From: Variovorax boronicumulans
GTDB lineage: Bacteria; Pseudomonadota; Gammaproteobacteria; Burkholderiales; Burkholderiaceae_C
Assembly: GCF_019352895.1 (NCBI RefSeq)
Contig: NZ_JAAAFX010000004.1
Coordinates: 1,385,276-1,449,275, forward strand
DNA length: 64,000 nt
Reading direction: 5' to 3'
Shown here piece after piece: positions 1 to 64,000 of the stretch (position 1 is its first letter; each line of letters begins with the position of its first letter). A program made the translations under genes and the position numbers. Below the pieces are notes generated by a model, which did not search any database, was not told where the DNA came from, and saw only the letters and a program-made list of their open reading frames with translations.

Positions 1-3000
1 TCCGCGCCGGCCACGTCGAGCCGCATCGTGGCGCCCGGCGCGAGCAGCAGGCGGCCGTCGCCCGCATCGATCTCGATCACGGCGCGGTTGGGCGCCTCGA
101 TCGCCTGGCCGTAGCTGTCGCGGCGCAGCACGCTGGCGCGGGCATCGAGCACGCCCGTGCCGGCCACGGTCAGGCCGTGGTTCGCGGCCAGGCGGATGGT
201 GCCGGCCTGCTCGCCGCTGGCATCGATGCGCCCGTTGACCGTGAGGTGGCCGTTGTCGACCGAGACGTTGATCTCGCGGGCCTTGAGCTCGTCGCCGATC
301 GCCAGGTCGCCCTGGCCGAGGCGGAAGCTGCGGCCGCCGAACACGCCGCCGTCGCTCAGGCGCGCGTTGAGGCCTGCGAAGTCGTCGATGCGCAGGCCAT
401 GCACCTCCACCGTGCCGGCTGCGAAAGGCACCTGCGTGCCGCCGGCGTCGTAGCGGCCGCTGGTGCGGCCGTCGATGGCGCCGGCCAGGCCCACCGTGCC
501 CTCGACGGCGATGGCCGTGAGCCGGCCGGCGCGATTCTGCTGGGCCGACAGGTCGATGCGCGACGCGGCGGCCTGCGTCACATTGCCGCTGCGGCTGTCG
601 AGCTTCACTTCGCCGCCCCAGCTGTAGCTGCTGACGTCGAAGAAGTCGATCTTGCGGCCCGCCAGGTCCAGCTGCGCGCCGTCGTCCAGCCGCACATCGT
701 CGCCGGCCGACAGGCCGAGCTTGCCGCTGGGCAGCAGCACGGCGGTGTCGAGCGTGAGCCCTCGGCCTGCATCGAGCGACAGCGTGGCGCCCAGCGCATC
801 GGCCAGCGTGGCGTTGTCGGGCAGCGGCGAGGCGCTGCCGGCCGGCGCCTTGGCCGTGATGGCACCGCCGGCCTTGAGGGTGTTCACCGAGCCGGCGTGG
901 CCGGTCAAAAGCGGTGTCAGCAGGTGCAGGTCGCCACCGCTGTAGTGGCAGGCCTGGGCCGCGTCGTCCCAGTCGCCCTGCGACCGGTACACGGCCAGCG
1001 AGCCCTTGTGGTTGGCGGTGATGCGCTCGCTGGCATTCAGGTGCACGCTGTCGAAGCCCAGCACCAGGCGGTCGTGGCTGTTCAGGGTGTCGGCCTGGCT
1101 GCGCGGGCCGTAGCCGAATTCGATCTGGCGCGCGTCCACCACGAAGCGGCCGCTGCCGCTGCCGGCGCCGCCGGCCACCACCGTGCCCGGAAGGCTCAGC
1201 GCACCGTTCCACACCAGCCTGTCGGTCTCGATGTGCGCCACGTCGCCGGCCGCACCCCAGCCGTAGATCGCGGGCGCACCCAGCACCAGGTTCTGCAGCG
1301 CGGAGCGGCCGGTGGCCGCGTCGACGGTGGAGAGCTTCACGCTGCCGAAGAAGTTGACCGCGTCGCGTGCGCTCAGCACCAGGTTTTCCAGTGCGGGTGC
1401 GCCGGTGCGGGTGTCGCCCTGCAGCAGCCGGTCCAGCACCTGCTGGTCGAGCGTGAGGCCCGCGGGCAGGATGCCGCCGTCATGGGCGGCCGCCAGCTGC
1501 GCCTGCGTGCCGACGTTGATGGCGCCCACGGCCAGCACCAGGTCGCGCGCGCCATAGCGCACCGAATCGTCCAGCAGGAAGGACTGGTCGGTCACCGCGG
1601 TGATGGTGCCCTCCGAATACAGGCGGGTCTCGCCGGTGCAGCTGGCACCGGCGGCGCAGGTGCCGATGTGGATGCGGCCCGCGCCAGCGCCCGGCGTGCC
1701 GGTGGTCGTGGGCGGCAGCACGTCGAGGCGGCCGTTGCTCAGCGCCAGCACGGAGGCCGGTCCCGGCGCGACGACGTAGCCGTCGGCCGCGCTCCAGGCG
1801 GCCGCGCCGCGGCGCAGGGTGTCGATGCCTGCGCCCTGCTCCAGCGTGATGCCGCCGTCCGTGCGGCCGGTCACCAGGAAGACCTGCGGGGCCGACAGCA
1901 CGGCGCCCGCGCGCAGCACGATCTCGGCAGTGGTGCCGGAGGACGAGCCCAGGCCGACGCGCCAGGCGTCGGCGGTCGAGCCGTAGCCTGCCAGGACGGT
2001 GAAGGTGGAGGCCGGCAAGCCGCCGATGGCGATCACGCTGGCGCCGATGCCGTTGAGCAGGTCGGCCTGTACCGAGAGGCCTGCGTAGCCCGTGGTGGGC
2101 GCGGCGCCGCCGGCCAGCACCTCGACCTGGGGCGCGAGCAGCGACACCGTGCCGCCGCGCCCTCCCTCGGCTGCGGCGAACTGCACCGTGCCAGGGGCGA
2201 TCTGCAGCTGCGCGCCCGGCAACAGCGAGAGCACGCGCGCGTCGCGCTCGAGCTGCGGGCGCGGCACGCTGTCGCGCAGGGCCCAGTCCAGGCCGAACTG
2301 CGCGTAGCTGGTCTCGTTGTATTGCGCATAGCTGCGCAGCGTGCCGCCCGGCGTCAGCACGGCCTGCGTGCTCAGCGCATCGACGATGCCGGTGTGGGCC
2401 ACGCCCAGGCGCGCCGCCGTGCTGTACGAGCCATTGCGCATGGCGTGGGTGCCGCCGAAGGCGGCCTGGCTCGGGGCCAGGCCGTTGAGCTCGACGCGGA
2501 AGGCGCCGGGCATCAGCGCGTAGCTGGAAGGCAGCAGCGTGTAGGTGCCCGCGGGCAGCCCCGGCACGCCTTCGCCGATGGTGATCTGGCGGCCCACCCC
2601 CGGGTCGCCCGCGCCCTTCTCGGCCGCGACCGGCGCGGCCGCGGCTTGCACCCCCGGCACGATGGCGTAGACCGGGTTGGTGGCCAGGCCCGGCAGCACG
2701 AAGCGGCCGTTCGCCTGCACCTGCAGCAGCGGGTGCAGGCGCGCGTCGGTGGAACCGCCGCGGCCCGACAGGAAGCCGGCGCCCTGGAGCGCACCGCCGC
2801 CGCGCAGGTCGAGCGTGGCGCCGGCCTGCACATCGATGTCGCGCGCCGTCAGGCGCACGCTGCCCAGCAGGTCGCCCAGGCCGTAGTAAGGCACGTCGAG
2901 GCCGGCGTAGTTGTAGGTCAGCCCGTCGACCGTGCCGCCATAGGGCATCACCAGCCCGGCCGCGCTCACCGACGTGACGCTGCCCGGCAGCAGTTGCACG

Positions 3001-6000
3001 GTGGACGGCGGCGTGCCCTGGGCCGCGCCGATGCCCAGCGTGACCGTGCCCAGCGGCGCGCGCACCACGCCCCCCTGCGCCACGTTGGCCGACAGCAGCT
3101 GCAGCGAGCCGAACACCGCATAGGGCAGCGCCGCTTCGGGCCCGCCGCTGTGTTCGATGCGCAGGCTGCGCGCCGGGTCGTAGCCGATCTCGAAGCTGCC
3201 CCAGTTGGAGAGTGCGCCGCGCTGGCCGGCGATGACCTGCGCGCGGGCGCCAGTGGCCGGGTACAGCTGGCTGGCCGCCAGCACCAGGTCGCCCACGGTG
3301 GTGAGCGAGGTGTTGAAGAGCACGCCGCGGCTGGAGGCCAGGAAGCGCAGGTCGCCCTCGCTGCGCAGCGTCACGAGGTCGAAGCCGGCCCGCTGGATCA
3401 GCGGATCGGCCGCACGCACCTGGCCGAAGGTGCCGAACTTCACCTCGTCGAGCACGTCGAGCAGCGAGGACTCCACCAGCAGCCGCGAATCCGCGGCCAC
3501 TTCCACCATGCCGAGGATGCCCGAAGGCTGGGGCAGCGCACGCGGCAGCAGGTTGAAGTCCTTCTGGCTGCGTGTGACCCCGGCCAGGCGCACGTGCGGC
3601 GCGGCCAGGCGCACGCTGGCGCCCTCGGCGGACCCTTCGACCAGGCTGATGCTGCCGGACGTGAGGCGCAGGCTCTGGCCCAGCGTCAGGTCGAGCCCGC
3701 CTTCGAGCGTGATCATGCCGCCCGACAGCAGGCTCAGGTTGTCGAAGCCACCGGCCTCGATGCGGTCGGCGCCGAGGCGCGCATGGCCGTACATCAGCGC
3801 CGCATCGCCCTGGCCGGGCCGCAGGCCGGCCGCCAGCGGCTCGGGCGCCTGCCGGTTCAGCAGCGCGATCTCGCGCGGCACCAGCACGCCGGCGTCGGGG
3901 CCGGCACTGTTCACGTAGTTGGGCGTGTCCAGCGCCAGGGCCAGCGTGCCGCCAGCGGCGCCCGCGCCACCCGCGGCCGCGCGCAGTTCGCCGTCGAGGT
4001 ACAGGCCGTTGAAGCTGCTCAGGTAGAGCAGGCCGCCGTCGGAGGCCACCACGGTGGCGCCCTGCTGCGGCAGGTCGAGCAGGGCCGAGGTGCCGGAGGC
4101 GTCCAGCCGCGCGCCGGAGCGCACGACGATGAAGTTGTCGATGCCGTTGGCCAGGGTGGCGTCGGCACGGTAGCGGCCACCGATCTGGATGCTGCCGCCG
4201 TTCAGCACCGTGCCATAGCGGTGCCCCAGCACATCGGTGGCGGTGGCGGCCAGCCCGGCCACGTCGAGCACGGCCCGCGAGCCGATCCAGACCGAGCGGT
4301 CGTGCGCCTTGACCGAAGCGATGTCGTCGTTGCCATAGCCCAGCGGCTGTACCTCGATGCGGCCGCCGGCGGCATGCAGTGCGCCCTCGATCGTGATCTG
4401 GCCATTGCCCGTGAGCGCGATGGCCTGACCCGGATCGACCGTGAGCTTCGCATCCGCACCCACAGCCAGCGTGGGCGCCAGGGCGCTGGCCTGGCGGCCG
4501 GCCGTCAGCGCGATGCTGGCGCCGGCGCGCTGCCCCAGGCGGTGCGCCGCCGCGTCTTCGGTGAACAGCGGCGGCTCCCACAGGCCGAGCGCCTGTGCCG
4601 GCTCGGCGCCGGTGGCCAGGTCGTAGGCGGCGCGGCGATCGAGCTGCAGCACCGGCATGCGCACGGCCACGTCGGCGCCCTCGGCCACCGCCACGCCGCC
4701 CAGGCCCACCACCTCGTAGCGCGAGAAACCCTGGCCGAAGGTGTTCGCCGCCAGGTGCATCAGCGGCGCCACGGACACCGGCTGCGGCAGCACCGTGCCC
4801 GCGCGCAACACGGTACCGGCGGCATAGGTGATCTCCTTGGGAGCGAGCGTGCCGGCCTTCATCACGCCGGCCGAGGGCGCAATGCCCATGCCGTCCGGGA
4901 AGGCATCGGCCGGCAGCACATAGCTCACCGGGAAGCCGTTCGCGTTGCTGATCGCCATGATCACGGTGCCGGCCGGCACACGCACCGGCTGGTTCCAGGC
5001 GTACATGTTGATCTGCTGCCCCCCCATCCGGACGATGGAGTAGGAGTTGCTGCCGGTGGGCACCGGCGCCAGCCAGTCCGCGGCCAGCGTGATCCAGCTG
5101 GCGGACTGGTTCAGGTCGATCAGCGGCGAGCCGCCGACCGCCTCGCCCGGCAGCGCGCGGGTTCGCACGAAATGGAAGTCGGCCGGCAGCACCGCGCCTT
5201 CGGCCACGGAGAACGCGCCCTGCGTGACCAGGTCGGACAGGGAGGCCTGGCCCGCAGCCAGCGTGCCGTCGCTGCCGGCCACCTGGCCGCCGATGACCAC
5301 GGCATCGCCGGTCTGCAGGTGCAGCGTGCCGCCGCCCTGCACGCCGTGGCCGCGCAGCTCGCCCTCCAGGCGCAGGTGGCCGGCCTTGCTGCCGCCCGCC
5401 GGCAGGCCATCGGCGATCAGCGTGATGCTGCCGCCCTTGCCGCCGCGCGTCTTGCCATCGGCCAGCAGTGCCGCGCCCGAGGACACGTCGAGCAGCGCGC
5501 CGGCGCCCACCGTCACGTCGCCGCTGCTGCGCAGCGCGATGCGGCCGCCGTGGACGTAGGGCAGGCCACCGGCATCGCTCGCGTCCTGGCGCAGGTTGGT
5601 CCACACGCCGCGCGCATCGAGCGTCACGCCCCCGGCGACGGTGGTGCGCTCGATGACCCCGGCCGGCGTCTGCGCGGCGACGGGGCTGTACAGCCAGCCC
5701 AGGCCGGCGCTGGTGATGCGCTCGACCAGGTTGCCCAGCGCGATGCTGCCGCCACGCGCCGTGAGGTCGGCATTCACCTGCACCTCGGTGGCGTGCAGCG
5801 CGATGCTGCCGCCCTGCGCCACGCTGACGGCCTCGTCCACCGTCAGGCTGCCGAGGGCGTAGGCATGCAGCGTGTCGAGCCGCTGCGCGCCGAGCCAGGC
5901 CGCATCCAGCACGATGCGGCCGGCGCTGGACGGACCGGCGTCGGCGTTGCCGATGACCACCTCGTTCACCACGGCGCCCGGGTTGTCGCGCAGGGTGCGC

Positions 6001-8333
6001 GTGTCCTTGTCGTAGACCGGCGTGTAGCGGCCCACGATCAGTTGCGCACCACGCGCCGCCGCCGTCTGCGCCTGCGCGTAACCGTCCAGGCCCGCATCGC
6101 GGGCGCGCGTCTGCTGCGGACCCTGGTAGACGCCGGTGTCCAGCTGCCCCTGCAACGTGGCCGCCTGCGTCGCCACGATCAGCCGGCCCGCATCCCGGCC
6201 CACCGTGTAGCCACTCTCCAGCCGACGCTCCGGTGCGATCAGCGGGCTGGCGAAGTTCTCGGTCACGCCCCAGCGCGCATGCACGGACTCGAAGCCCTGG
6301 TACACGCCGGTGTAGCGCAGGTCGCCCGGTGCACGGGAGGCGCTGTAAAGGCGGCCATCGGCGCCCTTGAGGAAGGTCTGTTTGACGTAGCCGGTCTGCA
6401 CGTCGAGCGAGCCGCCGGCCAGGTTGATCAGGCTGCCCTCGTGGGTGGTCAGCTCGCCGCCGGTGAACTGCACCGTGCCGCCCTGCGCCGCCCATTCGCC
6501 GATGCTGTGGCCGGTGATGCCCAGGTAGCCGCCCACTTCGAGCAGCCCGCCCGCGGTGTACCAGCGGTCGGTTTCGTAGCCGTTGGTGCCCGCCGGGACT
6601 TTGACGAGGGTGCGCCGGTCGATCCAGATGTTCTTGTTGTTCAGGCTCTTGTCGTCGCGGTTGACGGGCGCGTCGCGCTGCTCGTTGCCCTGCGCATTGA
6701 CGAGCACGTTGTTGGCTTCCATCGCCACGCGCACGCCCACCGCGCCGGACACGTCGATGGTGGCGCCGCCGGCCAGCGCGGCGCGTGCCGCGTTCACCAT
6801 CACCTGGCCGCCGGTCGCCAGCGTGAGCGAGTCGGCGCGGAAGTCGACCGCGCCCGCGCTGTCGATCAGCACCAGCGACTGGTCGCGCCGGTGCTGCACG
6901 CCGTCGCCGCTCTTGTCGGACTCCTTGATCAGCGCATCGCGCTGCGCATCCAGCGCGGTGGCGGCGGACTCGGACAGCAGCACGGCCGTGAGGCTGCCTT
7001 CGCCCAGCTGGACCCGGCCGTCGGTGTCGCCGCCCGCATTGTTCAGGTGCACCGTGCCGCGCACGGTCACCGAGGTGGTGGCCACCGCCACGCCCTGCTG
7101 GCGCACATCCTGTCCGGTGAGCGTGATGTCGCCGGTGGCGGCCTGGATCAGGCCGGTGTTGCGGACCAGGCCGGCGGCCGAGCCGTCCTGGCGCAGCGTG
7201 CTCACCACGTTGCCGCGCGTGGTCGCGTTCGGGTTGGCCTCGGTGCCCTGACCGCGGCGGATCACGAAGGCATCGCCCGCGGCCAACACGGCCTGCCCTG
7301 CGGCGGTGTGGATCTGGCCCGCGTTGTGCACCTCGCGCCCCGCCAGCAGCACATAGCCGCCGCCGTCGGTGACGCTGGTCGGCTGCGCCGTCTGCAGGCG
7401 CGCGCCGGCCTCGACCACCACGTCGCCCGTGGCCGCGCCATGGCTGAAGCTGCTGGCGGTGGTCGCGAGGTCGTTGGCCAGGCTGGGGATGAACTTCGTG
7501 CCCTGGGCCTCGCTGAACAGCCCCTTCTTGAACTGCGCATCGCTCATGCCGACGGCCGAGGCCACCAGGTTGCGCGTGTCGACCTGGCTCGAGCCGCTGA
7601 ACACGATGCCGTTGCGGTTGACCACCATCACCGTGCCGTCGGCCTGGATCCGGCCCTGGATCCGAGAAGGCCGCGCCTGCGGATCGTTGACCCGGTTGAG
7701 CACCGACCAGCTCGGCTGTTGCTCGAACTTCAGGGTGGTGTCGCGCCCGACGTTGAAGCTCTCCCAGTTGAGCACCGCCTGTGCGCCGGTCTGGGCGATC
7801 GTGACCTGCGTCTGGCCGCCGCTGCGGGTCTGCACCGGCGCCTGTGCGTGGGCCCAGCCGGCCGTGAGGCTGTTCGTGTCGACCTGGAGGCCGCCTTCGC
7901 CCAGCCCGTCGGGCACGCTCGAGGCGCCGGCCAACGCCGCCGCGCGCGCCGCGGCCTGGGCCGCCTGCTGCGCCGCAATGCTGCGTGCCGCGAGGTTCAG
8001 GTTGCCGATCGAACGCTGCAGTTGCGCCTGGGCCTGCTGCTGCTGCGCCAGCGGGTTGGTGAGCGTCGATGCCAACTGTCCGTTGGGCAGCCGCCCCGTG
8101 GCGGCGGCCGTGTCCTGCGCCAGGTTCTTCTGCGCCATCCAGGCGGCGCCGAGGGCGCGTTGCGCCTGCGCGGGGCCCGCCGCCCCCATCGCCACGCCGG
8201 CCGTGAGCAGGGCCGCCACGGCCCGCATCATCGGGTTGAGCCGCGTGCGCCGCAGCGAGCTTCGCGGGCCCGAAAGGAAGGCCGAGGAAGAGGATGCGCT
8301 CCTGTTGCGCGTGACCGCCGTGTTGCGTTGCAT
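1..8333 (-). CDS. Filamentous haemagglutinin-type two-partner-secretion exoprotein (3' end outside window)
   Basis: Reading from ATG at 8333 the frame stays open to the left edge, at least 2,777 codons. I translated both ends and several internal stretches and all read as sensible protein in this one frame. The N-terminus has a long basic leader and a signal peptide ending in AQA near residue 54. A TPS/haemagglutination-activity domain follows, with LNWESFNVG and NRNGI (residues 239-243, a variant of the classic NPNGI) leading into a VDTRNLVAS stretch. The rest is Gly/Ala/Thr/Val-rich sequence in short beta-helix-like repeats, including a YTGVYQGFE segment near residue 680. Proteins of this family are secreted through a TpsB/FhaC-type outer-membrane pore and act as adhesins or haemophores. 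No tpsB is visible here; it may lie beyond the left edge. The neighbouring sigma/anti-sigma/STN genes suggest regulated expression. The C-terminal domain cannot be seen. Confidence 0.9.
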   Translation of the reverse strand, partial: MQRNTAVTRNRSASSSSAFLSGPRSSLRRTRLNPMMRAVAALLTAGVAMGAAGPAQAQRALGAAWMAQKNLAQDTAAATGRLPNGQLASTLTNPLAQQQQAQAQLQRSIGNLNLAARSIAAQQAAQAAARAAALAGASSVPDGLGEGGLQVDTNSLTAGWAHAQAPVQTRSGGQTQVTIAQTGAQAVLNWESFNVGRDTTLKFEQQPSWSVLNRVNDPQARPSRIQGRIQADGTVMVVNRNGIVFSGSSQVDTRNLVASAVGMSDAQFKKGLFSEAQGTKFIPSLANDLATTASSFSHGAATGDVVVEAGARLQTAQPTSVTDGGGYVLLAGREVHNAGQIHTAAGQAVLAAGDAFVIRRGQGTEANPNATTRGNVVSTLRQDGSAAGLVRNTGLIQAATGDITLTGQDVRQQGVAVATTSVTVRGTVHLNNAGGDTDGRVQLGEGSLTAVLLSESAATALDAQRDALIKESDKSGDGVQHRRDQSLVLIDSAGAVDFRADSLTLATGGQVMVNAARAALAGGATIDVSGAVGVRVAMEANNVLVNAQGNEQRDAPVNRDDKSLNNKNIWIDRRTLVKVPAGTNGYETDRWYTAGGLLEVGGYLGITGHSIGEWAAQGGTVQFTGGELTTHEGSLINLAGGSLDVQTGYVKQTFLKGADGRLYSASRAPGDLRYTGVYQGFESVHARWGVTENFASPLIAPERRLESGYTVGRDAGRLIVATQAATLQGQLDTGVYQGPQQTRARDAGLDGYAQAQTAAARGAQLIVGRYTPVYDKDTRTLRDNPGAVVNEVVIGNADAGPSSAGRIVLDAAWLGAQRLDTLHAYALGSLTVDEAVSVAQGGSIALHATEVQVNADLTARGGSIALGNLVERITSAGLGWLYSPVAAQTPAGVIERTTVAGGVTLDARGVWTNLRQDASDAGGLPYVHGGRIALRSSGDVTVGAGALLDVSSGAALLADGKTRGGKGGSITLIADGLPAGGSKAGHLRLEGELRGHGVQGGGTLHLQTGDAVVIGGQVAGSDGTLAAGQASLSDLVTQGAFSVAEGAVLPADFHFVRTRALPGEAVGGSPLIDLNQSASWITLAADWLAPVPTGSNSYSIVRMGGQQINMYAWNQPVRVPAGTVIMAISNANGFPVSYVLPADAFPDGMGIAPSAGVMKAGTLAPKEITYAAGTVLRAGTVLPQPVSVAPLMHLAANTFGQGFSRYEVVGLGGVAVAEGADVAVRMPVLQLDRRAAYDLATGAEPAQALGLWEPPLFTEDAAAHRLGQRAGASIALTAGRQASALAPTLAVGADAKLTVDPGQAIALTGNGQITIEGALHAAGGRIEVQPLGYGNDDIASVKAHDRSVWIGSRAVLDVAGLAATATDVLGHRYGTVLNGGSIQIGGRYRADATLANGIDNFIVVRSGARLDASGTSALLDLPQQGATVVASDGGLLYLSSFNGLYLDGELRAAAGGAGAAGGTLALALDTPNYVNSAGPDAGVLVPREIALLNRQAPEPLAAGLRPGQGDAALMYGHARLGADRIEAGGFDNLSLLSGGMITLEGGLDLTLGQSLRLTSGSISLVEGSAEGASVRLAAPHVRLAGVTRSQKDFNLLPRALPQPSGILGMVEVAADSRLLVESSLLDVLDEVKFGTFGQVRAADPLIQRAGFDLVTLRSEGDLRFLASSRGVLFNTSLTTVGDLVLAASQLYPATGARAQVIAGQRGALSNWGSFEIGYDPARSLRIEHSGGPEAALPYAVFGSLQLLSANVAQGGVVRAPLGTVTLGIGAAQGTPPSTVQLLPGSVTSVSAAGLVMPYGGTVDGLTYNYAGLDVPYYGLGDLLGSVRLTARDIDVQAGATLDLRGGGALQGAGFLSGRGGSTDARLHPLLQVQANGRFVLPGLATNPVYAIVPGVQAAAAPVAAEKGAGDPGVGRQITIGEGVPGLPAGTYTLLPSSYALMPGAFRVELNGLAPSQAAFGGTHAMRNGSYSTAARLGVAHTGIVDALSTQAVLTPGGTLRSYAQYNETSYAQFGLDWALRDSVPRPQLERDARVLSLLPGAQLQIAPGTVQFAAAEGGRGGTVSLLAPQVEVLAGGAAPTTGYAGLSVQADLLNGIGASVIAIGGLPASTFTVLAGYGSTADAWRVGLGSSSGTTAEIVLRAGAVLSAPQVFLVTGRTDGGITLEQGAGIDTLRRGAAAWSAADGYVVAPGPASVLALSNGRLDVLPPTTTGTPGAGAGRIHIGTCAAGASCTGETRLYSEGTITAVTDQSFLLDDSVRYGARDLVLAVGAINVGTQAQLAAAHDGGILPAGLTLDQQVLDRLLQGDTRTGAPALENLVLSARDAVNFFGSVKLSTVDAATGRSALQNLVLGAPAIYGWGAAGDVAHIETDRLVWNGALSLPGTVVAGGAGSGSGRFVVDARQIEFGYGPRSQADTLNSHDRLVLGFDSVHLNASERITANHKGSLAVYRSQGDWDDAAQACHYSGGDLHLLTPLLTGHAGSVNTLKAGGAITAKAPAGSASPLPDNATLADALGATLSLDAGRGLTLDTAVLLPSGKLGLSAGDDVRLDDGAQLDLAGRKIDFFDVSSYSWGGEVKLDSRSGNVTQAAASRIDLSAQQNRAGRLTAIAVEGTVGLAGAIDGRTSGRYDAGGTQVPFAAGTVEVHGLRIDDFAGLNARLSDGGVFGGRSFRLGQGDLAIGDELKAREINVSVDNGHLTVNGRIDASGEQAGTIRLAANHGLTVAGTGVLDARASVLRRDSYGQAIEAPNRAVIEIDAGDGRLLLAPGATMRLDVAGA

Positions 8334-8674
8334 GGGTGACCTGTTCGTGTTCAATGGCTGGACCGCGCCACGACGCCCACCGGCCGTGCCGGCGCGGGGT
8401 TGTCGTGACCTACGGGAGCTATGACAGAACAGGGGAAACGCGACTGCAGCATGTCACGAAAACTTCACAAAGCAGGTGGGCGTGCCGGCCACGCGGCCGG
8501 GCGTCTCGATTCTTCCGATCGGCATGACCCGGCCATGACACGGCGACGCCGATTGCACCCGCGCGGCACACGGTCGCAGTGCTGACACACAAGCCGTCCA
8601 TGCTGCACGCGGACGCGATCCGTCTGCCCTTCCTCCTTTGCGAACCGACGACGCCGCGAGCGCCTGGCCCCCGA
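8334..8674. other. Divergent intergenic region between haemagglutinin and EAL-GGDEF genes
   Basis: These 341 bases separate two divergent starts and hold no convincing gene. They contain the motif CGCGA-N5-GCATGTCAC at 8439-8457 (on the minus strand GTGACATGC-N5-TCGCG), which recurs upstream of the STN-sigma-FecR operon. The minus strand also has one isolated CTGTCAT (8421-8427), identical to a PhoB half-site, but no second half at the expected spacing. No strong sigma-70 promoter is evident for the haemagglutinin gene, which fits dependence on an alternative sigma factor but does not prove it. Confidence 0.6.
8439..8457 (-). promoter_or_regulatory. Shared motif GTGACATGC-N5-TCGCG upstream of haemagglutinin
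   Basis: On the minus strand, GTGACATGC is followed after five bases by TCGCG. The motif ends about 105 bases before the haemagglutinin start codon. The same 9+5 bases with the same spacing and orientation occur at 12883-12901 upstream of the STN-sigma-FecR operon. It could be a binding site for a common regulator or part of an ECF promoter; the spacing does not fit a standard -35/-10 pair. The functional assignment is inference. Confidence 0.4.
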
Positions 8675-10522
8675 ATGAATCCGTCCGAAAAAACGCTGGC
8701 ACGGCTGTACCGCGACGAGGCGCTGTACCCGGTGTTCCAGCCGATCGTGGACCTGCGCAAGGGCAGCATCTTCGGCCACGAGGCGCTGATCCGCGGCCCG
8801 CTGGGCACGCCCTTCCACACGCCGGCCGCGCTGCTGGCACTGGCCGCGGAGGAAGACTGCCTGACCGATTTCGAACTCGCCTGCGTCGACGTCATCCTGC
8901 GGCACTGGGGCGGACTCACCGCGCCGGGCCAGCTGTTCCTCAACATGAGTTCCGACGCGCTGTCGGCCGCCATGGACGGCCCCGCGCCGAGCCGCTTCGA
9001 GCGCACGCTGGCCCTGCACGGCATCGCGCCACGCACCGTCACCGTCGAGATCACCGAGGAACGCGCCGCCAGCGACATGGGTGCGTTGCGACTGGCCGTC
9101 AAGGCCCTGCACAGCACCGGCGCGCGCGTGGCGCTGGACGACTTCGGCGAGGGCCAGTCGAACCTTCGGCTGTGGAGCGAGCTCCGGCCGGACTTCGTGA
9201 AGATCGACAAGTTCTTCACCCACGGCATTGCGAGCTCGCCGCAGAACCTCGAGCTGGTGCGCACCATCGTCGGCTTCGGCCACACGCTGGGTACGACTCT
9301 GGTCGCCGAGGGCGTGGAAGACACCAAGGACCTGCGGGTGCTGCGCGACCTGGGCATCGACCACGGACAGGGCTACCTGCTGGGCCGCCCGACCCGCGTG
9401 CTGCACGAGGCCGCGCCCTCGCCGATCACCGAGGCCATCCGCGACAGCCGCATCGCCGTGATGCCGCATGCGGCGCAGCAGGCGCAGCCCGGCGTGCTGC
9501 GCAGCCTGGCGGTGATCCAGGCGCCGACGCTGGGCCCGGCCACGCCCATCGACGAGGTCTCGACGCTGTTCCAGGCCCATCCCGAACTGCATGCGCTGGC
9601 AGTGCTCGACGCGGGCCGGCCCGTGGCTTTGATCAACCGGCAGGCGTTCATGAACGACTACGCGCGGCTCTACTTCCGCGAGGTGCATGGGCGCCGGCCC
9701 TGCATCGGCTACGCCAACACCAGCCCGCGCGTGGTCGAGCTCGAGGACAACGTCGAGCAGCTGGTGGGCATCCTGATGTCGGAAGACCAGCGCTACCTCA
9801 ACGACGGCTTCATCGTCACCGAGGACAGGCGCTACCTGGGCCTGGGCACGGGCGAACAGCTGGTGCGCGCCGTGACCGAGGCACGCATCGAGGCCGCGCG
9901 CCATGCGAACCCGCTGACCTTCCTGCCCGGCAACATCCCAATCAGCATTCACATCGAACGCCTGCTGGCCAGCCATGCGGGCTTCGCTGCCTGCTATGCA
10001 GACCTGAACAACTTCAAGGTCTTCAACGACCACTACGGCTACTGGCGCGGCGACGAGATGATCCGCATGCTCGCGCGGCTGGCCGTGAAGCATGCCGACG
10101 CGCACCGCGATTTCGTGGGCCACATCGGCGGCGACGACTTCCTGGTGCTGTTCCAGAGCGAGGACTGGCAGGCCCGCTGCGCGCGCATGATCGAGGACTT
10201 CGACCTCGAGGCCCTCGGGCTCTACGACGATGCCGCGCGCGACGCGGGCGGCATCGAGGGCAAGGACCGGCGCGGCACGACGCACTTCTTCCCCTTCACC
10301 ACGCTGTCGATCGGCGCGGTGCGCATCGCGCCCGGCCGCTTCGCCCATGCCGAGGACGTGGCGGCCGAAGCGGCCATCGCCAAGCACGAGGCCAAGCACG
10401 CCAACACCGGCCTCACGGTGCGCGAGCCCGGCGCCATCGCCCCGTCCAGGCCCGGCCGCGCGCCCTATGCGCTGCCCAGCAGCACGATGCCGCCCGGCAG
10501 CGTCGTGACGTCGAGCCGGTAG
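8675..10522 (+). CDS. EAL-CBS-GGDEF cyclic-di-GMP phosphodiesterase/diguanylate cyclase
   Basis: A cytosolic c-di-GMP turnover enzyme of 615 residues from ATG 8675; ATG 8600 and GTG 8579 are in-frame alternatives, and none has a good ribosome site. The N-terminal EAL domain (about residues 15-245) keeps the catalytic set: EALIRG, the Asn of LNMSS, Glu of VEITEE, LDDFG, VKIDK, VAEG and the Gln of HGQGY, so phosphodiesterase activity is expected. A CBS-like pair (about 285-405), typical of GGDEF-EAL fusions and probably ligand-binding, precedes a C-terminal GGDEF domain with ADLNNFKVFND and the signature GGDDF. Whether GGDDF is cyclase-active is uncertain. It lies between the giant adhesin and its candidate regulators, so a role in adhesion control is plausible. 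Its last 58 bases overlap the 3' end of the convergent fecR-like gene. Confidence 0.9.
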   Translation: MNPSEKTLARLYRDEALYPVFQPIVDLRKGSIFGHEALIRGPLGTPFHTPAALLALAAEEDCLTDFELACVDVILRHWGGLTAPGQLFLNMSSDALSAAMDGPAPSRFERTLALHGIAPRTVTVEITEERAASDMGALRLAVKALHSTGARVALDDFGEGQSNLRLWSELRPDFVKIDKFFTHGIASSPQNLELVRTIVGFGHTLGTTLVAEGVEDTKDLRVLRDLGIDHGQGYLLGRPTRVLHEAAPSPITEAIRDSRIAVMPHAAQQAQPGVLRSLAVIQAPTLGPATPIDEVSTLFQAHPELHALAVLDAGRPVALINRQAFMNDYARLYFREVHGRRPCIGYANTSPRVVELEDNVEQLVGILMSEDQRYLNDGFIVTEDRRYLGLGTGEQLVRAVTEARIEAARHANPLTFLPGNIPISIHIERLLASHAGFAACYADLNNFKVFNDHYGYWRGDEMIRMLARLAVKHADAHRDFVGHIGGDDFLVLFQSEDWQARCARMIEDFDLEALGLYDDAARDAGGIEGKDRRGTTHFFPFTTLSIGAVRIAPGRFAHAEDVAAEAAIAKHEAKHANTGLTVREPGAIAPSRPGRAPYALPSSTMPPGSVVTSSR

Positions 10523-11451
10523 ACCTCGCGCACCAGCGCGATCACGTCGTCGAGCCGGTCGATGGAGAAGCTGGCCTGCACACGCTTGCGTCCGATCTCG
10601 GTGCTGGTCAGGATCAGCTTGCCCGGCCGGTAGCGGTTGACTTCGGCCACCACCTCGGCCAGCGGCGTCTGGTCGAACACCAGCTGGCGCCGCCGCCAGG
10701 CGCTGACGGCCGCCGCATCGGCGGGCCGCGCGACGCCGGGCCGCGCCCTGGCGTAGAGCAGTTGCCGGTCGACATCCACCGCGGTGCTGGCCGCCTCGCC
10801 GCGGCGCACGTCGACGCGGCCCGCGAGGCAGGTCACGCAGACCTCGCCGTCGATGAAGCGCACGTTGAAGCGCGCGCGCTGCGCCGTGATCAGGCCATCG
10901 CCGGCGCGCACCTGCACCGCGGGCGCGGCGCCGTCCAGGTCGGTACGGATCTCGGCCTCGCCCTCGAGCAACTCCAGCCGCGCCACGCCGCCCTCGGCGG
11001 CACGCAGGTCCATGCGCGTGCGGGTGTTGAGCTGCACCACGATGCCCTCTGGCGTGACCCACTCGCGCTGCTCGCCGGTGCCGGTGCGCAGGTCGGCCGC
11101 CAGGTCGCCCAGCGCGGGCCACAGGCCCAACGGCGGGCGCACCACCGCCCAGGCGGCCGTGCCCGCCAGGGCGGCGCCCAGGAAGGCGCGCCGCCCGAAG
11201 CGGCCGGCATCGCGCTGCGCAGCCCGCGCCACCTCGGCGCGCTGCACGTGCTGCGCCGCCGGCCGCAGGTCCTGCCAGACCGCGCGCGCCTGCACGAAGG
11301 CCGACGCATGGTCGCGGCTGCGCTCGCACCAGCGCCTGAAGGCCAGTGCATCGTCGGCGTCGGCCGCGTGCGAGGCCAGCCGCACCACCCATTGCCGGGC
11401 CTGGCGCCGGATGGCCTGCTGTTCGGCGCTGTCGTTCACTTCTTCACTCAT
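10465..11451 (-). CDS. FecR-family anti-sigma factor (VreR/FecR-like)
   Basis: This 328-residue protein has the FecR layout: an N-terminal cytoplasmic anti-sigma region (residues 1-85, with the DALAFRRWCERS-type DUF4880 motif), one membrane segment (about 86-105, after a twin-Arg GRRAFLG stretch), and a periplasmic FecR domain with LNTRTRMDL and DVRRGE, ending in an STN-like tail (QTPLAEVVAEVNRY...). Such proteins hold an ECF sigma factor inactive until an STN domain in the periplasm signals. The start at 11451 overlaps the sigma gene by 8 bases, so the two are translationally coupled. It ends tail-to-tail inside the c-di-GMP gene with 58 bases of overlap. Confidence 0.9.
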   Translation of the reverse strand: MSEEVNDSAEQQAIRRQARQWVVRLASHAADADDALAFRRWCERSRDHASAFVQARAVWQDLRPAAQHVQRAEVARAAQRDAGRFGRRAFLGAALAGTAAWAVVRPPLGLWPALGDLAADLRTGTGEQREWVTPEGIVVQLNTRTRMDLRAAEGGVARLELLEGEAEIRTDLDGAAPAVQVRAGDGLITAQRARFNVRFIDGEVCVTCLAGRVDVRRGEAASTAVDVDRQLLYARARPGVARPADAAAVSAWRRRQLVFDQTPLAEVVAEVNRYRPGKLILTSTEIGRKRVQASFSIDRLDDVIALVREVYRLDVTTLPGGIVLLGSA

Positions 11452-12001
11452 GAGACTTAGACGGTTTTCCCGCGCCCGGACCGAAGCGCTGGATGAAATC
11501 GCGGCCCAGCCGTTCGCAGCAATGCTCGAGGCCGGCGCGCAATTCCTTCTCGATGGTGCGCTCCGACACGCCGAAGCGCCGCGCGATCTCGCGGTGCGGC
11601 ATCTCGTCGATGCGCGCCGCCACCACGATGGCGCGACGCCGCCGCGGCAGCTCGGCCAGCGCGCGCTCGAGCGCCTCGATCTCGCCGCGCGCCTCGGCGG
11701 TGCGGGCCGGGTCGGCCATCTCGTCGGCCATCTCGTAGAGCGCCTCGACGTCGGGCACGCTCAGCAGCCGCGCGCTGCTCTTGCGCTGGTCTTCGGCGAT
11801 GTTGAGCGCGATGCGGAACAGGTAGGCCGAGGGGTAGCGGATCGCGCCCAGCACGCTCATCGATTCCATGCGCAGGTAGGTCTCGTGCAGCGCGTCGTTG
11901 GCCAGGTCTTCAGAGCCCAGGCGCTGGTGCAGGTGGCGCCGGAACTGGTCGTAGCGCGACAGGAACAGCGCGCGCAGCGCAGCCTTGATCGATTCGGGCA
12001 T
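11444..12001 (-). CDS. ECF-family RNA polymerase sigma factor (FecI/VreI-like)
   Basis: A 185-residue sigma-70 factor of the extracytoplasmic-function type. Region 2 reads YDQFRRHLHQRLGSEDLANDALHETYLRM and region 4 has a helix-turn-helix around IARRFGVSERTIEKEL, preceded by LPRRRRAI. The ATG at 12001 is chosen because the sequence upstream in this frame is arginine-rich read-through of the STN gene. It begins 5 bases after the STN gene stops and overlaps fecR by 8 bases, giving an STN-sigma-FecR operon. The likely job is to transcribe surface-signalling targets, with the neighbouring haemagglutinin as the obvious candidate; that target is inferred. Confidence 0.92.
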   Translation of the reverse strand: MPESIKAALRALFLSRYDQFRRHLHQRLGSEDLANDALHETYLRMESMSVLGAIRYPSAYLFRIALNIAEDQRKSSARLLSVPDVEALYEMADEMADPARTAEARGEIEALERALAELPRRRRAIVVAARIDEMPHREIARRFGVSERTIEKELRAGLEHCCERLGRDFIQRFGPGAGKPSKSHE

Positions 12002-12006
12002 GCGGC

Positions 12007-12744
12007 TCAGCTCCCGTCCGCCAGCGCAGCGCGGCAGACCGCGACCGGGTCGGCGCGCGGGCTCAGCAGCACCGTGACCGGCTGCGCGAGCCCGGGCGGC
12101 GGCACGCGGCCGATGGCCAGCCCGCGCAGCTGCGCGAGCAGGACGGTGTCGCGCGCGGCCTCGCCGCTCGGCTCGAGCAGGCTCGCGCGTCGGATGCGTC
12201 CCTCGGGCCCGGTCCAGAGCTGCAGCGCAGCGCGGTAGCGGCCGAAGGTGCCGGGCTGCGCCGCGCACAGGGCCCGCGTGATGGCGGACTGGAGCGCGCC
12301 CGCGAAGTCGGCGGCGGCGGAAGGCGCGACGCCCCCCAGGCCCGGCGCCGTCGGTGCGGTAGGCGCCTCGGGCATCGGCACCTCCGCCGTCGCCGGCTCG
12401 GGCACCAGCGTGAACGCATTGCGCCCGCTGTAGCGCGCATGCAGGCCGGTGCCGGCCAGCAGCAGCCGCAGCGCCTCCTGCGCCGGGAACGCGCCGTGCA
12501 CCGCCTGTGCGGTGCGGCCCTGCGCCAGCGTGCTGTCGACCAGCACCGAGTGGCCGGTGAGCCCGCCGAAATCCGCGAGCGCCTTCTGCAGCGGCTGGGA
12601 CGGCAGGTCGAAGTGCAGGCGCGGACCGGCCTCAGCCATGTCGCGCGGCTCCGTCGTGGCCGCGGCCGTGCCGCCCCAGGCGAGCATCCACACCAGGCAC
12701 CAGGCCTGTGCCCATCGGCAGCCTGGAGCGAGAGAAAGCACCAT
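12007..12744 (-). CDS. Periplasmic STN-domain signalling protein with TonB-C-like tail (VreA-like)
   Basis: The 245-residue product has a signal peptide (WCLVWMLAWGGTAAA) and an STN domain at about residues 40-115 (LHFDLPSQPLQKALADFGGLTG... and a final FTLVP). A Pro/Ala linker leads to a C-terminal part (about 165-228) with a TonB-C-like pattern: LQLWTGPEGRIRRASLLEPSG, then an LRGLAIGRVPPPG loop and a last beta-strand. There is no room for an outer-membrane barrel, unlike ordinary FecA-type receptors. Pseudomonas VreA likewise lacks the barrel and heads a vreA-vreI-vreR operon, the order seen here. The TonB-C assignment rests on visual pattern and needs a profile search. It starts at ATG 12744 without an obvious Shine-Dalgarno sequence. 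Confidence 0.8.
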   Translation of the reverse strand: MVLSLAPGCRWAQAWCLVWMLAWGGTAAATTEPRDMAEAGPRLHFDLPSQPLQKALADFGGLTGHSVLVDSTLAQGRTAQAVHGAFPAQEALRLLLAGTGLHARYSGRNAFTLVPEPATAEVPMPEAPTAPTAPGLGGVAPSAAADFAGALQSAITRALCAAQPGTFGRYRAALQLWTGPEGRIRRASLLEPSGEAARDTVLLAQLRGLAIGRVPPPGLAQPVTVLLSPRADPVAVCRAALADGS

Positions 12745-12882
12745 GGGTTGGAATCATCAGGACGGACACGGGAAGAACGCGCGGGCGACGCTGCGGCAGG
12801 GCCTCGGCCCTGCACGTTGGAAGTACGCGGCATGCTAGGCGGCGCGCATGACCGATCCGTGACGCCGCACCGCCTGGCGCCG

Positions 12883-12901
12883 CGCGACATGCGCATGTCA
12901 C
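12883..12901 (-). promoter_or_regulatory. Shared motif GTGACATGC-N5-TCGCG and 14-bp palindrome upstream of STN operon
   Basis: The minus strand carries GTGACATGC-N5-TCGCG, the element also found upstream of the haemagglutinin gene, ending about 139 bases before the STN start codon. Inside it lies a perfect 14-base palindrome GACATGCGCATGTC (12886-12899). The site is also 51 bases upstream of the divergent small secreted protein gene, so it could serve both directions. Functional role is inferred. Confidence 0.4.
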
Positions 12902-12952
12902 ATGCAGGCGCCAGGCTGGCGGGTTGCGCGCCCTCGCGCGACCGGAGTTCCC

Positions 12953-13330
12953 ATGCCCATCGCCCGCCGCCCGCTGCTGTTCCCGCCTGCCCTCGCCCTT
13001 GCCCTCGCCCTGTGCGCGGCGATGGCGCCGGCGCTGGCGGACGAAGCCCAGGACGGCCCGGCCCGCTGCGTCGAGGTGGAAGTCGACGGCGCCCGCGCGC
13101 CCGCGTCCTTCGCCTGCCTCAGCGAGCGACTGCGCCCGAGCGCCGCACCCTCGCAGCCCCGCGATGCGACCCTGGGCTCGGAAGCCATCGTGCAGCGGCC
13201 CGGCAACCAGTTGGGCGTGTTCAACCGCGCCGCCACCAGCCACCGCATGGGCAACACCTTCGGCACTTCGGTGTATCCGCAGCGGCCGCCGCCGGTGGTG
13301 CCGGTGCTGCCCTTCGGGCCGCGGCCTTGA
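12953..13330 (+). CDS. Small secreted protein, function unknown
   Basis: A 125-residue protein with a clear signal peptide: basic MPIARRP, a Leu/Ala core, and cleavage after APALA near residue 25. The mature part has two cysteines (ARCVEVEV and FACLSER), which could form a disulphide in the periplasm, and a Pro-rich end with RMGNTFGTSV and RPPPVVPVLPFGP. ATG 12953 is preferred over an upstream frame extension because GGAG sits five bases before it. I do not recognise the family. Its position, divergent from the STN-sigma-FecR operon and beside the shared motif, suggests it belongs to the surface-signalling island. Confidence 0.7.
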   Translation: MPIARRPLLFPPALALALALCAAMAPALADEAQDGPARCVEVEVDGARAPASFACLSERLRPSAAPSQPRDATLGSEAIVQRPGNQLGVFNRAATSHRMGNTFGTSVYPQRPPPVVPVLPFGPRP

Positions 13331-13360
13331 CGCCCGGGCAGGCGGCGGGCAAACCGGCAC

Positions 13361-14140
13361 TCACGCCGCCGACAGCCCGCCATCCACCGCGATGGCCTGC
13401 CCCGAGATGTGCCTGCCGGCGTCGGAGCACAGCACCACGGAAAGCCCCTTGAGGTCTTCCTCGGTCCCCACGCGGCCCAGCGGGGTCAGCACCGCGATCT
13501 CCGCGCTGGCGCGCGCCAGCATGTCGACCGTCAAACGCGAGGGGAAGAAGCCCGGACAGATCGCGTTGACGTTGATGCCGAAGCGGCCCCATTCGACCGC
13601 CAGTGCGCGCGTGAAGTTCACCAGCCCCCCCTTGCTCGCGTTGTAGGCCAGGGTCTGCATCTGCAGTGCCGGCGGATTGCCGCGCAGGCCGGCCACCGAG
13701 GCGATGTTGAGGATCTTCCCGCAGCGCCGGGGGATCATCCAGCGCCGCCCGACCTCTTGCGTCAGCACGAACACCGCATTGAGGTTGAGGTCCATCAATC
13801 GCGTCCAGGCGGCCCGGCCATGGCTTTCGGCGGGTTCGGCCCAGCTCGCGCCAGCGTTGTTGACCAGGATATCGATCGGCCCTTCGACGGCCGCGAGCGA
13901 TTCGGCGATGCCATCGATGTGCAGCAGGTCGTGCACCCAGAGCCGGACGTCGGTGGCGCCGGCCGCGCGCAGGGCCTGCGCCGCCTCGGCAAGTTCGTCG
14001 GCATCCTGTGGCCTGGCGTGCAGCACCACTGCGGCGCCTTGCTCGCACAGGCCCTGGGCGATCTGCAGGCCCAACCCACGCGACGCACCGGTCACCAGCG
14101 CCCGGCACCCCTGTAGCGACAACAGCGTCTGGAGGCTCAT
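13361..14140 (-). CDS. SDR-family oxidoreductase, probable 3-hydroxyacyl-CoA dehydrogenase
   Basis: This is a 259-residue classical short-chain dehydrogenase with the cofactor motif TGASRGLG near residue 17, NNAG at about 92-95, a catalytic Ser in NIASVAG and the YNASK active-site pair. The C-terminal GQAIAVDGG is typical of FabG-like proteins. It is the last gene of the acyl-CoA operon; its start overlaps the ligase stop by four bases (ATGA). In that setting it most likely oxidises a 3-hydroxyacyl-CoA, but a reductase or alcohol dehydrogenase role cannot be excluded from sequence alone. Confidence 0.85.
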   Translation of the reverse strand: MSLQTLLSLQGCRALVTGASRGLGLQIAQGLCEQGAAVVLHARPQDADELAEAAQALRAAGATDVRLWVHDLLHIDGIAESLAAVEGPIDILVNNAGASWAEPAESHGRAAWTRLMDLNLNAVFVLTQEVGRRWMIPRRCGKILNIASVAGLRGNPPALQMQTLAYNASKGGLVNFTRALAVEWGRFGINVNAICPGFFPSRLTVDMLARASAEIAVLTPLGRVGTEEDLKGLSVVLCSDAGRHISGQAIAVDGGLSAA

Positions 14141-15801
14141 GGCGCAGCCCCGCGTTCCCCGTCGAGCAGGGCCTTTTTCGACAGCTTGCCGACGGCGGTG
14201 CGCGGCAGCTCGGCGCGGAACTCGAGCGCCTGCACCATTTCATGGCGGCCGACGCGGCCCTTCAGGAAGGTCTTGAGTTCGTCGAGGCTGAAGCCCGCTG
14301 CCTGTGGCCGCAACTGCACGAAGGCCTTGGGCACCTGGCCCTTGAGCGCATCGGGAATGCCGACCACCAGCGCGTCCTGCACCGCCGGATGCGCATAGAG
14401 CGCCTCTTCGATGGCACGCGGGTAGACGTTGTATCCACCGCACAGCATCATGTCCTTGAGCCGGTCGACGATATGGACATAACCGTCCTCGTCGATGCGC
14501 GCGATGTCGCCGGTCCGCAGGTAGCCGTCGGCCGTGAAGACACCCTGCAGATGCGGCGCCTGCCCCAGGTAGTGGCGCATCACGTTCGGCCCGCGGATGC
14601 ACAGTTCGCCGACTGAACCGGCGGCGGCGGGTCGATCGAAATCATCCAGGTCCACGAGCCGGAGATCGACTCCGGGAATCGGCAGGCCGCAGGAACCGAT
14701 CTTGATCGGGCCCGTGGGTGGCGCGTAGGTGCCCGCCGACGCGGTCTCGGTCATGCCCCAGCCTTCGGTGAGACGCAGGCCAGTCAGTGACTCGAAGGCA
14801 CGATGGGTCTCGCCCGGCAGCGGTGCGCCGCCCGACAGGCAGAAGCGCAGCGACGACAGATCGGGCCGTGCGCCGGCGCACGCGTCGATCAGCAAGGCGT
14901 ACATCGTGGGCACGCCCGAGAACATCGTGACCCGCCGCTCGCCGACACAGGCGATCACCGCGGCGGCATCGAATCTCGACTGCAGCAGGATGCTGGCCCC
15001 AAGCCGCAGGCCGAACAGAAGATTGGCGGTGAACGCATAGATGTGGAACAGCGGCAGGCACAGCAGCAGGGTCTCGCGTCCATCTTCCAGGATCGCCGGC
15101 ACGCCGTGCGTGATATGCCAGTACTGCTCACAAGCGGCCGTGAGGTTGCCATGCGTCAGCACGGCCGCCTTGGGCACACCGGTGGTGCCGCCGGTGTATT
15201 GCAGCAAGGCCGGCATGTCGGCACCGATGCGTGGCAATGGCGCATGCGGCGCGTCGGTCGCCAGCAGGTGGTCGGACTGCAGCCGGCTCAGGCGCGATGG
15301 CGTGCCGACCGGCTCGTCTTCGGCACCGACGTCGACCAGGGTCTGCAATGAAGTGCCCGCCAGCACATCGGCCATGGTCGCCCAAAGCGCGCGCTCGGCC
15401 ACCAGCACGGATGCACCGCAATCGGCCAGCTTGCCCGCCAGCGTGGCCGGTGCGTCCAGCGGCGACAGCAGCACCAGTGCCGCACCCGCGCGCAGCACGG
15501 CCAGTGCGTAGAGCACCTGCTCCGGCCGGTTGCCCATCCACAGCGCCACGACAGCACCGGGTTGGGCCAGCGATTGCGCCACGAGGGTGCGCGCCAGCCG
15601 CGTCACCGCATCGTCGAGCTGCCGGTAGCTCCAGCGCTGCGTGCCGCACTCGAGCGCCAGTCGGTCCGGCCATCGATGGGCGGAAGCGCGCAGGAGTTCG
15701 GGCACCATCGACGGCGCGATCGTCTGCGCCCACTGCACGCCGGCGGGATAGTGGGGCAGCCAGGGCCGCTCGATCGTCGCCTCTGCTTGCGGCATGCTCA
15801 C
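14137..15801 (-). CDS. AMP-binding acyl-CoA ligase (FadD-like)
   Basis: The 554-residue protein has the ANL-superfamily signatures: the P-loop YTGGTTGVPKA, GWGMTE at the A5 motif, TGDIARIDEDGYVHIVDR at the hinge and the catalytic Lys region near the end (LPRTAVGKLSKKAL). It activates a carboxylic acid to an acyl-CoA using ATP. Translation probably begins at GTG 15801, overlapping the stop of the binding-protein gene by four bases; ATG 15795 is two codons in. A second ligase lies just beyond that binding-protein gene, so the operon may handle two acids or two steps. Chain length cannot be read from sequence. Confidence 0.9.
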   Translation of the reverse strand: MSMPQAEATIERPWLPHYPAGVQWAQTIAPSMVPELLRASAHRWPDRLALECGTQRWSYRQLDDAVTRLARTLVAQSLAQPGAVVALWMGNRPEQVLYALAVLRAGAALVLLSPLDAPATLAGKLADCGASVLVAERALWATMADVLAGTSLQTLVDVGAEDEPVGTPSRLSRLQSDHLLATDAPHAPLPRIGADMPALLQYTGGTTGVPKAAVLTHGNLTAACEQYWHITHGVPAILEDGRETLLLCLPLFHIYAFTANLLFGLRLGASILLQSRFDAAAVIACVGERRVTMFSGVPTMYALLIDACAGARPDLSSLRFCLSGGAPLPGETHRAFESLTGLRLTEGWGMTETASAGTYAPPTGPIKIGSCGLPIPGVDLRLVDLDDFDRPAAAGSVGELCIRGPNVMRHYLGQAPHLQGVFTADGYLRTGDIARIDEDGYVHIVDRLKDMMLCGGYNVYPRAIEEALYAHPAVQDALVVGIPDALKGQVPKAFVQLRPQAAGFSLDELKTFLKGRVGRHEMVQALEFRAELPRTAVGKLSKKALLDGERGAAP

Positions 15802-17045
15802 ACCGGCCGCCGCATGTTGCAGGTGGTGGGCATCTCGGTCTGTCTGGCCGGCACGGCGAGATCGGTCTTGGTGCCGATGCCGGAGCCCTCGAGGTCGTAC
15901 TTGACAGTCTTGCCGTCGGCCTTCACGAAGCTCGAGATGTAGAGCGGCATCAGGATCTGATGGTCGTCCCTGCGCATCGTCACTTCACCCGTGTCGCTCT
16001 GGAAGCGCATGCCCTCGAGCGCCAGCCCAACCTTGACGGGGTCGGTGGTACCGGCCGTGTTCATGGCCTTCACCAGCATGTCGAGCAGGGTGTTGACGCG
16101 CAGGTAATAGAAGTCGACGGCGGCCTTCTGCTTGAAGGCAGTGGCGTAGTTGCGCGCCTTGTCGCCGGCGATGTTGGGATGCCACTCGCTGATCATGCGG
16201 ACGCGGTCGATGCCCGACTCGCCGATGGCGGTGGGCGCCCCCAGACCGCCCGCATAGTAAGTGTAGAACTTGGTCTTCAGTCCATAGTCCTTGGCCGCCC
16301 GCACCAGCAGCGCCAGGTCGTTGCCATAGTTGCCGGTGATCACCGTATCGGCACCCGACGCCGCGATGCGGGCCACATAGGGCGCGAAATCCTTGACCTG
16401 TCCGAGCGGGTGCAGGTCATCGCCAACGATCTGCACATCGGGCCGCTTCTTCGCGATCATCTCTTTGGCGGCGCGCGAAACCTGCTTTCCGAACGAATAG
16501 TCCTGGCCGATGATGAAGACCTTCTTCACGCTCGTGTCGGCGGCCAGATGCTGTGTGATCGCATCCATCTGCATGTCGCTGTGCGGATAGAAGCGGAAGT
16601 GCCAGAAGCTGCAGCCGTTGTTGGTCTGCTCCGGGTCCGCGCCCGCGTAGTTCAGGACCAGGAAGGAACGCGCCGGATCGCGTGCCGCGACCTTGCCGGC
16701 GGTGTCGACCAGCGCCGTCACGACGTTGGAACTCGACGAGGCCACGAAGTGGATGCCCTGGCCGATGGCCGCTTGCGCCGCCGACATGCTCTCCTGCGGC
16801 GAGCCCTTGCCGTCGAAAGGCACGATCTCGATCTTCTGGCCGCCCAGCACGCCGCCGCGCGCGTTCACGTCCGCCGCCGCCAGCTGGAAGTGCTTGAGTC
16901 CGAACTGCCCGAAGTTGGCGAAGGGACCGGACAGCGGATCGATCACCGCGATCCGGATCTGCGCCTGCAGTGCGCCCGAAACGAGGAGGCCGGCGGCCGC
17001 CGCGGCGACAGTGCCCCAGCGCTGGATGCTTCGACGATGGCTCAT
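15798..17045 (-). CDS. Orphan Leu/Ile/Val-type ABC substrate-binding protein
   Basis: A 415-residue periplasmic binding protein of the Peripla_BP_6 (LivJ/K) family. The signal peptide has a basic HRRSIQRW start and ends in LQAQ; the mature part begins IRIAVIDPLSGPFANFG, the typical first strand and ligand loop. ATG 17045 is preferred over further-upstream starts because AGGAG lies ten bases before it. No permease or ATPase partner is in the operon; instead it sits between two acyl-CoA ligase genes and overlaps the downstream one by four bases. It probably captures the carboxylic acid or aromatic acid that the ligases activate, sharing a transporter encoded elsewhere. Confidence 0.88.
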   Translation of the reverse strand: MSHRRSIQRWGTVAAAAAGLLVSGALQAQIRIAVIDPLSGPFANFGQFGLKHFQLAAADVNARGGVLGGQKIEIVPFDGKGSPQESMSAAQAAIGQGIHFVASSSSNVVTALVDTAGKVAARDPARSFLVLNYAGADPEQTNNGCSFWHFRFYPHSDMQMDAITQHLAADTSVKKVFIIGQDYSFGKQVSRAAKEMIAKKRPDVQIVGDDLHPLGQVKDFAPYVARIAASGADTVITGNYGNDLALLVRAAKDYGLKTKFYTYYAGGLGAPTAIGESGIDRVRMISEWHPNIAGDKARNYATAFKQKAAVDFYYLRVNTLLDMLVKAMNTAGTTDPVKVGLALEGMRFQSDTGEVTMRRDDHQILMPLYISSFVKADGKTVKYDLEGSGIGTKTDLAVPARQTEMPTTCNMRRPV

Positions 17046-17076
17046 GTTCTGTTGTCTCCTGAGGATGGGAATGGGA

Positions 17077-18723
17077 CTAGGCTCGGGTGTCACCATCGGA
17101 GCGAAGCGCACGGCGCAGCACTTTTCCGACGGTGGACTTGGGCAGTTCGGCGAGTTGCTCGAGATGCCGGGGGACCTTGTAGGCGGCCAGATGCGCTCGG
17201 CAGTGCCGCTGCAATGCAGCGGTGTCGACGCGGTGGCCCGGCAGCACGGCGTAGTAAAGCTTCACGGCCTCGCCGGTGCGCTCGTCGTCGACCGCCACCA
17301 CGGCGCATTCGCGCACGCCGTCGAAGGCCTGCGCCACCGCCTCGACCTCGGCCGGATAGACGTTGAAGCCGGACACCAGAATCATGTCTTTCTTGCGGTC
17401 GACGATGCGCAGGAAGCCGTGTTCGTCGAAGACGCCGATGTCGCCGGTCTTGAAGAAGCCGTCGGCGCTGAAAGCCTCGGCCGTGGCCGCCGGATTGCGC
17501 CAGTAGCCGGCCATCACCTGCGCACCGCGGGCCCAGATCTCGCCGCGCTCCCCCTGCGGCACTTGCGCGCCTTCGGCGTCGCGCAGGCTGATCTCGGTGC
17601 CGGGCAAGGGCACGCCCACCGTGTCGGTGAAGTGCGCGATGTGGACCGGGTTGAGGGTCAGGATCGGCGAGGTCTCGGACAGGCCATAACCGAGCTTGAT
17701 GTGCGCGCCGGTGAAGCGCTTCCAGCGCGCCGAGGTCGACGGCGGAATCGGTGCGCCGCCGCCCCAGCTCACGCGGTGGCGCGAGAAATCGATCTGGTCG
17801 AACGCCGGATGCGCCATCAGCCCGACGAACAGCGTGTTGACACCCGTGATGGCAGTGAAGGGACTGCGCTTCAACAGCGCCACGAAGCCATCCATGTCGC
17901 GCGCGTTGGCGACGAGCACGTTCGTGGCACCCACCGACAGGTACGACAGCGTGTTCACCATCAGCGCGAAGATGTGATACAGCGGCAAGGCCGTGATCAC
18001 GGTCTCGCCATCCTGCGACATCGCCGCGCCGGCGAAGGCACGGTACTGGGCGATGTTGGCCAGCAGGTTGCCGTGCGAGAGCATTGCGCCCTTCGACAGG
18101 CCGGTCGTGCCGCCGGTGTACTGCAGGAAGGCCAGGTCCTGCGCGGCCAGTTCGGGCGCGGCGAAAGGCAGGCGTGCGCCGCGCTGCAGGCAATCCGCGA
18201 AATCGAGCACCTGCACGCCCGTGCACGGTGCTTCGTCCAGCGCGGCACCGAGCGTTTCGAAGGGATCGTCGGCCGCGACGATCACGGTACGGATTGCCGT
18301 CGATGCGATCACCTGCAGCAAGGTCGGCAGCGCGCTGCGATGCACCACGATGACCCCGGCATCCGCATCCTTGAGCTGATGCGCCAGCTCCGCCGGCGAG
18401 TACATCGGGTTCACGTTGACCTGCGCGGCGCCGGTGCGCAGGATCCCGATCATCCCGATGGGCGACGCCAGCACGTTGGGGCACATCATGGCCACGCGCT
18501 CGCCCGGCAGCACGTTCAACTCGCTTTGCAGCAAGGCGGCAAAGCTGCGTGACTGTCGATCCCAATCGGCGTAGCGCAGGCTGCGTTCGCCCTCCTGCAG
18601 CGCCACGCGATCAGCAAACTGTGCGGCCGCACGCTCGTACAGCGCGATCAGCGATCGATCCACCAGGGGCGGCAGGGCGTGCGGCACGCCGTCGCCATAC
18701 GAATCCAACCAGGCCGGGGTCAT
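17077..18723 (-). CDS. Long-chain-fatty-acid-CoA ligase family enzyme
   Basis: 548 residues of ANL-superfamily ligase: YTGGTTGLSKGA P-loop, GYGLSETSP, TGDIGVFDEHGFLRIVDRKKDMI and a C-terminal LPKSTVGKVLRR with the catalytic Lys. It resembles FadD-type enzymes more closely than the second ligase does, with IPPSTSARWKRFTG in the middle. Start at ATG 18723 has an excellent AAGGAGG eight bases upstream; the frame is open further upstream but that part is read-through of the neighbouring reductase. The start overlaps the MDR gene stop by four bases. Predicted cytosolic activation of a fatty or branched carboxylic acid feeding the adjacent dehydrogenase and hydratase. Confidence 0.9.
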   Translation of the reverse strand: MTPAWLDSYGDGVPHALPPLVDRSLIALYERAAAQFADRVALQEGERSLRYADWDRQSRSFAALLQSELNVLPGERVAMMCPNVLASPIGMIGILRTGAAQVNVNPMYSPAELAHQLKDADAGVIVVHRSALPTLLQVIASTAIRTVIVAADDPFETLGAALDEAPCTGVQVLDFADCLQRGARLPFAAPELAAQDLAFLQYTGGTTGLSKGAMLSHGNLLANIAQYRAFAGAAMSQDGETVITALPLYHIFALMVNTLSYLSVGATNVLVANARDMDGFVALLKRSPFTAITGVNTLFVGLMAHPAFDQIDFSRHRVSWGGGAPIPPSTSARWKRFTGAHIKLGYGLSETSPILTLNPVHIAHFTDTVGVPLPGTEISLRDAEGAQVPQGERGEIWARGAQVMAGYWRNPAATAEAFSADGFFKTGDIGVFDEHGFLRIVDRKKDMILVSGFNVYPAEVEAVAQAFDGVRECAVVAVDDERTGEAVKLYYAVLPGHRVDTAALQRHCRAHLAAYKVPRHLEQLAELPKSTVGKVLRRALRSDGDTRA

Positions 18724-19748
18724 TGCGCCGGTCCTCCTTGCGGCGACGCGGCCACCAGCTTGCGGCCGAAGCTCTGGCCCGCGAAGAGATCGCAGAAGGC
18801 GCCCGGCAACTGCTCGAAGCCCTCGACGATGTCTTCGTGCGCGACCAGCTGGCCAGCCTGCCACCAGTCCCTGATGTGTGCGATGGCCTCGCCGTAGCGC
18901 GGCGCGTGGTCGTAGGCCAGCAGGCCCTCGATGCGCAAGCGCTGCGAGATCACATGGCTGGTGTTCCGGATGCCGTGGCGCCGCTCGGGCGCGAGGCTGT
19001 AGTCCTCGGTCTGTCCGCACACCACGATGCGACCCCGAAGCTTCATGTGGGGCAAGACGACGTCCACCATCCGGTTGCCGACGTTGTCGAACAGGACGTC
19101 GATGCCATCGGGAAAGAGGCGTCCGAGCGCGGTGGAGAGATCGTCGAGCTTGCGGTAGTTGACAGCCTGCGCAAAGCCAGCTGCGGTGGTCAACCACTCG
19201 GCCTTGGCATCGCTGCCCGCCAGCCCGACCACATGCGCGCCCCGCAGGCGAGCGATCTGCCCGGCCGCCGCGCCGACCGCGCCTGCGGCCGAGGTGACCA
19301 GCACCGTGTCGCCAGCCTTCACGCGCCCTACTTCGCCGATGCCGAAGTAGGCCGTTATGCCCGGTGTTCCGAGCAGGCCCAGCAGGGCGCCGATCGGCAT
19401 GCCGCCGCGCTCCGGTGCCTTCTTCAACGCGGCCTCAGGAAAGTCGCCGGCCTCGCGCCAGCCCAGCAGGCCGGTGACCAGATCGCCGGCGGCAAAACTG
19501 TCGCTGCAGCTCTCCAGCACTTCGGCGATGGCGGCGCCGCCGACCACACCGCCGATCGCCACCGGCTCGACATAGCTGCGAACGCCACCGAGCCGGGCGC
19601 GCATGCCGGGATCGGCCGCCCAGTACAGCGCGCGCACGCGCACGGAACCCGGCGGCAGGGGTGGCAGCACCCGCGTCTCGAGGCCGAAGTCCGAGGGCCG
19701 GGCCAGGCCTTCGGGGCGCCGCGCCAGCACGATCTCGCGTGTCCGCAT
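18720..19748 (-). CDS. MDR-family NADP-dependent oxidoreductase (zinc-free, PTGR/curcumin-reductase type)
   Basis: A 342-residue medium-chain reductase. The first half carries PLPPGSVRVRALYWAADPGMR, the second a Rossmann site VTSAAGAVGAAAGQIARLRG, and FDNVGNRMVDVVLPHM near the active site. No zinc-ligand cluster is visible, as in prostaglandin-reductase/curcumin-reductase-like enzymes that reduce alpha,beta-unsaturated ketones or enoyl groups. GGAG before the ATG at 19748 derives from the end of the acyl-CoA dehydrogenase gene. In this operon it may reduce a double bond that ordinary beta-oxidation cannot handle; the substrate is not readable. Confidence 0.85.
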   Translation of the reverse strand: MRTREIVLARRPEGLARPSDFGLETRVLPPLPPGSVRVRALYWAADPGMRARLGGVRSYVEPVAIGGVVGGAAIAEVLESCSDSFAAGDLVTGLLGWREAGDFPEAALKKAPERGGMPIGALLGLLGTPGITAYFGIGEVGRVKAGDTVLVTSAAGAVGAAAGQIARLRGAHVVGLAGSDAKAEWLTTAAGFAQAVNYRKLDDLSTALGRLFPDGIDVLFDNVGNRMVDVVLPHMKLRGRIVVCGQTEDYSLAPERRHGIRNTSHVISQRLRIEGLLAYDHAPRYGEAIAHIRDWWQAGQLVAHEDIVEGFEQLPGAFCDLFAGQSFGRKLVAASPQGGPAQ

Positions 19749-19757
19749 GGCGCGCTC

Positions 19758-20927
19758 CTATTCCGGCAGCCGCATGCGTGCGGCGATGTTGTTCTTCTGG
19801 ATGTTGGAAGAGCCGCCGACGATCGGCATCACGCAGATGTCGCGCACATGGCGCTCCATGTCGTACTCCTCGGCGCAACCGTAAGCCCCCATCACTCGCT
19901 GGCAGGCCAGCACGATGTCGACGGCGGTGTCGCCGACGAACAGCTTGGCCATCGAGGACTCGATGCTCGCGGGCCGGTGTTCGGTGGCGAGCCAGGCTGC
20001 GTGATAGAGCATGTGGCGGCAGGCCTGCAGGCGCGTGCGCGCCTCGACCAGGGAGTGCCGTACCGACTGGTGGGCGCAGATCGGCTTGCCGAACTGGCGA
20101 CGCTCCTGCGCATAGGCCCAGGCCTCGTTGACGGCGGCGGTCGCGATGCCCAGCGCGCTGGCCGTGATCTCGAGCTTCTCGCAATCGAGCGCCGGCCCGG
20201 CCAGCATCTTCCAGCCCTGGTTCCAGCCCTCGAGCCCCCCCATGATGTGATCGACCGGCACCTCGACGTTGTCGAAGATCACGTCGGTGGTCTTGGCATA
20301 GCGGATGCCGATGTGATCGATGTCGCGGATCGTCACGCCCGGCAACTGCGGTGAGACGAGCACCATCGACAGGTTGCGGTAGCGCGGCGCCTCGGCGTCC
20401 GACTTGACCAGACAGACGATCAGGTCGGCGAAGCGCGCGCCGGTGCACCAGCGCTTGGTGCCGTTGAGGATCACGCGTTGGCCGTCCTCGCTCAGGCGCG
20501 CGCTGGTCGTGACGCTGGCCAGGTCGCCGCCGACGTCGGGCTCCGACAGACCGTAGGCGAACAGCATTTCGCCGCGCGCGATGCGCGGCAGCCAGTCGCG
20601 CTTCTGCGCCTGCGAGCCGTTTTCGCCGACGTTCAGTCCACCGTAGAAGGCGCAATGCGTGAACGCCGCCGCCATCGAGACGCCGTGCTGCGCGAGCTCC
20701 TCGATCACCGCGCAGGCGGCAACGATGTCGCGGCCCGCCCCGCCATGCGCTTCGTCGATGGTGAGGCCGCAGACGCCCAGCGCCGCGAGCTTGCGAAACA
20801 GCGGCATCGAGAAGGTGCAATCGCGGTCCCACTGGCGCACGCTCTCGCGCGGCATCTCGCGCTCGGCGAAACGACGTACGGTCTCTCGCAACTGGGTGAT
20901 GTGTTCGGGTTCGGATGTGAAGTACAT
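19758..20927 (-). CDS. Acyl-CoA dehydrogenase
   Basis: 389 residues from ATG 20927, the usual length for this FAD enzyme. Visible features are the N-terminal helix TVRRFAEREM, the mid-domain FAYGLSEPDVGGDLASV (flavin-binding signature), the RQFGKPI motif and the C-terminal MGAYGCAEEYDMERHVRDICVMPIVGGSSNIQ. It introduces the 2,3-double bond into an acyl-CoA, passing electrons to ETF. An earlier ATG at 20990 would overlap the hydratase gene; the later start fits family length better, though neither has a clear Shine-Dalgarno sequence. It is followed after nine bases by the MDR reductase. Confidence 0.9.
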   Translation of the reverse strand: MYFTSEPEHITQLRETVRRFAEREMPRESVRQWDRDCTFSMPLFRKLAALGVCGLTIDEAHGGAGRDIVAACAVIEELAQHGVSMAAAFTHCAFYGGLNVGENGSQAQKRDWLPRIARGEMLFAYGLSEPDVGGDLASVTTSARLSEDGQRVILNGTKRWCTGARFADLIVCLVKSDAEAPRYRNLSMVLVSPQLPGVTIRDIDHIGIRYAKTTDVIFDNVEVPVDHIMGGLEGWNQGWKMLAGPALDCEKLEITASALGIATAAVNEAWAYAQERRQFGKPICAHQSVRHSLVEARTRLQACRHMLYHAAWLATEHRPASIESSMAKLFVGDTAVDIVLACQRVMGAYGCAEEYDMERHVRDICVMPIVGGSSNIQKNNIAARMRLPE

Positions 20928-20955
20928 GGGGGGCAAATTGGTCGGGGGGTGCCGT

Positions 20956-21789
20956 TCAGCGGCCGTTGAAGCGCGGGCGACGCTTCTCATTGAAGGCGTT
21001 GACTGCCTCCTGGTGGTCGGGCAGCAGATTGCTCAGCATCTCGTAGCCCACCGATGCATCCATCAGCTCCACGGCCAGTTTGCGCAGCGGGATGTTGGCC
21101 ACGGTCTTGGTCCAGCGGATGGCCCAGGTCGCGCCGCTCGCCAGCTTCTCGGCCATCGCGTCGACCCGGGCGTCGAGGTCGGCGTCGTCCACCACGTGGT
21201 TGACCAGGCCGAGCTCGCGCGCTTCTTCGGCGGTGAGCATCTGGCCCGTCATGAGCAGTTCCTTGGCCCGCGCGAATCCGATCAGCTGCGGCCAGATCAC
21301 CGGACCGCCGTCCCCGGCCACGAAGCCCATGCGCACATGGGGATCGCCGATGGACGCAGACCGGCCGGCGATCACGATGTCGCACAGCAGGGCCATGGTG
21401 GCGCCCAGCCCTGCCGCCGGGCCGTTGAGGCGGCAGATCAGCGGCTTCTCGAGATCGAGCAGGCTGGTCACGATGCGCTTGCCGTGCGGCGCGATCGCAC
21501 GGAAACGCTCGGGCACGTCGATCATTCCCTGCATCCACGCCGTGTCGCCGCCCGCGCAGAAGGCGCGGCCCGCGCCGGTCAGCACCACGACGTCGGAACC
21601 CGGGTCGTCGTTGGCATCGATGAAGACATGTGCCAGTTCGCGATGCAGGTCGTCATCGATGGCGTTGAGTTGATCGGGCCGGTTCAGGCTGATGCGCAAT
21701 ACACGGCCGGCGCGCGCAAATGCGAGGGCCCGGTAGCGGGACATCCAGTCGTCGCTGCCTGCGGCAGCGGGATCGAGGTTCAGGTTCAT
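20956..21789 (-). CDS. Enoyl-CoA hydratase/isomerase family protein
   Basis: This 277-residue crotonase-fold protein has VLRISLNRPDQLNAID at the first strand, the oxyanion-hole sequences AFCAGGDTAWM and NGPAAGLGATMALLCDIVIAG, and the GFVAGDGGP loop. It leads the seven-gene minus-strand operon, upstream of the acyl-CoA dehydrogenase. ATG 21789 is chosen; a TTG at 21828 in the same frame is less likely. Expected role is hydration of the enoyl-CoA made by the dehydrogenase. The active-site acid positions differ between subfamilies, so hydratase versus isomerase is not settled. Confidence 0.88.
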   Translation of the reverse strand: MNLNLDPAAAGSDDWMSRYRALAFARAGRVLRISLNRPDQLNAIDDDLHRELAHVFIDANDDPGSDVVVLTGAGRAFCAGGDTAWMQGMIDVPERFRAIAPHGKRIVTSLLDLEKPLICRLNGPAAGLGATMALLCDIVIAGRSASIGDPHVRMGFVAGDGGPVIWPQLIGFARAKELLMTGQMLTAEEARELGLVNHVVDDADLDARVDAMAEKLASGATWAIRWTKTVANIPLRKLAVELMDASVGYEMLSNLLPDHQEAVNAFNEKRRPRFNGR

Positions 21790-21920
21790 GGCGGCAACGG
21801 AGAGGCTGGATCGGATGAATGCACTCAAACTGAGGCATCCTCATTTTCTCCATTGTGTGGACTTTGATCGCCCTGGATGGTCAGGATTTGCCCTAGGTGG
21901 AAAGGCGGTACAAAGCTGCC

Positions 21921-22535
21921 ATGGCAAAAAAGGCAAAAGAGAAGGCACTGGAAGTGCGGGGCGTGCGCGGCGATCGGCGCGACGACATCATTTCGGCCGC
22001 GCGGCGGCTTTTCGCGGCCAAGGGCTACGAGGCGACCACGATGGCGGAGATCGCCGCGTCGCTGGAGCTGGCCGAGGGCACGGTCTATCTCTATTTCGAC
22101 AACAAGCGGATGCTGGTCACCGCGGTGGCGATCGCCTGGTTCGGCGACATCGTCGACCAGACCGAACGCGAGGCGGAGGCGATCGCCGCACTGCCGGCTC
22201 GACTGCAGTTCCTGATCCGCAGCCATCTCGAGATGATCCTGGCCCATCCCTCGATGTACCTGCTGTTCATCCGCGAGGTGCGCGCCAGCCCGACCTACGA
22301 ATCCTCGGGCGGCCGGGCTCTCAACAGGCGCTACACCGACCTGCTGCGCCCCTGCATCGACGGCGCCAAACCGACACCGGGCCTCGATTTTCCAGTGGCA
22401 CGCGACATGGTCTACGGCGGCGTCGAGCACGTGGCGTGGTCGGCCATCGTGCGCAAGGAGACCGCGCCCGCGCGCATCCAGCAGTTGTCGGCCGACCTGG
22501 CGACCGCCTATGGGCGGGCGCTCGGACTGGCCTGA
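21921..22535 (+). CDS. TetR-family regulator of the acyl-CoA operon
   Basis: A 204-residue repressor. The N-terminal TetR DNA-binding domain reads ISAARRLFAAKGYEATTMAEIAASLELAEGTVYLYFDNKRML, a textbook helix-turn-helix with the conserved YLYF. The C-terminal half (YLLFIREVRASPTYESSG...) resembles FadR-like TetR proteins that sense acyl-CoAs. It is divergent from the seven-gene catabolic operon with 131 bases between the starts, so it probably represses that operon and itself until an acyl-CoA binds. ATG 21921 is used; GTG 21897 is an alternative. I found no convincing palindrome in the intergenic space. Confidence 0.88.
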   Translation: MAKKAKEKALEVRGVRGDRRDDIISAARRLFAAKGYEATTMAEIAASLELAEGTVYLYFDNKRMLVTAVAIAWFGDIVDQTEREAEAIAALPARLQFLIRSHLEMILAHPSMYLLFIREVRASPTYESSGGRALNRRYTDLLRPCIDGAKPTPGLDFPVARDMVYGGVEHVAWSAIVRKETAPARIQQLSADLATAYGRALGLA

Positions 22536-22610
22536 AGTCCTGCGGTCGGGCGAAGGGGCGCGGTCAGTCCGGCATCAGGGCGATGCGGCCACGCGCGCGT
22601 GCACCCGGTC

Positions 22611-23999
22611 TCAGGCCTTGTCCGCCTTCCCCGCCGCATTGGCGAACTTGCTGAGCAGGCGGTCGACCCTCCAGGGCTGCAGGTCGCGGTCTTCCGCCGC
22701 TTCCTTGCGGCGGATGGCGTTGCGCACCACCAGTGAGCCAACGTAGCGGATCGGCTCCGGCGGGAACAACCCCAGCGGCCCCTGGAGCAGCGGGCTGCGT
22801 GTCCAGGCGTTGTCTTCATCGAGCACCAGCGACGAGAGGATCTGCCCGCCCATGTAGGTGGGACCCACGCCGTTGCCCGAGTAGCCGAAGCCGTAGAAGA
22901 TGTGCCGCGCGCCGTTCAGGCGGCCGAAGAAGGGGAAGCCGGTCGCCGAGCGGTCCGAGGGGCCGTTCCAGCTTGCGGTGACGGGCACGCCGCGCAGCGA
23001 GGGAAAGAAGTCGTCGAGCGCGCGCTTGAGGTCGGCCTCGTAGGGCGAGCGCTGGTCGAACACCGGCGCGATGCGCCCACCCCAGGCGAAGGTGTTGCCG
23101 CCCTTGCCCAGCATCAGCCGGCCGTCGGCGGTGCTGCGGTAGTAGTAGACGAAGGTGCGCGAGTCCAGCACCGACACGCCGTCGGTCAGCCCCATGGCCT
23201 GCAGCAGCTCGGGACACTTCTCGGTGATCACCATGTCGCTCGAGACGATGGCGATGCTGCGCTCGAACTGCGGCAGCGCGCGGGCCATCCAGGCGTTCAT
23301 CGCCAGCACCAGCTTGGGCGCCTCGAGGCTGCCGGCGGGCGTGCGCACCGTGACCGGGTGGCCGCGCGTGAAGTCGAGCATCGGGCTGCGCTCGTAGATG
23401 CGGATGCCCATGCGCAGCGCCACGCGCCGCAGGCCGCGCACCAGCTTGCCCGGGTGGACGGTGGCCGCGATGGGCGAGTACACGCCCGCCAGGTTGCGCG
23501 CCGAGCCCGAGCGGCGGGCCACCTCTTCGGGCGGCAGGGTGCGGTACGAATGGATCCCGCAGTCCTCCAGCGCCTTCATCACCGGGTCGAGCGTGCCGAC
23601 CTGGGCCTGCGAGGTGGCGGTGTAGAGCGTGCCGTCCTGCCGCAGCTCGGCATCGATGCCCTGTGCGCGGCAGAAGTCCGCGATGTGCTGCACCGCGGCC
23701 TCCGAGGCCTTGACCAGGCGGATGGCCTCGGCCTCGCCGAACAGCCGGCGCAGGGTGAAGAACTTGGCCGACCAGGTCAGCAGGCAGCCGCCGTTGCGCC
23801 CGCTCGCGCCGGCGCCGCAGAGGTCGCTCTCGAGGATGGCGATGTCGAGCGCGGGGTTGCGCTGCTTGGCCTGGATGGCGGTCCACAGCCCGGTGAAGCC
23901 GCCGCCCACGATGCACACGTCGGCGTGCTGCGCGCCCTGCAGCGCAGGGGCGAGTTCGCCGTCGTTGAACAGGGCCTGTTCGATCCAGAAGGGGCGCAT
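22611..23999 (-). CDS. FAD-dependent amine oxidase (DAO family) of the phosphonate operon
   Basis: 462 residues of DadA/PuuB-type flavoprotein: the dinucleotide site VCIVGGGFTGLWTAIQAK, an SGRNGG loop where FAD is often attached, and the C-terminal GYSGNGVGPTYMGGQ flavin-binding motif. Such enzymes oxidise primary or secondary amines. It is the last gene of the phosphonate catabolic operon, 21 bases after the GNAT. FAD oxidoreductases recur in phosphonate clusters, where some oxidise AEP or N-methyl-AEP to phosphonoacetaldehyde; that substrate is an inference from context. Gamma-glutamylputrescine oxidase is the alternative family reading. Confidence 0.82.
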   Translation of the reverse strand: MRPFWIEQALFNDGELAPALQGAQHADVCIVGGGFTGLWTAIQAKQRNPALDIAILESDLCGAGASGRNGGCLLTWSAKFFTLRRLFGEAEAIRLVKASEAAVQHIADFCRAQGIDAELRQDGTLYTATSQAQVGTLDPVMKALEDCGIHSYRTLPPEEVARRSGSARNLAGVYSPIAATVHPGKLVRGLRRVALRMGIRIYERSPMLDFTRGHPVTVRTPAGSLEAPKLVLAMNAWMARALPQFERSIAIVSSDMVITEKCPELLQAMGLTDGVSVLDSRTFVYYYRSTADGRLMLGKGGNTFAWGGRIAPVFDQRSPYEADLKRALDDFFPSLRGVPVTASWNGPSDRSATGFPFFGRLNGARHIFYGFGYSGNGVGPTYMGGQILSSLVLDEDNAWTRSPLLQGPLGLFPPEPIRYVGSLVVRNAIRRKEAAEDRDLQPWRVDRLLSKFANAAGKADKA

Positions 24000-24020
24000 G
24001 TCGCGTGCTCTCTCAGGTGG

Positions 24021-24470
24021 TCAGGGCTTGCGCCGCATCTCGTGGGAAAAGCCGTTCTCGCGCTCGATGACGAAGCCCAGGCGCTGGTAGAGCCCGCGGG
24101 CCGGATTGGCTTTCAGCACGCTGAGCGTGAGGTCGGCACCTGCCTGCGTGGCCTGATCGACGACTTCGCCCAGCAAGGCGGCGCCGATGCCGCTGCCCTG
24201 GCAGGCCGGCACCAGCTGGATCTGGATGACGACCCACTCCAGCGCGTCGCGCGACACCTTGAGCAGGCCGACCGGCACGCCCTCTTGCAGCAGCAATTCG
24301 GCGCACTCGAAGCGGTGCATCAGCCGCGCCATGTGATGGGCATCGTCGATCTCGGCACCCGATGCGACGAGGTGGCCGTTCATCGTCTGCTGGCGCAGCG
24401 CGAACAGGAAGGGGATGTCCTGCGGCGTGGCCGGACGGCGCGTAAGCGCGCGCGGCCGCACGGCGCTCAC
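24021..24470 (-). CDS. GNAT-family N-acetyltransferase in phosphonate operon
   Basis: A 149-residue acetyltransferase. The acetyl-CoA-binding core is VVIQIQLVPACQGSGIGAALL (motif A with QGSGIG), followed by LTLSVLKANPARGLYQRLGF, typical of motif B. It starts at GTG 24470, whose GTGA overlaps the stop of the HD-oxygenase gene, so the longer frame upstream is not the gene. In the phosphonate operon it could acetylate aminoalkylphosphonates as PhnO does, but it shows no specific likeness to PhnO that I can identify, and other amines are possible. Confidence 0.8.
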   Translation of the reverse strand: MSAVRPRALTRRPATPQDIPFLFALRQQTMNGHLVASGAEIDDAHHMARLMHRFECAELLLQEGVPVGLLKVSRDALEWVVIQIQLVPACQGSGIGAALLGEVVDQATQAGADLTLSVLKANPARGLYQRLGFVIERENGFSHEMRRKP

Positions 24471-25033
24471 GCCCGCCCCGTGGCCGCGATCGCCATGTGC
24501 CGCGCGTAGTGGGCCAGGTCGGGCGTCCTGGCATCGGCGCACTTGGCGCTGTCGTCCCAGCGTCGCAGGCGCACCGCATCGAGCGCATGCGGCAGCGCCT
24601 CGAACTGCAGCGCCTGGGCGTCGTCGAACACGCCGCCCTGCAGCACCAGGCTGCGCTGCGAATCGGCCGACAGGGCTTCGAGGTAGCCCGGCTCGCGCGC
24701 GCACAGGTAGCGCTTGGCGTCCACGTGCAGCCGTATCGGGTCCAGCGTGGCCGGGCCGAACAGGTGCTTGAGGAAGGCGCGGCTTCGGTACTGGTGCAGG
24801 TCGTCCAGCCCCTGCTGCGTGGGTGTGCCTTCCATGCCGTGCAGCAGGTGCCCCAGGTCGTGCAGCAGGCTGGCGGTGATGAGCTCGCTGGACGCGCCGG
24901 CCTGCTCGGCCAGGTGCGCGGACTGCAGCGCATGCTGCAGCTGCGTCACGGGTTCGCCGTCGTACTGCGCATGGCCCCTGGCCTCGAACAGGGCGACGAT
25001 GCCCGCGATGTCGAGCGGTGCGTTGGCTACCAC
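24467..25033 (-). CDS. PhnZ-like HD-domain di-iron oxygenase, phosphonate degradation
   Basis: 188 residues, GTG start at 25033 overlapping the aldehyde dehydrogenase gene by seven bases. The HD metal ligands are clear: H34, H58-D59, H80, H103 and the Asp pair D160/D161. Y24, E27 and H62 fall at positions described for substrate binding in PhnZ (recalled from the PhnZ literature), with K107 near its K108. PhnZ is a mixed-valence di-iron enzyme that cleaves (R)-1-hydroxy-2-aminoethylphosphonate to glycine and phosphate with O2. The partner hydroxylase PhnY* is not in the window, so the substrate may be imported ready-made or be a different hydroxyphosphonate. It may also match the HDIG family named for phosphonate operons. 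Confidence 0.85.
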   Translation of the reverse strand: MVANAPLDIAGIVALFEARGHAQYDGEPVTQLQHALQSAHLAEQAGASSELITASLLHDLGHLLHGMEGTPTQQGLDDLHQYRSRAFLKHLFGPATLDPIRLHVDAKRYLCAREPGYLEALSADSQRSLVLQGGVFDDAQALQFEALPHALDAVRLRRWDDSAKCADARTPDLAHYARHMAIAATGRA

Positions 25034-26475
25034 GGCAGCGAATAGGTCTTGGTGTTGGTGAAGCTCTTTATCGCCTCGAGCACGCCTTCCTTGTAGCCCA
25101 GGCCCGAGTCCTTGATGCCGCCGAAGGGCGTGAGCTCGAGCCGGTAGCCCGGCACCTCGCGCACGTTGACGCTCCCCACGTTCAGCTCGCGGATGAAGCG
25201 CGTGATGTGGTCGAGCCGGTTGGTGCAGACCGAGGACGACAGGCCGTAGGCCGTGCCGTTGGAGATCCGGATCGCGTCCTCGATGGTCTTGAAGCGGATC
25301 ACCGGCGAGACCGGGCCGAAGGTCTCGTGCTTGGCCACCGTCATCTCGGGGTCGACGCGGTCGAGCACCGTGGGTGAATACGACGCGCCGTTGCGCACGT
25401 TGCCGTGCAGCAGGCGCGCGCCCGCGGCGATGGCCTGGTTGACCACGGCCTCGAACTGCTGCGCCGCCGCCTCGTCGATCACCGTGCCCACGTCGGTGGC
25501 CGGGTCCATCGGGTCACCGTGCTTGAGCGCGCGGGTCTTCTCGACCAGCAGTTCGACGAAGCGGTCGGCCACGCTCTCCTGCACCAGCATGCGCTTGATC
25601 GCGGTGCAGCGCTGGCCCGAGTTCTTGTACGAGCCGCTGGCCGCGAGCGTGGCCGCTTCCTCGATGTCGGCGTCGTCCATCACGATGATCGGATCGTTGC
25701 CGCCCAGCTCCAGGATCTGGCGCTTGTAGACCGCCTTGCCCGCGATGTACTTGCCGATCGCCACGCCGCCGGTGAAGGTCACGAGGTCGACGTCGGCGTG
25801 CGTGAGCATCTCGTCGGCGATCTCGCGCGGGTCGCCGGTGACCACCGAGAGCATCGGCGGCGGCAGGCCCGCCTCGTAGAGGATGTCGGCCAGCAGGAAG
25901 GCCGTGAGCGGCGTCTTCTCGCTGGGCTTGAGCACCATGCGGTTGTTGGTGGCAATCGACGGCGCGACCTTGTGGATCACCTGGTTCAGCGGATGGTTGA
26001 AAGGCGTGATCGCGGTGATCACGCCCTGCAGCGGCTCGCGCAGCGTGTAGACCTTGCGGCTCTTGCCGTGGTGCGTGAGGTCGCAGGAGAACACCTGGCC
26101 GTCGTCCACCAGCGCCTGGTTGGCGGCGAACAGCAGCACGTCGGACGCGCGGCCCACTTCGTAGAGCGAGTCCTTGCGCGAGAGGCCCGATTCGAGCGTG
26201 ATCACGCGCGAGATCTCGTCCAGCCGCGAGGCGATGATCTCGCCGGCGCGCATCAGGATCTTGTAGCGCTCGTAGCGCGTGAGGGTGGGCTTGTAGTCGC
26301 GCGCGATGCGAAAGGCCAGCCGCAGGTCGTCCAGCGTGGCCTTGGGCACGGTGGCGATCACTTCGCCGGTGTAGGGATAGCAGACCTCGATCGTGCGCTC
26401 GCGGTGGATCTTCTCGCCGGCGATGCGCAGCGCTTCGTGGTGGACGGTGCCTGGCTTCAACGTGGCTTGGCTCAT
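25027..26475 (-). CDS. phnY: Phosphonoacetaldehyde dehydrogenase
   Basis: 482 residues of the aldehyde dehydrogenase superfamily. It oxidises phosphonoacetaldehyde to phosphonoacetate with NAD+. The catalytic Cys is C290 in KNSGQRCTA, the general-base Glu is in LELGGND, and TPFNHPLNQVIHKVAPSIA with KPSEKTP forms the cofactor site. Length and motifs match the PhnY type of Sinorhizobium meliloti, and the gene sits next to phosphonoacetate hydrolase, its product's consumer. The start at ATG 26475 is 17 bases after the phnA stop. Together with PhnW and PhnA it completes a three-step AEP pathway. Confidence 0.93.
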   Translation of the reverse strand: MSQATLKPGTVHHEALRIAGEKIHRERTIEVCYPYTGEVIATVPKATLDDLRLAFRIARDYKPTLTRYERYKILMRAGEIIASRLDEISRVITLESGLSRKDSLYEVGRASDVLLFAANQALVDDGQVFSCDLTHHGKSRKVYTLREPLQGVITAITPFNHPLNQVIHKVAPSIATNNRMVLKPSEKTPLTAFLLADILYEAGLPPPMLSVVTGDPREIADEMLTHADVDLVTFTGGVAIGKYIAGKAVYKRQILELGGNDPIIVMDDADIEEAATLAASGSYKNSGQRCTAIKRMLVQESVADRFVELLVEKTRALKHGDPMDPATDVGTVIDEAAAQQFEAVVNQAIAAGARLLHGNVRNGASYSPTVLDRVDPEMTVAKHETFGPVSPVIRFKTIEDAIRISNGTAYGLSSSVCTNRLDHITRFIRELNVGSVNVREVPGYRLELTPFGGIKDSGLGYKEGVLEAIKSFTNTKTYSLPW

Positions 26476-26492
26476 GGTGAGGGTGCTCCGGA

Positions 26493-27737
<1,245 letters not shown>

Positions 27738-28463
27738 TCAGGTTGTCCTGGGGGTTTTCTGCAGATGGGATTCGGGCGTACTGTCGGGGCGGCCCATGGC
27801 CTTGTGCATGCGGGCGCGGCTGCCGGCCACATGCCGGCGCAGCACCTGGCCGGCGGCTTCGGGGTCGCGGCTGGCGATGGCGTCGACGATCTCGCGGTGC
27901 TCGTCGGCCGACACCCGCAGGCCGCCGCCGGTGTCGAGGGCACGCATGCGGAACAGGTGCAGCTCCTTCACCAGGCGCTTGTAGGTCTCGGTGAGCTTGC
28001 GGCTGCCCGCGGTGTCCAGCAGGATGTCGTGGAACTGCAGGTTGAGCTGCGCGTACTGCTCCAGGTCCTGCGCCAGCGCGGCCTCGCGCATCGGCTCGAT
28101 CATGGCGCGCAGGCGCTCGAGCGCGTCGGGCTGCATGCTGGCGGCCACGCGCCGGCCGATGATCTCTTCCAGCGCCTCGCGCAGTTCGTAGATCTCGTCG
28201 GCCTCCTCGAAGGAGATCTCGCGCACGAAGACGCCCCGGTTCTTCTCGTTGCGCACCAGGCCCGCCTCTTCCAGCGCACGCAGCGCCTCGCGGATCGGGC
28301 CGCGGCTGGTGTTGAAGCGCTGCGACAGCTCGCTCTCGTTGATGCGGCTGCCCACGGCCAGCTCGCCATTCATGATCAGTCGCTCGATCTCGTCCTGCAT
28401 GAGCATCGGCAGCGAGCTCGATTGAAGGAAGGCCAGGGCGGAGGTGGAGTTGTGCGTTGCCAT
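27738..28463 (-). CDS. GntR-family (FCD) regulator of phosphonate operons
   Basis: 241 residues. The winged-helix part reads LMQDEIERLIMNGELAVGSRINESELSQRFNTSRGPIREALRALEEAGLV, and the C-terminal FCD ligand domain has the metal-type residues LNLQFHDILLDTAGS and RVSADEHREIVDAI. This subclass includes regulators found with phosphonate genes. It leads the catabolic operon and is divergent from the transporter/transaminase operon, so it likely controls both through the palindrome at 28490-28515. ATG 28463 falls about one nucleotide from the predicted transcription start, so the mRNA may be leaderless; an internal ATG at 28406 is an alternative. Confidence 0.9.
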   Translation of the reverse strand: MATHNSTSALAFLQSSSLPMLMQDEIERLIMNGELAVGSRINESELSQRFNTSRGPIREALRALEEAGLVRNEKNRGVFVREISFEEADEIYELREALEEIIGRRVAASMQPDALERLRAMIEPMREAALAQDLEQYAQLNLQFHDILLDTAGSRKLTETYKRLVKELHLFRMRALDTGGGLRVSADEHREIVDAIASRDPEAAGQVLRRHVAGSRARMHKAMGRPDSTPESHLQKTPRTT

Positions 28464-28489
28464 GACCTCATTTTGGCTTCGAATTGAAA

Positions 28490-28515
28490 ACTGTCAACAA
28501 TTTTTTATTGACAGT
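28490..28515. promoter_or_regulatory. Palindromic operator with two divergent promoters (phosphonate region)
   Basis: Perfect 8-base arms ACTGTCAA (28490-28497) and TTGACAGT (28508-28515) flank a 10-base A/T-rich spacer. Each arm contains a consensus -35 TTGACA facing outward. On the plus strand TTGACA (28508-28513) is followed after 17 bases by TACATT (28531-28536). On the minus strand TTGACA (28497-28492) is followed after 16 bases by CAAAAT (28475-28470). A repressor bound here would cover both -35 elements, fitting the GntR regulator encoded alongside. Confidence 0.75.
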
Positions 28516-28536
28516 CCGCAATACACAATCTACATT
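28508..28536 (+). promoter_or_regulatory. Predicted sigma-70 promoter for the AEP transport operon
   Basis: TTGACA, 17-base spacing, TACATT. The -35 is a perfect consensus and the -10 matches four of six bases. The start site would be near 28543, leaving a leader of about 95 bases before the binding-protein ATG at 28638. Confidence 0.65.
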
Positions 28537-28592
28537 GCCTTCACCCCGAGCCGACCGTAGACCCGCATCCGCCTTCGGGAGCCCGCCAATCC

Positions 28593-28609
28593 ACCCCCGC
28601 CACGGGGGT
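28593..28609 (+). promoter_or_regulatory. Leader stem-loop before the AEP-binding protein gene
   Basis: ACCCCCG and CGGGGGT form a perfect 7-bp GC-rich stem with a CCA loop, in the transcribed leader between the promoter and the AGGAG at 28627. No U-tract follows, so it is unlikely to terminate; it may protect the mRNA 5' end. Confidence 0.5.
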
Positions 28610-28637
28610 TCGACAGCCAGCTGAACAGGAGTTGAAG

Positions 28638-29690
28638 ATGACGATGATCCGAAGCGCGCGCCGCCTCACGACGGCCCTCTCCATCGCAGTCACCGCGGCC
28701 ATCGGCCTCGCCGCGAGCGGTCTTGCGCTGGCCCAGCAGCGCACGCCGCTCCTGGTCTACACGGCGCTCGAGACCGACGCCATGAAGCTCTACAAGGACG
28801 CCTTCGAGAAGGCCAACCCCGACATCGAGGTGAAGTGGGTGCGCGACTCGACCGGCATCGTCACCGCCAAGCTGCTGGCCGAGAAGGCCAACCCGCAGGC
28901 CGACGTGGTCGCCGGCCTGGCCGCCAGCAGCCTGGCGCTGCTGGCGCAGGAGGGCATGCTGCAGGCCTACGAGCCCAAGGGCTTCGGCGCGCTCAACCCC
29001 GCCTATTCCGACACCGCGCGGCCACCGGCCTGGGTCGGCATGGACGTCTGGGCCGCCACCGTCTGCTTCAACCGCGTGGAGGCCAAGAAGCTGGGCCTGC
29101 CCAAGCCCGAGAGCTGGCAGGACCTGGCCAAGCCGATCTACAAGGGCGCGATCACCATGCCGCATCCGGCTTCCAGCGGCACCGGCTACCTCGACGTGTC
29201 GTATTGGCTGCAGAACATGGGCGAGGCCGAAGGCTGGAAGTACATGGACGCGCTGCACCAGAACGTGGCCCAGTACGTGCACTCGGGCTCCAAGCCCTGC
29301 AAGCAGGCGGGCGCGGGCGAATTCCCCATCGGCATCTCCTTCGAGTTCCGCGCGCACCAGGTCAAGAAGTCGGGCGCGCCGGTCGACCTGGTCTTCCCCA
29401 AGGAAGGCCTGGGCTGGGACATCGAGGCCACCAGCATCATGAAGACCAGCAAGAAGATGGAACTGGCCAAGCGCTTCGCCGACTGGATGGCCAGCAAGGA
29501 GGCCAACCAGATCACTTCCACCTGGTGGGCGGTGGTGGCCTACCCGGGCGTGGCATCGAAGCTCGAGGGCATTCCGGAGAACTACGAGAAGCTGCTGGCC
29601 AAGAACGACCTGAACTGGGCCGCCAAGAACCGCGAGCGCATCCTGGCCGAGTGGAGCAAGCGCTACGAAGGCAAGGCCGAACCTAAATGA
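28638..29690 (+). CDS. phnS: AEP ABC transporter, periplasmic substrate-binding protein
   Basis: 350 residues with a signal peptide (basic RSARRLTT, hydrophobic core, cut after ALA near residue 32). The mature protein LLVYTALETDAMKLYKDAFEK is typical of the iron/AEP/putrescine-type binding proteins (cluster D, SBP_bac). ATG 28638 is chosen because AGGAG lies six bases upstream; a TTG two codons earlier is less likely. It is the first gene of the transporter/transaminase operon and matches the 2-aminoethylphosphonate-binding family found with PhnT/PhnU-type components. Flanking hairpins at 28593 and 29723 may favour its expression over the membrane parts. Confidence 0.9.
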   Translation: MTMIRSARRLTTALSIAVTAAIGLAASGLALAQQRTPLLVYTALETDAMKLYKDAFEKANPDIEVKWVRDSTGIVTAKLLAEKANPQADVVAGLAASSLALLAQEGMLQAYEPKGFGALNPAYSDTARPPAWVGMDVWAATVCFNRVEAKKLGLPKPESWQDLAKPIYKGAITMPHPASSGTGYLDVSYWLQNMGEAEGWKYMDALHQNVAQYVHSGSKPCKQAGAGEFPIGISFEFRAHQVKKSGAPVDLVFPKEGLGWDIEATSIMKTSKKMELAKRFADWMASKEANQITSTWWAVVAYPGVASKLEGIPENYEKLLAKNDLNWAAKNRERILAEWSKRYEGKAEPK

Positions 29691-29722
29691 GTTGAGCGGC
29701 GTTCCAGTTTTTCCAACCTGCG

Positions 29723-29741
29723 ACGCCGCGCCCCGCGGCGT
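29723..29741 (+). promoter_or_regulatory. Intercistronic stem-loop between phnS and the ATPase gene
   Basis: ACGCCGCG and CGCGGCGT form a perfect 8-bp GC stem closing a CCC loop in the 72-base gap after the binding-protein gene. Hairpins at this place in binding-protein operons commonly slow 3' decay or attenuate read-through, giving excess binding protein. No U-tract follows. Confidence 0.5.
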
Positions 29742-29762
29742 TCGTCACACCGAGTGCGAACC

Positions 29763-30905
29763 ATGGACATGACCGCTGGCCACCCTCTCGCCGAAACGCC
29801 CCGCGCCGCCGCGCTGGAAATCGTCGGCATCCGCAAGGACTTCGAGACTTTCAGCGCGCTGCGCGACATCCACCTGCGGGTGAACGCGGGCGAGATGCTG
29901 TGCTTTCTCGGCCCCTCGGGCTGCGGCAAGACCACGCTGCTGCGCATCATCGCGGGGCTGGAGACCCAGACCGCCGGCCAGATCCTGCAGAACGGCAAGG
30001 ACGTCTCGTGGCTCCCGCCCGACCGGCGCGACTACGGCATCGTGTTCCAGTCCTATGCGCTGTTTCCCAACCTGAGCATCGCCGACAACGTGGGCTACGG
30101 GCTGGTGAATTCACGTGCCCGCAAGGCCGAGATCAAGGCCCGCGTCGACGAACTGCTCACGCTGGTGGGGCTGCCGACCTCGGGCCACAAGTACCCGAGC
30201 CAACTCTCGGGCGGGCAGCAGCAGCGCGTGGCCCTGGCCCGCGCGCTCGCCACCCGGCCGGGCCTGCTGCTGCTCGACGAACCGCTGTCGGCGCTCGACG
30301 CGATCGAGCGCATCCGCCTGCGCGGCGAGATCCGCCGGCTGCAGAAGCAGGTCGGCATCACCACCATCATGGTCACGCACGACCAGGAAGAGGCGCTGTC
30401 GATGGCCGACCGCATCGTGGTCATGAACCATGGCGTGATCGAGCAGGTCGGCACGCCGATGGACATCTACGAGCGGCCGGCCACGCCCTTCGTGGCCGAC
30501 TTCGTGGGCAAGGTCAACGTGCTGCGCGCGATGGCGCTGGGCCAGCAGCGCTTCAAGGTCGGCGACCTGGAGCTGCAGTGCGACGCCTGCGACGCGGCCT
30601 TTGCCCCCGGCGACGCGGTCAACCTCTACCTGCGGCCCGAGGACCGCATGGCCGAGAACCTGCGCGAGGACACGGCCAACCGCATGAACGTGCTGGTGAG
30701 CAAGGTCGAGTTCCTGGGCGGGCTGTGCATCGCCGAAGTCACGGCCGACGCACTGCACGGCCAGACGCTGGGCCTGCACTTCTCGCTCAACCAGCTGCAC
30801 GACCTCGACATCCGCGAGGGCCACACCATCGAGATCGCGCTGCGCGCCAACCGCATCCGCGCCTTCGCCGCGCCGTCGGCACCCGCCGCGCGAGTCCACG
30901 CATGA
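29763..30905 (+). CDS. phnT: AEP ABC transporter, ATP-binding protein
   Basis: A 380-residue ABC ATPase of the PotA/FbpC type. Walker A is GPSGCGKTT, the signature LSGGQQQRVALARAL, Walker B LLLLDEPLSALD, and the H-loop VTHDQ. The C-terminal region (residues 260-370) forms a TOBE-like regulatory part. ATG 29763 or the Met two codons later is likely; GTG 29754 is a less likely extension. Its stop overlaps the permease start by four bases. With the binding protein and permease it makes an importer whose operon partners mark 2-aminoethylphosphonate as the substrate. Confidence 0.9.
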   Translation: MDMTAGHPLAETPRAAALEIVGIRKDFETFSALRDIHLRVNAGEMLCFLGPSGCGKTTLLRIIAGLETQTAGQILQNGKDVSWLPPDRRDYGIVFQSYALFPNLSIADNVGYGLVNSRARKAEIKARVDELLTLVGLPTSGHKYPSQLSGGQQQRVALARALATRPGLLLLDEPLSALDAIERIRLRGEIRRLQKQVGITTIMVTHDQEEALSMADRIVVMNHGVIEQVGTPMDIYERPATPFVADFVGKVNVLRAMALGQQRFKVGDLELQCDACDAAFAPGDAVNLYLRPEDRMAENLREDTANRMNVLVSKVEFLGGLCIAEVTADALHGQTLGLHFSLNQLHDLDIREGHTIEIALRANRIRAFAAPSAPAARVHA

Positions 30906-32638
30906 ACACGCTGGCACACGCCCCGACCCTGACGCCACGCGCCGCCTTCCGCCGCCCGGGCATGCGCTGGAGCCGCGACGAGATCATCGCGCGCACCGTG
31001 CTGCTCGCGGTGATGGCCATGCTGTTCGTGTTCCTGGTCGCGCCGCTGGCGACCATCCTGGCGCACGCGGTGCAGGACAAGGACGGCCGCTTCGTGGGCC
31101 TGGCGCACTTCATCACCTACTTCCAGACGCCGAGCCTGCTGCGCGCGGCCTGGAACTCGGTCTGGGTCTCCGCGGCGGTCGTCGCCATCGCGGTGCCGAC
31201 GGCTTTCGTCTTCGCCTATGCGCTCACACGCAGCTGCATGCCGACCTGGCTCAAGGCGATCTTCCGGCTGATCGCGCTCATTCCGCTGCTGGCGCCCTCG
31301 CTGCTGTCGGCCATTTCCTTCGTGCAATGGTTCGGCAACCAGGGCGCGCTCAAGTTCCTGCTGGGCGGCATGTCGATCTACGGTGCCCCCGGCATCATCC
31401 TGGCCGAGGTCTACAACACCTTCCCGCATGCGCTGATGATCCTGGTCACGGCGCTGTCGCTGGCCGACGGCCGGCTCTACGAGGCCGCCACCGCACTGCG
31501 CACCCGGCCGCTGCGCCAGTTCATGACCATCACGCTGCCGTCATGCAAGTACGGTCTGATCAGCGCATCGACCGTGGTCTTCACCTACGTGGTGAGCGAC
31601 TTCGGCGCACCCAAGGTGATCGGCGGCAACTTCAACGTGCTGTCGGTCGACGTGTTCAAGCAGGTGGTGGGCCAGCACAACTTCTCGATCGGCGCGGTGG
31701 TGGGCATGCTGCTGCTGCTGCCCTCGGTGATCTCGTTCGCCATCGACTGGGTGGTGCGCCGCAAGCTCAAGGCCCAGCTCACGGCCCGTTCGGTGCCCTA
31801 CAGCCCCAAGCCGCGCAAGGTGGCCGATGCGATGCTGCTGCTGTTCTGCACCGGGGTGTGCGGCCTGCTGCTGGCCACCATCGGCATGGCGGTCTACACC
31901 TCGCTGATCACGCTGTGGCCCTACGACCTGTCGCTGACGCTCAAGCACTACCACTTCGTGCTGCTCGAGAGCGACATGGCGGCGGCCTACTTCAACAGCC
32001 TGACCGTGGCGGCCATCACGGCCGTGGCTGGCTCGTTCATCGTCTTCGTGGGCGCGTACCTGATCGAGAAGACGCGCAACCTCGGGCTCATGCGCCGCAC
32101 GATGCACATGATGGCGGTGCTGTCGATGGCCGTGCCCGGGCTGGTGCTGGGCCTGGGCTACGTGATGTTCTTCAACTACCCGGGCAACCCGCTGGGCTTC
32201 CTCTACCAGACGATGGCGATCCTGGTGATCTCGATGGTGGTGCACTACTACACCTCCAGCCACCTCACGGCGGTGACGGCGCTCAAGCAGATCGACAACG
32301 AGTTCGAGGCCGTCTCCGCCTCGCTCAAGGTGCCGTTCATCAAGACCTTCTTCCGCGTGACGGTGCCGGTGTGCCTGCCCGCCATCCTCGACATCGGCCG
32401 CTACTTCTTCGTCGTGTCGATGGCCAGCCTGTCGTGCGCCATCTTCCTCTACACGCCCGACACCATCCTGGCCTCGGTCGCGATCATGCACATGGACGAC
32501 GCCGGCGACATCGGCCCGGCCGCGGCGCTGGCCAGCCTGATCGTGGTCACCTCGACCGTGGTGTGCATCGTCTACTCGCTGCTCACGCGCGTGCTGCTGT
32601 CGCGCACGCAGGCCTGGCGCCAGCTCGGACGCGGCTGA
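30902..32638 (+). CDS. phnU: AEP ABC transporter, double-length permease
   Basis: 578 residues with about twelve hydrophobic segments in two halves, each ending in an EAA-type loop (AATALRTRPLRQFMTITLPS in the first, VSASLKVPFIKTFFRVTVPV in the second). It is therefore a fused pair of binding-protein-dependent permease domains, like FbpB-type transporters and the PhnU-type AEP permease. The ATG at 30902 overlaps the ATPase stop (ATGA). The long frame open upstream of it is read-through of the ATPase gene in another frame. One polypeptide supplies both transmembrane domains of the importer. Confidence 0.9.
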   Translation: MNTLAHAPTLTPRAAFRRPGMRWSRDEIIARTVLLAVMAMLFVFLVAPLATILAHAVQDKDGRFVGLAHFITYFQTPSLLRAAWNSVWVSAAVVAIAVPTAFVFAYALTRSCMPTWLKAIFRLIALIPLLAPSLLSAISFVQWFGNQGALKFLLGGMSIYGAPGIILAEVYNTFPHALMILVTALSLADGRLYEAATALRTRPLRQFMTITLPSCKYGLISASTVVFTYVVSDFGAPKVIGGNFNVLSVDVFKQVVGQHNFSIGAVVGMLLLLPSVISFAIDWVVRRKLKAQLTARSVPYSPKPRKVADAMLLLFCTGVCGLLLATIGMAVYTSLITLWPYDLSLTLKHYHFVLLESDMAAAYFNSLTVAAITAVAGSFIVFVGAYLIEKTRNLGLMRRTMHMMAVLSMAVPGLVLGLGYVMFFNYPGNPLGFLYQTMAILVISMVVHYYTSSHLTAVTALKQIDNEFEAVSASLKVPFIKTFFRVTVPVCLPAILDIGRYFFVVSMASLSCAIFLYTPDTILASVAIMHMDDAGDIGPAAALASLIVVTSTVVCIVYSLLTRVLLSRTQAWRQLGRG

Positions 32639-32648
32639 GTCGCTTCCT

Positions 32649-32673
32649 CCCTTCTCCCCCCCCTCCCCCACCC
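32649..32673. repeat. C-tract cluster with G-quadruplex potential on the minus strand
   Basis: Four C-runs of 3, 8, 5 and 3 bases, separated by 4, 1 and 1 bases, lie between the permease and transaminase genes. The minus (template) strand therefore has four G-runs with short loops, which meets the usual G-quadruplex rule. The C8 run could also vary in length by slippage. Confidence 0.6.
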
Positions 32674-32689
32674 GTACGGAGACATCACG

Positions 32690-33820
32690 ATGAGTTCCAG
32701 CACCAGCCCCATCCTGCTCACGCCGGGCCCGCTCACCACCTCGGACCGCACGCGCCAGGCGATGCTGCGCGACTGGGGCTCGTGGGACGGCGACTTCAAC
32801 AAGATCACCGCGCGCATCCGCACGCGCGTGCTCGACATCGTGCACGGCCAGGGCACGCACGAGTGCGTGCCCATGCAGGGCAGCGGCACCTTCTCGGTCG
32901 AGGCCGCCATCGGCACCCTGGTGCCGCGCGACGGCCATGTGCTGGTGCCGAGCAACGGCGCCTACTGCCAGCGCCTGGCGAAGATCTGCCGGGTGCTGGG
33001 CCGAAAGGTCACGACCATCGACTACACCGAGGACCAGCAGGTGCAGGCCGCCGACGTCGACCGCGCCCTGGCCGCTGACCCGGGCATCACGCACGTGGCC
33101 GTGGTGCATTGCGAGACCGGGGCCGGCGTGCTCAACCCGCTGCACGACATCGCACAGGTCGTGGCCCGGCATGGGCGCGGCCTGATCGTCGACGCCATGA
33201 GCTCCTTCGGCGCGCTCGAGATCGATGCGCGCAAGACGCCCTTCGACGCGGTGATCGCGGCCTCGGGCAAGTGCCTGGAAGGCGTGCCGGGCATGGGCTT
33301 CGTGGTCGTTCGGCGGGCCGTGCTCGAGCAGTGCGAAGGCCACTGCCACTCGCTGAGCATGGACCTGTACGAGCAGTGGACGTACATGGAGAAGACCACC
33401 CAGTGGCGCTTCACGCCACCGACCCACGTGGTGGCCGCGCTCGACGAGGCCATTGCGCAGTACATCGAGGAAGGCGGCCTCGCGGCGCGCGGCGGCCGCT
33501 ACGCGCGCAACTGCAAGGCGCTGGTCGACGGCCTGGCCGCGCTTGGCCTGCGCAGCTTCCTGGACCCGGCGATCCAGGCGCCCATCATCGTCACCTTCCA
33601 CGCGCCGGCCGATGCCAACTACGACTTCAAGACCTTCTACCAGGAGGTCAAGAAGCGCGGCTACATCCTCTACCCGGGCAAGCTGACCCAGGTCGAGACC
33701 TTCCGCGTCGGCTGCATGGGCCACTTCGGCGAGGCGGGCATCCCGGGCGCGGTCGAGGCGATCGCGCAGACGCTGGAGGCCATGGGCATCCGGCACGGCG
33801 CCGCGACGGTGGCGGCATAG
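32690..33820 (+). CDS. phnW: 2-aminoethylphosphonate-pyruvate transaminase
   Basis: 376 residues of class-V PLP aminotransferase. It converts AEP plus pyruvate to phosphonoacetaldehyde plus alanine. The PLP lysine is K194 in AASGKCLEG, matching the position known for PhnW; DAMSSFG supplies the cofactor Asp, and [11 protein letters not shown] at the N-terminus and [12 protein letters not shown] are PhnW-typical. GGAG lies eight bases before ATG 32690. As the last gene of the transport operon it links uptake to the phnY-phnA catabolic operon on the other strand. Confidence 0.95.
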
Positions 33821-33832
33821 GCCCGCCCCACC

Positions 33833-34057
33833 CTAGGGCTTCGCCGGCGACGCCTGCGCCAGGAACACGGCCACCAGCGCGTTCGCATGCCCGTGCCCCA
33901 TCCCATGGTCCGTCTTGAGCAGGTTCACGAGTTCCATGTGCTTGCGTGTCGGCGCCTGCTCGAGCACCGCCATCCAATGGGCGATCGGCTTCGCGTAGGT
34001 CTTCTCGATGGAAGGGAAGTAAGAGGCAGGGCCCTTGATCTTGGGTGTCTCCGTCAT
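33833..34057 (-). CDS. DUF4287 domain protein
   Basis: A 74-residue protein of the DUF4287 family, with KTYAKPIAHWMAVLEQAP, KHMELVNLLKTDHGMGHGHANALV forming the conserved core. ATG 34057 has AGGAG six bases upstream, so the longer frame that starts further right is not used. Its start overlaps the DHFR-like gene by four bases, making a two-gene operon. The function of DUF4287 is not established; the His/Gly-rich HGMGHGHAN suggests ligand or metal binding but this is a guess. Confidence 0.85.
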   Translation of the reverse strand: MTETPKIKGPASYFPSIEKTYAKPIAHWMAVLEQAPTRKHMELVNLLKTDHGMGHGHANALVAVFLAQASPAKP

Positions 34058-34665
34058 GGTGTCTCCTTTTTTTCTGGCGGTGGAATCGAAGCATTTGCCG
34101 TTCGCGGGCATTGTGCGAGATCCAGCGCCAGCCGCGCTCGAGATTTCGGCGCGTAGGTGCATTGCACCAGGCCGCTCGGCAGGCTTCGGCTCGCCACAAG
34201 CGGCAGGCGCGTCATCGCAAGCTCCGGGCCGAAGAGCGGCACGCCCGTGCCCAGGAGCACGGGCGCCCAGGAGATCGTCAGCTCGTCGACGCATCCCGAC
34301 TGCAGGCCCTGGCGGATGGCCTGGCCACCGTCCAGGTAGACGTTGCGGCTGCCTTGCGTCCAAAGCGTTTGCAGCAGTATTTCCAGGCTGCCGGCATGCG
34401 CCTCCTCGCCCTGCGCGCCCTCGAGGCTGCGCTTCGTGAGCACCACGACCCGCTTGCCGTCATAGGGCCAGCCATCGAAGCCCTGCACGGTGTCGTAGGT
34501 GTTGCGTCCAAGGACGACGGTATCGGTCTGCGCGCTCAGGCGCGCGTAGCCGGTCAGTTCGGGCGGGTCGTCGAAGGCCGACAACCATGACAGGTCGCCT
34601 TGGGCACCGGCGATGAAGCCATCGAGGCTGGCGGCGACGAACACGCGGACATGGGGTCGATGCAT
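34054..34665 (-). CDS. Dihydrofolate reductase/RibD C-terminal family protein
   Basis: 203 residues. VRVFVAASLDGFIAG at the start, VVLGRNTYDTVQGF in the middle and VYLDGGQAIRQGL later are the RibD_C/DHFR-like signatures for NADPH binding. Proteins of this group occur beside TetR or other regulators and have unclear substrates; this is not a housekeeping FolA. ATG 34665 has GGAG six bases upstream. It overlaps the DUF4287 gene by four bases and is divergent from the TetR gene across only 38 bases, so the TetR protein probably regulates it. Confidence 0.85.
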   Translation of the reverse strand: MHRPHVRVFVAASLDGFIAGAQGDLSWLSAFDDPPELTGYARLSAQTDTVVLGRNTYDTVQGFDGWPYDGKRVVVLTKRSLEGAQGEEAHAGSLEILLQTLWTQGSRNVYLDGGQAIRQGLQSGCVDELTISWAPVLLGTGVPLFGPELAMTRLPLVASRSLPSGLVQCTYAPKSRARLALDLAQCPRTANASIPPPEKKETP

Positions 34666-34680
34666 TGGAATCTCCAGAAT

Positions 34681-34700
34681 TTCTACAACGTAGAATTCTA
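34681..34700. promoter_or_regulatory. Overlapping palindromes, probable TetR operator
   Basis: TTCTAC-AAC-GTAGAA (34681-34695) is a perfect 6-bp inverted repeat, and the 10-base TAGAATTCTA (34691-34700) is itself a perfect palindrome. They fill most of the 38-base divergent space between the DHFR-like and TetR genes, so a bound repressor would block both start regions. Confidence 0.65.
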
Positions 34701-34703
34701 GAG

Positions 34704-35261
34704 ATGAAAGCAATTCCCCCGCCACCCGGCATGGCACTCGACCGCCCCAGGACGCGTCTGGAACCCGACCGGATCCTGGTCGCGGCCGCGAAGCTGCTGG
34801 AGACCGGCGGCACCGATTTCTCGATGCGCGAACTCGCGCGTGCGCTGGAGGTCGACCCGATGGCGGTCTACCACTACTTTCCCAACAAGACGGCGCTGCT
34901 GCAGGCCCTGGCCGACCATCATTTCTCGCGGCTCGGCGAGCTGGAGATCCCCCGGCGCGCGAGGACGCCGCGCACGCGCCTGCGCTTCGTTGCGCAGGCC
35001 TATGTGGAACTGGCGGCGGCGGCCCCCATGCTGACCGTCGTCATGGCGCGCGACCCGGGTGTCCGGGCAGGCGTGGCCCACCACTTCGCCAGGCTGTTCG
35101 GCAATGCCGTCGAAGGCCTGGCCCTGGGCGCTGCGCACGCCGCGATCGCCGGCGCGGTGCTCGCGGATTACCTGAACGGCTTCGCCATGGCGGGCCTCCC
35201 CGCCTCCGACCCCAGCCTGGTCGAGGGCGTGGACTTCCTGTACCGGGGATTGGCCGCGTAG
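34704..35261 (+). CDS. TetR-family regulator
   Basis: 185 residues with an N-terminal TetR helix-turn-helix: ILVAAAKLLETGGTDFSMRELARALEVDPMAVYHYFPNKTALLQAL, including the conserved YHYF. The C-terminal part (TVVMARDPGVRAGVAHHFARLFGNAVEGLALG) resembles the TetR_C_33-like ligand-binding half. ATG 34704 is used. It is divergent from the DHFR-like/DUF4287 operon and the intervening palindromes make it the likely repressor of both sides. Confidence 0.88.
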   Translation: MKAIPPPPGMALDRPRTRLEPDRILVAAAKLLETGGTDFSMRELARALEVDPMAVYHYFPNKTALLQALADHHFSRLGELEIPRRARTPRTRLRFVAQAYVELAAAAPMLTVVMARDPGVRAGVAHHFARLFGNAVEGLALGAAHAAIAGAVLADYLNGFAMAGLPASDPSLVEGVDFLYRGLAA

Positions 35262-35316
35262 CTCGGCGCATGCGAAGCGTCGAGGCACGCAGCGCCAGCG
35301 CACCCTCGTGCCTGCA

Positions 35317-36561
35317 TCACGCCGCGAAGAATCGCGTCACCGTGTGGATCACCAGCCCCACCAGTCCCCCCACCAGCGTCCCGTTGACCCGGATGAACTG
35401 CAGGTCCCGCCCGATGTGGCGCTCGAGTTCGAGCGTCATCTCCTGCGCGTTCCACTGCCCCACGCGCTCGACGATGTAGCGCCGGATGTCCTCGCGGTAG
35501 CGCTCGATGGCCACGGGCGCGGCGTCGGTGATCTGCTCGTTGATCCAGCGCCGGAAGGGCTCGTCCTGCTGCAGGCGCTGGCCCAGCGAGGCGGCCATGC
35601 CGGCGACGCGGCGGCGGATGCTCGAGTCGCCACGCCCCAGGTCGTCGTGCAGCCAGGCCAGCAGCTCGCTCCAGAGGCCGTGCAGGTACTCGCCCAGCGC
35701 GGGATGGGCCTGCAGCTCGGCACGGATCTGCTCGCCGCGCGCACGGAACTCGGGGTCGTGCTTGAGCCGCACCACGAAGTCGTCCATGAAGTGGTCGAAG
35801 CGCTTGCGCAGAGGGTGCGCGGGCTCGGCGGCGAGCTCGCCCAGCGTGCGCGAAACGGCAGCGACGATCTTGCGCGTGGCGACGCGCGCGGCCACCTGGT
35901 CGAGGCCCACGTACTTCAAGGTACGGATCTCGCGTGCGATGGCCTCGGCGATGCGCTCCTGCACCTCTTCGCCTTCCACCACCTTCGCCACCTGCGCCAG
36001 CACGTCGTCGAGCAGCGCCTGGTGCTTGCCGTCGGCGGTCACGGCATCGAGCACCTGGCCCAGCAGCCGCGACAGGTCGAGCTGCGCCAGGCCCGCGGCG
36101 GCGGCGCGGCCCAGGAAGGCGCGCGCGCGGTCGTCGTCGAAGGCCGTGAGCCCATAGCGCACCGCGGTCACCGCGTGCTCGCCCAGGCGCTCGGCGTTGG
36201 CCGGCAGCGCCAGCCATTGCGCGAGCCGCGCCGCGGGATCGAAAGCCTGCAGCTTGGCCAGCACCTGCGGCGTGCTCAGGAAATTGTCGAGGATGAAGCC
36301 GGCCAGCTTGGCACCGATGCGGTCCTTGTTGGCCGGGATGATCGCGGTGTGCGGGATGGGCAGGCCCAGCGGCCGGCGGAACAGCGCGACCACCGCGAAC
36401 CAGTCGGCGATGGCGCCCACCATCGCGGCTTCGGCGAAGGCCGCGACATAGCCCCAGACCGCGCCGCCGGCCGGATGGCGCGTCTCCATGAAGTGCGCCA
36501 GGCCGTACAGCAGCGCGGCGCCGCACAGCAGGCCCAGCGCGACGCGTTTCATCGTGACCAT
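35317..36561 (-). CDS. DUF445 family membrane protein
   Basis: A 414-residue protein with an N-terminal hydrophobic helix (VALGLLCGAALLYGLAHF), a second one through AFAEAAMVGAIADWFAVVALF, and the conserved DUF445 hallmark RRPLGLPIPHTAIIPANKDRIG. A long helical soluble part follows, ending in a hydrophobic stretch LVGGLVGLVIHTVTRFF. The family is widespread and membrane-associated; its biochemical role is unknown. ATG 36561 has GGAG about five bases upstream; ATG 36552 is three codons in. It lies 28 bases downstream of argE and may be co-transcribed with it. Confidence 0.88.
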   Translation of the reverse strand: MVTMKRVALGLLCGAALLYGLAHFMETRHPAGGAVWGYVAAFAEAAMVGAIADWFAVVALFRRPLGLPIPHTAIIPANKDRIGAKLAGFILDNFLSTPQVLAKLQAFDPAARLAQWLALPANAERLGEHAVTAVRYGLTAFDDDRARAFLGRAAAAGLAQLDLSRLLGQVLDAVTADGKHQALLDDVLAQVAKVVEGEEVQERIAEAIAREIRTLKYVGLDQVAARVATRKIVAAVSRTLGELAAEPAHPLRKRFDHFMDDFVVRLKHDPEFRARGEQIRAELQAHPALGEYLHGLWSELLAWLHDDLGRGDSSIRRRVAGMAASLGQRLQQDEPFRRWINEQITDAAPVAIERYREDIRRYIVERVGQWNAQEMTLELERHIGRDLQFIRVNGTLVGGLVGLVIHTVTRFFAA

Positions 36562-36589
36562 GCAGCTCCGCGGGCCGGGGCGCGCGGCA

Positions 36590-37831
36590 TCAGTCGAGGC
36601 TCTGCGTGCGCGCCAGCCCCTGCAGGAAGGCCTCGCAACGCGCCAGCTGCTCGAGCGTGACGAACTCGTCGGGCTGGTGCGCCTGGGTGATGCTGCCCGG
36701 GCCGCACACGATGGTGGGAATGCCCGCGCCCTTGAAGAGCCCCGCTTCGGTGCCGAAAGCCACCAGCGTGGTGCGGTCCTCGCCCGCGAGCCGCTGGGCG
36801 AGCCGCGTGATGGGGTCCTTCGCGGAGCCGAGGAAGCTGGGCACTTCGCAGATGGTCTCGAACTGGAAGCCGGTGTCGGGCGCCACCTTCTTCATCGGTT
36901 CCTCGAGGCGGCTCGCGTAGGCGCGGACCTCCTTCTGCATCTGCTGCGCGTCGGCGGTCGGCAGGTTGCGGAATTCGTAGCGGAACTCGGCGTCGCGTGG
37001 CACCACGTTGTCGGCGATGCCGCCATGGAACTGGCCCACGCTCGCGGTGCTGAAGGGCACGTCGAAGCCGTCGTAGCGCGGCTCGTGCTGCTCGAAGCCT
37101 TCGGCCATGTCGCGCACTTTGCCGACCACCCGCGCGGCCATCTCGATGGCGTTGACCGACTGCGGCGTGAGCGAGGAATGCGCTTCCTTGCCGCGCACGC
37201 AGCAGCGGTAGCGGTACACGCCCTTGTGCGCGATGGCAGGCACCATGCTGGTCGGCTCGCCGATGATGCAGGCCACGGGCCGGATGGCCTGCGCCTTCAT
37301 GTCGGCGATGAGTTCGCGCACGCCGAAGCAGCCCACCTCCTCGTCGTAGCTGAAGGCGAAGTGCACCGCGAAGGGCGAATCGCTTTCGAGGAAGTGCTCG
37401 GCGTTGGCCAGCGCCACCGCGATGAAGCCCTTCATGTCGGCCGCGCCGCGCCCGTAGAGCCGCGGACTGCCCAGCGCGGCGAGTTCGGCGACCCGTCCCA
37501 CGGGCACCGGGCCGCCGCCCTCGACGGGCCAGTGCTGGACCATGGCCGACAGCGGGTCGACGCTCCAGTCCTGGCCGTCCCAGGGCACGGTGTCGGTATG
37601 ACCCGAGACGATGATGCCGCTGGGCCGGCCCTCGCCCAGGGTGGCGAACAGGTTGGCCTTGGTCCTGTCGGCGTTGTAGGTCAGGCGGCTGCGCACGCCC
37701 AGCGCGGCCAGCCGGTCTCGCAAGAAATCGATCAGTTCGAGGTTGCTGTTGGCGCTGACGGTGTTCATGCGCACCAGGGTCTGCGCGGTTTCGAGGCTGC
37801 GGGCGGAAAGGATGTGCGGCATGCGGACCAT
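36590..37831 (-). CDS. argE: Acetylornithine deacetylase
   Basis: 413 residues of M20A metallopeptidase family. Zinc-binding residues appear in VSGHTDTVPWDG, GRGAADMKGF and SYDEEVGCFG, and IGEPTSMVPAIAHKG is typical of ArgE. It removes the acetyl group from N-acetylornithine in arginine synthesis. ATG 37831 or 37822 is the start; the same frame stays open much further right only as antisense read-through of the glycerophosphodiesterase gene. The next gene downstream is the DUF445 protein. A related deacylase cannot be excluded, since Burkholderiales often make arginine with ArgJ. Confidence 0.85.
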   Translation of the reverse strand: MVRMPHILSARSLETAQTLVRMNTVSANSNLELIDFLRDRLAALGVRSRLTYNADRTKANLFATLGEGRPSGIIVSGHTDTVPWDGQDWSVDPLSAMVQHWPVEGGGPVPVGRVAELAALGSPRLYGRGAADMKGFIAVALANAEHFLESDSPFAVHFAFSYDEEVGCFGVRELIADMKAQAIRPVACIIGEPTSMVPAIAHKGVYRYRCCVRGKEAHSSLTPQSVNAIEMAARVVGKVRDMAEGFEQHEPRYDGFDVPFSTASVGQFHGGIADNVVPRDAEFRYEFRNLPTADAQQMQKEVRAYASRLEEPMKKVAPDTGFQFETICEVPSFLGSAKDPITRLAQRLAGEDRTTLVAFGTEAGLFKGAGIPTIVCGPGSITQAHQPDEFVTLEQLARCEAFLQGLARTQSLD

Positions 37832-37915
37832 TGTCCGGGAAGACGCCGGCCGGTGCATCGGACATGTCATGGTGCGGGTGTAGGCTGCGCCTCCCAACGT
37901 CCACCCGGAGATGCC

Positions 37916-39151
37916 ATGACCTTCCCGTCTTTCGCCCGTGCCGCCTCTTTCCGTCCGGCGCCGCGCCGCGCCGCGCTGTGGGCCCTCGGCGCCACCGCCG
38001 CCCTCGCCGCCGCCGGTTGCACCGCCCCGCTGCAGACCGCCGCCCTGCCCACGCTCGACGGCAAGCCGCCGCTGGTGGTGGCCCACCGCGGCGCCTCGGG
38101 CTACCTGCCGGAGGAGACGCTCGAGGCCTACGCCCGCGCGATCGAGCTGGGCGCCGACGTGATCGAGATGGACCTGCTGTCGACCAAGGACGGCGTGCTG
38201 GTCACGCGGCACGACCCCAACCTGGCGATCAGCACCGATGTGGCGACGCACCCCGAGTTCGCCTCGCGCAAGAAGACCATCCAGGTCGACGGCGAGACGC
38301 AGACCGGCTGGTTCATCCACGAGTTCACGCTGGCCGAGTTGCAGACGCTGGGCGCGATCTCGACCGACGCCGAGCGGCCGCAGCAGTTCAACGGCCGCTT
38401 CAAGGTGCCCACCTTCCAGGCCGTGATCGACCTGGCCAAGGCCAAGTCGCGCGAGACCGGCCGCACCGTCGCGATCTACCCCGAGACCAAGAACCCGACC
38501 TGGTTCCGCAACCTGGGCCTGCCGCTGGAGGACAAGCTGATCGCCACCCTCGAAGCTGCCGGCTGGAACAGCGCCAGCGCACCGGTCTTCGTGCAGTCCT
38601 TCGAGCCGGGCAGCCTCAAGTACATGAAGGCCAAGGGCCTGAAGACCAAGCGGATCCAGCTGATCGACGGCGACGGCATCGACCTGCGCACCGGCGTCAT
38701 GACCTATGCGGTGCCGGTCGACCGCCCCTACGAATGGACGCTGGCCGGCGACAAGCGTAACTTCGACACCATGGTGACGCCGGCCGGCCTGGCCGAGATC
38801 GCGACCTACGCCGACGGCATCGGCCCCTGGAAGCGCTACATCCTGAGCATCAAGGGCACGGTCGGCGCCGACGGCAAGGCCCGCGACCTCAACGGCGACG
38901 GCAAGGTCAACGACGCCGACGCCACCTCGCTGGCCCCCACCACGCTGGTGGCCGACGCCCACAAGGCCGGCCTGTTCGTCCACCCCTTCACCTTCCGCAA
39001 CGAGTCGCGCCGGCTCGCGGCCGACTACAAGGGCGACCCGAAGAACGAGTACCTGGCCTACTACCGGCTGGGGGTGGACGGCGTGTTCACCGACTTCACC
39101 GATACGGCGCTGGCGGCGCGCGCGACCTGGCTCAAGGAAGCGCAGCGTTAG
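37916..39151 (+). CDS. glpQ: Periplasmic glycerophosphodiester phosphodiesterase with EF-hand loop
   Basis: A 411-residue GlpQ-type enzyme that hydrolyses glycerophosphodiesters to glycerol-3-phosphate and an alcohol. The catalytic start VVAHRGASGYLPEET and ADVIEMDLLSTKDGVLVTRHD are clear, with YPETKNP later. The N-terminus is a signal peptide with twin Arg (PAPRRAALW) and a lipobox-like AAAGC, so it may be a lipoprotein. At residues 324-335 DLNGDGKVNDAD fits a canonical EF-hand/dockerin calcium loop, unusual in this family. GGAG lies five bases before ATG 37916. It fits the phosphate-scavenging theme of the nearby phosphonate genes. Confidence 0.9.
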   Translation: MTFPSFARAASFRPAPRRAALWALGATAALAAAGCTAPLQTAALPTLDGKPPLVVAHRGASGYLPEETLEAYARAIELGADVIEMDLLSTKDGVLVTRHDPNLAISTDVATHPEFASRKKTIQVDGETQTGWFIHEFTLAELQTLGAISTDAERPQQFNGRFKVPTFQAVIDLAKAKSRETGRTVAIYPETKNPTWFRNLGLPLEDKLIATLEAAGWNSASAPVFVQSFEPGSLKYMKAKGLKTKRIQLIDGDGIDLRTGVMTYAVPVDRPYEWTLAGDKRNFDTMVTPAGLAEIATYADGIGPWKRYILSIKGTVGADGKARDLNGDGKVNDADATSLAPTTLVADAHKAGLFVHPFTFRNESRRLAADYKGDPKNEYLAYYRLGVDGVFTDFTDTALAARATWLKEAQR

Positions 39152-39209
39152 GGTAAGCCATAGGCACGGTCTTTGCGGGTGAGTCAGACCCCGCCTAGAC
39201 TGTCTCCTT

Positions 39210-40418
39210 ATGAAACTCATCGATTCGCTCGTTACCCAGGCTGCAGGCATCGCGTCCATCCGACGCGACCTGCATGCCCATCCCGAACTCTGCTTCCAGG
39301 AAGTGCGCACGGCCGACGTGGTCGCGGCCAAGCTCACCGAATGGGGCATTCCGATCCACCGCGGGCTCGGCACCACCGGCGTGGTCGGCATCGTGAAGAA
39401 CGGCACCAGCATCCGGGCCATCGGCCTGCGCGCCGACATGGACGCGCTGCCCGTGACCGAACTCAACACCTTCGAGCACGCGAGCAAGCACCACGGCAAG
39501 ATGCACGCCTGCGGCCACGACGGCCACACCGCTATGCTGCTGGCCGCGGCGCAGCACCTTTCCAAGCACCGCAACTTCGACGGCACGGTCTACCTGATCT
39601 TCCAGCCGGCCGAGGAAGGCGGCGGCGGCGCGCGCGAGATGATCAAGGAAGGGCTGTTCGAACGCTTCCCGATGGACGCCGTGTTCGGCATGCACAACTG
39701 GCCCGGCATGAAGGCCGGCCAGTTCGCGGTGAGCCCGGGCCCGGCCATGGCCTCGAGCAACGACTTCAAGATCACCATCCGCGGCAAGGGCGGCCATGCG
39801 GCGCTGCCGCACACCGGCATCGACCCGGTGCCGGTGGCCTGCGAGATGGTGCAGGCCTTCCAGACCATCCTCACGCGCAGCAAGAAGCCCACCGAGACCG
39901 GCCTGATCTCGGTCACGATGATCCACGCCGGCGAAGCCAACAATGTGATCCCCGACAGCTGCGAGCTGCAGGGCACGGTGCGCACCTTCACGCTCGAGGT
40001 GCTCGACCTGATCGAGTCGCGCATGAAGAAGATCGCCGAGCACATCTGCGCGGCGCACGACGCCGAGGTCGATTTCTATTTCCATCGCAACTACCCGCCA
40101 ACCATCAACACCGAGGCCGAAGCCAACTTCGCGCGCCGGGTGATGGCCGGCATCGTGGGCGCCGAGAACGTGCTGCCGCAGGAAGGCGCGATGACCGCCG
40201 AGGACTTCGCCTTCATGCTGCAGGCCAAGCCCGGCGCCTACGCCTTCATCGGCAACGGCGACGGCGCGCACCGCGACATGCACCACGGCGGGGGCCCGTG
40301 CACGCTGCACAACGCCAGCTACGACTTCAACGACGACCTGATCCCGCTGGGCGCCACCTGCTGGGTCGAGCTGGCCGAGCAGTTCCTCGCCCAGGGCCAG
40401 CCCGGAGCCGCCGCGTGA
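39210..40418 (+). CDS. M20D amidohydrolase (hippurate hydrolase/aminoacylase-like)
   Basis: 402 residues. The N-terminus IRRDLHAHPELCFQE, the metal-Cys motif HACGHDGHTAML, FQPAEEGGGGARE and GMHNWPG identify the amidohydrolase branch of M20, which includes HipO, IAA-amino-acid hydrolases and N-acetyl-diaminopimelate deacetylase. It would cleave an N-acylated amino acid. The substrate is not readable. It overlaps the next gene by four bases (GTGA), so the two hydrolases are co-expressed, probably in peptide or acyl-amino-acid salvage. Confidence 0.9.
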   Translation: MKLIDSLVTQAAGIASIRRDLHAHPELCFQEVRTADVVAAKLTEWGIPIHRGLGTTGVVGIVKNGTSIRAIGLRADMDALPVTELNTFEHASKHHGKMHACGHDGHTAMLLAAAQHLSKHRNFDGTVYLIFQPAEEGGGGAREMIKEGLFERFPMDAVFGMHNWPGMKAGQFAVSPGPAMASSNDFKITIRGKGGHAALPHTGIDPVPVACEMVQAFQTILTRSKKPTETGLISVTMIHAGEANNVIPDSCELQGTVRTFTLEVLDLIESRMKKIAEHICAAHDAEVDFYFHRNYPPTINTEAEANFARRVMAGIVGAENVLPQEGAMTAEDFAFMLQAKPGAYAFIGNGDGAHRDMHHGGGPCTLHNASYDFNDDLIPLGATCWVELAEQFLAQGQPGAAA

Positions 40419-41518
40419 TCGGCGTGACCGAAGCCTTCTCGCCGACCTACGCGCAAGCGCGCCGCAAGTTCCTGCAGGGCTGCGTCACGGCGGGCCTCAC
40501 GGTCGAGACCCATCCCCATCCGCTGCCCGGCCGCGAGGGCGAGGCGCTGGCGATGGACGTGGCCTACGAAGGCCCGGCCGATGCGGAGAACCTGCTGCTG
40601 GTCAGCAGCGCCTGCCACGGCGTCGAAGGCCACTGCGGCAGCGGCGTGCAGGTGTTCGCGCTGCATGACGCCGAGTGGCGCGAAAAGGCCCGCGCGGCCG
40701 GCGTCGGCGTGCTCTACGTGCATGCGCTCAACCCGCACGGCTTCTCCTACAGCCGGCGCGTGACGAACGAGAACGTCGACCTCAACCGCAACTTCATGGA
40801 TTTCACGCAGCCGCTGCCGGTCAACGCCGCCTACGCCGGCCTGCACCCGCTGCTGCTGCCCGAGGAATGGCCGCCGTCGGCGCAGAACCAGGCCGAGCTC
40901 GAGGCCTGGATCGGCGAGCACGGCGTGGTCGCCTACCAGGCCGCGGTCTCGGGTGGCCAGTACCAGTTCGACGACGGCGTGTTCTTCGGCGGCACCGCGC
41001 CGACCTGGAGCAACCGCACCTTCCGCCAGGTGCTGCAGACGCATGCGCAGAAGGCGCAGCGACTGGCCTGGATCGACCTGCACACCGGCCTGGGGCCGAA
41101 CGGCATCGGCGAACGCATCTTCGCCTGCCGCGACGATGCCGCCGCCTTTGCGCGCGCCAACGCCTGGTGGGGCGCCGAGACACCGGTCACCTCGATCTAC
41201 GACGGCTCCTCGACCTCGGCGCTGCTGACCGGCCTGAACTGGGGTGCGATCTACGCGGAATGCCCGCAGGCCGAGTACACCGGCATCGCGCTGGAGTACG
41301 GCACGCTGCCCATCCTCGAGATGACCGGCGCGCTGCGCGCCGACCACTGGCTGCACAAGCATCCGGAGGCCGCGCCCGAGCTGGCGGACGCGATCCATGC
41401 GCGCATGCGCGAGGCCTTCTACACCGACACCGATGCCTGGAAGGGCCAGATCATCAGCCAGGCACGCCAGGCGATGTTCCAGGCGGTGGACGGGCTCACC
41501 GGCGCCAGGGCCGCCTGA
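40415..41518 (+). CDS. DUF2817 (M14-like) hydrolase
   Basis: 367 residues from GTG 40415, with GGAG eight bases upstream and a GTGA overlap with the amidohydrolase stop. The zinc site resembles M14 carboxypeptidases: SACHGVEGHCGSG (His-x-x-Glu), NENVDLNRNFMDF and WIDLHTGLG, with the Glu in ALEYGTLPILEM near the end. DUF2817 proteins are predicted metallocarboxypeptidase or aspartoacylase-like enzymes without a firm substrate. Pairing with an M20 amidohydrolase suggests a two-step degradation of acylated amino acids or peptides. Confidence 0.85.
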   Translation: MIGVTEAFSPTYAQARRKFLQGCVTAGLTVETHPHPLPGREGEALAMDVAYEGPADAENLLLVSSACHGVEGHCGSGVQVFALHDAEWREKARAAGVGVLYVHALNPHGFSYSRRVTNENVDLNRNFMDFTQPLPVNAAYAGLHPLLLPEEWPPSAQNQAELEAWIGEHGVVAYQAAVSGGQYQFDDGVFFGGTAPTWSNRTFRQVLQTHAQKAQRLAWIDLHTGLGPNGIGERIFACRDDAAAFARANAWWGAETPVTSIYDGSSTSALLTGLNWGAIYAECPQAEYTGIALEYGTLPILEMTGALRADHWLHKHPEAAPELADAIHARMREAFYTDTDAWKGQIISQARQAMFQAVDGLTGARAA

Positions 41519-41531
41519 GTTCCGCCCGGGT

Positions 41532-42302
41532 TCAGGCCGCCGCGCGCGCCTCGGCGATCACCAGCAGCCCGTCCATGATGAGCCCGTCGACCAGTTCGAA
41601 GGGGCTCACCATCGACGGCGCCATCTTCCAGCCCGCGCCGCCCGTCATGTAGCAGGCGGGCTCGGCGCCGCAGTGCGCCTTCACATGCTGGCGCATGCGC
41701 TCGACCGCACCCGCGATCGCATAGGTGCCGCCGCTGGTGAGGGCGTCGCTGGTGTTGGTCGGGAACTCCCGCACATCGCCAGTGGGCACGTGCAGGCCCG
41801 CGGTGCCCGACTCGAGCGCGCGCAGCATGATGCCGTGGCCCGGCAGGATCAGGCCGCCGAGGAAGCGGCCGTCGACGTCGATGGCCTCGACCGTGACGGC
41901 GGTGCCGATCATCACCACCACCATCGGGCGCGGCGCGCCCTGCGACAGCATGCGGTGGCGCGCGCCGATCATCGCGACCCAGCGGTCGGCACCCAGCCGC
42001 GTCGGGTGGTCGTAGCCGTTGACCATGCCGGCCTCAGCCGCGCTCGAGACGACCCAGCGCGCGGCGCAGTCGAAGCGCTCCGTCACCTGCTCCTCGGCAC
42101 GGCGGCGCACCGCATCGCCGGCCACCGCGCAGCCCAGCATCGCGGTCGGCGAGGCCATGTCGGCCCAGGGGCCCTCGGCCAGGCGCTCGATGTGGTCGAG
42201 GAACTCGGCGCCGCTGGCCAGCAGTTCCGCACCGGGGTGTCCAGCCGCATAGAGCGCCCATTTGAGGCGCGTGTTGCCGATGTCGATGGCGAGAAAGGTC
42301 AT
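41532..42302 (-). CDS. coaX: Type III pantothenate kinase
   Basis: 256 residues. The ATP-binding start [15 protein letters not shown], the pantothenate-binding [11 protein letters not shown] and the second phosphate motif [10 protein letters not shown] are all typical of CoaX, the ATP-dependent first step of coenzyme A synthesis. [12 protein letters not shown] completes the family pattern. ATG 42302 is chosen; no Shine-Dalgarno sequence is obvious. It converges on the DUF2817 gene with 13 bases between stops. The window holds another pantothenate-pathway candidate (PanE-like) 2.6 kb away, not in the same operon. Confidence 0.93.
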
Positions 42303-42433
42303 GGCGGGATTATTGCGACTTTGTCGGCCGGGGTTTACCAATGCTTGCACACGCGTCGGCGGCTGACACCGGGAAGGCCGGGGCCGTGCTTAAAGTTGCG
42401 GTCCGATTCACCACCACGCGAAGTGAGAACACC

Positions 42434-42901
42434 ATGGGTTTGCTGAGTTTCATCAAGGAAGCGGGCGAGAAGCTGTTCGGCGGTTCGTCGGCACATGCCG
42501 CCGAAGCGGGCACCGACCCGAATGCTGCGGCGGCCGCCGCGATCAAGACCTACATCGAGACGCAGAACCTCGGCCTGAGCAACCTGGCCGTGTGCTATTC
42601 CGCGGCCACGGGCGTGGTCACGCTGGCCGGCAATGCGCCCTCGCAGGAAGCCAGCGAGAAGGCCGGTCTCGCGGCCGGCAACGTCGCCAACGTGACCAGC
42701 GTCGACAACAACCTGGTCGCCCCGGCCGCGCCGCCGGCCCAGTACCACGACGTGGTGCGCGGCGACACGCTGTCGGCGATTTCCAAGAAGTACTACGGCG
42801 ACGCCAACAAGTACAACGCGATCTTCGAGGCCAACAAGCCCATGCTCAGCAACCCGGACAAGATCTATCCGGGGCAGAAGCTGCGGATTCCAAAAATCTA
42901 G
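42434..42901 (+). CDS. BON-LysM protein (Kbp/YgaU-like)
   Basis: A 155-residue protein with no signal peptide. Residues 1-50 form a short N-terminal region (GLLSFIKEAGEKLFG), 50-100 a BON domain (IETQNLGLSNLAVCYSAATGVVTLAGNAPSQ), and 108-153 a LysM domain (YHDVVRGDTLSAISKKYYGDANKYNAIFEANKP and PGQKLRIPK). The order matches E. coli Kbp, a cytosolic potassium-binding protein, so that role is plausible. ATG 42434 is chosen on domain length. Its stop TAG shares the CTAG at 42898-42901 with the stop of the convergent rhodanese gene. Confidence 0.9.
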   Translation: MGLLSFIKEAGEKLFGGSSAHAAEAGTDPNAAAAAAIKTYIETQNLGLSNLAVCYSAATGVVTLAGNAPSQEASEKAGLAAGNVANVTSVDNNLVAPAAPPAQYHDVVRGDTLSAISKKYYGDANKYNAIFEANKPMLSNPDKIYPGQKLRIPKI

Positions 42902-43320
42902 TTCTGCTTCCAGGGCAGGCCGTGCTTGCGCCAGCCGCCGACCTGCCCGCGGTGCCCGCTCTCGTCGGGGTTGCCTTCGAAGCCTTCGAGGATGTTGTAG
43001 GCCTCGAGGCCCAGTTCGGTGGCGCGCTTCGCGGCAGCGATCGAGCGCACGCCGCTGCGGCATAGCATCACGGCCTTGCCACCGGCGGGCACGGCCGCAC
43101 GCAGGCCCTCGTCGAAACCGGCATTGAGCGCCATGCCCGGCCATTGCTTCCAGGCCAGCGGCACGGCGCCCGGCACATAGCCCACCCATTCGCGTTCGGC
43201 GTCGGTGCGCACATCGATCAGCACCGCTTCGCCGCGCGCCACCCATTGCGCAGCCTGCGCGGGCGTGACGTCGCCGGCATAGCCGTCTGCGGGGCGGAAG
43301 GAAGGCGTGGTGTCGGGCAT
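42898..43320 (-). CDS. Rhodanese-like domain protein
   Basis: 140 residues, a single rhodanese domain. The catalytic loop is LCRSGVRS, with Cys as the expected persulphide carrier, and VLIDVRTDAEREWVGYVPGAVPLAW is the usual start of the fold. ATG 43320 has AGAGGA about seven bases upstream. It would transfer sulphane sulphur or act as a phosphatase-like or scaffold protein; the acceptor is unknown. It is a single gene, convergent with the BON-LysM gene and divergent from glutathione reductase. Confidence 0.9.
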   Translation of the reverse strand: MPDTTPSFRPADGYAGDVTPAQAAQWVARGEAVLIDVRTDAEREWVGYVPGAVPLAWKQWPGMALNAGFDEGLRAAVPAGGKAVMLCRSGVRSIAAAKRATELGLEAYNILEGFEGNPDESGHRGQVGGWRKHGLPWKQN

Positions 43321-43495
43321 GGAGGTCCTCTTTCTGTCGTGGATGGCCGGCATCGTGCAGGCCGCGCGATTTTCGCGCGTCTGGCAGCCGGGCGTGTGCA
43401 TCGGCTGCGCGGTGCACGTACCCCACGCGGGGGCTTGATCGGCGAACCGGGCCGCCATCCGCCCCCGCCCGCTACAGTCGGCGCAAGGAGCCTTC

Positions 43496-44854
43496 ATGCG
43501 CACATTCGACTTCGATCTCTTCGTCATCGGCGGCGGCAGCGGGGGCGTGCGCGCCGCCCGCATGGCCGCGCAGACCGGTGCCCGCGTCGGCCTGGCCGAG
43601 GCGGCTGAATTGGGCGGCACCTGCGTCAACGTGGGCTGCATTCCCAAGAAGCTCTACAGCTACGCGGCCGGCTATGCCGAAGCCTTCGCGGAAAGCGCGG
43701 GCTACGGCTGGACGCTGCCCGAGGCGCCGCGCTTCGACTGGGCCCATCTCAAGACGCAGCGCGCCAAGGAGATCGGCCGGCTCAACGGCGTCTATGCCTC
43801 GCTGCTGAAGAATTCGGGCGTCACGCTGGTCACCGGCTGGGCGCAGTTGATCGATGCCCACACGGTGGAGGTCGACGGCCAGCGCCGCACCGCCAGGCAC
43901 CTGCTGGTGGCCACGGGCGGCACGCCCTTCGTGCCCGACTTCCCGGGGCGCGAACACGCCGTGAGCTCCGACGCGATGTTCGACCTCGACCCCTTCCCGA
44001 AGCGCCTGCTGGTGGTCGGCGGCGGCTACATCGCCTCCGAGTTCGCATCGATCTTCAACGGCCTGGGTTCCCAGGTCACGCAGCTGCATCGCCGCGCGCA
44101 CCTGCTCACGGGCTTCGACGACGACGTGCGGCAGTTCGTCGCCCGCGAGATGGGCAAGGCCGGCGTCGACATCCGGCTCAACAGCGAGGTCGCCTCGATC
44201 ACGCGTGGCGCGCAGGGCCTGACCGTCACGCTCACGCGCGGCCAGCAGATCGAGGCCGACACGGTGCTGTTCGCGACCGGCCGCGTGCCCAACACACAGG
44301 GCCTGGGCCTCGAGGCCGCAGGCGTGAAGCTCGACGACAAGGGCGCCATCGCGGTCGATGCGCACTACCGCAGTTCGGTGTCGTCGATCTACGCGGTGGG
44401 CGACGTGTCGACCAGCGTGCAGCTCACGCCGGTGGCATTGGCCGAGGCGATGGTGGTGGTCGACGCGCTGTTCGGCAAGGGCCAGCGCCGGATGGACTAC
44501 GAGTTCATTCCCACGGCCGTGTTCACGCACCCGAACATCGGCACCTGCGGCTACAGCGAGATCGATGCGCGCGCGAAGTTCGGCGAAGTGACGGTGTTCT
44601 CCAGCGAGTTCAAGTCGCTGCGCCACACGCTGTCGGGCAGCACCGAGCGCACCTTCATGAAGCTGGTGGTCGACAAGAAGAGCGACCGCGTGGTCGGCCT
44701 GCACATGGTGGGTGCCGATGCGGGCGAAGTGGTGCAGGGCTTCGCGGTGGCGATGCGCGCGGGCGCGACCAAGGCGCTGTTCGACAGCACGATCGGCATC
44801 CACCCGACCGCTGCGGAAGAGTTCGTGACGATGCGCGAACCCATGCCTGGCTGA
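43496..44854 (+). CDS. gor: Glutathione-disulfide reductase
   Basis: 452 residues of pyridine-nucleotide-disulphide oxidoreductase. The redox-active disulphide is GGTCVNVGCIPKK, the FAD site VIGGGSGGVRAAR, the NADPH site VVGGGYIASEFASIFNGLG, and the C-terminal active-site base HPTAAEEFVTM is present. The combination with NADPH-type residues (LHRRAHLL) points to glutathione rather than lipoamide. AAGGAG lies five bases before ATG 43496. Cytosolic thiol homeostasis; a single transcription unit. Confidence 0.94.
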   Translation: MRTFDFDLFVIGGGSGGVRAARMAAQTGARVGLAEAAELGGTCVNVGCIPKKLYSYAAGYAEAFAESAGYGWTLPEAPRFDWAHLKTQRAKEIGRLNGVYASLLKNSGVTLVTGWAQLIDAHTVEVDGQRRTARHLLVATGGTPFVPDFPGREHAVSSDAMFDLDPFPKRLLVVGGGYIASEFASIFNGLGSQVTQLHRRAHLLTGFDDDVRQFVAREMGKAGVDIRLNSEVASITRGAQGLTVTLTRGQQIEADTVLFATGRVPNTQGLGLEAAGVKLDDKGAIAVDAHYRSSVSSIYAVGDVSTSVQLTPVALAEAMVVVDALFGKGQRRMDYEFIPTAVFTHPNIGTCGYSEIDARAKFGEVTVFSSEFKSLRHTLSGSTERTFMKLVVDKKSDRVVGLHMVGADAGEVVQGFAVAMRAGATKALFDSTIGIHPTAAEEFVTMREPMPG

Positions 44855-44888
44855 TCGGCTCGCCTCGAGGGCTCGCCCCAAGAGCCGG

Positions 44889-45791
44889 TCAGCGAGCTTC
44901 GTGTTTTTCTTCGAGCAGCTTCACCAGCACGAACAGCACGCGGTTCGCGGGCGTGGGGACGCCCAGCGCCTCGCCGCGCCGCACGATCAGGCCGTTGAGG
45001 TGGTCGATCTCGCTGCGCTTGCCGCGTGCCAGGTCCTGTGCGGTCGATGAATATTGCGAGGGCATGGTCTGCGCGATGGCGCGCACGGCGGCGGCCGTGT
45101 CGCCGACCACCTCGATGCCTTCGGCCTTGGCCACCGCCAGGCATTCGGCCACCACGTCGCGCAGCACCTCGGTCACGCCCGCGCCCTGCGCCAGCACACC
45201 GTAGGGCCGTTGCGTGATGGCCGACAGGGCGTTGTAGGCGCAGTTCAGGATCAGCTTGGCCCAGAGCGCGCCGCGCACGTTGTCGGAGATCTGCGTGGGC
45301 ACGCCCGCGCCGACCAGGTGTCCGGCCACTTCAACGCTGCGTCGCGACGGCGCGATCACCAGCTCGCCGCGTCCGTGGTGCTTCACATGGCCCGGCCCGG
45401 CCATCTCGGTCGCCACGTAGACCACGGCCGCGGCCACCTCGTTCGACGGCAGCACCGCGCGCACGCGTTCGTCGTTGTCCACGCCGTTCTGCAGCGTGAG
45501 CACCAGCGCATCGGGGGCGAGGTGCGGCGCGATCTGCGCGGCGCTCGCTTCGGTGTCGGTGGACTTCACGCAGAACAGCACCAGGTCGGCGCCCTGCACG
45601 GCGCTGGCTTCGGTGCTCGCGTCGAGCCGTACCTGTTCGTCGAAGGCCCGGGTCTCCAACCGGAGGCCCTGGGTCCTGACCGCCTCCACATGCGCGGGCC
45701 GCCCGATCAGCACCACCGCGTGGCCCGCGCGCGCCAGCATGGCGCCGTAGTAGCAACCGACTGCGCCGGCGCCCATGACTGCAACTTTCAT
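44889..45791 (-). CDS. panE: 2-dehydropantoate 2-reductase family protein
   Basis: 300 residues. The NADPH-binding start VAVMGAGAVGCYYGAMLARAG, the mid-region VLFCVKSTDTE and TLQNGVDN, and the catalytic Lys in LWAKLILNCAYNALSAI match ApbA/PanE. It reduces ketopantoate to pantoate in coenzyme A synthesis. Burkholderiales genomes often carry several paralogues in catabolic clusters, so true PanE function is likely but not certain. Single gene, convergent with glutathione reductase with 34 bases between stops and divergent from AMP nucleosidase. Confidence 0.82.
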   Translation of the reverse strand: MKVAVMGAGAVGCYYGAMLARAGHAVVLIGRPAHVEAVRTQGLRLETRAFDEQVRLDASTEASAVQGADLVLFCVKSTDTEASAAQIAPHLAPDALVLTLQNGVDNDERVRAVLPSNEVAAAVVYVATEMAGPGHVKHHGRGELVIAPSRRSVEVAGHLVGAGVPTQISDNVRGALWAKLILNCAYNALSAITQRPYGVLAQGAGVTEVLRDVVAECLAVAKAEGIEVVGDTAAAVRAIAQTMPSQYSSTAQDLARGKRSEIDHLNGLIVRRGEALGVPTPANRVLFVLVKLLEEKHEAR

Positions 45792-45897
45792 CGCTTCGAT
45801 TCCTTGGTTGTTCTCTAGACGCAGGGTAGCGAAAAGATGCTACGCCATGCATCGGCATGTGCCCTGTCGGGGTGCATCGCACGTCCGGGTGGCCGGG

Positions 45898-45915
45898 CGG
45901 CATTGCACAATGCCG
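45898..45915 (+). promoter_or_regulatory. Perfect hairpin immediately before the AMP nucleosidase start
   Basis: CGGCATTG and CAATGCCG are perfect 8-base arms around CA (effectively a 7-bp stem with a GCAC loop). The stem ends two bases before ATG 45918, and no Shine-Dalgarno sequence is present. It could be an operator or an RNA element limiting translation. Confidence 0.5.
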
Positions 45916-45917
45916 TC

Positions 45918-47402
45918 ATGCCCTACATGCCTCCCTTCGTCGCTCCCGCCCGCTTCACCGACGCCGCCGCGGCGCTGGCGCAAGTGCAGATGATCTACCA
46001 ACAGGCGCTGTCCCACCTGCGCGACTCGATGCTGCGCTTCGTGGCCGGCGAAACCATGCCCGGCCGGGTGCGCGCCTGCTATCCCTTCGTGCGGGTCCAC
46101 ACCCACACCGTGTCGCGCCAGAGTCCGCCCACCACGGCCGGCCTGAGCTACGGCTTCGTGGCCGGCCCCGGCCGCTACGAGACCACGCTGACGCGGCCCG
46201 ACCTGTTCCACCGCTACTACCTCGAGCAGTTCCGGCTGCTGCTGGAAAACCATGGCGTCGAACTCGAGGTCGGCACCGCCACGCAGCCGATCCCGATCCA
46301 TTTCTCCTTCGCCGAGAACGACCACATCGAAGGCACGATGACCGCCGAGCGGCGCGCGCTGATGCGCGACGTGTTCGACCTGCCCGACCTGGCCGCCATG
46401 GACGACGGCATCGCCAATGGCACCTACGAAGCCAAGCCGGGCGAGCCGGAGCCGCTGGCGCTGTTCACCGGCGCGCGCGTCGACTACTCGCTGCACCGGC
46501 TGCGCCACTACACCGGCACCGCGCCCGAGTGGTTCCAGAACTTCGTGCTGTTCACCAACTACCAGTTCTACATCGACGAATTCGTGGCGCTCGGGCACAA
46601 GGAGATGGCCGACCCCGACAGCCCCTACGTCGCGTTCATCGAGCCGGGCAACGTGACCCACTACCGCAGCGGCTACGACGGCCCCGAGGGCGGCATGGCG
46701 CCGCCGCGGCTGCCGCAGATGCCGGCCTACCACCTGGTGCGCGAGGACCGCACCGGCATCACGATGGTCAACATCGGCGTCGGCCCGTCCAACGCCAAGA
46801 CCATCACCGACCACATCGCGGTGCTGCGCCCGCACGCCTGGATGATGCTGGGCCACTGCGCGGGCCTGCGCAACAGCCAGCAGCTGGGCGACTACGTGCT
46901 GGCCCACGCCTATGTGCGCGAGGACCATGTGCTCGACGAGGAGCTGCCGCTGTGGGTGCCGATCCCGGCGCTGGCCGAGATCCAGCTGGCGCTGGAAAAG
47001 GCCGTGGCCGACGTCACGCAGCTCGACGGCCCGGCCCTGAAGACCATCATGCGCACCGGCACCGTGGCCAGCACCGACAACCGCAACTGGGAGCTGCTGC
47101 CCCAGAACGAGCCGCAGCGCCGCTTCAGCCAGAGCCGCGCGGTGGCGCTGGACATGGAGAGCGCGACCATCGCGGCCAACGGCTTCCGCTTCCGCGTGCC
47201 CTACGGCACCCTGCTGTGCGTGAGCGACAAGCCGCTGCACGGCGAGATCAAGCTGCCGGGCATGGCCAACCACTTCTACCGCGAACGCGTGGAACAGCAC
47301 CTGCGCATCGGCATGAAGGCCATCGAGATCCTGCGCGCCGAAGGCTCGAGCCGGCTGCACAGCCGCAAGCTGCGCAGCTTTGCCGAGGTCGCGTTCCAGT
47401 AA
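45918..47402 (+). CDS. amn: AMP nucleosidase
   Basis: A 494-residue enzyme that hydrolyses AMP to adenine and ribose-5-phosphate, so it adjusts purine pools. Length is close to E. coli Amn (484). The N-terminal Amn-specific domain includes YPFVRVHTHTV and LSYGFVAGPGRYETTLTRPDLF; the C-terminal phosphorylase-fold domain has VNIGVGPSNAKTITDH, GHCAGLRNSQQLGDYVLA and ALDMESATIAANGF with the catalytic/ribose Glu. ATG 45918 begins MPYMPPF; an earlier ATG at 45837 would add an unconvincing extension. A hairpin directly abuts the start and another follows the stop. Confidence 0.92.
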   Translation: MPYMPPFVAPARFTDAAAALAQVQMIYQQALSHLRDSMLRFVAGETMPGRVRACYPFVRVHTHTVSRQSPPTTAGLSYGFVAGPGRYETTLTRPDLFHRYYLEQFRLLLENHGVELEVGTATQPIPIHFSFAENDHIEGTMTAERRALMRDVFDLPDLAAMDDGIANGTYEAKPGEPEPLALFTGARVDYSLHRLRHYTGTAPEWFQNFVLFTNYQFYIDEFVALGHKEMADPDSPYVAFIEPGNVTHYRSGYDGPEGGMAPPRLPQMPAYHLVREDRTGITMVNIGVGPSNAKTITDHIAVLRPHAWMMLGHCAGLRNSQQLGDYVLAHAYVREDHVLDEELPLWVPIPALAEIQLALEKAVADVTQLDGPALKTIMRTGTVASTDNRNWELLPQNEPQRRFSQSRAVALDMESATIAANGFRFRVPYGTLLCVSDKPLHGEIKLPGMANHFYRERVEQHLRIGMKAIEILRAEGSSRLHSRKLRSFAEVAFQ

Positions 47403-47406
47403 GCCG

Positions 47407-47429
47407 GACGGCGCCAGCCCAGCGCCGTC
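47407..47429 (+). terminator. Stem-loop after amn
   Basis: GACGGCGC and GCGCCGTC form a perfect 8-bp stem with a 7-base loop, starting five bases after the amn stop. There is no U-run, so intrinsic termination would be weak. Confidence 0.4.
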
Positions 47430-47593
47430 AAGGCGGAGGGCGCATGAGATATGTCTTTTGACATGCCAGCGTGCGTTATCGTGCTCGAAAATAGAACGGT
47501 GATGCCGACCGCATCACGCCTATCATGGCCCCGAAAGTACTGCCGCGCAGCGATGTCGGGATCCTCCCCACATTTCCTCACAGGCCAGTCCCA

Positions 47594-48157
47594 GTGCCTA
47601 CCGACATCCTCGAAGCCCTGCGAGCGGCCACCGGCCCTCTTCATTCCGAAGTCGACCAATGCCTGCCGCTGGCGCGCCCCCTGCCCAGCCTGGCGGACTA
47701 CCGCGCCCACCTGCGGCTGCTCGACGCCTGGATGCACCGGCTCTCCGCCTTTGAACCCGGGCCGCCGCCGCTGGAGGCGCACCGTCGACAGCTCGCGGAC
47801 GACCTGCGCCTGTGCGACGCGCTGCTGCCCGCCGAACCCTCGCCGCACGAGACCGACGCCGCCCCCCGGAGCCTGCACCGCGACGCCGCCTTCCTCTGGG
47901 GCATCGCCTACGTACTCGAAGGCTCACGCCTGGGCGGCCGGGTGCTCTACCGCCAATTGGCCGAGCGCCTGGCACCGCATCCGCTGAACTACCTGCAGGG
48001 CGCGGGCGAACAGACCGGCGCGCGCTGGAAGGCCTTCATCGCCGAGCTGCGCGGGCAGCCCTTCGCGCCCGATGCGGTGCGCAGCGCCTGCGACGGCGCC
48101 GTGCATGCCTTCGAGCTGCTGCTGCAATGCCATCGCCGCGCGGAGGCCTGCGCGTGA
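47594..48157 (+). CDS. bphO: Biliverdin-producing haem oxygenase
   Basis: 187 residues from GTG 47594 (an ATG at 47525 would add 23 residues). The proximal haem ligand is H17 in GPLHSEVD, and the distal-helix glycine motif is YVLEGSRLGGRVL, both typical of bacterial haem oxygenases. It opens haem to biliverdin, CO and iron. Its stop overlaps the bacteriophytochrome start by four bases (GTGA), which shows that its product is the chromophore for that photoreceptor. Neither start has a strong ribosome site. Confidence 0.9.
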   Translation: MPTDILEALRAATGPLHSEVDQCLPLARPLPSLADYRAHLRLLDAWMHRLSAFEPGPPPLEAHRRQLADDLRLCDALLPAEPSPHETDAAPRSLHRDAAFLWGIAYVLEGSRLGGRVLYRQLAERLAPHPLNYLQGAGEQTGARWKAFIAELRGQPFAPDAVRSACDGAVHAFELLLQCHRRAEACA

Positions 48158-50358
48158 ACGCCGACCTGCCGATCAACCTCGACAACTGCGCGCGTGAGCC
48201 GATCCACATCCCGGGGCTGATTCAGTCACATGGCGCGTTGCTGGCCTTCTCGACCGGTCGGGTTGCAGTCCACGTCAGCGCCAATGCCGCCGAGTTGCTC
48301 GGGCCGACGGCGCCGGTGGCCGGCGAGATCCTGTCGCCGCCGCACCACTTCGCAGGCGATGCCGACGTGCACGCCGCCATCGACGATCTGCTGGCCCTGC
48401 CCGCCGACGGCCTGCCCACCAGTTCCGAGGTGCGCGTGAACGGCCAGGTGTTCGACCTGGTGGTGCACGGTTCAGGCGGCCTGGTCATCGCCGAGTTCGA
48501 ACTCCGCCCGGTCAAGCCCGATGTGATGGCCGACTTCGCACTCAAGGCGCACCGGGCCATGGAACGCATCAAGCGCCAGAACTCGGTCGCCGACCTGATG
48601 GCCTTCGCCGTGCGCGCGGTGCGACAGCTCACCGGCTTCGACCGCGTGATGGCCTACCGCTTCCGGCACGACGACAGCGGCGACGTGGTGGCCGAAGACC
48701 GCATCGCGTCGCTCGAGCCTTTCCTCGGGCGGCGCTACCCGGCGAGCGACATCCCGGCGCAGGCGCGGCGACTCTACGTCGTCAACACGCTGCGCCTGAT
48801 CGCCGACGTGCATGCGGCACCGGTGCCGGTGCCACCGGCGCCCGGCGTGGTCGAGGCGCTCGACATGAGCCACTGCGTGCTGCGCAGCGTGTCGCCGATC
48901 CACATCGAGTACCTGCAGAACATGGGCGTCGGCGCGTCGATGAGCATCTCGATCGTGGTCAACGGCCAGCTCTGGGGCATGCTGGCCTGCCATCACATGG
49001 CGCCGCTGCAGGTTCCGTACTCGGTGCGCATGGCCTGCGACGTGCTCGCGCAGATCCTGGCGGCCAATGTGCAGAGCCTGATGGCGCGCGACCATGCCCG
49101 CCGCAGCGCCGAGGCGGCCGACCTGCGCACGCGCCTGATCGAAGCCGCGCTGCATTCCGACGACACCGCCACCGCCCTGGCGGCGATGGCGCCGGACCTG
49201 GCCGTCGCCTTCCAGGCCCACGCCGTGCTGATCGCCGAGGAATCGAAGCTGCACATCGAGGGCGAGGTGCCGCACGAGTTCGCGGTGCAACTGATGCATT
49301 GGCTCGACGCGGCGCAAACGCCGGTCGGCCAGATGCTGGCGACGCCGTCGCTGCGGCAGCTGGCCCCGGCGCTGGCCGATGCCGCTGGCGTGTGGTGCGG
49401 CATGCTCGCGCTGTCCTTCGACCCTGCCGCCCACGGCTGGCTGGTGCTGCTGCGCAAGGAGCAGCCCGAGACCATCCAGTGGGGCGGCCACCCCGAGAAG
49501 ACCTACCGGATCGGCCCGCTCGGCCCGCGCCTGACGCCGCGGGGCTCCTTCGACGTCTGGCGCGAGACGGTGCGCGACACCTCGGTGCCCTGGGACGCCG
49601 ACGACATGGCCTTCGGTCGCCGCCTGCTCGACGAACTGCTGCGCGCGCGCTCGGCCCGGATGGCGGAGGTGGCGCGCGGACGCGCAGAGTTGATGGCGAT
49701 GCTGGGGCACGATCTGCGCGATCCCCTGCAGTCGATCGCGATGGCCGCGCGGCTGCTCGGCAAGGAGGCCGAGGCCCACGGCAGCTCGGGCTCGGGTGGC
49801 CGCATGGGACAGCGCATCCAGGCCTCGAGCACGCGCATGGCGCGCATGATCTCGCAGGTGCTCGACATGTCGCGACTGCAGACCGGCGGCGGCCTGGACA
49901 TTCATCGGACCGAGGTCGACCTCACCGAACTGCTCGACGATCTGCTCGACGAGATGCGCACCGCGCATCCCGGCGTGCAGCTGATCCGGGAAGCGCCGCA
50001 CACGCTGCTGGCACAGGTCGATGGCGACCGCATGGCGCAGGTCTTCAGCAACCTGATCAGCAACGCGCGCCAGCACGGCGCGCCGGGCGAATCGATCATC
50101 GTGCAGCTGAGCCACGAAGCGGGCCAGGCGACGCTCGACGTCAGCAACGTCAGCCCGCCGATCGCGCCCGAGGTGGCGTCGCAGCTGTTCAATGCCTTCA
50201 AGCGGCGCGAGCACCACAACCCGCGCAACCGCAACGGCCTGGGGCTGGGGCTGTACATCGCGCAGGCGGTCGTGCGCGCCCACGGCGGCCAGATCGGCTA
50301 CGCTCATGCCGAGCCCTTCGTCGTGTTCAGCGTGCGTTTTCCGCTGGCCCCGGCCTGA
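48154..50358 (+). CDS. bphP: Bacteriophytochrome sensor histidine kinase
   Basis: 734 residues, GTG start. C12 in INLDNCAREP is the biliverdin-attachment Cys at the same place as in Pseudomonas BphP. PAS (about 15-115), GAF (135-310, with YPASDIP and the chromophore His in DMSHCVLRSVSPIHIEY), PHY (325-500, tongue PRGSF), HisKA (H519 in LGHDLRDPL) and HATPase (NLISNARQHG, NGLGLGLYIAQ) follow in order. It is a complete red/far-red light kinase. No response regulator lies beside it; the next gene is a SUI1-type factor, so its partner must be encoded elsewhere. Confidence 0.95.
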   Translation: MNADLPINLDNCAREPIHIPGLIQSHGALLAFSTGRVAVHVSANAAELLGPTAPVAGEILSPPHHFAGDADVHAAIDDLLALPADGLPTSSEVRVNGQVFDLVVHGSGGLVIAEFELRPVKPDVMADFALKAHRAMERIKRQNSVADLMAFAVRAVRQLTGFDRVMAYRFRHDDSGDVVAEDRIASLEPFLGRRYPASDIPAQARRLYVVNTLRLIADVHAAPVPVPPAPGVVEALDMSHCVLRSVSPIHIEYLQNMGVGASMSISIVVNGQLWGMLACHHMAPLQVPYSVRMACDVLAQILAANVQSLMARDHARRSAEAADLRTRLIEAALHSDDTATALAAMAPDLAVAFQAHAVLIAEESKLHIEGEVPHEFAVQLMHWLDAAQTPVGQMLATPSLRQLAPALADAAGVWCGMLALSFDPAAHGWLVLLRKEQPETIQWGGHPEKTYRIGPLGPRLTPRGSFDVWRETVRDTSVPWDADDMAFGRRLLDELLRARSARMAEVARGRAELMAMLGHDLRDPLQSIAMAARLLGKEAEAHGSSGSGGRMGQRIQASSTRMARMISQVLDMSRLQTGGGLDIHRTEVDLTELLDDLLDEMRTAHPGVQLIREAPHTLLAQVDGDRMAQVFSNLISNARQHGAPGESIIVQLSHEAGQATLDVSNVSPPIAPEVASQLFNAFKRREHHNPRNRNGLGLGLYIAQAVVRAHGGQIGYAHAEPFVVFSVRFPLAPA

Positions 50359-50388
50359 GCCTTTCCCCCCTTCTTTCGACGATCGACG

Positions 50389-50754
50389 ATGAACAGCAGC
50401 ACCCCAGGCAGCCGCCTGGTCTATTCCACCGACACGGGCCGCGTGTGCCACGATTGCGCCAAGCCGATGACGGCCTGCGTCTGCAAGGCCTTGCGCAAGG
50501 CCGTGCCGGCCGGCGACGGCATCGTGCGGGTGTCGCACGAAACCAAGGGCCGCAAGGGCAAGGGCGTGACGCTGGTGCGCGGCGCGCCCCTCGATGCCGA
50601 GGCCCTGACCGCGCTCGGCAAGCAGCTCAAGGCCAATTGCGGCTCGGGCGGCACGGTGAAGGACGGCGTGATCGAGATCCAGGGCGACCACCGCGAGACC
50701 GTGATCGCCGCGCTGCAGAAGAAGGGCATGACGGTCAAGCGCGCGGGCGGCTGA
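50389..50754 (+). CDS. SUI1/eIF1-like translation factor (YciH family)
   Basis: A 121-residue protein with the SUI1 fold: VRVSHETKGRKGKGVTLVRGAPLDAEALTALGKQLKANCGSGGTVKDGVIEIQGDHRETVIAALQKKGM. The N-terminal CHDCAKPMTACVCK holds four cysteines that could bind zinc, as seen in several YciH-type proteins. It may influence start-codon fidelity or stress translation. It follows bphP by 30 bases and may be read through from it, but no functional tie is evident. Confidence 0.9.
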   Translation: MNSSTPGSRLVYSTDTGRVCHDCAKPMTACVCKALRKAVPAGDGIVRVSHETKGRKGKGVTLVRGAPLDAEALTALGKQLKANCGSGGTVKDGVIEIQGDHRETVIAALQKKGMTVKRAGG

Positions 50755-50770
50755 TGCAGCGCCCTTCGCT

Positions 50771-50799
50771 CTGACGCGCAGCCCTGTTGATGCTAGTAT
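50771..50799 (+). promoter_or_regulatory. Predicted vapBC promoter with extended -10
   Basis: CTGACG, 17-base spacing, TAGTAT preceded by TGC, giving an extended -10 (TGnTAGTAT). The -35 matches TTGACA in four of six positions. The predicted start near 50806 falls inside the inverted repeat. Confidence 0.5.
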
Positions 50800-50818
50800 T
50801 GATGCGATATAGCATCAA
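50787..50818. promoter_or_regulatory. vapBC operator: 9-bp inverted repeat
   Basis: TTGATGCTA (50787-50795) and TAGCATCAA (50810-50818) are perfect inverted arms around a 14-base spacer. A third TTGATGC (50799-50805) lies in the spacer as a direct repeat. The site overlaps the predicted -10 and start of vapB, as expected for conditional self-repression by a VapBC complex. Confidence 0.7.
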
Positions 50819-50831
50819 AAAAGGAGCCGTC

Positions 50832-51038
50832 ATGCGCACCACCGTCACCATTGACGACACGCTCTACCAGCAGGCGCTGGAGATGGCCGACCCGAGCATG
50901 GACAAGGCCGACCTGTTCCGCGAGGCGATCCAGACCTTCGTCCGCGTGCAGGCCGCCAGGCGCCTGTCGGCCCTGGGTGGCAAGGCGCGCACGATGCCGG
51001 ACATTCCGCGCCGCCGCGAGGAGCCTGCCACGCGATGA
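50832..51038 (+). CDS. vapB: VapB-type antitoxin
   Basis: 68 residues, with a ribbon-helix-helix start [37 protein letters not shown] typical of VapB antitoxins of the AHA/type II group. The C-terminus is basic and Pro-rich, likely disordered until it binds toxin. ATG 50832 has AAGGAG about six bases upstream; an upstream frame extension is not used. Its stop overlaps the toxin start (ATGA). It should neutralise VapC and repress the operon through the inverted repeat. Confidence 0.9.
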
Positions 51039-51415
51039 GTGTGCTGGTCGACACCTCCGTCTGGGTGGACCACTTCCGGCATGGCAACGATGCGCTGGTC
51101 GCGCTGATGGCGCTGGATCGGGTGCTGACCCATCCCATGGTCGTGCTGGAGCTGGCCTGCGGCACGCCGCCTGCACCGCGCCGCAGAACGCTCGACGACA
51201 TCGGACTGCTGCGCGCGGCGCGACAGGCCACGCCCGCGGAAGTGCTGGCGTTCGTGGAGCAGGAAAAACTCTATGGCCTCGGCTGTGGCCTGGTGGACCT
51301 GAACCTGCTGGCCTCCACGCTGATCACGCCCGATGCCAGGCTCTGGACACTCGATCGCCGGCTGCGCGACCTGGCCGCGCGCTTCGGCGTGGCCCATTCC
51401 CTGGAACGGCACTGA
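51035..51415 (+). CDS. vapC: VapC-type PIN-domain toxin
   Basis: A 126-residue PIN ribonuclease. The acidic metal site is D6 in [12 protein letters not shown], Glu in VLELACG, Asp in [11 protein letters not shown] and Asp in [11 protein letters not shown]. It would cut tRNA or rRNA when freed from VapB. Overlap with vapB by four bases couples production. All catalytic residues are intact, so the pair is probably active. No mobile-element marks flank it. Confidence 0.92.
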
Positions 51416-51430
51416 ACGCCATCCGCCCCA

Positions 51431-51658
51431 ATGAACCCCGAAGACCTGCAACGCCTCGTGACCCTGGAGATGCCCTTCGGCAAGCACAAGGGCATCCTGA
51501 TCGCCGACCTGCCCGGCAACTACCTGACCTGGTTCGCGCGCGAAGGCTTTCCCAAGGGCGAGATCGGCCGGCTGCTGCAGCTGATGCACGAGATCGACCA
51601 CAACGGGCTCAAGCCGCTGCTCGATCCGCTGCGCACCCGCCCCCGCGCTCATCGGTAG
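51431..51658 (+). CDS. DUF3820 family protein
   Basis: 75 residues with the DUF3820 pattern [42 protein letters not shown], a small domain also found at the end of some exonucleases. Function unknown. Its last 10 bases overlap the convergent dadA gene. The gap from vapC is 15 bases, so it may be transcribed with the toxin-antitoxin operon. Confidence 0.85.
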
Positions 51659-52914
51659 GCGTCGGCGTAGCGCGCGACCGTCAGGCCGTCGAGGTCGATG
51701 TCGGGCGTGCGGCCCGAGATCACGTCGGCCAGCATGCGGCCGGTGCCGGCCGCCATGGTCCAGCCCAGCGTGCCGTGGCCGGTGGCCAGGAACAGGTTGG
51801 GCCAGCGCGTGGCGCCGACGATGGGCGTGCCGTCGGGCGTCATGGGGCGCAGCCCGCACCAGAACTCGGCGCGCGACACATCGCCGCCCTGCGGGAACAG
51901 GTCGGTCACCACGTGTTCCAGCGTCTGCCGGCGCGCCTCGTGCAGCTTCAGCGTGTAGCCGGCCAGCTCGGCCGTGCCGCCCACGCGGATGCGCTCGCCC
52001 AGGCGCGTGACCGCCACCTTGTGCGTCTCGTCCATCACGGTCGACTCGGGCGCACCGGCCGCGTCGGTGATCGGCACGGTGATCGAGTAGCCCTTGACCG
52101 GGTACACCGGAATGCGCAGGCCCAGGTCTTTGAGCAGCAGCGGCGAATGGCTGCCCAGCGCCACCAGGTAGGCATCGGCGGCGAGCGTGCCGGCGGCGGT
52201 CTGCACGCCGGTGATGGTGCCGCCCGACGATTCGATGCGGCGGATCTGCGTGCCGTAGCGGAACTGCACGCCCAGCCCGGCCGCCAGCGCCGCCAGCCGC
52301 TGCGTGAACTGGAAGCAGTCGCCGGTCTCGTCGCCCGGCAGCAGCAGGCCGCCGACGAACTTCTCGCGCACCGCGGCCAGCGCCGGCTCGTGGCGGATGC
52401 AGCCCTCGCGGTCGAGCAGTTCGAAGGGCACGCCGTCGCGCCGCAGCACCGCGATGTCGGCCGCGGTGCCGTCGAGCTGGGCCTGGGTGCGGAACAGCTG
52501 CAGCGTGCCCTGCATGCGCTGGTCGTACTCGATGCCGGTCTGCGCGCGCAGCTCGCGCAGGCAGTCGCGGCTGTACTCGGCCAGGCGCACCATGCGGCCC
52601 TTGTTGAGGTCGTAGCGCGTGGCGGTGCAGTTGCGCAGCATCGCGAAGCCCCAGCGCACCAGCGCCAGGTCGAGCTGCGGCCGGATCACCAGCGGGCGGT
52701 GGTGCATCAGCAGCCATTTCACGGCCTTGAGCGGCACGCCCGGCCCGGCCCAGGGCGAGGAATAGCCGGGCGAGACCTCGCCGGCATTGCCGTAGCTGGT
52801 CTCCATGCCCGCGGCCGGCTGCCGGTCCACCACCGTGACCTCGTGGCCGGCCAGCGCCAGCTGGTAGGCCGAACTCACGCCGATCACGCCGCTGCCCAGA
52901 ACAAGAACCTTCAT
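51649..52914 (-). CDS. dadA: D-amino-acid dehydrogenase small subunit
   Basis: 421 residues of FAD-dependent D-amino-acid dehydrogenase. [29 protein letters not shown] binds [25 protein letters not shown] and the C-terminal [16 protein letters not shown] and [15 protein letters not shown] are DadA hallmarks. It deaminates D-amino acids, typically D-alanine, passing electrons to the respiratory chain. It is a single gene here, without an adjacent alanine racemase. Confidence 0.92.
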
Positions 52915-53070
52915 TCCCTGAACTCCCAGTTGCCATGCGCCCGGATGGACGCGCCAGTGTAAGAGCCCGGCCCGGCGCGGGACCCTGACGAATGCGCAGC
53001 GAAGATGCGATCATCACGACCCAGGCCGGCCGCTGACCCCATCGGCCGACCTTCATGGAGACGCTTCACG

Positions 53071-53415
53071 ATGATGGCTGTGATCTTCGAAGTCTGGCCC
53101 GCAGAAGGCCAGCGCGACACCTACCTGCAGATGGCCGCGGCCCTGCGCGAGGACCTGCTGAAGATGGACGGCTTCCTGTCCATCGACCGCTTCGAGAGCC
53201 TCTACGAACCCGGCAAGATGCTGAGCCTGAGCTTCTGGCGCGACGAGGCCTCGCTGGCCGCCTGGCGGGCACTCGATGCCCACCGGCGCGCGCAGGCCGC
53301 GGGCCGCAGCCACGTGTTCGGCAACTACCGGCTGCGCATCGCCAGCGTGGTGCGCGACTACGGCATGGACGAACGCGACGAGGCACCGGCCGACAGCCGC
53401 AGCGTGCATGGCTGA
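53071..53415 (+). CDS. Antibiotic biosynthesis monooxygenase (ABM)-domain protein
   Basis: 114 residues with the ABM ferredoxin-like fold: MAVIFEVWPAEGQRDTYLQMAAALREDLLKMDGFLSIDRFES, then LSLSFWRDEASLAAWR and HRRAQAAGR. ATG 53071 begins MMAVIFEV and has GGAG ten bases upstream; an earlier start adds an unlikely tail. It overlaps the NodI-like ATPase gene by eight bases, so it is translated with the exporter. The ABM fold acts in polyketide oxidation, haem breakdown or unrelated roles; nothing here fixes which. Confidence 0.85.
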   Translation: MMAVIFEVWPAEGQRDTYLQMAAALREDLLKMDGFLSIDRFESLYEPGKMLSLSFWRDEASLAAWRALDAHRRAQAAGRSHVFGNYRLRIASVVRDYGMDERDEAPADSRSVHG

Positions 53416-54382
53416 GGCGACGCTGCCGCACGCGGCCCACCCGGGCGCGCCGCCCCTCTTCCAGGCCGAGCGGCTGCGCAAGCGCTACGGCGAGACCACC
53501 GTGGTCGACGACCTGTCCTTCGACATCGCGGCCGGCGAATGCCTGGGCGTGATCGGCCCCAACGGCGCGGGCAAGACCACCACGCTGCGCATGTGCCTGG
53601 GCCTGACCGCCCCCGACGGCGGCCGGATCACCTACCAGGGCGAGGACGGCCCGCTGCAGATGCCGCGCGACGCGCTGGCGATCAAGGCGCGGCTCGGCGT
53701 GGTGACGCAGTTCGACACCCTCGACCCCGACTTCAGCTGCGCCGAGAACCTGCTGGTCTACGGCCGCTACTTCGGCTTTCGGCGCGCGCAGATCGCACCG
53801 CGCATCCCGCAGCTGCTGGAGTTCGCCGCGCTCTCGCACAAGGCCGCGGCCAAGCCCGGCGAACTCTCGGGCGGCATGCGGCGGCGGCTGTCGCTGGCGC
53901 GCGCGCTGGTCAACGACCCCCGGCTGCTGCTGCTCGACGAGCCCACCACCGGCCTCGATCCGCAGGCGCGCCACCTGATGTGGGAGCGGCTGCAGGTGCT
54001 GCTGCAGCAGGGTAAGTCGATCCTGCTGACCACCCACTTCATGGACGAGGCCGAGCGGCTGTGCTCGCGGCTGCTGGTGCTCGACCACGGCCGCAAGATC
54101 GCCGAGGGCCGGCCGCGCGACCTGATCGCCGAGCACCTCGAACCCGACGTGGTCGAGGTCTACGGCAACGGCGCGCTCACGCTGGCCAAGGCGCCCGAAC
54201 TCCAGGCGCTGGCCGCGCGCATCGAGGTCAGCGGCGAGACCGTGTTCTTCTACACGCAGGACGCGCGTGCGCTGCTGAACGCGTTGACCCGGCACGGCGG
54301 GCTGCGCACCTTCCACCGGCCGGCCAACCTCGAGGACCTGTTCCTCAAGCTCACCGGCCGCCAGATCCGCGAGGATGGATAG
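53408..54382 (+). CDS. NodI/DrrA-type ABC exporter, ATP-binding protein
   Basis: 324 residues. Walker A GPNGAGKTTT, the signature LSGGMRRRLSLARAL, Walker B LLLLDEPTTGLD and the switch TTHFMDEAERL are all present. GVVTQFDTLDPDFSCAENLLVYGRYFG is characteristic of NodI and its betaproteobacterial relatives. These ATPases drive ABC-2 permeases that export lipo-oligosaccharides, drugs or polymers. It is followed two bases later by its NodJ-like permease. No nod genes surround it, so a Nod-factor role is not suggested. Confidence 0.92.
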   Translation: MAEATLPHAAHPGAPPLFQAERLRKRYGETTVVDDLSFDIAAGECLGVIGPNGAGKTTTLRMCLGLTAPDGGRITYQGEDGPLQMPRDALAIKARLGVVTQFDTLDPDFSCAENLLVYGRYFGFRRAQIAPRIPQLLEFAALSHKAAAKPGELSGGMRRRLSLARALVNDPRLLLLDEPTTGLDPQARHLMWERLQVLLQQGKSILLTTHFMDEAERLCSRLLVLDHGRKIAEGRPRDLIAEHLEPDVVEVYGNGALTLAKAPELQALAARIEVSGETVFFYTQDARALLNALTRHGGLRTFHRPANLEDLFLKLTGRQIREDG

Positions 54383-54384
54383 CC

Positions 54385-55212
54385 ATGTCCGCCACCCCCC
54401 TGCCCTTGAACGAAGCCCGCCCCTCCATCTGGCGCCCACCCGCGCTGTCCATGCGCTGGTGGCCGGTGTTTCTGCGCAACCTGCTGGTGTGGCGCAAGCT
54501 CGCGATCCCCAGCCTGATCGGCAACATCGCCGAGCCGCTGATCTGGCTGGTGGCCTTCGGCTACGGAATGGGCGCGCTGGTCGGGCAGGTGGAGGTCAAT
54601 GGCACCAAGGTGCCCTACATCCTGTTCCTCGCGAGCGGCTCGATCTGCATGAGCGCGATGAACGCGGCCTCCTTCGAGGCGCTGTACTCGGCCTTCTCGC
54701 GCATGCACGTGCAGAAGACCTGGGACGGCATCATGAACGCGCCGGTCGGGCTCGACGACGTGGTGCTGGCCGAGATGCTGTGGGCCGCTTTCAAGGCCAT
54801 CTTCACCACCACCGCGATCCTGCTGGTGATGCTGGGCCTGGGCATCAGCCACAGCCCGAAGCTGCTGGTGGCCTGGTGCGTGCTCGCGGGCGCGGGCATC
54901 ACCTTCTCGTCGATCGCGCTGATCTTCAACGCGCTGGCCAAGGGCTACGACTTCTTCACCTACTACTTCACGCTGTTCATGACGCCGATGATGTTCCTCT
55001 CGGGCGTGTTCTTCCCGCTGGAACAGCTGCCCGGCTTCGTGCGCGCGATCGCGGCCTGGCTGCCGCTGACCAACGCGGTGGCGCTGGTGCGGCCGCTGTT
55101 CATGGACCAGTGGCCGGCCGATGCGCTGCGGCACGGCCTGGTGCTGGTGGTCTACGGCGTGGCGGCGTTCTGGCTGGCGCTCGCGCTCACGCGCAAGCGC
55201 TTCAAGGCTTAG
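54385..55212 (+). CDS. NodJ-type ABC-2 permease
   Basis: A 275-residue membrane protein with about six hydrophobic segments, first a FLRNLLVWRKLAIPSLIGNIAEPLIWLVAFGYGMGALVG entry, then helices through FLASGSICMSAMNAASF and ILLVMLGLGI, and the ABC-2 signature FLSGVFFPLEQLPGFVRAIAAWLPLTNAV. It forms the membrane channel for the adjacent NodI-like ATPase. Its ATG lies two bases after that gene's stop. Substrate is unknown. Confidence 0.9.
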   Translation: MSATPLPLNEARPSIWRPPALSMRWWPVFLRNLLVWRKLAIPSLIGNIAEPLIWLVAFGYGMGALVGQVEVNGTKVPYILFLASGSICMSAMNAASFEALYSAFSRMHVQKTWDGIMNAPVGLDDVVLAEMLWAAFKAIFTTTAILLVMLGLGISHSPKLLVAWCVLAGAGITFSSIALIFNALAKGYDFFTYYFTLFMTPMMFLSGVFFPLEQLPGFVRAIAAWLPLTNAVALVRPLFMDQWPADALRHGLVLVVYGVAAFWLALALTRKRFKA

Positions 55213-55233
55213 CCGCTTCGGGGCGTGGCCGCG

Positions 55234-55986
55234 TCAGAACAGCGCCATGCCGCCGTTGATCTCCATCACCTCGCCGGTGATGAAGGACGAACTGTCCGAG
55301 CTCAGGAACAGCGCGGCCTTGGCCACGTCTTCCGGCTGGCCTTCGCGGCGCAGCGGCGTGCGCTCGACGCCGGCGGCGCGGCCCTGCGGCGTGTTGAACA
55401 CGTCGTGGAAGCGCGTGGCGATCAGGCCGGGTGCGATCGCGTTGACGCGGATGCCATCGGGGCCGACCTCCTTGGCCAGCCCGCGCGCATAGGCCAGCAG
55501 CGCGCCCTTCGCGGCCCCGTAGTGCGTGGCGGCCGGGCCGCCGCCGTCGTGGCCGGCCAGCGAGGCCATGATCACGATGTTGCCCGTGCGCCGTGGCGTC
55601 ATGTGCCGCAGCGCGGCGCGGCAGCACAGGAAGGCGCTGGTGAGGTTCAGGTCCATGGCCTGGCGCCAGAACGCGAGCGTGGTGTCGGCGCACTTCACGC
55701 GCTGCAGCAGGCCGCCGGCATTGGCGACCAGCACGTCGACGCGACCGAAGCGACCGATGGCGGCCTCGAAGGCGGCATCGACCTGCTGCTCGTCGGTCAC
55801 GTCCGAGCGCAGGGCCAGCACCCGGTCACCGAACTCCGCCGCCAGGGCCTTGGCCTCGTCCTCGCTGGACCAGTAGGTGAAGACCACGTTGTCGCCGCGC
55901 GCGGCGCAGGCGCGCACGATGGCGGCGCCGATGCCCGACGCGCCGCCGGTGACGAGGGTGGTGAGGTTTTCTTGCTGTGGAGTCAT
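55234..55986 (-). CDS. SDR-family oxidoreductase (FabG-like)
   Basis: 250 residues. The cofactor site is VTGGASGIGAAI, then NAGGLLQRV, the catalytic Ser in IMASLAG, the HYGAAKGALLAYARGLAKEVGPDGIRVNAIAPGLIATRFH block with YxxxK, and the C-terminal GEVMEINGG. It overlaps the LacI gene by four bases and lies in a TRAP-transporter operon, so it probably oxidises or reduces the imported organic or sugar acid. The substrate cannot be read from sequence. Confidence 0.9.
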   Translation of the reverse strand: MTPQQENLTTLVTGGASGIGAAIVRACAARGDNVVFTYWSSEDEAKALAAEFGDRVLALRSDVTDEQQVDAAFEAAIGRFGRVDVLVANAGGLLQRVKCADTTLAFWRQAMDLNLTSAFLCCRAALRHMTPRRTGNIVIMASLAGHDGGGPAATHYGAAKGALLAYARGLAKEVGPDGIRVNAIAPGLIATRFHDVFNTPQGRAAGVERTPLRREGQPEDVAKAALFLSSDSSSFITGEVMEINGGMALF

Positions 55987-57053
55987 GCCTGTTGGTTCCT
56001 GGTGGGTTGGTGGCGCACGCCGACGACGGCGGTGGATTCGCGAACGACCAGTTCGGGCACGAAGATCAGTTCGTGCGGCGCCTGGTCGGTGTCTTTCATG
56101 CGCTCCAGCACGCGCTCGACCGCGGCGACCGCCATCTCGTGCATGGGCTGGCGCACGGTGCTGAGCCCGGGGCTCAGGTACTGGCCGAGGAACATGTCGT
56201 CGATGCCGATCACGGACACGTCCTCCGGCACCCGCCGCCCCGATTGCCGCAGGCCTGCGAGCAGGCCGATGGCCAGCATGTCGTTCATGGCCACGATGCC
56301 GGTGGCGCGCACGCCCTGCGCGTGCAGCGCCAGCGCGGCCGTGCGGCCGATCTCGGCCATCTCCATCTCGGACTGGCCGGGTGCCACTTCCTGGGTGTGC
56401 ACTTCGAAACGCACGCCCGCGCGCTGGCAGGCCTCGCGCGCACCTTCGAGCCGCGCGATGCGGTTGACGGAATGCAGCGGTGCCGAGACATAGGCGATCT
56501 GGCGGTGCCCCAGCGACATCAGGTGCTCGGCCGCCATCGCACCGGCGCTGCGGTTGTCCAGGCTGACGTAGTCGATCGGCAGCTCGGCATGCTGGGCCGT
56601 GCGGTCGAAGCAGACCGCGGCCAGCCCGTTCTTGATCATCGGCCCCAGGTGTTCCTGGGCCTGCAGCGACGAGCCGAGGATCACGCCCTGGATCCCCTGC
56701 GCCATGAAGGCCTGCGCGTACTCGCGTTCGCGGGTGGCGCTGCGCTGCGTGTTGCACAGCAGCACGCCGTAGCCGCGCGCCAGGGCGGCGTCCTCCACCC
56801 AGCGCGCCAGCGCGCCGAAGAAGGGGTTGGCGATCGAGGGCACGAGCAGGCCGATCATCGGCATGTGGCCGGTCTTCAGGCGGCGCGCCGACTGGTTGGG
56901 CCGGAAGCCCAGCGTCTCGATGACCTGCCGGACGCGCGCCAGCGTGTCGGGCGTCATGCGGGCCTCGCGGCCGTTGAGCACGTTCGAGACGGTGCTGATG
57001 GACACGCCCGCCTGACGGGCGACGTCCTCGATGGTGACGGTGGGGTTTTTCAA
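55983..57053 (-). CDS. LacI-family regulator (TTG start)
   Basis: 356 residues. The N-terminal DNA-binding helix-turn-helix reads VTIEDVARQAGVSISTVSNVLNGREARMTPDTLARVRQVIETLGFRPNQSARRLKTG, followed by a periplasmic-binding-protein-like sensor domain (GLLVPSIANPFFG, IGIDDMFLGQYLSPGLSTV). No ATG lies before the HTH in frame. The frame begins at TTG 57053, which overlaps the TRAP permease stop as TTGA, so translation is coupled. It likely represses the TRAP/SDR operon through the two sites upstream of the binding-protein gene. Confidence 0.88.
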   Translation of the reverse strand: MKNPTVTIEDVARQAGVSISTVSNVLNGREARMTPDTLARVRQVIETLGFRPNQSARRLKTGHMPMIGLLVPSIANPFFGALARWVEDAALARGYGVLLCNTQRSATREREYAQAFMAQGIQGVILGSSLQAQEHLGPMIKNGLAAVCFDRTAQHAELPIDYVSLDNRSAGAMAAEHLMSLGHRQIAYVSAPLHSVNRIARLEGAREACQRAGVRFEVHTQEVAPGQSEMEMAEIGRTAALALHAQGVRATGIVAMNDMLAIGLLAGLRQSGRRVPEDVSVIGIDDMFLGQYLSPGLSTVRQPMHEMAVAAVERVLERMKDTDQAPHELIFVPELVVRESTAVVGVRHQPTRNQQA

Positions 57054-58942
57054 GAGAATCCGAAGCGGGCGGGCAGCCAGAGGGTGAGGGAGGGCACGAA
57101 GGCGATGACCAGCAAGGCCACCAGCAACACGGCCAGGTACTTTGCCATCGGCCGCGCGACGTCGACCATGCGCGTGCCGGTCACCGCACAGGTGGCGAAC
57201 AGGCCCAGCCCGAGCGGCGGCGCGAACAGGCCGAAGCCCATCGCGATCACCAGCACGATGCCGTAGTGCAGCGGGTGGATGCCCAGCTGCGTGGCGACCG
57301 GCGTGAGCAGCGGCCCGAAGATGATCAGCGCCGGCGCGCCTTCGAGCACCGAGCCGAAGACGATCAGCAGCGCGATCGAGATCAGCATGAAGAGCCAGAC
57401 GCCGTAGGTGTGGCCGGCATTCACCATCGCGGCCGCCAGGTCCTGCGGGATCTGCTCGATGGTCAGCGCATAGGACACGCTGGAGGCCGCCGCGACGATG
57501 AAGAGGATCGAACCGGCCAGCGCTGCCGAGTCCACGAACAGCTTGTAGACGCTGCGCCAGCTGAGCTCGCGAAAGGCCAGGCCGCCGACCAGCAGCGCGT
57601 ACACCACGGCGAAGGCCGACACCTCGGTCGAGGTGGCGATGCCCGAGGTCACGCCCTTGCCGATCATCAAGATCATCAACAGCCCGACCATGGCGCCGCC
57701 GATGAGCGTCAGCAGGCGGCGGCGCTGGGGAAAGGCCTGCGCCGGGTCGGCGCGGGTGCCGACGATCACGGCCAGCACGGCCAGGGCCGCGGCGAGGAAA
57801 GCGGCCGGCACCAGCCCCGCGATGAACAGGCCGCCGATCGACACGTTGGCCACGAAGCCGAAGATGATCAGGTTGATGCAGGGCGGGATGGTCTCGGCCA
57901 TCACCGCCGTCGCGGCCAGCAGGCCGGCGGCCTCGTTCTCGTCCTGCTTGCAGCGCCGCACGGCGGGCATCATGATGCCGCCGACCGCCGCCACGTCGGC
58001 CAGCTTCGAGCCCGAGATGCCGGAGAAGAAGGCCACCGCGACGATCATGATCAGGTTGATGCCGCCACGCAGACGACCCACGGCGCGCACCAGCAGCTCG
58101 ATCAGCCGCGACGACATGCCGTTGACCTCCATCACCAGGCCGGCCAGCACGAAGAAGGGAATGGCCAGCAGCACGAAGTGCTCCGCGCCGGCCGCCACCT
58201 GCTGCGAATACACCACCATCGGCAGGCTCGGGTTGAGCGTGAAGTAGGTGGCCGAGCTGAAGGCCAGCGCGAAGGCGATCGGCACGCCACCGACCAGGCA
58301 CAGCACGAAGGACAGCAGCATCCACACGCCGGCGCCCGGCATGGCCGCGGGCGCGAACAGCTGCAGGCCGATCACCGCCAGCACGATCGCCGCCACCGCG
58401 ATGCCGGGTCCGCGCACTTCGCCCTTCGGCGCCAGCAGCAGGTTGCGCAGCGCGAACACCAGGAACAGCAGGCCGCCGATGACGACCGGCGCCACCAGGA
58501 TCACCTGCGGCAGGCCGAGCGGCGTGATCTGGCCGCGGCTGGACGCCATCAGCTGCAGGCCGGAGACGCTCATCACCGCGGCCACCAGCAGCACCACCCA
58601 GTTGCAGCACTGCAGCGCGAAATCCCTGCCGCGCGCCGGCAGCAGGCCGCGGATGCTGTCGATGCCCATGTGCTGGCCCCTGGCCAGCCCGATGGAGGCG
58701 CCGAGGAACACCAGCAGCAGCAACAGGCCGCTGGCCACTTCCTCGGCCCAGTCGAAGGGGTCGTGCAGGAAGTAGCGCCACACGACCGAGCAGAACACCA
58801 CGAGCACGTCGATGGCGAGCACCAGCGCGGCCACGGCTTCGATCGCCACGCGCAGGCGCGCGGAGGCGCGCTCGATGCGCTCGCGCCCGGACGGCGCCGG
58901 GGCGGACACCGCGGAAAAATGGGGTGAGGTCGCCAGCGCCAT
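57050..58942 (-). CDS. TRAP transporter fused DctQM permease
   Basis: 630 residues with about sixteen hydrophobic segments. The first part (to about residue 170) is the small DctQ-type subunit, including FDWAEEVASGLLLLLVFLGASIGLARGQHMGID; the rest is the large DctM subunit with AIPFFVLAGLVMEVNGMSSRLIELLVRAVGRLRGG, SGSKLADVAAVGGIMMP and ETIPPCINLIIFG. The two membrane subunits are fused in one chain, as in some TRAP systems. ATG 58942 begins four bases after the binding-protein stop. It drives sodium- or proton-coupled uptake of an organic acid. Confidence 0.9.
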   Translation of the reverse strand: MALATSPHFSAVSAPAPSGRERIERASARLRVAIEAVAALVLAIDVLVVFCSVVWRYFLHDPFDWAEEVASGLLLLLVFLGASIGLARGQHMGIDSIRGLLPARGRDFALQCCNWVVLLVAAVMSVSGLQLMASSRGQITPLGLPQVILVAPVVIGGLLFLVFALRNLLLAPKGEVRGPGIAVAAIVLAVIGLQLFAPAAMPGAGVWMLLSFVLCLVGGVPIAFALAFSSATYFTLNPSLPMVVYSQQVAAGAEHFVLLAIPFFVLAGLVMEVNGMSSRLIELLVRAVGRLRGGINLIMIVAVAFFSGISGSKLADVAAVGGIMMPAVRRCKQDENEAAGLLAATAVMAETIPPCINLIIFGFVANVSIGGLFIAGLVPAAFLAAALAVLAVIVGTRADPAQAFPQRRRLLTLIGGAMVGLLMILMIGKGVTSGIATSTEVSAFAVVYALLVGGLAFRELSWRSVYKLFVDSAALAGSILFIVAAASSVSYALTIEQIPQDLAAAMVNAGHTYGVWLFMLISIALLIVFGSVLEGAPALIIFGPLLTPVATQLGIHPLHYGIVLVIAMGFGLFAPPLGLGLFATCAVTGTRMVDVARPMAKYLAVLLVALLVIAFVPSLTLWLPARFGFS

Positions 58943-58946
58943 GACC

Positions 58947-59957
58947 TCAGCCCTTGGCGCTGCCGATGGCATCGATGATCGGCCGCGTCGCCGGGTACTG
59001 CGTGGCGAACTCCGTCCACAGCTTCGACACGTCGCGCGTCAGCGCGGCACGGTCCACCGTCGTCACCGTGACGCCCAGCGCCTTGAGCTGTTCGAAGGCC
59101 TTGGCCTCGGTGCTGGCGGCCTGGGCGCGCTGGAACTGCGTGGCGTCGCGCGCGGCCTCGAGGAAAGGCTTCTGCAGCGCGGCCGGGATGCGGTCGAAGG
59201 CCCGCTTGCTGATCACCGGCATGACGGGATTGAAGATGTGCTCGGTCAGCATGCAGTGCTTCGCGACCTCGTAGAACTTGCCCGACAGCACGGTCGGCGC
59301 GTCCTGCTCGAGGCCGTCGACCACGCCGGTCTGCAGCGCGGTGTAGATCTCGCCGAAGGGAATCGGCGTGGCCACCGCGCCCATGTACTTGAGGGTGGCG
59401 ACGAAGTTGGGCACCGGCAGCACCCGGATCTTGACGCCGCGCAGCTCGGTCGCCGACTTCATCGGCGCCTTGGTGTAGACGTTGCGCGCGCCCAGGCTGT
59501 AGGCATAGCCCAGCACGTTCACCGACGCGCGGTCCATCAACAGCTTCGACAGCGCGGCACCGGCCGGTCCGTCGAGCGACTTGCCCACATGGTCGGCGTT
59601 CTGGAACAAATAGCCCATGTCGAGCACGCCGATCTCCGGGACCGCTGTGGCCCAGATCGAGGTCCCGGAAATCATCATGTCGATGGCGCCCAGGCGAACC
59701 TGCTGGACGATGTCGGACTCCTTGCCCAGCTGGTTGTTCGGGAAATAGGTCAGCGCCACCTTGTCGCCGGTGGCGGCCTTGAGGTTCTGGGCGAAGCGCT
59801 GGTACCAGAGGAAGTGCGAGGAATTGCTGTCGGCCGTGAGCGAGGAACTCATCCGCAGCTGGACCGTCGACTGGGCGCGCGCGAAAGCAGGCACGGCGAG
59901 CGCCGCAGCGGCAGCGCAGGCGCGGCCCAGGACGAGGCGTCGGGAAGGCTGGTTCAT
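58947..59957 (-). CDS. TRAP transporter solute-binding protein (DctP type)
   Basis: 336 residues, with a twin-arginine-like signal sequence (SRRLVLGRACAAAAALAVPAFARA). The mature protein carries the DctP features LRMSSSLTADSNSSHFLWYQRF, LKAATGDKVALTYFPNNQLG, the binding Arg in LRGVKIRVLPVP and PFGEIYTALQTGVVDGLEQ. AGGAG lies eight bases before ATG 59957. It leads the operon; the two LacI-type sites lie 51-107 bases upstream. Ligand probably an organic or sugar acid, from family knowledge. Confidence 0.92.
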   Translation of the reverse strand: MNQPSRRLVLGRACAAAAALAVPAFARAQSTVQLRMSSSLTADSNSSHFLWYQRFAQNLKAATGDKVALTYFPNNQLGKESDIVQQVRLGAIDMMISGTSIWATAVPEIGVLDMGYLFQNADHVGKSLDGPAGAALSKLLMDRASVNVLGYAYSLGARNVYTKAPMKSATELRGVKIRVLPVPNFVATLKYMGAVATPIPFGEIYTALQTGVVDGLEQDAPTVLSGKFYEVAKHCMLTEHIFNPVMPVISKRAFDRIPAALQKPFLEAARDATQFQRAQAASTEAKAFEQLKALGVTVTTVDRAALTRDVSKLWTEFATQYPATRPIIDAIGSAKG

Positions 59958-60268
59958 GGGGTTGTCTCCTGGTGGACGGCGGGCAATGCCGACTCCAACA
60001 GAAATCGGTAAATCGTTACACAAGCCGTTTTTGAATCCTAAGCCCGGTCGGTGTAACGTTTTACTGGTGGAAACCATGAGAGCTGTGCCCTGCGCAGGGC
60101 CGGGCACGCGATGCCCTCGGGCCGTACGCCAGCGGCAGGCCGGGCGGCCGGCAGCGGCAGTCGATGGAAATTCAGGGGAGGCGTGCCCGCTGCGCTTCGA
60201 AGCGAGCCCCGTCAGGCCGAAGGGCTCGGCGCGCTCGCGGCGGCGCCGCTTTCAGACGCGCAGGCTTT
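59958..60268. other. Intergenic region upstream of the TRAP operon
   Basis: These 311 bases hold no convincing gene. They contain the two LacI-type sites described separately, between 60008 and 60064, and a stretch to 60268 that is the 3' flank of the DEAD-box gene. A short repeat (CCCTGCGCAGGG at 60091-60102) is palindromic but has no U-run. Confidence 0.55.
60008..60064. promoter_or_regulatory. Pair of LacI-type operators in inverted orientation
   Basis: GTAAATCGTTACAC (60008-60021) and GTGTAACGTTTTAC (60051-60064) are inverted copies that differ at one base in 14. Each has the GTAA-CG-TTAC character of LacI-family sites, with a central CG. They are about 43 bases centre to centre, close to four helical turns, and lie upstream of the TRAP binding-protein gene. 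A regulator bound to both could loop the promoter between them. Confidence 0.65.
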
Positions 60269-61528
60269 TCAGCCGCCGGCCTTGGCCGCAGCGGCCGCGG
60301 CCGCCGCGCGCAGCTTGTCCTTCTTGCTCGGGCGCTTGCCCTTGATGCCGCCCGTGCCGGCTTCGGCCTGGGCGTTCGGCACCTCTCGCGGGGCCGGCTC
60401 GAAACCCGCGATCCGTTCGCGCGGCACCTGGGCGCCCTGGCGCTTCTCGATCAGGCGGAAATGCGCCTCGTCGTTCTCGGTGATGAAGCTCACGGCCACG
60501 CCGCGCTCGCCCGCGCGCCCGGTGCGGCCGATGCGGTGCACATGGTCGACCGCGGAGCGCGGAAGGTCGTAGTTGACCACTGCGGGCAGCTGCACCACGT
60601 CGATGCCGCGCGCGGCCAGGTCGGTGGCCACCACCACCTGCACGCGCGAAGCCTTGAAGTCGGCCAGCACCTGGCTGCGCTTGCCCTGGCTCAGCACGCC
60701 ATGGAAAGGCTCGGCCTCGAGGCCGGTCTTGCGCAACTTGTCGGCCACGATCTCGGCCGCATGCTTGGTCGCGACGAACACCAGCACGCGCGCCCAGCCC
60801 TCGTCGCGCACCAGCTTGGCGAGCAACTGGGTGCGGCGCGAGGTGTCGACCTCGATGGCGCGCTGCGCGATGTCGGGCGCGGTGGCCGGCTCGGAGGGCA
60901 CGTCGATGCGCAGGGGGTCGCGCAGCACCGTCGCGGCCAGCGCCTCGATGGCCGGCGGGAAAGTGGCCGAGAACAGCAGGGTCTGGCGGCGCGCGGGCAG
61001 CAGGCCCAGGATGCGCTGCAGTTCGTCGGCAAAGCCCAGGTCGAGCAGCCGGTCGGCCTCATCCAGCACCAGCGTCGACAGCGCGCCCAGGCGCAGGGCG
61101 TTGTGGTCCACCAGATCCAGCAGCCGGCCCGGCGTGGCGACCATCACGTCGGCGCCGCCGCGCAGCGCCATCAGCTGGGGGTTGATCGACACGCCGCCGA
61201 AAGCCACGCCGATGCGCAAGGTGGTGGGCAAGGCGCGCGCCAGTTCCCGCAGGGTTTCGCCGACCTGGGCGGCGAGTTCGCGCGTGGGCACCAGCACCAG
61301 CGCCGGCAGATCGCGCGCCGAACCGTTGCGTTCAGCCAACAGTTTTTGGAGCAAAGGCAGCGCATAGGCGGCCGTCTTGCCCGACCCGGTCTGGGCCGAG
61401 GCCAGCAGATCGCGTCCCGCCAGCACGGCCGGGATGGCCGCGCTTTGCACCGGCGTCGGCTCGGCATAGCCCTGGGCGCTGGCAGCCAGCGCGAGAGGAG
61501 AAAGAAGGCCCAGGGCGGTGAATGGCAT
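60269..61528 (-). CDS. rhlE: DEAD-box RNA helicase (RhlE-like)
   Basis: 419 residues. All helicase motifs are present: Q-motif GYAEPTPVQSAAIP, I AQTGSGKT, Ia PTRELAAQ, Ib TPGRLLD, II DEAD, III SAT, V ATDLAARGID and VI HRIGRTGRAG. The C-terminal tail is basic and Ala/Lys-rich (KGKRPSKKDKLRAAAAAAAAK), as in RhlE. It would unwind structured RNA in ribosome assembly or mRNA decay, often cold-related. No Shine-Dalgarno sequence is obvious before ATG 61528. The glycine-rich RRM protein is divergent, sharing a 294-base intergenic region. Confidence 0.93.
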   Translation of the reverse strand: MPFTALGLLSPLALAASAQGYAEPTPVQSAAIPAVLAGRDLLASAQTGSGKTAAYALPLLQKLLAERNGSARDLPALVLVPTRELAAQVGETLRELARALPTTLRIGVAFGGVSINPQLMALRGGADVMVATPGRLLDLVDHNALRLGALSTLVLDEADRLLDLGFADELQRILGLLPARRQTLLFSATFPPAIEALAATVLRDPLRIDVPSEPATAPDIAQRAIEVDTSRRTQLLAKLVRDEGWARVLVFVATKHAAEIVADKLRKTGLEAEPFHGVLSQGKRSQVLADFKASRVQVVVATDLAARGIDVVQLPAVVNYDLPRSAVDHVHRIGRTGRAGERGVAVSFITENDEAHFRLIEKRQGAQVPRERIAGFEPAPREVPNAQAEAGTGGIKGKRPSKKDKLRAAAAAAAAKAGG

Positions 61529-61776
61529 GCGGAAATGGTGTCGTGAACGAGGCCCGAAAAGGGGGCGAAGGGGAAGCCGGAAGCATAGCCAGCCTGTCTC
61601 GCCGCCGGTTCCGATGCTTTTTTTTCAGGGTTTACGCGCGAGTCGTAAAAGCTTTTCACCCAAAACGCCAGGAGTGGACGACAATGCTTCAGCGTTTCAG
61701 GCGGTCTCCGTCTGCAGCGTGAACCGGTGATCGGTCAGTTTCGCGCCACAGCGCTCTTTCAGTCAGTTGTGATTCT

Positions 61777-61819
61777 GGGACTCCATCGCTTTGTTATTTT
61801 GGTTTGAATTAGGAGTCCC
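61777..61819 (+). promoter_or_regulatory. Inverted repeat overlapping the RRM gene's Shine-Dalgarno sequence
   Basis: GGGACTCC (61777-61784) and GGAGTCCC (61812-61819) form a perfect 8-bp stem around a 27-base A/T-rich loop. The right arm contains GGAG, the ribosome site for ATG 61823. If transcribed it would sequester that site; if transcription starts in the loop it could act as a DNA operator. A TTGTGA at 61767-61772 could serve as a -35. Confidence 0.6.
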
Positions 61820-61822
61820 TCC

Positions 61823-62242
61823 ATGGGCAAAAAACTGTACGTAGGCAATCTGTCCTACTCCATCCGCGACAACGATCTGGAACAAGCCTTCGGCGAGTTC
61901 GGTGCTGTCACCAGCGCCAAGGTCATGATGGAACGCGAAACGGGCCGCTCCAAGGGTTTCGGTTTCGTCGAAATGGGTTCCGACGCTGAAGCGCTCGCAG
62001 CCATCGAAGGCCTGAACGGCCACACCCTCGACGGTCGCGCTCTGACCGTCAACGAAGCTCGCCCGATGGAACCCCGTCCGGCCGGCGGCGGCTTCGGCGG
62101 TGGCCGTAGCGGCGGCGGTGGTGGTGGCGGCTACGGCGGTGGTGGTGGCGGCGGCGGTTACGGCGGTGGCGGTGGCCGCAGCGGTGGCGGCGGCGGCGGT
62201 GGTTACGGCGGCGGCGGCGGCGGTGGCCGCGGCGGCTACTAA
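61823..62242 (+). CDS. Glycine-rich RRM RNA-binding protein
   Basis: 139 residues: one RRM domain (residues 1-80) with RNP2 LYVGNL and RNP1 KGFGFVEM, then a tail of about 50 residues that is nearly all Gly with Tyr, Arg and Ser (GGGGYGGGGG repeats). Such proteins are often cold-induced in cyanobacteria and proteobacteria and act as RNA chaperones. AGGAG precedes ATG 61823 by seven bases and lies inside an inverted repeat. The tail DNA (62080-62240) is a GGC/GGT repeat and may vary in length between strains. A strong terminator follows. Confidence 0.93.
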   Translation: MGKKLYVGNLSYSIRDNDLEQAFGEFGAVTSAKVMMERETGRSKGFGFVEMGSDAEALAAIEGLNGHTLDGRALTVNEARPMEPRPAGGGFGGGRSGGGGGGGYGGGGGGGGYGGGGGRSGGGGGGGYGGGGGGGRGGY

Positions 62243-62270
62243 GCCCTCGACCTCACATCCGTGAAAAGAA

Positions 62271-62294
62271 AAGGCTCCTTCGGGAGCCTTTTTT
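62271..62294 (+). terminator. Strong intrinsic terminator after RRM gene
   Basis: AAGGCTCC and GGAGCCTT form a perfect 8-bp stem closed by a stable TTCG tetraloop, followed by T-residues (six in a row counting the stem end). It lies about 29 bases after the stop. Confidence 0.93.
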
Positions 62295-62339
62295 GCGTCT
62301 TCTCGCAGCCATCGAGGCCTGTCCACGAAGACCCGCACG

Positions 62340-62367
62340 AGGCGCTACGCGTTAGTGCGTAGCGCCT
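62340..62367 (+). promoter_or_regulatory. 11-bp stem-loop upstream of tctB
   Basis: AGGCGCTACGC and GCGTAGCGCCT pair perfectly around a GTTAGT loop. It follows the RRM terminator and precedes the tctB leader. No U-run follows, so it may be an operator or an RNA element rather than a terminator. Confidence 0.6.
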
Positions 62368-62396
62368 TGGTCAGCCAGCGGTCAGGCGCCGCAAAC

Positions 62397-62424
62397 GACC
62401 CTCACGGCTCCAATACAGAGGGTC
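62397..62424 (+). promoter_or_regulatory. Inverted repeat covering the tctB ribosome-site region
   Basis: GACCCTC (62397-62403) and GAGGGTC (62418-62424) form a perfect 7-bp stem with a 14-base loop. The right arm contains the GAGGG that is the best ribosome-site match before ATG 62431, so the stem could limit translation. Confidence 0.5.
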
Positions 62425-62430
62425 GAGACA

Positions 62431-62919
62431 ATGGGTATCAAGAGTCAAGCTGACTTCTTTTCAGGGGTCATGTTCACTGCCGTGGGCGCCACTTTCGCGG
62501 TCGGCGCCACCACGTACAACATCGGAGACGGCGCCCGCATGGGGCCCGGCTATTTCCCGCTCATGCTGGGCGTGCTGCTGGCCCTGCTGGGGCTGGTGAT
62601 CATCTTCCAGTCCCTGGTGGTCGAAACCGCGGACGGCGGAAAGATCGGCAAATGGGCCTGGAAGCCGCTGTTCTTCGTGATCGCCGCCAACCTGGCCTTC
62701 GGCGTGCTGCTGGGCGGCCTGCCGAGCATCGGCCTGCCCGCCATGGGGCTGATCCTCGCGATCTACGCACTGACCATCATCGCCAGCCTTGCGGGCGAGC
62801 ATTTCAAGCTGCGCGACGTGCTGGTGCTGGCCACCATCCTCGCCGTCGGCAGCTACGTCGCCTTCATCTGGGCGCTCAAGTTGCAGATCCAGGTCTGGCC
62901 CACGTTCATTTCGGGCTGA
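62431..62919 (+). CDS. tctB: Tripartite tricarboxylate transporter, TctB subunit
   Basis: A 162-residue membrane protein with about four hydrophobic segments (FFSGVMFTAVGATFAVGA, YFPLMLGVLLALLGLVIIFQSL, PLFFVIAANLAFGVLLGGL, ILAIYALTIIASLAG). The N-terminal GDGARMGPGYFP is typical of TctB. It is the small membrane subunit of a TTT transporter and is followed 22 bases later by tctA. No TctC-type binding protein lies upstream here. Confidence 0.9.
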   Translation: MGIKSQADFFSGVMFTAVGATFAVGATTYNIGDGARMGPGYFPLMLGVLLALLGLVIIFQSLVVETADGGKIGKWAWKPLFFVIAANLAFGVLLGGLPSIGLPAMGLILAIYALTIIASLAGEHFKLRDVLVLATILAVGSYVAFIWALKLQIQVWPTFISG

Positions 62920-62941
62920 GAGAAAAAGAAAGAAAAACATC

Positions 62942-64000
62942 ATGGATCTGATTCACAACCTCTCGATCGGCTTCGGCGTCGCGTTCACTTTCACGAACCT
63001 GCTGTACTGCCTGATCGGCTGCATCCTGGGCACGCTGATCGGCGTGCTCCCCGGCATCGGCCCGGTCGCGACCATCGCGATGCTGCTGCCCGCCACCTAC
63101 GCATTGCCGCCCGTGTCGGCGCTGATCATGCTGGCCGGCATCTACTACGGCGCGCAGTACGGTGGCTCGACCACCGCCATCCTGGTCAATCTTCCCGGGG
63201 AATCGTCCTCGGTCGTGACCTGCATCGACGGCTACCAGATGGCCCGACAGGGACGCGCGGGCCCCGCGCTCGCGGCGGCCGGCCTGGGCTCCTTCTTCGC
63301 CGGCTGCGTGGGCACGCTGATCCTCGCGGCCTTCGCACCGCCCTTGACCGAACTGGCCTTCAAGTTCGGTCCCGCCGAGTACTTCTCGCTGATGGTGCTG
63401 GGCCTGATCGGCGCGGTGGTGCTGGCCTCGGGCTCGCTGCTCAAGGCGGTCGCGATGATCGTGCTGGGCCTGCTGCTGGGCATCGTCGGCACCGACGTGA
63501 ACTCGGGCGTGGCCCGCTTCAGCTTCGACATCCCTGAACTGACCGACGGCATCGGTTTCGTCGTGATCGCCATGGGCGTGTTCGGCTACGGCGAAATCAT
63601 CGGCAACCTCTCGCAGCCCGACGACGAGCGCGAAGTGTTCACCGCCAACGTCAAGGGCCTGTGGCCCACCAAGGACGACTTCAAGCGCATGACGCCGGCC
63701 GTGCTGCGCGGCACGGCACTGGGTTCCGCGTTGGGCATCCTGCCCGGCGGCGGTGCGTTGCTGGCGGCCTTCGCGGCCTACGCGCTCGAGAAGAAGATCA
63801 AGATGCAGCCGGGCGAAGTGCCCTTCGGCAAGGGCAACATCCGCGGCGTCGCATCGCCCGAGTCGGCCAACAACGCCGGTGCGCAGACCTCCTTCATCCC
63901 GCTGCTGACGCTGGGCATCCCGCCCAACGCCGTGATGGCGCTGATGGTGGGTGCGATGACCATCCACAACATCCAGCCCGGCCCGCAGGTCATGACCAGC
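62942..64000 (+). CDS. tctA: Tripartite tricarboxylate transporter, TctA subunit (3' end outside window)
   Basis: The visible 353 codons read as the large TctA membrane subunit: VLPGIGPVATIAMLLP, GIYYGAQYGGSTTAILVNLPGESSSVVTCIDGYQMARQGRAGPAL, LPGGGALLAAFAAYALEKK and the start of the second half, FIPLLTLGIPPNAVMALMVGAM. It is open at the right edge, about 70 percent of the usual roughly 500 residues. Together with TctB it imports a carboxylate captured by a periplasmic partner that may be encoded further right or elsewhere. Confidence 0.95.
   Translation, partial: MDLIHNLSIGFGVAFTFTNLLYCLIGCILGTLIGVLPGIGPVATIAMLLPATYALPPVSALIMLAGIYYGAQYGGSTTAILVNLPGESSSVVTCIDGYQMARQGRAGPALAAAGLGSFFAGCVGTLILAAFAPPLTELAFKFGPAEYFSLMVLGLIGAVVLASGSLLKAVAMIVLGLLLGIVGTDVNSGVARFSFDIPELTDGIGFVVIAMGVFGYGEIIGNLSQPDDEREVFTANVKGLWPTKDDFKRMTPAVLRGTALGSALGILPGGGALLAAFAAYALEKKIKMQPGEVPFGKGNIRGVASPESANNAGAQTSFIPLLTLGIPPNAVMALMVGAMTIHNIQPGPQVMTS

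Follow-up and report, generated by a model that had tools for sequence, protein, structure and literature searches.

Background

The locus analysed here most closely resembles the PUMA3 system (VreA-VreI-VreR) of Pseudomonas aeruginosa, in which the pdtA and phdA promoters require both sigma-VreI and PhoB, sigma-VreI acts on pdtA but not on its own operon, and a vreA deletion leaves the promoters at wild-type level under phosphate starvation (PMC4971064). The inducing signal is described as still unknown in a later paper (PMC7035377). PUMA3 homologues have been reported in Burkholderia vietnamiensis, Janthinobacterium and Rhodopseudomonas palustris, where the cassettes are linked with tpsA, tpsB and exbBD and four repeats occur in Janthinobacterium sp. 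and R. palustris; this kind of module, repeated copies with tpsA included, was thus described in 2009 (PMC2729926). That paper was the only one recovered in our searches on cell-surface signalling with TPS, ExbB, FecR, or PUMA3 in Janthinobacterium. For the STN domain with TPS and a sigma factor, one paper came up, on a bacteriocin. Nothing was returned for FecR and TPS in Variovorax, for FecR combined with filamentous hemagglutinin plus c-di-GMP, or for ECF sigma factors with FecR and hemagglutinin in Burkholderiales.

A PUMA3-type operon and the adjoining tpsA gene

The window, a stretch of 64,000 nucleotides of Variovorax boronicumulans DNA, contains the features collected in Table 1. All genes named in the original prediction were recovered at the positions it gave them, including the small predicted secreted protein (SSP) beside the cassette. 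The STN stop codon and the start of the sigma factor gene are separated by 5 nt, and the sigma factor gene and fecR overlap by 8 nt, on which basis we read the three genes as a single operon (10465-12744, minus strand). The start of tpsA lies 2.1 kb past fecR, which agrees with the 2 kb given for a haemagglutinin-type exoprotein in the original prediction, and its ATG aligns with the ATG of the orthologous cassettes. The gene runs past the window edge and is carried on by the genome sequence to C13:1380064.

Table 1. Positions of genes and predicted promoter elements within the window
Feature	Position	Strand	Basis or remarks
tpsA, giant TPS exoprotein, 5′ part	3..8333	-	TPS domain 68.7 bits
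Predicted composite tpsA promoter (pho-box-like repeat with putative -35 and -10)	8410..8467	-	Orthologue alignment
CTGTCATAGC element	8418-8427	-	Part of tpsA composite promoter element
EAL-CBS-GGDEF protein, predicted phosphodiesterase	8675-10522	+	EAL 169.3, GGDEF 43.5 bits
FecR-type anti-sigma factor, VreR-like	10465..11451	-	FecR 52.7, DUF4880 34.1 bits
ECF sigma factor, VreI-like	11444..12001	-	Sigma70_r4_2 57.8 bits; sigma70-ECF
STN protein, VreA-like, periplasmic signalling	12007..12744	-	Pfam STN 39.8 bits; predicted signal peptide, STN and TolA/TonB-C-like C-terminal domain, without beta-barrel
Candidate STN-operon promoter (GTCA-N7-GTCA repeat, pho-box-like)	12830..12865	-	Inferred from divergent-region alignment, 10 cassettes
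SSP, small predicted secreted protein	12953..13330	+	Conserved family, unannotated

A confident structural model of the VreA-like protein is bilobal, the STN part resembling the signalling domains of FpvA and PupB and the C-terminal part resembling TolA domain III. A relative from Pseudomonas sp. (P0218) shares 43% identity over 78% of the query, and none of the 95 relatives listed is named P. aeruginosa VreA; the likeness to VreA is drawn from the architecture and the gene set. The operon order, an STN and TolA/TonB-like protein without a barrel, and a linked TPS exoprotein gene, all of which characterize PUMA3, were each found in the window, and the tpsB-exbB-exbD-tonB-porin-PpiC-YbjN set was found by family elsewhere in the genome. 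The proposal that the order STN protein, sigma factor, FecR equals that of Pseudomonas PUMA3 is borne out.

This genome holds six STN-sigma-FecR cassettes, five of which adjoin a giant tpsA gene, with one gene intervening in the window cassette. To survey relatives, we took 74 matches within the genus, left out two TonB-dependent receptors and two fragments (G125:C201, G179:C287), and added one cassette from another genus (G105). In 67 of the resulting 71 cassettes (70 congeneric, one not) the order STN-sigma-FecR-tpsA is retained, a recurrence far beyond chance, and the predicted conservation of the layout with the haemagglutinin in relatives therefore holds. Two of the four others stop at a contig edge, leaving as real exceptions, in which tpsA does not directly follow fecR, one cassette on contig C8 of this genome (L015) and one in another genome (L076, G175).

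A single exporter cluster and a small predicted secreted protein

Contig C8, which also bears a cassette, carries the only tpsB-exbB-exbD-tonB-porin-PpiC cluster of the genome. At the level of families, its genes (TpsB, ExbB, ExbD, TonB-like, porin, YbjN, PpiC) are those of the PAO1 regulon as given in the gene list of PMC7035377; the YbjN and PpiC genes are arranged differently from those in PAO1. The TonB-like protein has no Pfam match and was assigned by position and by a 41-bit match to the STN-protein profile. At L021, 300 bp separate the tpsA stop (6106) from the tpsB start (5806), and phdA was not found between them; we take phdA to be an accessory rather than a core feature of PUMA3. 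The two end pieces of contig C8 correspond in other TpsA proteins to residues 1-152 and to the part from ~267 on, and it is possible that the contig is a circular plasmid. As three further ShlB-type genes are present in this genome, the pairing of the window tpsA with the C8 tpsB is only inferred.

Of 101 congeneric genomes, 24 have the C8-type tpsB, each as a single copy at E 1e-40, and comparison of the lists revealed that the cassette and the SSP occur in these same 24. Outside the genus, the sole cassette (G105) has neither SSP nor C8-type tpsB in the stretches fetched. In a sample of 399 genomes from the order, the SSP and STN proteins matched over both domains occur in the same five genomes, of which three belong to other families, and an SSP homologue is present in Janthinobacterium sp. 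Marseille. Two cysteines of the protein are conserved, and one segment (RPSNQLGLFNRAATxHRMGNTFGTSVYPQRPP) is strongly so; its structure model is poor (mean pLDDT 61).

A composite promoter-like element precedes tpsA and tpsB

A composite element precedes all 13 orthologous tpsA genes. Its 40-nt core in the window (8418-8457), which has a spacer of 14, was the only site in a whole-genome pattern search allowing up to 3 mismatches. A matrix was built on 12 sequences, themselves matches of the preceding promoter search. Applied to the fetched loci (2.1 Mb), it gave 31 rows scoring over 18 bits, against none in one shuffle; two rows (L049 and L054) are one site, and identical sequences are shown once, among them that of L123 (G165), which was confirmed to carry the composite promoter. 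Before tpsB, the same promoter-like element was found in eight of the nine upstream regions available, one of them weak (G356, 20.9 bits), and is absent from the ninth (G499). It also precedes a trypsin-like/TonB_2/HtrA operon in six loci. Cassettes that do not belong to the orthologous group carry another predicted promoter (about GAAAAAnTTTGCG, 20 nt, CGTCTWAG), so that the sigma factor reading the tpsB promoter can be named only tentatively.

A de novo search for a 48-nt motif in the 67 tpsA upstream regions settled on the translation-start sequence and was replaced by a two-block search, by which 50 of the 67 regions, to which the model was itself fitted, have an ECF-like promoter scoring beyond the 99th percentile of shuffles. 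None of the 11 group-1 regions rises above the 95th percentile, and the window scores 6.8 bits, just below that level (6.9), so that the promoter predicted in the window rests on the orthologue alignment and the later composite matrix.

For the candidate promoter of the STN operon, regions between SSP and STN genes were scanned with an E. coli pho-box consensus, the GTCA repeat in the window having been chosen after inspection. Scores reach at least the 95th percentile of shuffled SSP-STN regions (11.0) in all ten regions, with the window at that level, and at least the 99th (11.5) in five. Upstream of tpsA at these ten loci, the best scores are 11.0 in nine and 11.5 in one, the best match often lying away from the conserved repeat.

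The EAL-CBS-GGDEF gene

The CBS match of the protein encoded between fecR and tpsA scores 19.7 bits, under the cut-off of 24. Its gene has an alternative start (GTG 8579), shares its last 58 bp with the 3′ end of the convergent fecR, and was found in only two of the 71 cassettes, here and in the sister species Variovorax sp. UMC13, which are 2 of 13 orthologues; the 11 others are without it. The gene occurs in 22 other genomes, from which we fetched 15 loci. One of these (L040, 4.8 kb) was omitted when neighbourhoods were compared; in 11 of the 14 others the gene lies in one conserved neighbourhood unrelated to the cassette. This is also its location in the eight other genomes possessing both gene and cassette, and the seven genomes whose loci were not fetched (G178, G189, G191, G192, G193, G199, G218) have no cassette. 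The gene is most likely a later local insertion, outside the conserved circuit as judged by synteny, and its arrival left the composite tpsA promoter intact.

All EAL motifs checked, with the presumed catalytic residues, are present, and the protein is probably a working phosphodiesterase.

Discussion

We consider it likely that the window carries a PUMA3-type cassette, and we predict that its sigma factor activates the adjoining tpsA. The VreA-like protein, located in the periplasm, would bind the periplasmic part of FecR through its STN domain, and an envelope signal would then release the sigma factor, which would read the composite promoter, probably together with PhoB as in P. aeruginosa. 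Transcription of tpsA is predicted to start just downstream of the CTGTCATAGC element. The product would be exported by a TpsB encoded elsewhere in the genome, and the ExbBD-TonB proteins may energise or assist that exporter. The role given here to the STN protein is tentative, because in P. aeruginosa the promoters stay at wild-type level after vreA deletion under phosphate starvation (PMC4971064).

The original prediction suggested a betaproteobacterial version coupling adhesin expression to c-di-GMP. Its PUMA3-type cassette, TPS link and neighbouring small secreted protein stand, and a betaproteobacterial version is already in print (PMC2729926); coupling to c-di-GMP as a conserved trait is not supported, given the synteny of the EAL gene. 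A local form of the idea would make that gene a functional part of the circuit, read by the same sigma factor from the promoter region it shares with tpsA and, by lowering c-di-GMP, tying the expression or release of the adhesin to the sessile state. The intact EAL motifs, the divergent arrangement across a 341-bp region holding the composite promoter, and purifying selection in both species bearing the cassette copy (dN/dS 0.15) are consistent with such a role, as is the c-di-GMP control of another TPS system, cdrAB (PMC5422565). We nevertheless think it unlikely, given the gene's rarity among cassettes and its single unrelated neighbourhood in other genomes having both. Furthermore, all 18 sequences (two being the same UMC13 gene) have GGDDF in place of GGDEF, a state therefore older than the gene's move, and scanning the window's plus strand with the composite matrix yields no site, hence none facing the EAL gene.

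The pho-box-like repeats before tpsA and the STN operon might instead mean that PhoB or a housekeeping sigma factor alone drives tpsA, with the cassette sigma factor regulating other genes and adjacency reflecting co-inheritance, from which synteny would also be expected. Such an arrangement appears quite improbable in view of the constancy of tpsA downstream, the two-block promoter in most upstream regions, albeit fitted to them, and the action of sigma-VreI on pdtA rather than on its own operon (PMC4971064). That the system is an ordinary iron or siderophore FecARI-type one with its receptor located elsewhere, as remote similarity to FecI, FecR and the signalling domain of FecA could suggest, seems barely credible: the STN protein has a TolA-like domain in place of plug and barrel, a scan of seven window proteins around the operon revealed no receptor, and the composite promoter lies in front of genes for secretion and proteases.

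With activation of tpsA by the cassette sigma factor as the preferred reading, the SSP is a better candidate than the EAL gene for an unrecognised member of the system. It is conceivable, if rather doubtful, that the SSP is an overlooked obligate part of a TonB-assisted TPS exporter and, with the VreA-type TolA-like domain, reports exporter state to FecR, a secretion checkpoint gating private adhesin genes; each of these would then be expressed only when the single shared exporter can accept its product. The unannotated SSP family shares genomes with the two-domain signalling protein throughout (24/24 in the genus, 5/5 in the order sample), and this co-occurrence offers a direct lead on the PUMA3 inducing signal. 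Neither the constant companionship of the SSP nor the shared promoter in Burkholderiales was found in the papers searched. The genome further illustrates an arrangement of one exporter gene set with several sigma-linked exoprotein cassettes, and the predicted regulon promoter is testable with simple reporters.

The STN-FecR-ECF sigma logic is shared with FecARI/FpvA-type cell-surface signalling, in which the signalling domain belongs to the receptor barrel, whereas the STN protein here has no barrel. CdrAB of P. aeruginosa is controlled through FleQ, and we know of no sigma/FecR/STN cassette associated with it. Its likeness lies in a TPS protein under c-di-GMP control (PMC5422565). Compared with the Janthinobacterium, R. 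palustris and B. vietnamiensis homologues, six copies are present here, and the available text on those names neither an EAL enzyme nor a recognisable SSP (PMC2729926). The genome differs from PUMA3 in having six cassettes rather than one, tpsB at a different site, no phdA separating tpsA from tpsB on C8, an added SSP, an inserted EAL-CBS-GGDEF gene, and no hxc secretion genes among the neighbours seen. It shares with PUMA3 the gene order, the bilobal receptor-like protein, the linked TPS exoprotein (PMC2729926, PMC4971064, PMC7035377), the tpsB-exbB-exbD-tonB-porin-YbjN-PpiC set by family, and a promoter layout of repeat, -35 and -10.

Distribution of the cassette

The window cassette belongs to the PUMA3 kind, with STN, ECF sigma factor and FecR genes forming one tightly packed operon.

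Features of the cassette region in the window
Gene	Position	Strand	Remarks
STN protein	12007-12744	minus	
ECF sigma factor	11444-12001	minus	
FecR-type anti-sigma factor	10465-11451	minus	
EAL-CBS-GGDEF	8675-10522	plus	next after fecR; shares 58 bp with fecR 3′ end
tpsA (giant exoprotein)	start 8333; exits window, end C13:1380064	minus	TPS domain
SSP (small predicted secreted protein)	12953-13330		divergent from STN gene, opposite side

Six STN-only proteins of this kind are encoded in the genome, each followed by sigma and fecR genes; tpsA is next in five of these cassettes, preceded in the window by the EAL gene, and in the sixth, on contig C8, other genes come first after fecR. Among 71 cassettes fetched, tpsA follows fecR in 67, bearing out the original prediction that the four-gene layout with its haemagglutinin-type exoprotein is conserved in relatives. 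The intervening gap, counted up to the start of the tpsA profile match, is 159-647 bp in 64 cassettes, 1,151 bp in one and 2.2 kb in two, both of which contain an EAL gene between fecR and tpsA. Two of the four cassettes lacking tpsA stop at contig edges (L047, L077), and two (L015, L076) are real exceptions.

Among 101 congeneric genomes, 24 have the cassette, 24 the C8-type exporter gene tpsB (one copy apiece) and 24 SSP, and the three lists are identical. SSP was also found in five of 399 genomes sampled from the order, the same five in which the STN protein matched over both domains; 29 further genomes matched over just one of the two domains. Of the five, three come from two other families, and in each of these a tpsB-exbB-exbD-tonB cluster, SSP and the cassette share one contig, although in one of them (G499) the search showed no tpsA match behind the cassette. 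In the family sample, the sole cassette outside the genus was that of G105, with neither SSP nor tpsB seen within the stretches fetched from that genome. Absences in the genus and order searches are not absolute, because only the best-ranked candidates of each genome were scored.

Relatives of SSP numbered 158 with a single-sequence query and 560 with an alignment query, in genera that include, among the matches listed, Cupriavidus, Azoarcus, Herminiimonas, Polaromonas and Janthinobacterium. Within the best 120 of each list, named relatives are hypothetical or uncharacterised proteins, and none carries a Pfam domain. An alignment of 51 sequences has 20 invariant columns, two of them cysteines; modeled alone, SSP yields no confident fold. 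In ten of the 13 orthologous cassettes (those matching the window's, which is included) the SSP and STN genes are divergent; SSP is likewise divergent from tpsB in genomes G376, G145, G165, G206 and G135, the tpsB position in G145 being taken from the genus-wide tpsB search. The G135 tpsB reading (L125:11121-12593) has many in-frame stops; cassette and SSP are present there.

Several further features were observed. Between window positions 3-8231 and locus L027 of Variovorax sp. UMC13 (G175), a sister species in the host's genus, the exoprotein retains 68% identity (dN/dS 0.65 over the compared part), diverging much faster than the cassette sigma factor (99%, 0.06). In several cassettes a further ECF sigma gene directly follows tpsA: on contig C3 of this genome (L022:2141-2725), where Pfam confirms it, and in L078, L081-L083, L086, L089-L091, L094 and L095. 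A single cassette group, at seven loci (L071:7373-7729; L058, L068, L072, L075, L079, L080), carries between fecR and tpsA an additional ORF of ~110-120 residues with a weak FecR profile match (36-43 bits), by eye resembling only the cytoplasmic N-terminal part of FecR; its product is a possible soluble anti-sigma factor.

The EAL-CBS-GGDEF gene

The EAL enzyme had been suggested as a possible part of a betaproteobacterial version of the system; its distribution does not support this as a conserved trait. Of the 101 congeneric genomes, 24 have an orthologue, and these are not the same set as bears the cassette; ten genomes have both, and only here and in UMC13 does the gene lie inside the cassette. 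Eleven of 14 other EAL loci compared, including those of all eight other genomes with both genes, share one conserved, unrelated neighbourhood, which from its translations we take to comprise a GntR-type regulator with hydantoin/purine genes on one side and a purine-type permease on the other. In the 11 other orthologous cassettes, fecR and tpsA are separated by 208-299 bp. The protein has 615 residues here and in UMC13 versus 580-594 elsewhere, its tail overlapping fecR antisense in both. All EAL motifs checked were found, each of the 18 sequences reads GGDDF, and comparison with UMC13 gives a dN/dS of 0.15. Together, distribution, motifs and dN/dS argue that the gene is an intact newcomer to the cassette, probably encoding a phosphodiesterase, and give no sign of membership in the conserved circuit.

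A predicted composite promoter

Alignment of the 13 orthologous tpsA upstream regions revealed a single conserved block, approximately TGAAG(A/T)TTTCGTGACATG(G/C)TGCAGTCGC, a spacer, then CTGTCATAGC, which is kept in the window at 8410-8467, beside the EAL gene. A matrix made from twelve such sequences was run over 116 fetched loci, partly overlapping and 2.1 Mb in total; 31 rows scored higher than 18 bits (identical sequences displayed once; two rows representing one site), against none when the same loci were shuffled once block by block. The site precedes tpsA in 13 of 13 orthologous cases. It also lies upstream of tpsB in G000, G175, G145, G206, G135, G165 and G376, the last from another family, and weakly in G356 (20.9 bits); the scan found none upstream of tpsB in G499. 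These tpsB sites contain CGTCTA, which is typical of ECF -10 elements. Six loci (L012, L049, L052, L055, L061, L087) have the site before a trypsin-like/TonB_2/HtrA operon, and L057 before a TonB_2 gene alone; three more sites (L064, L091, L119 at 21.2 bits) either have no assigned gene or are located 1.3 kb upstream of an STN gene. The matrix found no site in 15 EAL-only loci.

Outside the orthologous group, a different predicted promoter precedes tpsA. Fitted to the same 67 tpsA upstream regions on which it was scored, a two-block motif exceeds the 99th shuffle percentile in 50 of them; it was not seen in 11 regions from the orthologous group (group 1). The composite sites before tpsB, together with the differing tpsA promoters, suggest that exoprotein promoters may be private and the exporter promoter shared.

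In L012 (13890-16473), the three-gene protease operon, with its trypsin-like, TonB_2 and HtrA-like products, lies ahead of one cassette; such operons could possibly serve exoprotein processing or anti-sigma cleavage.

Comparison with known systems

According to PMC4971064, neither sigma-VreI nor PhoB is dispensable for the P. aeruginosa promoters of pdtA and phdA, in which a pho box precedes the -35 element; the composite block shows the same order of repeat, -35 and -10. A GTCA-N7-GTCA repeat also lies before the STN operon, within 12848-12865. Against a pho-box consensus, five of ten SSP-STN regions score at the 99th percentile of shuffles and the window at the 95th, so that phosphate control of these predicted promoters would be a guess from the Pseudomonas case.

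Contig C8 carries genes for tpsB, exbB (its product bearing DUF2341 and a lectin-like domain), exbD, a TonB-like protein, Porin_5, a 212-residue protein, a PpiC isomerase and YbjN. The PAO1 genes listed in PMC7035377 are pdtB, exbB2, exbD2, tonB4, PA0696 (porin), PA0697, PA0698 (YbjN) and PA0699 (isomerase). The two sets agree by family and place, except that the final two genes are in reversed order on C8. This 34-kb contig has both ends inside a tpsA gene (L015:1-453; L021:6106-17970), the pieces mapping to product residues 1-152 and ~267 onward. Other genes on it encode an AbiEii-type toxin, its likely partner and a chromate transporter.

In the open-licence literature searched, we found neither SSP as a constant companion of the system, nor a promoter common to tpsA, tpsB and protease operons in Burkholderiales, nor the EAL insertion. 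At its core the finding has been published before: according to PMC2729926, PUMA3 clusters exist in Burkholderia vietnamiensis, R. palustris and Janthinobacterium. The last two have four each, three of them with tpsA behind and one with tpsB and exbBD.
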